Virus record (IMG/VR): IMGVR_UViG_3300042343_000188
Coordinates: 1 to 20,525 of that record
Length of the DNA stretch: 20,525 nt
Direction: 5' to 3' (one strand)
Origin: a virus
Shown: positions 1-20,525 of the stretch, one piece after another
Position numbering within the stretch: the first letter of the stretch is position 1
Layout of the letters: each line of letters begins with the position of its first letter
Notes under the pieces: model-generated
Told to the model about the DNA's origin: nothing
The model's database searches: none
The model's input: only the letters and a program-made list of their open reading frames with translations
Translations under genes and position numbers: made by a program

Positions 1-771
1 GAGGACGGACTAAATAAAGTTACCGACCAGATAGACTTGGTTCTATCAGACATAGAGAAAATTGATGAAGTTCTCACAAAGATCAACGAACTTAAAATGG
101 GTCTTTCATCTGCTAAGTCTTCCTATAACAATACTGCTAATAATCTGCGTCAAGTTGTTGAGCAGATTGAATCCTTCATGGGCTCAGATAAAACCACCCA
201 AGAGTCAGAACGACAACTCGAAACAGTTCAACATGATATTTCCGCCCTCCAAACGGAGAAGGAGACCCTTCTAGATGAAAGACAATACATTGATCTTGCC
301 ACCACGTTGCTCAAAGACGGAGGAATCAAGACGAAGATTATTAAACAATATCTTCCTATCATCAACAAGCACATCAACAAATACTTGGCAAAACTGGGTT
401 TCTTTGTCAACTTCAATATTAACGAATCCTTTGAAGAATCCATCAAGTCAAGATACAGAGACGAGTTCTCATATCACAACTTCTCCGAAGGAGAGAAGTT
501 AAGAATTGACTTGGCTATTCTTCTGACATGGAGACAGATTGCCAAACTCAAGAATAGTGTGAATGTTAATATACTTGTGTTCGATGAAATCTTAGATCGT
601 GCTATGGACACATCTGGTATTGATGAGTTCATTCGTATCATGTGGGATCTTGGTCATGAAGGCACCAATGTCTTTGTTATCTCTCACAAGGATACAATGG
701 TCGATAAGTTTCAAAGAACACTACAGTTTCAAAAAGTAAAGAACTTTAGTATCATGACAAAGGATGAATAG
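1..771 (+). CDS. 46: Recombination endonuclease subunit gp46 (SbcC/Rad50-like), 5' partial
   Basis: This is the C-terminal part of the ATPase subunit of the gp46/gp47 complex, the phage counterpart of SbcC/Rad50 with SbcD/Mre11, which resects DNA ends for recombination-dependent replication. The frame is open from base 1, so the start lies outside the window. The first ~95 residues are Glu/Lys/Gln-rich coiled coil. Next comes the C-terminal ATPase lobe: the ABC signature FSEGEKLRIDLA (bases ~478-513), Walker B with catalytic acid ILVFDEILD (~571-597), and the H-loop ISHK (~679-690). These three motifs in this order and spacing are diagnostic of the family. The Walker A half is expected upstream. 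The next gene begins two bases after the TAG stop. Identification as gp46 rather than a host SbcC rests on the nearby gp45/44/62/regA cluster. Confidence 0.9.
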   Translation, partial: EDGLNKVTDQIDLVLSDIEKIDEVLTKINELKMGLSSAKSSYNNTANNLRQVVEQIESFMGSDKTTQESERQLETVQHDISALQTEKETLLDERQYIDLATTLLKDGGIKTKIIKQYLPIINKHINKYLAKLGFFVNFNINESFEESIKSRYRDEFSYHNFSEGEKLRIDLAILLTWRQIAKLKNSVNVNILVFDEILDRAMDTSGIDEFIRIMWDLGHEGTNVFVISHKDTMVDKFQRTLQFQKVKNFSIMTKDE

Positions 772-772
772 T

Positions 773-1093
773 ATGTGTGCAGTCTCTATGGTTACAGATT
801 ACTGGCAAAAGAATGACCAGTGGAAGTATAACGGTATTCCTAGTATTCCTGGTACTCCTGGTGTAGGTTTTCCAACAGGTGGATTGAATTACAATCCAGT
901 TTCAAGAGCCGAGTTCGAACAGCTCCGTAAGGAAATGATGGAACTTAAGGAATTGCTTAAAGCCGCTAAGGCATATGACGATCTTACCAATCAGCATAAG
1001 TGCGAGAAGGAAGAGAATGTTAAAGTTCTTAGACGAATTGCTAAGGCATTAGATGTTAATCTTGATGATATCTTTGAGGAGAAAAGTGAATGA
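773..1093 (+). CDS. Small hypothetical phage protein with coiled-coil C-terminus
   Basis: A 106-residue protein of unknown function. The N-terminus carries a DYWQ segment and a Gly/Pro-rich stretch (GIPSIPGTPGVGFPTGG). Residues ~45-75 form a heptad-like charged helix (EFEQLRKEMMELKELLKAAK), and the acidic tail is LDVNLDDIFEE. The look is of a small oligomeric structural or scaffolding protein, but I do not assign a function. An ATG at 764 is in frame, but the ATG at 773 is preferred because AAAGGA at 759-764 lies eight bases before it, the best Shine-Dalgarno spacing. It follows gp46 directly and shares the same transcript. Confidence 0.75.
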   Translation: MCAVSMVTDYWQKNDQWKYNGIPSIPGTPGVGFPTGGLNYNPVSRAEFEQLRKEMMELKELLKAAKAYDDLTNQHKCEKEENVKVLRRIAKALDVNLDDIFEEKSE

Positions 1094-1179
1094 TCACCTA
1101 CGTTTATAACACACAGTATGGTTACCAGTCATATAACGTTGATAGCCTATGGCAGGGACTATCACAAATGGGTTGGTAA
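1090..1179 (+). CDS. Candidate 29-residue mini-ORF
   Basis: A 29-codon frame starting MITYVYNTQYGYQ and ending LSQMGW. It begins at an ATG that overlaps the preceding stop as ATGA. A strong ribosome-binding site, GAGGAG at 1076-1081, sits eight bases upstream. Its TAA stop overlaps the ATG of the downstream methyltransferase as TAATG. Because that ATG has no good Shine-Dalgarno sequence of its own, the mini-ORF may serve mainly for translational coupling, or it may encode a real aromatic-rich peptide (five Tyr, two Trp). It could also be the remnant N-terminus of a longer protein. Function unknown. Confidence 0.5.
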   Translation: MITYVYNTQYGYQSYNVDSLWQGLSQMGW

Positions 1180-1835
1180 TGAACTTCCTTTTCTATCAAG
1201 AATGGACCAACAAGAGAGTCAATAGAATTGTTGATATCTTTGGTGCAAGCTGGTTCAATGATAAAACTGTTCTTGAGTTAGGTGCGGCACACGGTGATAT
1301 CGGTATTGAGTTATTGAAACTTGGTGCCGATGTTACTTTTTCCGATGCTCGTTATGAACACTTGAATAGTATTGGTGATAAGTTAAACGAGTTTGCTTTT
1401 ATGCCAAAGACCCAACTTATCGACCAAAACAAGCCATATGAAATGGGCAAAAAGTTTGATTTGGTTCTACACCTTGGTGTCCTGTATCATATCGAAAACT
1501 GGAAACAGGACTTGGAATGTGCCCTCAATCACACCAATACCATGATACTTGAAACAATGGTATCTCCATCAAAAGTAACAGATCATCCGATATACGGCAC
1601 CTATAAGTGTAAGAGTCCTAACTTAACGCAAGAGTTAATAGAAGGTCATCTTACCGATCTTGGTTGTAAGTTCATTCGTTATGATACGGCAGAACTTGAT
1701 TCTGTCGGACAATGGTTGCAGCCCGATATCAAAAACAACCACTTCTATAGTTGGAATGAAAACTGGATTCCAATAAGACACACAAATCCAATGGACATGA
1801 ACCACTATAGAAGATTTTGGCTTGTTCTAAGATGA
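1179..1835 (+). CDS. Class I SAM-dependent methyltransferase
   Basis: A 218-residue Rossmann-fold methyltransferase. Motif I is TVLELGAAHGDIG (about residues 28-40), the SAM-binding glycine loop. The strand with acidic residue VTFSDAR follows, and motif IV/V is FDLVLHLGVLYHI (about 91-103), typical of SAM methyltransferases including the CmoB-like and UbiG-like groups. The substrate cannot be read from sequence; a small molecule, sugar or tRNA are all possible. I take the ATG at 1179, which overlaps the TAA of the 29-codon ORF. An in-frame ATG at 1149 would add ten residues (MAGTITNGLV) that do not look like part of the fold. It is followed, with ATGA overlap, by a 2OG-Fe(II) oxygenase, suggesting a linked two-step modification. 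Confidence 0.8.
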   Translation: MNFLFYQEWTNKRVNRIVDIFGASWFNDKTVLELGAAHGDIGIELLKLGADVTFSDARYEHLNSIGDKLNEFAFMPKTQLIDQNKPYEMGKKFDLVLHLGVLYHIENWKQDLECALNHTNTMILETMVSPSKVTDHPIYGTYKCKSPNLTQELIEGHLTDLGCKFIRYDTAELDSVGQWLQPDIKNNHFYSWNENWIPIRHTNPMDMNHYRRFWLVLR

Positions 1836-2419
1836 TACTTGAAATAGGCACAACCAAAATACTTAAGACAAGTTATCCTACCAATGAGTTATATGAAACT
1901 GTAATAGACAAGATCAAAGTCATAACAAGTCAGCCAAATAACTTTCCTGGCTTCATTGCTAATGGTAGTTGCTCGTTTCATAACAAAGACGGTGATGGTA
2001 GAAAGTTATATGAATGGAAAGAGTTTAAAGACTTTATACCGTTCCTTAAACAGAATGTTAGAGATTACCTTGAAAGTATCTCTATACAGGAACAGGATGC
2101 TCCAATAGCAGGTATGTGGGCTAACAGATACCCACCTGGAACATTCGTAGCAAGACATAATCATAACGACCTGAATAGGCATAAGACCTTAATCATCGGC
2201 GCTCTCTTTTACCTAAAGACACAAAGGAACGCTGGTGAATTAGTTATTGACATTCCGAACTATGGCGAGTATAATGTCAGTATGAATGAAGGTGACATTG
2301 TGATATTCCAATCTTCCTTAGATCACTGGACTACACCAAACAACAGTGACAGTGATAAGTATGTTATCGGATTGGAACTTGTCGTTGGTATGGAAGGAAA
2401 GAAGTTAGATGAAATTTAG
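1832..2419 (+). CDS. Putative 2OG-Fe(II) oxygenase
   Basis: A 195-residue protein resembling the putative 2OG-Fe(II) oxygenases common in T4-like phages. The double-stranded beta-helix iron facial triad is visible as His111-x-Asp113 (in RHNHND) and His165 (in SLDHW). The segment MWANRYPPGTFVARHNH is the usual lead-in to the first metal ligands. Such enzymes couple oxidation of 2-oxoglutarate to hydroxylation; the substrate here is unknown. The start overlaps the methyltransferase stop as ATGA. An upstream in-frame TTG at 1817 is less likely. A consensus sigma70 promoter lies inside this gene at 2247-2275. Confidence 0.75.
   Translation: MILEIGTTKILKTSYPTNELYETVIDKIKVITSQPNNFPGFIANGSCSFHNKDGDGRKLYEWKEFKDFIPFLKQNVRDYLESISIQEQDAPIAGMWANRYPPGTFVARHNHNDLNRHKTLIIGALFYLKTQRNAGELVIDIPNYGEYNVSMNEGDIVIFQSSLDHWTTPNNSDSDKYVIGLELVVGMEGKKLDEI
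2247..2275 (+). promoter_or_regulatory. Perfect sigma70 consensus promoter inside the oxygenase gene
   Basis: TTGACA at 2247-2252, a 17-base spacer, then TATAAT at 2270-2275: all 12 consensus bases with ideal spacing. The expected transcript start is near 2282, about 127 bases before the membrane-protein ATG at 2409. It would drive the small genes and the DruA-like gene downstream. Activity is inferred from sequence only. Confidence 0.6.
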
Positions 2420-2642
2420 TTATGAGTTTGTCCTTGAATGGCTATCAACAGCACTGGTTATCATCGGCGCCGTTCTAACAGCATGGAATATCTACCCAAC
2501 CAACATCATGTTCCAGTTTGTAGGTAACGTTGGTTGGTTTGTTGTCGGTTATATGTGGCGCAAGTGGTCTCTAATGACCATTCAAGCGGTGATCAGTGTA
2601 ATCTATATTGTCGGTCTAATCTCGAAAGGATACATTCTATGA
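2409..2642 (+). CDS. Small integral membrane protein
   Basis: A 77-residue hydrophobic protein with about three predicted membrane segments: LSTALVIIGAVLTAWNIY (~12-29), NIMFQFVGNVGWFVVGYMW (~32-50) and a C-terminal LMTIQAVISVIYIVGLI (~55-71). A short basic loop (RKW) separates the second and third. There is no signal peptidase site. AAGGA at 2394-2398 sits ten bases before the ATG, which overlaps the end of the oxygenase gene by 11 bases. Function unknown. It is compact enough to be an inner-membrane protein involved in host takeover or superinfection exclusion, but nothing in the sequence decides this. Confidence 0.75.
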   Translation: MKFSYEFVLEWLSTALVIIGAVLTAWNIYPTNIMFQFVGNVGWFVVGYMWRKWSLMTIQAVISVIYIVGLISKGYIL

Positions 2643-2746
2643 GGTACAATCACTGGTTTTGGAACTCCTCGTTTATGAATTGTGTGGCTCGTTTCATTGT
2701 TAATGCCAACAACTTCATTTGGAGTAAGCAGTATGGAAAAAATTGA
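2639..2746 (+). CDS. 35-residue hypothetical protein
   Basis: A small frame beginning MRYNHWFWNSSFMN and rich in Trp, Phe and Asn. It starts at an ATG overlapping the membrane-protein stop as ATGA, with a strong AAAGGA (2625-2630) eight bases upstream, which argues that it is translated. It overlaps the next gene by 14 bases. No known domain is recognised. It might be an amphipathic membrane-associated peptide, given the aromatic residues and the adjacent membrane gene. Confidence 0.55.
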   Translation: MRYNHWFWNSSFMNCVARFIVNANNFIWSKQYGKN

Positions 2747-2906
2747 TCCTCACATTACACATAACTATTCACATGAACAGATTATCAAGTTCGCTTACAC
2801 ACAGGAACTATATCATATCAAGAACCCAAAGTATGATAACGTCCGTGAAATTCTAGAACAGTTTATGCAGGAACGAGTAAAAGAAATCACGCAACGATGG
2901 AAATAA
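2733..2906 (+). CDS. 57-residue hypothetical protein
   Basis: A small soluble protein of unknown function starting MEKIDPHITHNYSHEQ. It is mostly helical in appearance, with a C-terminal charged helix (REILEQFMQERVKEITQRWK). The ATG at 2733 has GGAG (2721-2724) eight bases upstream. A GTG at 2682 in the same frame is rejected because it lacks a ribosome-binding site and would give a hydrophobic, non-matching extension. It overlaps both neighbours, as expected in a compact phage operon. Confidence 0.65.
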   Translation: MEKIDPHITHNYSHEQIIKFAYTQELYHIKNPKYDNVREILEQFMQERVKEITQRWK

Positions 2907-3127
2907 GAAAGAACTTCGAAACATTCAAGTCTGGTGATGTTGTAAGACTGAAACCAGGCTTTCCTTATGTCAGTCGTGACCTTCTTACAGACGAGATATA
3001 TATTATAGAGAAGATGATAGCTGATGCCGGTGTTGTGACGTTGAAAGGTATGCCTTACAACAAAACATTCCCTGATGATGCATTTGAACTAATACATAAT
3101 GGAGATATGAGTGGCAAAGAGCAATGA
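2897..3127 (+). CDS. 76-residue hypothetical protein, SH3/KOW-like appearance
   Basis: A small, probably all-beta protein. The segment FKSGDVVRLKPGFPYVSRDLL followed by EIYIIEKMIADAGVVTLKG resembles a SH3-like or KOW-type barrel, in which a GDxVRL strand starts the fold. This is a visual resemblance, not a family assignment. The start overlaps the preceding gene by 10 bases and lacks a strong Shine-Dalgarno sequence. The end overlaps the next gene's GTG start by 17 bases. Confidence 0.65.
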   Translation: MEIRKNFETFKSGDVVRLKPGFPYVSRDLLTDEIYIIEKMIADAGVVTLKGMPYNKTFPDDAFELIHNGDMSGKEQ

Positions 3128-4376
3128 AGAACTTGAATCCGTTGAACGCCAGTGGGATCAGTTTAAAGAAACATTTGTGGCACCAGATGCACTTTCTGAT
3201 GCCGAACTAAAAGCTGCTGTCATCGAGGACCTTACCAATGTGTCCAAGATGACGGTAGAAGAATATACACTTTATCAAAAGTGGCTTGAAATTCATATCA
3301 AGTATCCTACTGAATACAACGCCATGTATCAGGAACAGGTGCTTATTGATGGCTATCAAGATGTTGAAATCTTCCGTATCAAAGATAACATCTGGATTCC
3401 AGAACAGCCTGACGATTATCTAAAGCTAAAGCCAGAGTTGATCTATGCACCTGAGGACAATCAGCAGAGTGTATGGAACACCATTCGTGACTTCACTTCT
3501 ACAATGAAGAATAACTCCAACATCGGACGTAATCTATCTTACATTGTGGCTGATTCGGTTTCAGGTAAGTACCTGGGTGTTATCTGTATTTCCTCTGACT
3601 TCCTCGATCTAACTCCTCGTGACAAGTATATTGGCTGGGATCGTGACGTTAAGACCAATCAAGGCATGATCAACCACACAGCCATTGGTTCTACTATCGT
3701 TCCATTACAGCCGCTTGGCTTTAACTATGTTGGTGGTAAACTACTGGCATTGATGTGTCTTACTGATAAGGTACAGGAAGATTGGAAAAGGCAGTATGGT
3801 GATACCCTTGTTGGTGTTACTACCACTTCTCTATATGGACAGAAGAAAGCTGGCGGCCTTTCACAGTATGATAATCTGAAACATTGGAAGAAGATGGGTT
3901 ACACCAGCGGTTCCGTGTCCTATGAAACAAGAAAGCCAACTGTAAAGTTAATGCTTGATTGGTTGAAGAAGAACCATACAAGAAAGTATTTTGAATGGTA
4001 CATTGCCAAGAACCTTGATGGCATGCCTTACAAGCGTGATCATAAGAACCGTTCCTATACTTTCATCTATTCTACACTGGACATTCCAAAGGACCTTATT
4101 CGTTCCGAACATGCTCGTGGTATCTATTTCAGTCCTTTGTATAACAACACCAATGAGTTTCTTCGTAAGGAAATCACCGAAGATAAACTTGACAAGTCTT
4201 TCGATACCAGCTATGATTATCTGGTAAATCTGTGGAAGGAAAAGTATGTAGCAAGACGGATTCGTTCCTTGAATGAACGAGGATCCTTCTCTACCGAAAC
4301 TCTTTTCTATGATGACCTAATCTATATGGATTGGGAAGAAACGAAAGACAAATATCTATCTCAAGTTGGAAGATAA
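3111..4376 (+). CDS. DUF4338 / DruA-like protein
   Basis: A 421-residue protein whose middle (about residues 130-270) matches my knowledge of the DUF4338 family, which includes DruA of the Druantia anti-phage system. The visible landmarks are NIGRNLSYIV (137 onward), a YLGVICISSDF strand, the strongly conserved PRDKYIGWD (169-177), then KLLALM and EDWKRQYGD (223-231), and finally TTSLYGQ with HWKKMGYTSG. The N-terminal ~120 residues look like a helical domain, and a basic helical C-terminus follows the core. The biochemical activity of DUF4338 is not settled, so I assign none. The start is GTG at 3111, with GGAG (3101-3104) six bases upstream; no closer ATG exists in this frame. DruA-like proteins do occur in T4-like phages outside full Druantia operons, and no druB-E partners are seen here. 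Confidence 0.7.
   Translation: MAKSNEELESVERQWDQFKETFVAPDALSDAELKAAVIEDLTNVSKMTVEEYTLYQKWLEIHIKYPTEYNAMYQEQVLIDGYQDVEIFRIKDNIWIPEQPDDYLKLKPELIYAPEDNQQSVWNTIRDFTSTMKNNSNIGRNLSYIVADSVSGKYLGVICISSDFLDLTPRDKYIGWDRDVKTNQGMINHTAIGSTIVPLQPLGFNYVGGKLLALMCLTDKVQEDWKRQYGDTLVGVTTTSLYGQKKAGGLSQYDNLKHWKKMGYTSGSVSYETRKPTVKLMLDWLKKNHTRKYFEWYIAKNLDGMPYKRDHKNRSYTFIYSTLDIPKDLIRSEHARGIYFSPLYNNTNEFLRKEITEDKLDKSFDTSYDYLVNLWKEKYVARRIRSLNERGSFSTETLFYDDLIYMDWEETKDKYLSQVGR
4189..4217 (+). promoter_or_regulatory. Candidate intragenic sigma70 promoter before the GIY-YIG-like gene
   Basis: TTGACA (4189-4194), a 17-base spacer and TATGAT (4212-4217, one mismatch to TATAAT) lie inside the 3' end of the DruA-like gene, about 160 bases before the next start codon. 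The spacing is ideal. It could also be coincidental coding sequence. Confidence 0.35.
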
Positions 4377-4377
4377 A

Positions 4378-4875
4378 ATGGCACACTATGATTTGACAAG
4401 TGGTAATGTGGTGTTAACGGAACATGATGTTGCTGAAAAAATCTTTGATTGTCTCGATAAAAAGGAGTTTGTAGAGGTTATTAGTGATACTACTGAAACT
4501 GGTGTAACACTTGATATTCCAATGACAGAACTTCCTGATACACCAGGTCTTTATCTTATCTATCATAAAGGTGACTTTAACCAGTATGAATGTATGTATG
4601 CTGGTGAAGGTAACATCCGATATAGAGTGTATAGATTTGAGAAAGAACTTGCTGATAAGTCCAGAGAAGATGAAGGTCATTCTGCTGCAAAGAAAGTTAG
4701 ACGCACTGGATTCATTCGTCATGGTGATCCTGTCTATGTAAAGTATATCACAAAAGCTGAAAGAGATTCGGTTGTGGTTGATACCCTTTGCAAATATTTA
4801 CGATTGAAAAACATTGATGAACATATCGCACATATCGCAGGTGCCAAGTTTAACAAGAGGGTGAAAAAGGCATGA
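4378..4875 (+). CDS. GIY-YIG-like nuclease-domain protein
   Basis: A 165-residue protein. Residues 56-87 carry the two hallmark strands of a GIY-YIG domain in variant form: GLYLIY (57-62) and YAGEGNIRYRVYRF (74-87), where Y74-A-G replaces YIG and R81/R83 could be the catalytic arginine. A variable Lys/Arg-rich helix and a C-terminal segment with IDEHIAHIAGAKFNKR follow. GIY-YIG domains cut DNA or RNA in repair, restriction and homing. The first ~50 residues are an extra N-terminal region. The substitution in the YIG motif and the unclear metal-binding Glu leave activity uncertain. The ATG at 4378 follows the previous stop by one base, with GGAAG upstream. The in-frame TTG at 4366 is not needed. 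Confidence 0.5.
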   Translation: MAHYDLTSGNVVLTEHDVAEKIFDCLDKKEFVEVISDTTETGVTLDIPMTELPDTPGLYLIYHKGDFNQYECMYAGEGNIRYRVYRFEKELADKSREDEGHSAAKKVRRTGFIRHGDPVYVKYITKAERDSVVVDTLCKYLRLKNIDEHIAHIAGAKFNKRVKKA

Positions 4876-5015
4876 AATATACTCCGACATACTTTGACTT
4901 TGATACGTTAAAGCACCACGAGTCCATTGCGGAAATATTCCTTTTAGTGGCTGGTGTTTACATTGTGATCTATTCCGTAGCGTGGATCTTGAGTAAACTA
5001 CCTGTAAGTGATTGA
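4872..5015 (+). CDS. 47-residue single-pass membrane peptide
   Basis: A short frame beginning MKYTPTYFDFDTLKHHES, with one clear membrane segment (IAEIFLLVAGVYIVIYSVAWIL, about residues 19-40) and a short polar tail. The ATG overlaps the previous stop as ATGA, with a GAGGG sequence upstream. No family is recognised. It is the last gene before a strong promoter at 5028, so it closes this transcriptional segment. Confidence 0.6.
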   Translation: MKYTPTYFDFDTLKHHESIAEIFLLVAGVYIVIYSVAWILSKLPVSD

Positions 5016-5022
5016 TCCTAAA

Positions 5023-5056
5023 CGGACTTGACAAAACGGTCCGGATTTGCTATACT
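5023..5056 (+). promoter_or_regulatory. Sigma70 promoter for the VWA gene, -35 box inside an inverted repeat
   Basis: TTGACA at 5028-5033, a 17-base spacer and TATACT at 5051-5056 (11 of 12 consensus bases). The -35 box lies in the loop of an inverted repeat with arms CGGAC (5023-5027) and GTCCG (5039-5043). The predicted transcript start is ~5063, and the gene's AAGGA ribosome-binding site (5071-5075) and ATG (5081) follow directly. Confidence 0.8.
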
Positions 5057-5080
5057 TATGAAAATCGTGAAAGGATTCAT

Positions 5081-7261
5081 ATGTCTGACAAGTCTCTCCT
5101 GGCAAAACTTCTCGCCACTGAAAACATTACCATCCAGCGTAACCCGTCTCTAAAGACGGCTGCGTTTGATCTTAAGAACCGTGTCCTTATGCTTCCCGTG
5201 TGGCAGGGTATCTCTAATGACCTGGAAGATTTGCTTCTGGTTCATGAGACTGGTCATGCCCTTGATACTCCCGAAGCGGAAGTATATAAGCAAACGGCTG
5301 ACGATATTGCCGCTAAAGTTTTCCCTGGTGAAAAAGTTACCGATGCTCTCCGTCGTACCGTTCAAGGCTTCTTGAATGTTATTGAGGATGCCCGTATCGA
5401 TAAGCGTCAAAAGCGCCGTTATCCTGGCTGCCGTCGTAACTATCTTATTGGTTACAAGGAACTTGCCGAACGTGACTTCTTCGGCACGGCTAAACGTGAT
5501 ATCAATACTATGAACTTTATTGACCGCTTGAATATGTATTTCAAGGGTGGTAACGTTCATATGAACTTGACTTTCTCTACCGAAGAAAAGGTTATGCTTC
5601 GCAAGGTTGAACTTGCTGAAACTTGGGCAGAGGTTGTTTCTATTACAGAAGAAATCTATACCTACTGTAAGAAGAAACTTGAAGAACAAAATGAAATGGC
5701 TCTTACCTTAACCGCAGGAGAAGATGATGCTGACATTGATGGTGATTTTGACGGTGATGAATATGACGATGAAGGTGATGGTGACGAATATGGTGAAAGC
5801 CAAGGTCTAAATCCTGGCGAAGGTGATATCAATGGTTCGGCTCATGCTGGCAAAGGTGCTGGTCCTGCCGACCGTCCGATCAACGCACCTCGTTCTGAAA
5901 CGGACGATAACTGGCAGCGTAAGTCGGAAGAGATTGTTAAGAACGAAAACTCCACTTTCGTTTATGTAACAATGCCGACTGTCAATTGGGACAAAGCCCT
6001 TAATGACTTCAAGGTCGTCCTTAAAGATTGGCGTGAAGAACTTGCTGGCCTTCGCCGTGATGCTTATGGTCGTGGCCTTACTCAAGAGTATTACACGATT
6101 GCTCGTGCGGATATGATGACTTGGAAAACGAAAGAAAAAGATTCCATCTCCTTCATGGTCAAGGAGTTTGAACAGCGCAAGGCTGCCGAACTTTATGCTC
6201 GTATCAATGTGGCTAAAACTGGTGTTATCGATACCAATAAACTACATTCTTACAAGTATAATGACGATATCTTCCGCCGTTTGTCGGTTATCCCGAAAGG
6301 TAAGAACCACGGCTTTGTGATGTTCATTGACTGGTCTGGTTCAATGCATTACAGCCTTAAAGAAACGATGAAACAGTTGTTCTCCCTTTGCTTGTTCTGC
6401 AAACAAATCGGAGTGCCTTTCGAGGTGTATGGCTTCAAAGATTGTGGTGGTGACAATCCTTTTAGCTATATCGGTAAACAGAATGTTATCAAAGGTGACC
6501 GTGTGGTTCTTCGCAACTTCCTTTCTTCTCGTATGAACACGGAAGAAATGAACTTTGCAATGTCCTTCCTTTGGGCTGCTGGTATGGGTATTTACTTACA
6601 GTCTGATGGTATGGGTGGTACGCCTCTTAATGATGCTATCATGATTGCTCCTAAGGTTGTCCGTGACTTTACTAACCGCAACAAACTGGAAATCACCAAT
6701 GTCGTTTGGCTGACTGACGGTGATTCCAATGGTGCGAACGGTATTGAACATTCGACCGAACCTCGCAACTATACCAAAGGTCATAACACTCGGTACTTTT
6801 ATGTGGATCCCAATACTAACAAAACGTATGATTGGTATCCTCATCTTTGGTATCATACCCGTGACAACACCAATACGTTGCTCCGTATTCTGAAAGATAG
6901 CACTGGTTGTAACCTTGTTGGTTTCTTCCTGTATGAGTATAACAACTTTAAACGTATCGATAATGATTTTAATGTCTCTAACGGTAACCCAGAGGCATTT
7001 GTCAAAGCCCGCAAGTTCTGGACGGATAACAAGTTCTATCCTGTCAAGAGTGCCGGCTATGATGAATATTACATTATCAATACGTCGGCTATGAGAGATA
7101 CGGATAACAATCTGGAAATCGACAATAGCGGTACCAAAAAGATGACCGTTAAAAAGATGGCTTCGGCATTCTCCAAGTTTGCCGCTAAAAAGACTGTCAA
7201 CCGTGTCCTTCTCCGCAACTTTGTGGAACGGATCGCTGGTCATTCTAAGAAAGCAGCATAA
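5081..7261 (+). CDS. CobT-like VWA protein with N-terminal HExxH motif
   Basis: A 726-residue protein with two recognisable parts. Near the N-terminus, LVHETGHALDTP contains HETGH (55-59), a zinc-metallopeptidase-type HExxH, and FLNVIEDARIDK some 50 residues later offers a third acidic ligand as in gluzincin-type sites. A highly acidic Asp/Glu/Gly linker spans ~213-250. The C-terminal half is a von Willebrand A domain with a complete MIDAS: D417-W-S-G-S421, the downstream Thr in GGTPLNDA, and the acidic TDGD (545-548). This architecture matches CobT of aerobic cobaltochelatase and the VWA partners of MoxR AAA+ ATPases. The AAA+ gene follows immediately. ATG 5081 is chosen because a promoter occupies the region just upstream. 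Arg codons are almost all CGT/CGC, unlike the AGA-rich neighbours, hinting at high expression. Peptidase activity is an inference. Confidence 0.8.
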   Translation: MSDKSLLAKLLATENITIQRNPSLKTAAFDLKNRVLMLPVWQGISNDLEDLLLVHETGHALDTPEAEVYKQTADDIAAKVFPGEKVTDALRRTVQGFLNVIEDARIDKRQKRRYPGCRRNYLIGYKELAERDFFGTAKRDINTMNFIDRLNMYFKGGNVHMNLTFSTEEKVMLRKVELAETWAEVVSITEEIYTYCKKKLEEQNEMALTLTAGEDDADIDGDFDGDEYDDEGDGDEYGESQGLNPGEGDINGSAHAGKGAGPADRPINAPRSETDDNWQRKSEEIVKNENSTFVYVTMPTVNWDKALNDFKVVLKDWREELAGLRRDAYGRGLTQEYYTIARADMMTWKTKEKDSISFMVKEFEQRKAAELYARINVAKTGVIDTNKLHSYKYNDDIFRRLSVIPKGKNHGFVMFIDWSGSMHYSLKETMKQLFSLCLFCKQIGVPFEVYGFKDCGGDNPFSYIGKQNVIKGDRVVLRNFLSSRMNTEEMNFAMSFLWAAGMGIYLQSDGMGGTPLNDAIMIAPKVVRDFTNRNKLEITNVVWLTDGDSNGANGIEHSTEPRNYTKGHNTRYFYVDPNTNKTYDWYPHLWYHTRDNTNTLLRILKDSTGCNLVGFFLYEYNNFKRIDNDFNVSNGNPEAFVKARKFWTDNKFYPVKSAGYDEYYIINTSAMRDTDNNLEIDNSGTKKMTVKKMASAFSKFAAKKTVNRVLLRNFVERIAGHSKKAA

Positions 7262-7273
7262 AAACAATGACTT

Positions 7274-7311
7274 ACCGGGTGGTTGACAAAGCCACCCGGT
7301 TATGATATACT
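7274..7311 (+). promoter_or_regulatory. Sigma70 promoter for the AAA+ gene, -35 box in a 9-bp hairpin loop
   Basis: TTGACA (7283-7288), a 17-base spacer and TATACT (7306-7311). Perfect 9-base inverted arms ACCGGGTGG (7274-7282) and CCACCCGGT (7292-7300) bracket the -35 box exactly. Read-through RNA from the VWA gene would form this hairpin 12 bases after the stop, so it may also act as a terminator or RNA-processing structure, though no U-tract follows. The predicted start is ~7318. Confidence 0.8.
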
Positions 7312-7346
7312 CCGTATATAATGATGATTCAGTGAAAGGAAACATT

Positions 7347-8534
7347 ATGGCTAAGCGTATTGATCGTACCGAGTTCCTCGATAAGGTTCGTTTCGAGTTC
7401 GGTGCTATCCGTGAAATCACCCGTCCGCAGGTCCTTGAGATTTGTGAAAAGTATAATCTTGACCGTCCTAACTGGCTGCTAAATGATACGACCCGCCGTA
7501 TTGGTCGTGGCGTTTATGCTATGTTTGAAAATGGCACTAACCCTAAGGCAACTGCCAAACCAGTTGCTAAGGCTCCGAAACTGGCTCCCGTTGAGCCGTC
7601 TGTTACTGTGGCAATGGTTGCTCCGTCCGTTCTTTCGCAAAATGCGGAACTTTCTCTTGTACCTGAAAAGGCTACTGGTTATGTACCGTTCGGTAACTTT
7701 GCTGATGTTCGTTCTATTATCAAGTCTCGCAAGTTTTATCCCGCTTACATTACTGGTCTTTCTGGCAACGGCAAGACCATGATGATTGAGCAGGTTTGTG
7801 CCCAAGAAAAGCGTGAACTTGTTCGTGTCAATATCACAATTGAAACTGATGAAGATGACTTGATCGGTGGCTTCCGCCTTGTTAATGGTGAAACTGTGTG
7901 GCAGGATGGTCCTGTTATCACTGCCATGAACCGTGGTGCCGTTCTTCTTCTTGATGAAGTGGATCTTGGTTCTAATAAGATGATGTGTCTCCAGCCTGTC
8001 CTTGAAGGCAAGGCTGTCTATCTTAAAAAGACTAATCGTGTGGTTCATCCTGCCGCTGGCTTCAATGTCATTGCTACTGCTAACACTAAAGGCAAAGGCT
8101 CTGATGATGGTCGTTTCATCGGTACCAATGTTATGAATGAAGCGTTTCTTGAGCGTTTCTCCATTACAATGGAACAGGAATATCCTTCTGCTAAGATCGA
8201 AAGCAAGATCCTTAACAATGTCCTTGGTTCTTCTGGTATTGAAGCCACTGACTTTGTTGATAAGTTGGTGACTTGGGCTGATGTTATTCGCAAGTCCTTC
8301 TATGAAGGTGCTTTGTCTGAAATCATCTCAACTCGCCGTCTTGTCCACATTTGTGAGGCATATGGCATCTTTGGCCAGAATAAGGTCAAGGCTATCGAAC
8401 TTTGTCTAAACCGTTTTGATGTGGATACAAAAAATGCCTTCATGGAACTCTACAAGAAAGTGGACGAGACGGTTGATCCGGCTCCTGTGGCTGAACAGGC
8501 GAGTGCCGAAGATACTGTTGAGGTAGCTTTCTAA
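7347..8534 (+). CDS. CobS/MoxR-like AAA+ ATPase
   Basis: A 395-residue AAA+ protein. It has Walker A GLSGNGKT (137-144), Walker B AVLLLDEVD (~198-206), a sensor-1-like ATANT, an arginine-finger-like LERF, and a sensor-2-like STRRLV. This is the pattern of the CobS/MoxR branch, whose members work with VWA proteins to insert metals or remodel targets. Residues 1-60 form a separate small helical domain (FLDKVRFEFGAIREITRPQV...GRGVYAM) that looks like a winged helix, followed by an Ala/Pro/Val-rich linker. ATG 7347 has AAGGA (7336-7340) six bases upstream and lies after the promoter; the earlier in-frame ATG at 7302 falls within the promoter. Cyanophage T4-like genomes carry cobS homologues, but pairing with a CobT-like VWA partner makes a complete two-component module. 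Cobalt chelation itself is unlikely without CobN. Confidence 0.85.
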   Translation: MAKRIDRTEFLDKVRFEFGAIREITRPQVLEICEKYNLDRPNWLLNDTTRRIGRGVYAMFENGTNPKATAKPVAKAPKLAPVEPSVTVAMVAPSVLSQNAELSLVPEKATGYVPFGNFADVRSIIKSRKFYPAYITGLSGNGKTMMIEQVCAQEKRELVRVNITIETDEDDLIGGFRLVNGETVWQDGPVITAMNRGAVLLLDEVDLGSNKMMCLQPVLEGKAVYLKKTNRVVHPAAGFNVIATANTKGKGSDDGRFIGTNVMNEAFLERFSITMEQEYPSAKIESKILNNVLGSSGIEATDFVDKLVTWADVIRKSFYEGALSEIISTRRLVHICEAYGIFGQNKVKAIELCLNRFDVDTKNAFMELYKKVDETVDPAPVAEQASAEDTVEVAF

Positions 8535-8547
8535 GTAACACAAGAAT

Positions 8548-8614
8548 ACCCGTGTATAATAAAATGGTGTTGGTGGTTATACACGGGTCCTTTCCTTTCA
8601 CGACCACCAACACC
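8548..8614 (+). promoter_or_regulatory. Interlocking inverted repeats (A-B-A'-B') in the leader of the small HTH gene
   Basis: Two long perfect inverted repeats interleave. Arm A, 8548-8559, pairs with A', 8577-8588 (12 bases). Arm B, GGTGTTGGTGGT at 8566-8577, pairs with B', ACCACCAACACC at 8603-8614 (12 bases). The order A-B-A'-B' allows either an H-type pseudoknot (6-base and 14-base connecting loops) or two mutually exclusive hairpins. A TATAAT sits in arm A at 8555-8560, without a good -35, so a promoter starting near 8567 would make RNA containing only B, A' and B'. A switch between read-through and local transcripts, or an operator, are the leading explanations. Confidence 0.7.
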
Positions 8615-8641
8615 GATAACTTTGAATGGAGAAAATATATT

Positions 8642-8863
8642 ATGGCTACACCACGTAAGACTCAGATTGAGAAGATTGAAAACGTTCTTCGCCGCTATAA
8701 CAAGGGTGCTGGCATTACTGCTGATGCAGTTGCTCGTATGGCTCGTGTTCCTCGTGAGAACGTTTCAAAGCGTGTTTATGATCTTCGTGAAATGTATAAC
8801 ATTTACACCAACTACCGTGACGTTGATGGCAAGCGCACCGCTTTCTATCGCTTTGCTGGTTAA
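8642..8863 (+). CDS. Small winged-helix-like DNA-binding protein
   Basis: A 73-residue basic protein whose layout fits a winged helix-turn-helix: helix 1 (TQIEKIENVLRRYNKG), a short turn, the helix-turn-helix (ITADAVARMARVPRENVSKRVYDLRE), then a beta wing (NIYTNYRDVDGKRTAFYRF). The VSKRVYDLRE segment would be the recognition helix. GGAG (8627-8630) lies 11 bases before the ATG. Its Arg codons (CGT) match the two upstream genes. The long structured leader and its position directly after the AAA+/VWA pair suggest it regulates that module or itself. A hairpin terminator follows. Confidence 0.7.
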   Translation: MATPRKTQIEKIENVLRRYNKGAGITADAVARMARVPRENVSKRVYDLREMYNIYTNYRDVDGKRTAFYRFAG

Positions 8864-8883
8864 TACTTAAAACTTTACTATAT

Positions 8884-8917
8884 AAAAGCGTAGGGGCAGT
8901 TTTGCTCCTGCGCTTTT
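8884..8917 (+). terminator. Hairpin terminator after the AAA+/VWA/HTH module
   Basis: Arms AAAAGCGTAGGGGC (8884-8897) and GCTCCTGCGCTTTT (8904-8917) pair over 14 positions with two G-U wobbles around a six-base loop. The right arm ends in TTTT. The A-rich left side and T-rich right side make it usable in both directions. Confidence 0.7.
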
Positions 8918-8934
8918 CGTGTATGGAGAATAAT

Positions 8935-9765
8935 ATGGAAATCAAAATCTCTACTGATGATTTGAGAAAGAAAAAGTTATTTGTTGCCACACCTTGCTAC
9001 GGTGGCCAGTGTCTTGGTCTTTATGCCAAAGCATGTCTTGATCTTCAAGCAATCTGCATCCAGTATGGCATTGAATGTCGTTTCTCATTCATCTTTAATG
9101 AGTCTCTAATCACTCGTGCAAGAAACTATTTGGTTGATGAGTTTCTACGTTCTGGTTGCACCCATCTACTATTCATCGATGCTGATATCAATTTCAATCC
9201 ACAGGATGTTCTAGCACTCCTAGCATTAGACAAAGATATCATCGGCGGTCCTTATCCAAAGAAGTCAATCAACTGGTCAAACATTGTCAATGCTATTCAG
9301 AAGAATAGTGTAGTTGATAATGACAAGATCAAGTTGCGTGATGGCTTTACGCCAAATGAACTAGACCAGGTTACAGGTGACTTTGTGTTCAATCCTGTTC
9401 CAGGTACCACATCTTTCCGTGTAACTGAACCAGTCGAAGTTATGGAGATTGGTACAGGTTATATGATGGTCAAGCGTGAAGTGTTTGACAAGTTTAAAGA
9501 AGCATACCCAGAATTGAACTATAAGCCAGATCATGTTGGTCAGGCTAACTTTGATGGTTCACGTTACATTCATGCTTTCTTTGATACAGTTATTGATCCT
9601 GAGTCACATCGTTATCTTTCAGAGGACTATATGTTCTGTCAGTGGTCAAGAAAGATTGGTATCAAGATTTGGCTCTGCCCATGGATGAAAACAACCCACG
9701 TTGGAACATATGGCTTCCAAGGTGATCTTCCTGCCGTTGCTGCATTGAGTGGTAATCTACGATGA
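8935..9765 (+). CDS. Glycosyltransferase, GT-A type (family 2-like)
   Basis: A 276-residue protein opening with KKLFVATPCYGGQCLGLYAKAC, then a Rossmann-type nucleotide-sugar domain with the metal-binding DxD motif LFIDADINF (D82-A-D84) after HLL. IIGGPYPKK and EDYMFCQW resemble the acceptor-side conserved positions of phage GT-A proteins. It likely transfers a sugar from a nucleotide donor; donor and acceptor are unknown. ATG 8935 is chosen because GGAG (8925-8928) is six bases away; the in-frame ATG at 8923 has no comparable site. The start lies just after a terminator, and the stop overlaps the dNMP kinase start as ATGA. Confidence 0.8.
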   Translation: MEIKISTDDLRKKKLFVATPCYGGQCLGLYAKACLDLQAICIQYGIECRFSFIFNESLITRARNYLVDEFLRSGCTHLLFIDADINFNPQDVLALLALDKDIIGGPYPKKSINWSNIVNAIQKNSVVDNDKIKLRDGFTPNELDQVTGDFVFNPVPGTTSFRVTEPVEVMEIGTGYMMVKREVFDKFKEAYPELNYKPDHVGQANFDGSRYIHAFFDTVIDPESHRYLSEDYMFCQWSRKIGIKIWLCPWMKTTHVGTYGFQGDLPAVAALSGNLR

Positions 9766-10358
9766 TAATAGGACTTGTCGGATACATCGGTTCCGGCAAG
9801 GGCACAGTCGGTGACATATTGGTGAGAGATCACCAATACACCAAGTTTGCTTTTGCTGATGCTTTAAAGGATGCTGTGTCACAAATCTTTGTGTGGCCAC
9901 GAGGGTTACTAGAAGGCGACTCGAATGCCTCCCGTACCTTTCGTGAGCGTGTCGATCCCTGGTGGTCACACAAGTTTGGTTATGAGGTTACTCCTAGGCT
10001 AATCTTACAAAAGTTTGGCACAGAAGCCTGTAGACACGGAATTGCAGATAACATCTGGATTGCCGCTCTAGAAAAGCGCATACAAGGATATGAGAATGTG
10101 GTTATATCCGATGTGCGCTTTCCAAACGAAATCGATTTTGTTCGGAGTGCCGGCGGTGTTATCATTCGTGTCCGTCGTGGTGAAGATCCTACACCAGAAG
10201 AACTTTCTAAGATGCACATATCAGAAACGGCATGGAATGACCAGCCTGTGGATTATACAATGATCAATGATAGCACATTAGAAAACTTGAAGGACAATGT
10301 AAAATTCACCTTGACACAACTCGAAAAACCTCGTACCATCTTTCATCATCAAGTTTAA
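9762..10358 (+). CDS. 1: Deoxynucleoside monophosphate kinase (T4 gp1-like)
   Basis: A 198-residue P-loop kinase that would phosphorylate dNMPs to dNDPs to feed phage DNA synthesis. The Walker A motif is GYIGSGKGT (residues 7-15). FAFADALKD follows in the usual nucleoside-binding position, and VVISDVRFPNEIDF (~110-123) is a signature of phage dNMP kinases. T4 gp1 is somewhat longer (241 residues). The ATG overlaps the glycosyltransferase stop. It lies just before the clamp gene, a functional neighbour. Whether it accepts a modified nucleotide such as hydroxymethyl-dCMP cannot be told. Confidence 0.85.
   Translation: MIIGLVGYIGSGKGTVGDILVRDHQYTKFAFADALKDAVSQIFVWPRGLLEGDSNASRTFRERVDPWWSHKFGYEVTPRLILQKFGTEACRHGIADNIWIAALEKRIQGYENVVISDVRFPNEIDFVRSAGGVIIRVRRGEDPTPEELSKMHISETAWNDQPVDYTMINDSTLENLKDNVKFTLTQLEKPRTIFHHQV
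10311..10339 (+). promoter_or_regulatory. Weak candidate promoter for the clamp gene
   Basis: TTGACA at 10311-10316, a 17-base spacer and TACCAT at 10334-10339 (four of six -10 bases) lie at the end of the kinase gene, 35 bases before the clamp ATG. The -10 match is poor, so this is tentative. Confidence 0.3.
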
Positions 10359-10374
10359 TAACAAGGAGTATATT

Positions 10375-11028
10375 ATGATTCTAAGTGACAATACGCTATC
10401 CGTTCTCAAGAACTTTGCCTCGATCAATTCAGGTGTTGTTCTAAATCCAGGTAAAGTTCAAAAGACTATCTCTCCTGAAAAGTCCATTCTTGTTGAGGCA
10501 ACTCTTGAGGATGAGATTCCTTCACAGTTTGGTATCTATGACCTCAATCAGTTTCTTTCTAACATTACACTAGTTAAGAATACAGAGATTACCTTTGAGA
10601 AGGATTCTGTTAGCATCTTTGACGGTGAAATGAAGTTCAACTATCTTGGTTGTTCACCAAACCTCGTTATCACACCGCCAGAAAAAGAACTTGCTCTAAA
10701 GAATGTTGATGTTAAGTTTACCTTACTCAATGCATCTTATCAGAACTGGATCAAGAGAGCAATGGTCAATTCTATTCCAAACCTATCTGTCATTGGTAAG
10801 GATGGAGAACTTCTTATCAAGATCCACGAGAAGGCAAACGATACTTCAAATCATGGTTCTGTTAAGATTGGTGACTATGCTGGCAAGGACTTTGTTGCTA
10901 CATTCAAGACTGAAAACCTCAAGTTCCTTCCTGATGATTACAACGTTGAAATTCAGGCAGGTGCTTTTGCCAAGTTTGTCAATGTCAATAACAATCTAAA
11001 GTATTTCATTGCTTTGGAGACCAAGTAA
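10375..11028 (+). CDS. 45: DNA polymerase sliding clamp
   Basis: A 217-residue homologue of T4 gp45, the trimeric processivity clamp that tethers polymerase and, in T4, also activates late transcription. The N-terminus closely follows T4: MILSDNTLSVLKNFASINSG aligns with the T4 start, and an EATLEDEIP...FGIYDLNQFLSNITLV segment matches its first domain. The C-terminus ends in KYFIALETK, as T4 ends in YVVALEAD. Length is close to T4's 228. AAGGAG (10362-10367) precedes the ATG by seven bases. The clamp loader genes follow after two small insertions. Confidence 0.92.
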   Translation: MILSDNTLSVLKNFASINSGVVLNPGKVQKTISPEKSILVEATLEDEIPSQFGIYDLNQFLSNITLVKNTEITFEKDSVSIFDGEMKFNYLGCSPNLVITPPEKELALKNVDVKFTLLNASYQNWIKRAMVNSIPNLSVIGKDGELLIKIHEKANDTSNHGSVKIGDYAGKDFVATFKTENLKFLPDDYNVEIQAGAFAKFVNVNNNLKYFIALETK

Positions 11029-11189
11029 TGGAAAAAATTATTTTTGTAGTGTTTGTATTGTGGATTGCTACAATAGCAGCAGACATATATCTTACAATAA
11101 GTAACGAAAATAAATGTAAAGATGCCGGCGGCGTTTATGTAACAACCGCAGTCTGTATTAATCCATCAGCAGTTATCGAGGTGAACTAA
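11028..11189 (+). CDS. 53-residue membrane-anchored peptide
   Basis: The N-terminus (MEKIIFVVFVLWIATIAADIYL) is a single membrane segment or uncleaved signal anchor. The remaining ~30 residues contain two Cys (30 and 43) that could form a disulfide if the tail is periplasmic, and end PSAVIEVN. It overlaps the clamp stop as TAATG, and GGAGA (11016-11020) is seven bases upstream. Its TAA overlaps the next ATG. The tight junctions on both sides support a real gene. No family is recognised. Confidence 0.7.
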   Translation: MEKIIFVVFVLWIATIAADIYLTISNENKCKDAGGVYVTTAVCINPSAVIEVN

Positions 11190-11485
11190 TGAGTATGATT
11201 GGACATAACCAGCAGCAGCGTTCGGTTCAGGGTCTTACCGAAGAAGATCGCAAGACACTACGAAAGGCAGTTATGGAGATGAATGACTCCATGACCCGTG
11301 TTGGTGCCGAGCGTGAACTACAGAAAGAAACTACCAATGAGGTATGCGACAAGCTAGGCATCGATAAGAAGCTATTCCGTCGCATGTCTCGTGCCTACTT
11401 TAAGGCTAACTTCAAGGACGAGGTTCAGGAGAACACCGACTTTGAGGAGTTCTATTCAACCGTAATGGAAAAGACCGCTCTATGA
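11189..11485 (+). CDS. Small basic helical protein, possibly DsbA-like transcription factor
   Basis: A 98-residue, largely helical, charged protein. The pattern EMNDSMTRVGAERELQKE followed by EVCDKLGIDKKLFRRMSRAYFKANF reminds me of small T4-like transcription or DNA-binding proteins such as DsbA (a dsDNA-binding late-transcription protein), whose members have a similar KLGI-K-K-x-x-R-R-M core. This is a tentative match. GAGGT (11178-11182) is six bases before the ATG. The location between clamp and clamp loader fits a clamp-linked transcription role, since T4 late transcription uses gp45. Confidence 0.65.
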   Translation: MSMIGHNQQQRSVQGLTEEDRKTLRKAVMEMNDSMTRVGAERELQKETTNEVCDKLGIDKKLFRRMSRAYFKANFKDEVQENTDFEEFYSTVMEKTAL

Positions 11486-11598
11486 GTGATTTAGGTGATA
11501 TGATCGCCTATGAAATTGGTAGACGTATTATAGCGGCGATTGTTATTGGCGCTATAGTTTTTGGTGGAATAGGATTCGTGATAGGGAAGTTTTTATGA
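11482..11598 (+). CDS. 38-residue membrane peptide with glycine-zipper motif
   Basis: A 38-residue frame: a polar start (MSDLGDMIAYEIGRR) and one membrane segment of about 20 residues with small residues in regular spacing (IGAIVFGGIGFVIG), as in glycine-zipper helices that pack as oligomers. The start overlaps the previous stop as ATGA, and its TGA overlaps the gp44 ATG. The absence of a strong Shine-Dalgarno sequence lowers confidence. Function unknown. Confidence 0.6.
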   Translation: MSDLGDMIAYEIGRRIIAAIVIGAIVFGGIGFVIGKFL

Positions 11599-12530
11599 GT
11601 GAATTTTTATATGTTGAGAAATACCGTCCTCACAAGATTGAGGACTGTATTTTGCCTGATCGACTCAAGAAAGTCTTTCAGGAGTATGTGACAGAGGGTA
11701 ATATCCCTAATCTAATGTTGACTGGTACGGCAGGCTGTGGTAAAACCACAGTCGCCAAAGCCATGTGTGAGGAGATTGGTTGTAACTTTCTATTCATCAA
11801 TAGTTCTGATGAAAGAGGTATCGATGTCCTTCGCACAAAGATCAAAGGCTATGCTTCTACAGTTTCATTGACTGGTGGTCGTAAGGTTATCATCCTTGAT
11901 GAGGCTGACTATCTTACACCAGAAGCACAGGCGGGGTTGCGTGGTGCAATCGAGGAGTTTTCTGAAAACTGTTCTTTCATTTTCACCTGCAACTTTAAGG
12001 CTCGTCTGATTGACGCCCTTCACTCTCGCTGTTCCGTTGTTGACTTCGCACTAAAAGGTGATGAGAAGGCCAAGATGGCAGCGCAGATGTTTAAACGCCT
12101 GTCAAACATTTTAACAGAAGAAGGCATTACATATGACAAAGATGTATTGGGTAAGATCGTTCAACGCTATTTCCCAGACTATCGTAGGACTCTTAACGAG
12201 TTACAAAGGTATTCTACTTCTGGAAACATTGATGCTGGTGTTCTTAGTCAAGTTGAATCAGTAAGAAAACTTGATGATCTAATCAAGGCTCTTAAAGATA
12301 AAGACTTTTCAACCATGCGTAAGTGGGTTGTTAATAACTCTGACATTGACCAGAGCCGTATCTTTAGATCAATCTATGATAACCTTTGTAACTATCTAAA
12401 GCCCGAGAGTGTGCCAATGGCTGTGGTTACTCTTGCTAAGTATCAGTATCAGTCCGCTTTCGTCGCTGATCAAGAGTTGAACTTGGTCGCATGTCTAACT
12501 GAATTGATGGTAGAATGTGAGGTGAAGTAA
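11595..12530 (+). CDS. 44: Clamp loader large subunit
   Basis: A 311-residue AAA+ ATPase, homologue of T4 gp44, which with gp62 opens and loads the gp45 clamp at primer-template junctions. It has the N-terminal VEKYRP signature of clamp loaders, Walker A GTAGCGKTT (44-52), Walker B VIILDEAD (98-105) and the SRC arginine-finger motif (144-146). The C-terminal collar domain follows. Length is close to T4's 319. The TAA overlaps the gp62 ATG, so the two subunits are translationally coupled as in T4. Confidence 0.95.
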   Translation: MSEFLYVEKYRPHKIEDCILPDRLKKVFQEYVTEGNIPNLMLTGTAGCGKTTVAKAMCEEIGCNFLFINSSDERGIDVLRTKIKGYASTVSLTGGRKVIILDEADYLTPEAQAGLRGAIEEFSENCSFIFTCNFKARLIDALHSRCSVVDFALKGDEKAKMAAQMFKRLSNILTEEGITYDKDVLGKIVQRYFPDYRRTLNELQRYSTSGNIDAGVLSQVESVRKLDDLIKALKDKDFSTMRKWVVNNSDIDQSRIFRSIYDNLCNYLKPESVPMAVVTLAKYQYQSAFVADQELNLVACLTELMVECEVK

Positions 12531-12934
12531 TGGATGTGTTTCGTGATTTGATTCCATCCATTCTTCAAACAAAGAAGAACGTCCTTGAAAACGACAAGGA
12601 CTATCCAGCTTTCGTAGTGAACCGGGCTCTCTCGTTTCACTACGATTGCGTTCTTCAAGCAAATGAAATGAACCAGAATCCTGGTTTACCTGCATCCATG
12701 CAATACCAGTATTTGCTAAATACAGTGAGAGGCTATAAAAGGCCTTTTCGCAAGTGGGAGAAGCGTGAGACCATTGATGACTTAGAAGCCGTCAAAGAAT
12801 ACTATAACTATTCTAACGAAAAGGCCCGAGAAGCATTGGTTCTACTGGACGCTAACCAACTCGAAACAATAAGAAAAGCAATCGACAAAGGTGGCACAAA
12901 TGACAGTAAACCTAGACGAGTTCGTGGAAGTTAA
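12530..12934 (+). CDS. 62: Clamp loader small subunit
   Basis: A 134-residue homologue of T4 gp62, which completes the pentameric clamp loader (4:1 with gp44) but has no ATPase site. The recognisable block is FVVNRALSFHYDCVLQANEMNQ, followed by QYQYLLNTVRGYKRPFRKWEK. The C-terminus ends in a basic tail. It is shorter than T4 gp62 (187). GAGGTGA lies seven bases before the ATG. It overlaps regA by 35 bases. A 10-bp inverted repeat lies within the conserved block (12612-12645). Confidence 0.88.
   Translation: MDVFRDLIPSILQTKKNVLENDKDYPAFVVNRALSFHYDCVLQANEMNQNPGLPASMQYQYLLNTVRGYKRPFRKWEKRETIDDLEAVKEYYNYSNEKAREALVLLDANQLETIRKAIDKGGTNDSKPRRVRGS
12612..12645 (+). repeat. 10-bp perfect inverted repeat inside gene 62
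   Basis: TCGTAGTGAA (12612-12621) and TTCACTACGA (12636-12645) form a perfect 10-bp stem around a 14-base loop, about 80 bases into the gp62 coding region. No G-U pairs are needed. It may be an RNA structure in the coupled 44-62-regA mRNA, or chance. Confidence 0.5.
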
Positions 12935-13313
12935 ACTTCCGGACCCTCAGGCCTTCCTTAAGGTGAAAGAGACGTTAACCCGTATTGGTGTAGCGTCTAA
13001 GAAAGATAAGACACTCTATCAGTCATGTCATATTCTACATAAGCAAGGCCACTACTATCTCGTTCATTTCAAGGAGATGTTTATGTTGGATGGAAAACCA
13101 ACAGACTTCTCAGAAGAAGATCGTGGTAGAAGAAACACTATCGCTAATCTATTGGCAGAATGGGGACTAGTAACTCTAGTCACACCAAGCAAATCACAAG
13201 AACCATTAACACCTCTTAACCGTATCAAGATCATATCTTATGGTGAGAAGGGTGAATGGAATCTAGTTGCTAAGTATTCATTGGGAAAGAAACGTTTTTC
13301 AGATACAGAATAA
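12900..13313 (+). CDS. regA: Translational repressor RegA
   Basis: A 137-residue RNA-binding protein. The block FLKVKETLTRIGVASKKDKTLYQSCHIL followed by HYYLVHFKEMFMLDGK is nearly collinear with T4 RegA, and the order (directly after gene 62) is the same. RegA binds AU-rich translation-initiation regions of early phage mRNAs, including its own, and blocks ribosome binding. Compared with T4 (122 residues), it has a short N-terminal extension and a slightly longer tail. ATG 12900 is preferred because AAAGG/GG lies upstream at good spacing; a GTG at 12891 in frame adds three residues. It overlaps the end of gene 62. In T4 the DNA polymerase gene follows, but here a dUTPase does. Confidence 0.93.
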   Translation: MTVNLDEFVEVKLPDPQAFLKVKETLTRIGVASKKDKTLYQSCHILHKQGHYYLVHFKEMFMLDGKPTDFSEEDRGRRNTIANLLAEWGLVTLVTPSKSQEPLTPLNRIKIISYGEKGEWNLVAKYSLGKKRFSDTE

Positions 13314-13328
13314 GAAAGTGAGTTCGTT

Positions 13329-13937
13329 ATGACAACATTGAGAATATGGAAAACAAATCCTGCCGTCCAGCTTCCTAAACACCAGACGGCACAATCAGCC
13401 TGTTTTGACCTAGCCTTTCAGACCGCAGGAAAGAATAGCTATAAGGGTTATTCTCATATGAATAAGCCTTTCTCCAGAGAGATGAAGGATCGTCTTACCA
13501 TCGCTCCAGGTGAGCGGGCGCTCATTCCAACGGGGTGTATCATGGATATACCAGAAGGCTTCTCCGTGCGTCTCCACGCTCGTTCCGGAACGTCTCTAAA
13601 GCAGGGTCTAGTCCTTGCTAATGCCGAAGGTGTGATTGATTCCGATTACGTTGAGGAAGTGTTTATCATACTTCACAATATCTCTGGTAATGCCGTTACC
13701 ATTGAGAACGGTGACCGTATCGCCCAGGCGGAACTTGTTAAGAATGTGGAATACACCGTCGAAGAAACACCAGCACGACCACTACCAAAGACCAGCCGAG
13801 CAGGTGGATTTGGTTCTACAGGTATCACAAACCAACACAATATGGTCGTCATAAATATTCCAGAAACTAAAGAGGTCAAGGTTGAAGAACCTGCGCCTGT
13901 TAAACGTGGTAGAGGTAGACCAAGAAAGAATGCCTAA
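13329..13937 (+). CDS. Trimeric dUTPase with C-terminal AT-hook tail
   Basis: A 202-residue dUTP pyrophosphatase, hydrolysing dUTP to dUMP to keep uracil out of DNA and supply dTMP synthesis. The five motifs are present: I ACFDLAF (24-30), II ARSGTSLKQG (84-93), III VIDSDYVEEV (102-111, catalytic Asp region), IV NGDRIAQAEL (127-136) and V SRAGGFGSTG (156-165). The usual glycine after DY in motif III is replaced (YVEE). An insertion of about 25 residues follows motif I. After motif V comes an extra 37 residues ending in KRGRGRPRK (192-200), a textbook AT-hook, which binds the minor groove of AT-rich DNA. It follows regA with 15 bases between and overlaps the PAAR start. Confidence 0.9.
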   Translation: MTTLRIWKTNPAVQLPKHQTAQSACFDLAFQTAGKNSYKGYSHMNKPFSREMKDRLTIAPGERALIPTGCIMDIPEGFSVRLHARSGTSLKQGLVLANAEGVIDSDYVEEVFIILHNISGNAVTIENGDRIAQAELVKNVEYTVEETPARPLPKTSRAGGFGSTGITNQHNMVVINIPETKEVKVEEPAPVKRGRGRPRKNA

Positions 13938-14475
13938 AGCCCATAGAGTTGGTGATCAAAGAATGTGTGGTGCCGTTACGACAAGTGCTGGCATCAACAC
14001 AAACGTTTTTGTTAACGGTCAACTGGCATCCGTTGTTGGTGACCTTGACAGTCACAATAACCTTGGTGCTTTGATATCACAATCACCTGGCACTATTTTG
14101 ATTAACGGCATTCCTATGATCGCTGCTATCATGGATCAAGGTTCGCCAGATCAAGAAGGTATTGTTACACACGTTACAGGACTACCAACTCCAGGCACAG
14201 GATCGCCTAACGTCAATATGTATGGTGGTCAAGGCACATTCGGCGGTGGATTAGGAAACTTTGGTCTATCTGGTGTTCCCGGTATCGGTGAGGTCATGCA
14301 AATCGGTTCTCAGATTGTAGGACAAGTATATCGCACCGCAGTTCAAAGTGGTAGTTCGGGAATGATGGCTCTTAACAATATGAATCCTGCCGTAACTCCA
14401 CCGACGGTCAATACAACCATTACAAGTGCTAATACAGGAAAGACATTTACGTTTACCTCGTATTATACCTCTTGA
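13930..14475 (+). CDS. PAAR-motif tail-tip protein
   Basis: A 181-residue protein of the PAAR family, which forms the sharp cone at the tip of phage tail spikes and type VI secretion needles. Features: MPKAHRVGDQRMCGAV at the start, a central HNNLGALISQSPGTILINGIPMI repeat-like beta-hairpin region, and a Gly-rich linker (TFGGGLGNFGLSGVPG). Beyond the ~95-residue PAAR core is an extension of about 85 residues that is low-complexity and Thr/Ser/Asn-rich. The ATG overlaps the dUTPase stop by eight bases. An upstream in-frame start at 13882 would extend into the dUTPase tail and is rejected. The stop TGA is within the TTGACA of the next promoter. Confidence 0.82.
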   Translation: MPKAHRVGDQRMCGAVTTSAGINTNVFVNGQLASVVGDLDSHNNLGALISQSPGTILINGIPMIAAIMDQGSPDQEGIVTHVTGLPTPGTGSPNVNMYGGQGTFGGGLGNFGLSGVPGIGEVMQIGSQIVGQVYRTAVQSGSSGMMALNNMNPAVTPPTVNTTITSANTGKTFTFTSYYTS

Positions 14476-14501
14476 CAAGTTTGTGACAATTACTATATAA
14501 T
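14472..14501 (+). promoter_or_regulatory. Sigma70 promoter for hsp20
   Basis: TTGACA (14472-14477) and TATAAT (14496-14501) with an 18-base spacer: all 12 consensus bases. The -35 box overlaps the TGA stop of the PAAR gene. The expected transcript start is ~14508. Confidence 0.85.
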
Positions 14502-14506
14502 GTTAT

Positions 14507-14529
14507 GACGATAGCCGAAAGGTATCGTC
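14507..14529 (+). promoter_or_regulatory. 5'-end hairpin with GAAA tetraloop in the hsp20 leader
   Basis: GACGATA (14507-14513) pairs with TATCGTC (14523-14529). After a bulged G14514, CC and GG close a GAAA loop (14517-14520). It begins at the predicted transcript start. Such 5'-terminal stem-loops can protect an mRNA from RNase E. The AAGGAG ribosome-binding site (14547-14552) stays free. Confidence 0.65.
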
Positions 14530-14559
14530 CTTATACTCTCGCTGAAAAGGAGAACTAAT

Positions 14560-15084
14560 ATGACAAACGACTATTTCGGAATCCCAACCGGCCTTGCCCG
14601 CCAGTTTATCGGCTTTGAACAAATGCTAGATAAGATTAGAGAGGCAAGCGAAACCCTTCCTAAGATTCCATCTTACCCTCCATACAATATCAAGAAGATT
14701 GACGATGAACATTTCGTGATTGAAATGGCTGTCGCTGGCTTCGGTAAGACCGACCTTGATATTGAATTGAAAGATGGTACGCTAACCGTATCTGGTAGTC
14801 ATGATGCAGATGACAAGGATTATATCTACCAAGGTATTGCTAATCGTGCCTTTACTCGCAAGTTTACTCTTGCTGACACTGTTGTTGTAAAAAATGCGGA
14901 GTTAGTCAATGGTCTACTTAAAATTGCTCTCGAACGTTTTGTACCGGAAGAAAAGAAGGCGAAGAAAATCGACATCATGGATCCGTTCGGTGTCCAGGAA
15001 GTGACAAAGCAATTTCTGACCGAAGGTACTAAGACCTGGGTCGATCTAGCACAAAAGACCATGGATGCCGTGACACCTAAGTAA
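14560..15084 (+). CDS. Small heat-shock protein (Hsp20 / alpha-crystallin)
   Basis: A 174-residue IbpA-type chaperone that holds unfolded proteins for refolding. The alpha-crystallin domain begins at YPPYNIKKIDDEHFVIEMAVAGF (~45-65), a typical IbpA/HspA start, and includes LKDGTLTVSGSH and FTRKFTLADTV. It closes with GLLKIALERFVPEEKKAKKIDI. An unusual C-terminal ~30 residues follow the short IDI motif. T4-like phages, especially cyanophages, often carry such genes, thought to help capsid or tail assembly. It has its own strong promoter and leader hairpin, so separate, high expression is likely. A terminator follows. Confidence 0.92.
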   Translation: MTNDYFGIPTGLARQFIGFEQMLDKIREASETLPKIPSYPPYNIKKIDDEHFVIEMAVAGFGKTDLDIELKDGTLTVSGSHDADDKDYIYQGIANRAFTRKFTLADTVVVKNAELVNGLLKIALERFVPEEKKAKKIDIMDPFGVQEVTKQFLTEGTKTWVDLAQKTMDAVTPK

Positions 15085-15093
15085 GAATAACAA

Positions 15094-15140
15094 GACCCCT
15101 CCACGCCTCTCGTAGAAGCGCACCCGGAGGGGTTACTTTT
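15094..15140 (+). terminator. Terminator-like hairpin after hsp20
   Basis: ACCCCTCC (15095-15102) and GGAGGGGT (15126-15133) form an eight-base GC-rich stem (nine with a G-U pair), with a 23-base loop that can fold further through a CGC/GCG pairing, then TTACTTTT. The loop is long for a classical terminator, but the position between two genes and the T-rich tail fit. Confidence 0.6.
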
Positions 15141-15154
15141 ATAATGAGGTTACT

Positions 15155-15907
15155 ATGAAACTTGTGATTGAAGAATCCCCAAAGACTGTAACAGTTATTA
15201 CTCCTACAATTGGTTCTCCTAAACTTTGGGATGCTGTTGAGTCCGTCAAAGCACAAACTTATCCTTGTAAGCATCTAATCGTCCTTGATGGTCCGGATGT
15301 TAAAGCAGACCGCTTGCCATGGCCGCATGATGGTTATGATAGCATTATTGTAAAGACACCAGAGAACACAGGTAAGACTGGTGGCAACTTTTATGGTCAT
15401 CGCATCTATGCGGCTTATCCACATCTACTCAATTCAGATTACATTCTATTCCTCGATGAAGATAACTGGTATGAACCTAATCATGTTGAAACACTGGTCA
15501 AGACTATTGAAGCAAAGAACCTAGACTTTGCCTATTCTCTCCGTCAGATTTATGATAATGGTAGGCATTTCCGTTGCAATGACAATTGTGAAAGCCTTGG
15601 TAAGTGGCCAATCTTTATGTCCCGTAGTTCTCGTCATGGTGAACAGTTCCTAATCGACACATCATCGTTCTGTTTCACAAGAGAGTTTATCCAAAAGACA
15701 TGCCATCTATGGCATTCTGGTTGGGGTGGTGACCGTCGTTATTTCTATGCTGTTAAAGATCAAGCTAAGTTTGACACAAACGGCAAACATACACTATGCT
15801 ATCGTTTAGATGGCAATCCTAATTCAGTAACAGAACAATTCTTTGTTGAAGGTAACAAGACACAAGAAGCATATTATGAAGGGAAGTTTCCATGGCTAAG
15901 GACCTGA
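15155..15907 (+). CDS. Glycosyltransferase family 2-like, first gene of the glycan island
   Basis: A 250-residue GT-A protein. The N-terminus TVTVITPTIGSPKLWDAVESVKAQTYPCKHLIVLDGPD is the classic family 2 nucleotide-sugar start. The metal/donor motif is YILFLDEDNWYEPNHVETL (D101-E-D103). FCFTREFIQ and WGGDRRYF are plausible acceptor-side positions. It likely transfers a hexose from a UDP- or dTDP-sugar. GAGGT (15146-15150) is four bases before the ATG. It is the first gene after the hsp20 terminator, and its 3' end overlaps the next gene by 16 bases. Confidence 0.85.
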   Translation: MKLVIEESPKTVTVITPTIGSPKLWDAVESVKAQTYPCKHLIVLDGPDVKADRLPWPHDGYDSIIVKTPENTGKTGGNFYGHRIYAAYPHLLNSDYILFLDEDNWYEPNHVETLVKTIEAKNLDFAYSLRQIYDNGRHFRCNDNCESLGKWPIFMSRSSRHGEQFLIDTSSFCFTREFIQKTCHLWHSGWGGDRRYFYAVKDQAKFDTNGKHTLCYRLDGNPNSVTEQFFVEGNKTQEAYYEGKFPWLRT

Positions 15908-16785
15908 TAATTGGTGGGGCGAGCGGCTACAATTGGGATCAGTTGAAATACTGGGTCAATTCTATTAAGAAAACTGGTTTCAAGGGTGATGTTGTTATCG
16001 TTGCCACTAACATGCCAGGTGATACAGTTAAGAAGCTGGTAGAGAATGATGTTAAAGTCTATGCCTATGGTCAGAGAACGGAAGATGGTGGTATCGGTAA
16101 AACCGAGAATAACATTCCTCCACACGTTGAACGTTTTCTATTCATTTGGGATTACCTGCGCCGGAACAAGGACACTTATCGTTATGTTACCGTTACTGAT
16201 ACACGTGACGTTATCTTTCAGAAGGATCCAACCGAGTATCTTAGTTCTAATCTATTTGCACAGTCCATTGTGTGTGCCTCCGAAGGATTGTCATACAAAG
16301 ACGAACCATGGGGAAACAAGAACCTTCTTGACACCTTCGGTCCTTTAGTGTATGATGAACTTAAAGATGGGTTGATCTACAATGTAGGAACGATTGCCGG
16401 CTTCTATGAGGAAGTTCGTGATCTACTATTACAGATTTTCTTTCAATCTGTCAATCGTCCGATTCCAATTGTGGATCAGGCAGTGTTTAACTTTCTGATT
16501 AACCAGCATCCTCTACGTGGTGAAACTCTATTCACTAACAATGTAAGTGGTTGGGCTGTCCAGTTAGGTACAACTAAGGCAGCCGTCGCTGCTGGTGCTG
16601 GTGATATCGGTTTGGCAGTTAAGCAAGATCCGTCCAAGATGGATGAATATATAAAAGTATATCAAGATGAACAGCCTGTAGTAAACGGCGACATGGTATA
16701 TAATGATCATGTGGCTTTCACCATCGTCCACCAGTGGGACCGTGTTCCTGCTATCAAAGAATTGGTTATGAAGAAATATGGATAA
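15892..16785 (+). CDS. Putative glycosyltransferase with VTDTRD motif
   Basis: A 297-residue protein. The N-terminus is DLIIGGASGYNWDQLKYWVNSIKKTGFKGDVVIV, followed by a helix-rich region and a metal-binding-type strand YVTVTDTRDVIFQKDP (D103 and D106). The later WGNKNLLDTFGP, LIYNVGTIAG and VDQAVFNFLINQHP resemble the acceptor side of GT-A-fold transferases of phage and algal-virus origin. The end HQWDRVPAIKELVMKKYG is also typical. Precise family, donor and acceptor unknown. A candidate intragenic promoter (16328-16356) lies inside. The last 8 bases overlap the GT10 start. Confidence 0.65.
   Translation: MAKDLIIGGASGYNWDQLKYWVNSIKKTGFKGDVVIVATNMPGDTVKKLVENDVKVYAYGQRTEDGGIGKTENNIPPHVERFLFIWDYLRRNKDTYRYVTVTDTRDVIFQKDPTEYLSSNLFAQSIVCASEGLSYKDEPWGNKNLLDTFGPLVYDELKDGLIYNVGTIAGFYEEVRDLLLQIFFQSVNRPIPIVDQAVFNFLINQHPLRGETLFTNNVSGWAVQLGTTKAAVAAGAGDIGLAVKQDPSKMDEYIKVYQDEQPVVNGDMVYNDHVAFTIVHQWDRVPAIKELVMKKYG
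16328..16356 (+). promoter_or_regulatory. Candidate intragenic sigma70 promoter in the glycan island
   Basis: TTGACA (16328-16333), a 17-base spacer and TATGAT (16351-16356): one mismatch to consensus. The predicted start ~16363 is about 415 bases before the GT10 gene. It has the same form as the candidate at 4189. Coding chance cannot be excluded. Confidence 0.3.
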
Positions 16786-17635
16786 GTTAAGACTAGGCTT
16801 TGCGGATACCTTTGATGGGGCCAAAGAGTATTTCACCACTATTCTTTCCATGAGATATGAAGTAGTCCGGGACGATCAGCGCCCGGATTATCTTATCTTT
16901 GGTGATCGTAACTTTGGTGAGACAAACGTTAGATATGAGAATTGCGTTCGTATCTTCTACACTGGTGAGAACCAGCGTCCATCAGATTATCGTCATGACT
17001 TTGCTATCACGTTTGATCATCCACAAGATCAAGCAAAGATGTATCGTTTACCTCTATATGTAATCTATGAGTTTGACCATCTAATTCATCAGAATAGAGA
17101 GCAACGACATGTGGATGATTTTGATAATAAGAAGTTTTGTTCTTTCGTTGTAAAGAATCCTGGATGCCAGTATCGCAATTCTTGGTTTCATGCATTGAGT
17201 CAGTTTCAACAGGTAGACTCAGCAGGCCCTTTATTCAATAACATGTATAATGGTTGGCGCCCAGAAACGGTTGTTGATAAAGTAAAGTTTATGAGTGACT
17301 ACAAGTTCAATCTGTGTTTTGAGAATAGTTCATATCCTGGCTACTGCACCGAGAAACTATTTGAGGCTCTTTGTGCTAAGACTATTCCAATCTATTGGGG
17401 TTCGTCTACTGCTGCACTCGACTTCAATCCTAAAGCGTTTCTCAATCGTCATGACTTTGCTAATGATCAGACTTTCTTTGACAAGATCGTTTCTCTTTCT
17501 AGAAATAAAGAACTATACAATGAAATGTATATGCAGCCTATGTTCCGTGAGGACGAGTTTAATAGAAACTTTAACATACATCGTTTTTTGAATTGGTTTG
17601 AATCTAATGTTTATCAAGGTGTGATCAATGAATAA
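16778..17635 (+). CDS. GT10 alpha-1,3-fucosyltransferase-like
   Basis: A 285-residue family GT10 glycosyltransferase. The signature is at about residues 175-209: YKFNLCFENSSYPGYCTEKL then FEALCAKTIPIYWGS, matching the (F)ENS...GYxTEKL...A...xPIYWG motif of alpha-1,3/4-fucosyltransferases that use GDP-fucose. An N-terminal Rossmann-like domain precedes it, with FYTGENQRPSDYRHDFAITFD, also typical of GT10. Bacterial and phage relatives often fucosylate LPS or capsule. Length is slightly short for bacterial GT10 proteins but the motifs are intact. The start overlaps the previous gene as ATGGATAA, and it ends overlapping the next in the same way. Confidence 0.85.
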   Translation: MDKLRLGFADTFDGAKEYFTTILSMRYEVVRDDQRPDYLIFGDRNFGETNVRYENCVRIFYTGENQRPSDYRHDFAITFDHPQDQAKMYRLPLYVIYEFDHLIHQNREQRHVDDFDNKKFCSFVVKNPGCQYRNSWFHALSQFQQVDSAGPLFNNMYNGWRPETVVDKVKFMSDYKFNLCFENSSYPGYCTEKLFEALCAKTIPIYWGSSTAALDFNPKAFLNRHDFANDQTFFDKIVSLSRNKELYNEMYMQPMFREDEFNRNFNIHRFLNWFESNVYQGVINE

Positions 17636-18356
17636 AGCCCTAATCATTACTCCCACAGGTCGTCCGATCTATCATCATGAAGATTATGACAAAGACAATC
17701 ACTGGCGCTTTACAAAGCCCGAGCGCACATATGAGACTTGTGTGGTTGTCTATAATGACTTTCAGCCAGAGCCAGGAACTTATGACTATATCATTCGTCG
17801 CAAGGGTCTAAAATGGAATCTTGCACCAGAGGTTTCTAAGATCATCAACTGGCAGGACTATGATTACATCGGAGTGTGGGACGATGACTATGCTACCGAT
17901 ATTAAGTCTGTCAATCTTGCTTTGTCATATGCTCGGCGCTATGATTTTAGATTGTTTCAACAGGCCACTACATCATTCCAGACATACGATTGCCTCAAGC
18001 ATAATCCAGAGTTTGCTTTTACCGAGACAAACTTTATTGAGTTAGGTGTTCCATTCTTCCGTAATGATATCTATCGCAAGGTTCTTCGTTTCTTGGATGC
18101 CTATAAGTATGAAGCATCCGATTGGGGCATTGATAAGGTTCTTTGTTTTTATCTACAGGCGTCGGCTCATGTGGTTCATGATTGCACAGTTAGACACATG
18201 CTACCAGATGAAAGCACCTATAATAAAGAAGATGGCTTTAGAGAAATGGAATATTTAATGCGTGACTTCTTTCCAAAGTATATGAAAGAGAACTTTGGTT
18301 TAGACTATCAGTATTCGGATGTCCAGAAAACAATAAGGGCTTATAAGCATGGATAA
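17628..18356 (+). CDS. DUF707-like protein, probable glycosyltransferase
   Basis: A 242-residue protein. The core YDYIGVWDDDYATDIKSVNLALSYARRYDFRLFQQATTS (~78-117, with an Asp triplet at 85-87) and the later VPFFRNDIYRKVLRFLD and SDWGIDKVLCF follow the DUF707 pattern: an acidic WDxD centre, a Gln-rich second strand, and a conserved xxWGxD segment. DUF707 proteins are predicted glycosyltransferases of GT-A type. The Asp triplet is a plausible metal-binding site. The ATG overlaps the GT10 stop (ATGAATAA), and the stop overlaps the next gene. Confidence 0.6.
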   Translation: MNKALIITPTGRPIYHHEDYDKDNHWRFTKPERTYETCVVVYNDFQPEPGTYDYIIRRKGLKWNLAPEVSKIINWQDYDYIGVWDDDYATDIKSVNLALSYARRYDFRLFQQATTSFQTYDCLKHNPEFAFTETNFIELGVPFFRNDIYRKVLRFLDAYKYEASDWGIDKVLCFYLQASAHVVHDCTVRHMLPDESTYNKEDGFREMEYLMRDFFPKYMKENFGLDYQYSDVQKTIRAYKHG

Positions 18357-19140
18357 ATTGACAAGATACATTAACTGGATTGACGTTAAGCGACAGTATC
18401 AAAACTCCCTTCCTTTCAATCATGTTATTATCGACGACTTCTTCCTACCACATGTAGCTGAACAACTCGCCACAGAGTTTCCATCATATAACAATCCTGG
18501 CCTCGGCTTCTATAACAATGCTATTGAGAACAAGAAAGTTCTTAACAAGTGGGACAAGTTTCCAAAGCTAACATATCAGGTCTTTACATACCTGGCTCGT
18601 AGTGAGTTTCTTTCTAACATGAGAGAACTTATTGATGAACCAAATCTAAACATGGATATTGGTTTGAATGGAGGCGGCTGGCATATGCATGGTCGTTCTG
18701 GAAAGAACAATGTCCATCTTGATTACAACATTCATCCAAAGCTAGGCGAACAGCGCAAACTAAACATCATCATCTATATGACACCAAACTGGAAGAAAGA
18801 ATGGGAAGGTGGACTTGAAATCTGGTCGCATGATCCTGTGAACTTTGCTCCTAAGGATCTTGTCAAGACTGTGGAGAATAAGTTCAATCGTGCAGTCATC
18901 TTTGATACTACACAGAACTCATGGCACGGTCTACCTAATGAACTAAAATGTCCAGAAGGAACTGTTAGACAGTCTCTTGCGGCATACTATGTTCGTCCTG
19001 CTCCTGCTGGTGCTGATCCTCGTGGTAAGGCTCTATTCGCTCCTACTGCCGAACAAAAAGGTAACCCAGAGATTGAACAGCTAATCCGTGAACGATCAAG
19101 CGTAGCAACGGCAGATAAGTTCCACGCAGGAGACAAGTAA
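18349..19140 (+). CDS. 2OG-Fe(II) oxygenase (prolyl-4-hydroxylase-like)
   Basis: A 263-residue dioxygenase. The jelly-roll metal triad is NVHLDYN (His123-x-Asp125) with distal SWHGLP (His193), and Arg207 in VRQSLAAYYV for 2-oxoglutarate. Preceding blocks FNHVIIDDFFLPHVAEQLATEFP and NIIIYMTPNWKKEWEGGLEIW are typical of the P4H-like 2OG-Fe(II) family that modifies proteins, peptides or sugars. It lies in the middle of a glycosyltransferase island, so a sugar or glycoprotein substrate is a reasonable guess. A C-terminal extension of ~40 residues ends in AGDK. The start overlaps the previous stop (ATGGATAA). TAATG couples it to the next gene. Confidence 0.85.
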   Translation: MDKLTRYINWIDVKRQYQNSLPFNHVIIDDFFLPHVAEQLATEFPSYNNPGLGFYNNAIENKKVLNKWDKFPKLTYQVFTYLARSEFLSNMRELIDEPNLNMDIGLNGGGWHMHGRSGKNNVHLDYNIHPKLGEQRKLNIIIYMTPNWKKEWEGGLEIWSHDPVNFAPKDLVKTVENKFNRAVIFDTTQNSWHGLPNELKCPEGTVRQSLAAYYVRPAPAGADPRGKALFAPTAEQKGNPEIEQLIRERSSVATADKFHAGDK

Positions 19141-19850
19141 TGGAAGAGACCGACGTTGTATTCTTTATCAATAGCGCCATGAATGTCACTGGTCGTTCCC
19201 TCTACTCTAATGATGTTAGATGGGAACAGACACAGGAAACGATTTTATCTATTGACAAACAGGTACCAAATAATATAAAATACATTATTGACGGATCGTA
19301 TCTACCAATTGAGGAATACAAACTCAAATGGTTGAATGATCATGGTGTTAGGATCATTCTAACAGGCCATGTTCCTGGCGTGAAAGAAATATCTCAACAC
19401 ATTGCCAGTTATGGTATTGGTAACAGTATCGCAGAAACACAGTCTATGGTTCATTTCGTCAGATGGTTCAAAGCTAATCTACAAGAAAAAACCAAGGCAA
19501 AGCGTATCTGTAAGTTATCTGGTAGATATAAGATTAACGAGAACTTCAAGTGGGATGATCCTGCTTATGAAGGTAAGTATGTCTTTGTAAAGCACCATCA
19601 GTCAAACAGTCCTCGCAAAGCCGAATTAGACCTGAAAGGATTGTTTGTTGTTCGTTGCTGGCACATGGATTATGCTCTACTAGATAACTATGAAAGAGTT
19701 ATCACAAACATCGCTAACGATTGCGCCGGTCTCGGTATCGATGCGGAAAACTCTTACTACAAAAACATTCCTAAAGATTTACTTTATGAAGTGGAAAAGA
19801 TTGGCGTAGAAGGTTATGTCTCACCCGTGGGAGTCTATGAAAATGAGTAA
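19140..19850 (+). CDS. Hypothetical protein in the glycan island, possible glycosyltransferase
   Basis: A 236-residue soluble protein that I cannot confidently place. It has a strand-like N-terminus (DVVFFINSAMNVTG), then QTQETILSIDKQVPNNIKYIIDGSYLP, KLSGRYKINENFKWDD and YVFVKHHQSNSPRKAE, and FVVRCWHMDY. The KLSGRYKIN stretch slightly resembles the WavE-type LPS glycosyltransferase core, but there is no clear DxD. AGGAG (19126-19130) lies nine bases before the ATG. It sits between the hydroxylase and the 4,6-dehydratase, so a role in sugar assembly is plausible. It overlaps the next gene by 8 bases. Confidence 0.55.
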   Translation: MEETDVVFFINSAMNVTGRSLYSNDVRWEQTQETILSIDKQVPNNIKYIIDGSYLPIEEYKLKWLNDHGVRIILTGHVPGVKEISQHIASYGIGNSIAETQSMVHFVRWFKANLQEKTKAKRICKLSGRYKINENFKWDDPAYEGKYVFVKHHQSNSPRKAELDLKGLFVVRCWHMDYALLDNYERVITNIANDCAGLGIDAENSYYKNIPKDLLYEVEKIGVEGYVSPVGVYENE

Positions 19851-20525
19851 AACACTATTGATTACAGGTGGTGCCGGGTTTATCGGTCACCACGTTATTG
19901 ACCTGTTCTTACAGAAAACTGATTGGAACATTGTGTCACTTGATCGCCTTGACTATTCAGGCAATCTAAATCGCCTTGATGACGTTGTTCGCCGCTATCC
20001 TGCTGAAACTCGTAAGAGAGTTAAGGTTGTGTATGGTGATCTTCGTGCAGAGGTTACATCGCTACAGGGAAACTTTATTGGTGATGTTGATTACATCCTT
20101 CACATGGCAGCATCGTCACACGTTGACCGCTCTATTGAAGATCCAATGTCATTCGTTATGGATAACGTTGTCGGTACAGTAAACATTCTAAACTTTGCCC
20201 GCAAGTGTAAGAACCTCAAGCGGTTCATCTATTTCTCCACTGACGAAGTTTTCGGTCCTGCTCCAGGTACCATTACATATGGTGAGCGTGATCGTTACAA
20301 CTCAACAAATCCATACTCAGCATCTAAGGCTGCTGGTGAAGAAATGTGCGTTTCGTTCGAGAACACATACAAGCTACCAATCTTCATTACTCACACAATG
20401 AACGTCTTTGGTCAGCGTCAGCACCCAGAGAAGTTTCTACCAATGTGTATTCGTAAGGTTCGCAATGAAGAAACTGTAACCATTCACTCTGATCCATCTA
20501 AGACAGTTCCTGGTTCACGTTTCTA
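19843..20525 (+). CDS. NDP-sugar 4,6-dehydratase (RmlB-like), 3' partial
   Basis: The frame is open to the window's end: 227 residues visible of an expected ~320-350. It is an extended short-chain dehydrogenase with GGAGFIG (residues 9-15, NAD-binding), then LDYSGNLNRL, the TDEVFG (Asp-Glu catalytic pair) strand, and YSASKA (YxxxK). The following NVFGQRQHPEKFLP is the substrate-side signature. This pattern is that of dTDP-glucose 4,6-dehydratase, which makes dTDP-4-keto-6-deoxyglucose for rhamnose and other 6-deoxysugars. GDP- or UDP-sugar substrates are possible since the C-terminus is missing. GGGAG (19829-19833) is nine bases upstream of the ATG, which overlaps the previous stop by eight bases. 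Confidence 0.85.
   Translation, partial: MSKTLLITGGAGFIGHHVIDLFLQKTDWNIVSLDRLDYSGNLNRLDDVVRRYPAETRKRVKVVYGDLRAEVTSLQGNFIGDVDYILHMAASSHVDRSIEDPMSFVMDNVVGTVNILNFARKCKNLKRFIYFSTDEVFGPAPGTITYGERDRYNSTNPYSASKAAGEEMCVSFENTYKLPIFITHTMNVFGQRQHPEKFLPMCIRKVRNEETVTIHSDPSKTVPGSRF

Follow-up and report, generated by a model that had tools for sequence, protein, structure and literature searches.

We identified a 67-base element in a T4-like phage that is very probably a conserved RNA pseudoknot and that likely regulates, in cis, the gene for a small basic winged-helix (wHTH) protein behind it. The element lies at positions 8548-8614 of the window, the 20,525-nucleotide stretch of viral DNA analysed here (IMG/VR record IMGVR_UViG_3300042343_000188). 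In the reading we favour, it would form the 5' leader of the wHTH mRNA, folded as a pseudoknot with A:A' as stem 1 (S1) and B:B' as stem 2 (S2). As far as aligned sequences can show it, four properties characterise the element across relatives: the topology itself, selection on the plus-strand RNA, an exclusive link to the wHTH gene, and a location some 14-30 nt ahead of the start codon.

Table 1. Features of the leader and its neighbouring genes in the window
Feature	Position	Strand	Remarks
cobS-like AAA+ gene, directly upstream	7347-8534	+	presumed source of read-through RNA
S1 5' strand (arm A)	8548-8559	+	ACCCGTGTATAA; contains TATAAT at 8554-8559; repeat search and covariation
Loop 1	8560-8565	+	TAAAAT; A-rich in most relatives
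S2 5' strand (arm B)	8566-8577	+	GGTGTTGGTGGT; final base common to S1; repeat search and covariation
S1 3' strand (arm A')	8577-8588	+	TTATACACGGGT; repeat search and covariation
Loop 3	8589-8602	+	CCTTTCCTTTCACG; CU-rich; nearly invariant in clade 1
S2 3' strand (arm B')	8603-8614	+	ACCACCAACACC; repeat search and covariation
Shine-Dalgarno GGAG of wHTH gene	8628-8631	+	invariant in the clade-1 alignment
wHTH gene, 73 aa, basic winged helix	8642-8863	+	sole gene found behind the leader

A repeat search of the window recovered two perfect 12-nt inverted repeats, interleaved in the order A-B-A'-B', exactly where the preliminary description had placed them, with base 8577 common to arms A' and B (Table 1). 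Each of four near-complete relatives (164-175 kb) has a single site of interleaved repeats in which both arms reach at least 10 nt, and Markov controls have none. This single match is the leader element in three of the four relatives; in the fourth, G001, it falls elsewhere because the S1 of that genome has a bulge. The repeats are real and not a product of chance.

The window, which carries cobS, a cobT-like gene, a clamp loader and a RegA-type repressor, is part of the genome of a T4-superfamily phage. Measured by gp44, its nearest isolates, Methylophilales phages and cyanophages, are less than 60% identical. The element occupies the gap between cobS and the winged-helix gene. The gene order cobS, leader, wHTH, phrog_1574, gp45 is kept in relatives, and cobS, leader and wHTH follow one another in about 110 IMG/VR loci. 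In most relatives the end of cobS lies about 86-200 nt ahead of the wHTH start, and the distance is greater in a few such as L025, L036 and L290. The wHTH protein (predicted model with pLDDT 89; pI 10.2) has a winged-helix fold and looks like a DNA-binding regulator; we know of no RNA-binding function for it. Its profile matches include Gp49 (9d83, E 0.0012). Weak profile matches (E 0.03-0.4) gave a lead, and only that, to a Z-alpha-type wHTH, an assignment we rejected, as the fold matches are scattered over many winged helices and the Z-alpha tyrosine position varies here. Elsewhere in the window, positions 3111-4376 encode a DruA-domain protein (Druantia defence protein, PF14236, E 1.4e-21), here in a T4-like phage, and positions 4381-4875 encode a protein with a GLYLIY...YAGEG motif that is reminiscent of GIY-YIG nucleases and has no PHROGs or Pfam match.

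The relatives gathered with the wHTH protein as query form three main clades and several outliers. The A-B-A'-B' topology persists across them, and the stem letters change almost completely, with many compensatory double changes. In clade 1, which includes the window, 98.6% of cells are standard pairs, dropping to 27-46% in slid controls; double-sided changes affect 7 of 23 pairs (one in S1, six in S2), and 32 cells are double-changed compared with 9.3 in shuffles. Clade 2 (L017, L024-L026, L030, L034 and others) carries other arms, for instance ATACCCTGCTATAATG/CATTATAGCAGGGTAT and TCGTCG/CGACGA, and a tRNA-like sequence is often inserted between A' and B'. S1 is not perfect throughout this clade: A-C mismatches occur in L026, L034, L044 and L053, and L017 has a bulge. 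In clade 3 (L310-L349), where wHTH identity is about 60%, the stems are unrelated but their order is unchanged: an S1 of ~10-15 bp, a short A-rich loop 1, an S2 of 6-8 bp and a loop 3 of 8-18 nt, followed by the Shine-Dalgarno. In clade 3a, 99.3% of cells are paired and the summary count of double-changed pairs is 9 (the listing by stem gives S1 5, S2 2), and for clade 3b the summary count is 8 (by stem, again S1 5 and S2 2). Even wHTH homologues at about 41-46% identity retain the topology (L350, L351, L358-L360, L366-L371). Both interleaved stems of an H-type pseudoknot are thus kept by compensatory change, and the covariation check that the preliminary description had called for strongly backs its pseudoknot reading in very divergent relatives. 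The leaders of four named isolates (HTVC008M, Melnitz, Mosig and DLP6) all score nothing in our knot search, and the knot is therefore not universal in the wHTH protein family.

That search was fixed to H-type knots ending at most 35 nt from a start codon, with a score cut-off of at least 35. It returned 50 of 70 distinct leaders compared with 1 of 700 dinucleotide shuffles. Other Shine-Dalgarno leaders passed in 10 of 836 cases, three of which are copies of the element, so that 7 of 833 pass without those. Several of the 20 missed leaders are technical misses, with clade-1 arms lengthened by a chance pair or loop 3 lengthened by the tRNA-like insert.

These inserts are tRNA-like genes inside the leader, found at L017:2885-2956 and also in L018, L026, L034, L036-L038, L040, L044 and L053. 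The length of their anticodon arm varies by locus (about 17-20 nt), ARAGORN labels some of them tRNA-???, and the L017 insert reaches 25 bits with the Rfam tRNA model, below threshold. A clear tRNA (49.5 bits) is present in Pelagibacter phage HTVC008M (L353:1127-1197). It and a gene for ribosomal protein S21 occupy the interval from cobS to the wHTH homologue, so that this phage shares with clade 2 the presence of a tRNA at the site.

The preliminary description had noted a TATAAT in arm A and proposed a local transcript start near 8567. We confirmed the hexamer within arm A, and the start is doubtful in the window phage because no -35 box lies 16-18 bp upstream (best 2 of 6 matches; the promoter scan is empty there). 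Of 27 distinct clade-1 leaders scored, 10 have a perfect TTGACA 16-17 bp before the arm-A TATAAT, and two more have a 5-of-6 match. With transcription taken to begin about 7 nt past the TATAAT, the predicted start, where a promoter is present, falls beyond the 5' arm of S1 in clades 1 and 2 and inside S1 in clade 3, where S1 would merely be shortened to 6-7 bp; the promoter of L360 and L366 lies fully upstream of S1. Because start positions differ between clades, a start-site sensor could apply to clades 1 and 2 at most. The suggested sensor of transcript origin thus fails as a general property, given clade 3, L360/L366 and the promoterless leaders, and could hold in clades 1 and 2.

Several further structures surround the promoter. 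A hairpin, P0, fills the -35/-10 spacer in L310-L346 and also in L360 and L374; in clade 3 this short hairpin changes solely via G-U or double changes. P0-like hairpins without a visible promoter occur in L350, L351, L379 and L381, and a similar spacer hairpin is visible in the Melnitz isolate (L354). In L366-L371 the -10 element lies between the arms of an inverted repeat of 10 bp, GTTTATTATA...TATAATAAAC, which is separate from the pseudoknot. An opposed promoter from TATAAC in A' was rejected, the minus strand having no conserved -35 by inspection.

Distinct non-Watson-Crick pair types on the plus strand, counted without the P0 of clade 3b, whose register is arbitrary, comprise 17 G-U and 4 A-C. 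A DNA palindrome should give no strand bias of the G-U type, and this preference, as a signal read from sequence, is the mark of a plus-strand RNA and not of a DNA palindrome. No good promoter was found in L343, L347-L351 or the window, and the knot is retained in all of these. Since P0 hairpins change by G-U or double changes and are also seen without a promoter, selection appears to act on RNA read through from cobS. These observations bear on the alternative that A and A' are DNA half-sites lying over the promoter, to be bound by the wHTH protein or another repressor. The palindrome does overlap the -10 element, its centre is near the predicted start, and a winged-helix gene is its neighbour. 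We nonetheless consider a DNA operator very unlikely: the recognition helix is identical in L024 and L025, whereas their A/A' arms show three compensated differences, so that constant half-sites do not accompany a constant recognition helix. With this and the excess of G-U over A-C, the operator for the adjacent protein raised in the preliminary description finds no support. In addition, the arms persist without a promoter, and clade 3 places its repeats differently relative to it. It is harder still to credit that the repeats are a functionless by-product of mutation. Template switching can homogenise short near-perfect inverted repeats, and during replication it might keep them perfect in this way; interleaved repeats confined to one locus in about 110 loci, with a one-strand G-U bias, would be unexpected from such a process. 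Other candidates were rejected as well: a stop-codon read-through or frameshift knot at the end of cobS (wHTH does not begin in the cobS frame, and the distance between the two genes varies), an intrinsic terminator (none in the window stretch) and the loose DNA pattern TGTATAAT-N{10,24}-TTATACAC, whose matches are mostly in unrelated phages.

In clade 1 a third pairing is possible, as the almost invariant loop 3 can pair with TGAA-T-GGAGA around the Shine-Dalgarno (in the window, 8591-8595 with 8628-8632 and 8597-8600 with 8623-8626). The computed energy is -8.8 kcal/mol in most clade-1 leaders compared with about -3 to -4 in shuffled controls, and the pairing is down to 4-5 pairs in L021, L029, L050 and L307. 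In constrained folding the values for unpaired GGAG were 0.00-0.11 with S1 forced and 0.19-0.72 with S2; unconstrained folding, by a method that cannot draw pseudoknots, favours B:B'. Energy and invariance, rather than covariation, suggest that this pairing could give a two-state switch in the window's clade. Applied to clades 1 and 2, such a switch would sense transcript origin: RNA read through from upstream would form S1, and the clade-1 CU-rich loop would shut the Shine-Dalgarno (off), whereas RNA begun inside S1, without arm A, would form B:B' alone and be translated (on). The TATAAT within the S1 5' arm, the invariance and energy of the loop 3 pairing, and the closing of GGAG when S1 is forced are all consistent with this idea. 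It is improbable as the explanation of the element, in that clade 3 and the outliers do not have the arrangement, the -35 box is absent from the window and about half of clade 1, the CU:Shine-Dalgarno pairing is invariant rather than covarying and short in the four leaders named above, and the pseudoknot-blind folding prefers B:B'. A role in mRNA stability or processing, with no protein partner, is also rather unlikely, though less so. The knot would be a protected 5' boundary of the wHTH message, the 5' end arising by cleavage of the cobS-wHTH read-through RNA or from a nearby start, and P0 would protect the 3' end of cobS. This agrees with the recurrence of P0, an AU-rich linker and then the knot, with structure conserved without sequence, and with a Shine-Dalgarno that is free in most relatives; the clade-2 tRNA-like insert within the leader would fit processing. 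However, a simple hairpin would suffice for stability, and the nearness to the ribosome-binding site and the restriction to one gene suggest gene-specific control.

Under the leader-control reading, the knot directly upstream of the ribosome-binding site would control the wHTH gene alone in cis, presumably by acting on translation initiation. A partner would be needed because the knot of most relatives ends about 14-30 nt before the start codon and leaves the Shine-Dalgarno free. The wHTH protein suggests itself for this part, since the element is linked to no gene but its own. The stem letters are so variable that this protein would have to read shape, not sequence. The basic wHTH protein may thus bind its own leader as an operator, giving autogenous control like that of the T4 gene 32 leader; we regard such an autogenous translational operator, with its putative binding partner, as an evenly balanced proposition. 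Covariation in three independent alignments, the excess of knots over both control sets, conserved synteny, the G-U bias, retention of the knot in promoterless leaders and in the homologues at 41-46% identity, the basic winged-helix product and the gene 32 precedent favour leader control. Against it stand the resemblance of the wHTH protein to a DNA-binding regulator, the absence of the knot in the most distant homologues (HTVC008M, Melnitz and Mosig), the imperfect S1 stems of some clade-2 leaders, the variability of the stem letters and a clade-1 S1 with one double-changed pair. A more elaborate scenario, which we think has little chance of being correct in full, is that T4-like phages carry single-gene leader pseudoknots shape-read by a winged-helix protein, and that clade 1 gained the CU-loop:Shine-Dalgarno pairing and a promoter in stem 1, so that the RNA reports local start versus cobS read-through.

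The statement in the preliminary description that no named RNA family has this form holds for Rfam 15, in which the window and ten relatives have no match at the gathering threshold and the one sub-threshold match is unrelated; a known riboswitch or other Rfam RNA was rejected for want of matches. The glutamine riboswitch reported in the related phage Melnitz (PMC9004378) is a different element, and a search of the open-licence literature found no description of ours. Retention of the folded shape through near-complete turnover of its letters marks the element as a likely RNA control element for the wHTH gene, unrecorded so far, in T4-like phages from water. The promoter early stem-loops (PeSLs) of T4-type phages are composite promoter-terminator motifs that are dense in gene-shuffling regions (PMC4503421). 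Like them, our element can combine an early sigma-70 promoter with a neighbouring stem-loop between two genes; unlike them, it is single copy, syntenic and pseudoknotted, with no terminator-like site in the window stretch and often no promoter. A mobile PeSL cassette, which would be present in several copies and move between genes, was rejected given one syntenic copy per genome. The conserved loop was found in 42 contigs, and the contigs compared all carry it before the wHTH gene.

Closer parallels are found among leader pseudoknots. The ribosomal protein S15 (rpsO) operator pseudoknot, itself a parallel to gene 32 (PMC3014915), is also a leader pseudoknot, in that case for autogenous translational control; unlike our element it belongs to a bacterial r-protein gene, with sequence relationship compared through Rfam alone. 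In T4 and RB69, the gene 32 leader pseudoknot is the gp32 translational operator, stringent in structure and relaxed in sequence, and in T4 it nucleates binding of the gene product (PMC535899, PMC3014915). Our element resembles it in occurring in a T4-type phage, in a structure that outlasts sequence and in a nucleic-acid-binding product, and covariation points to the same H-type leader pseudoknot upstream of the ribosome-binding site. The gene behind it, however, encodes a winged helix rather than a single-strand-binding protein, the stems are longer, the promoter is often inside or next to stem 1, and the knot adjoins the ribosome-binding site, whereas that of gene 32 lies about 67 nt upstream of the start. 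The element is a candidate further case, absent from Rfam and spread through many environmental phages. One RNA shape recurs ahead of a single gene in dozens of versions that are unrelated in sequence, a natural series for testing whether a small winged-helix protein, or the ribosome itself, recognises RNA by its shape.
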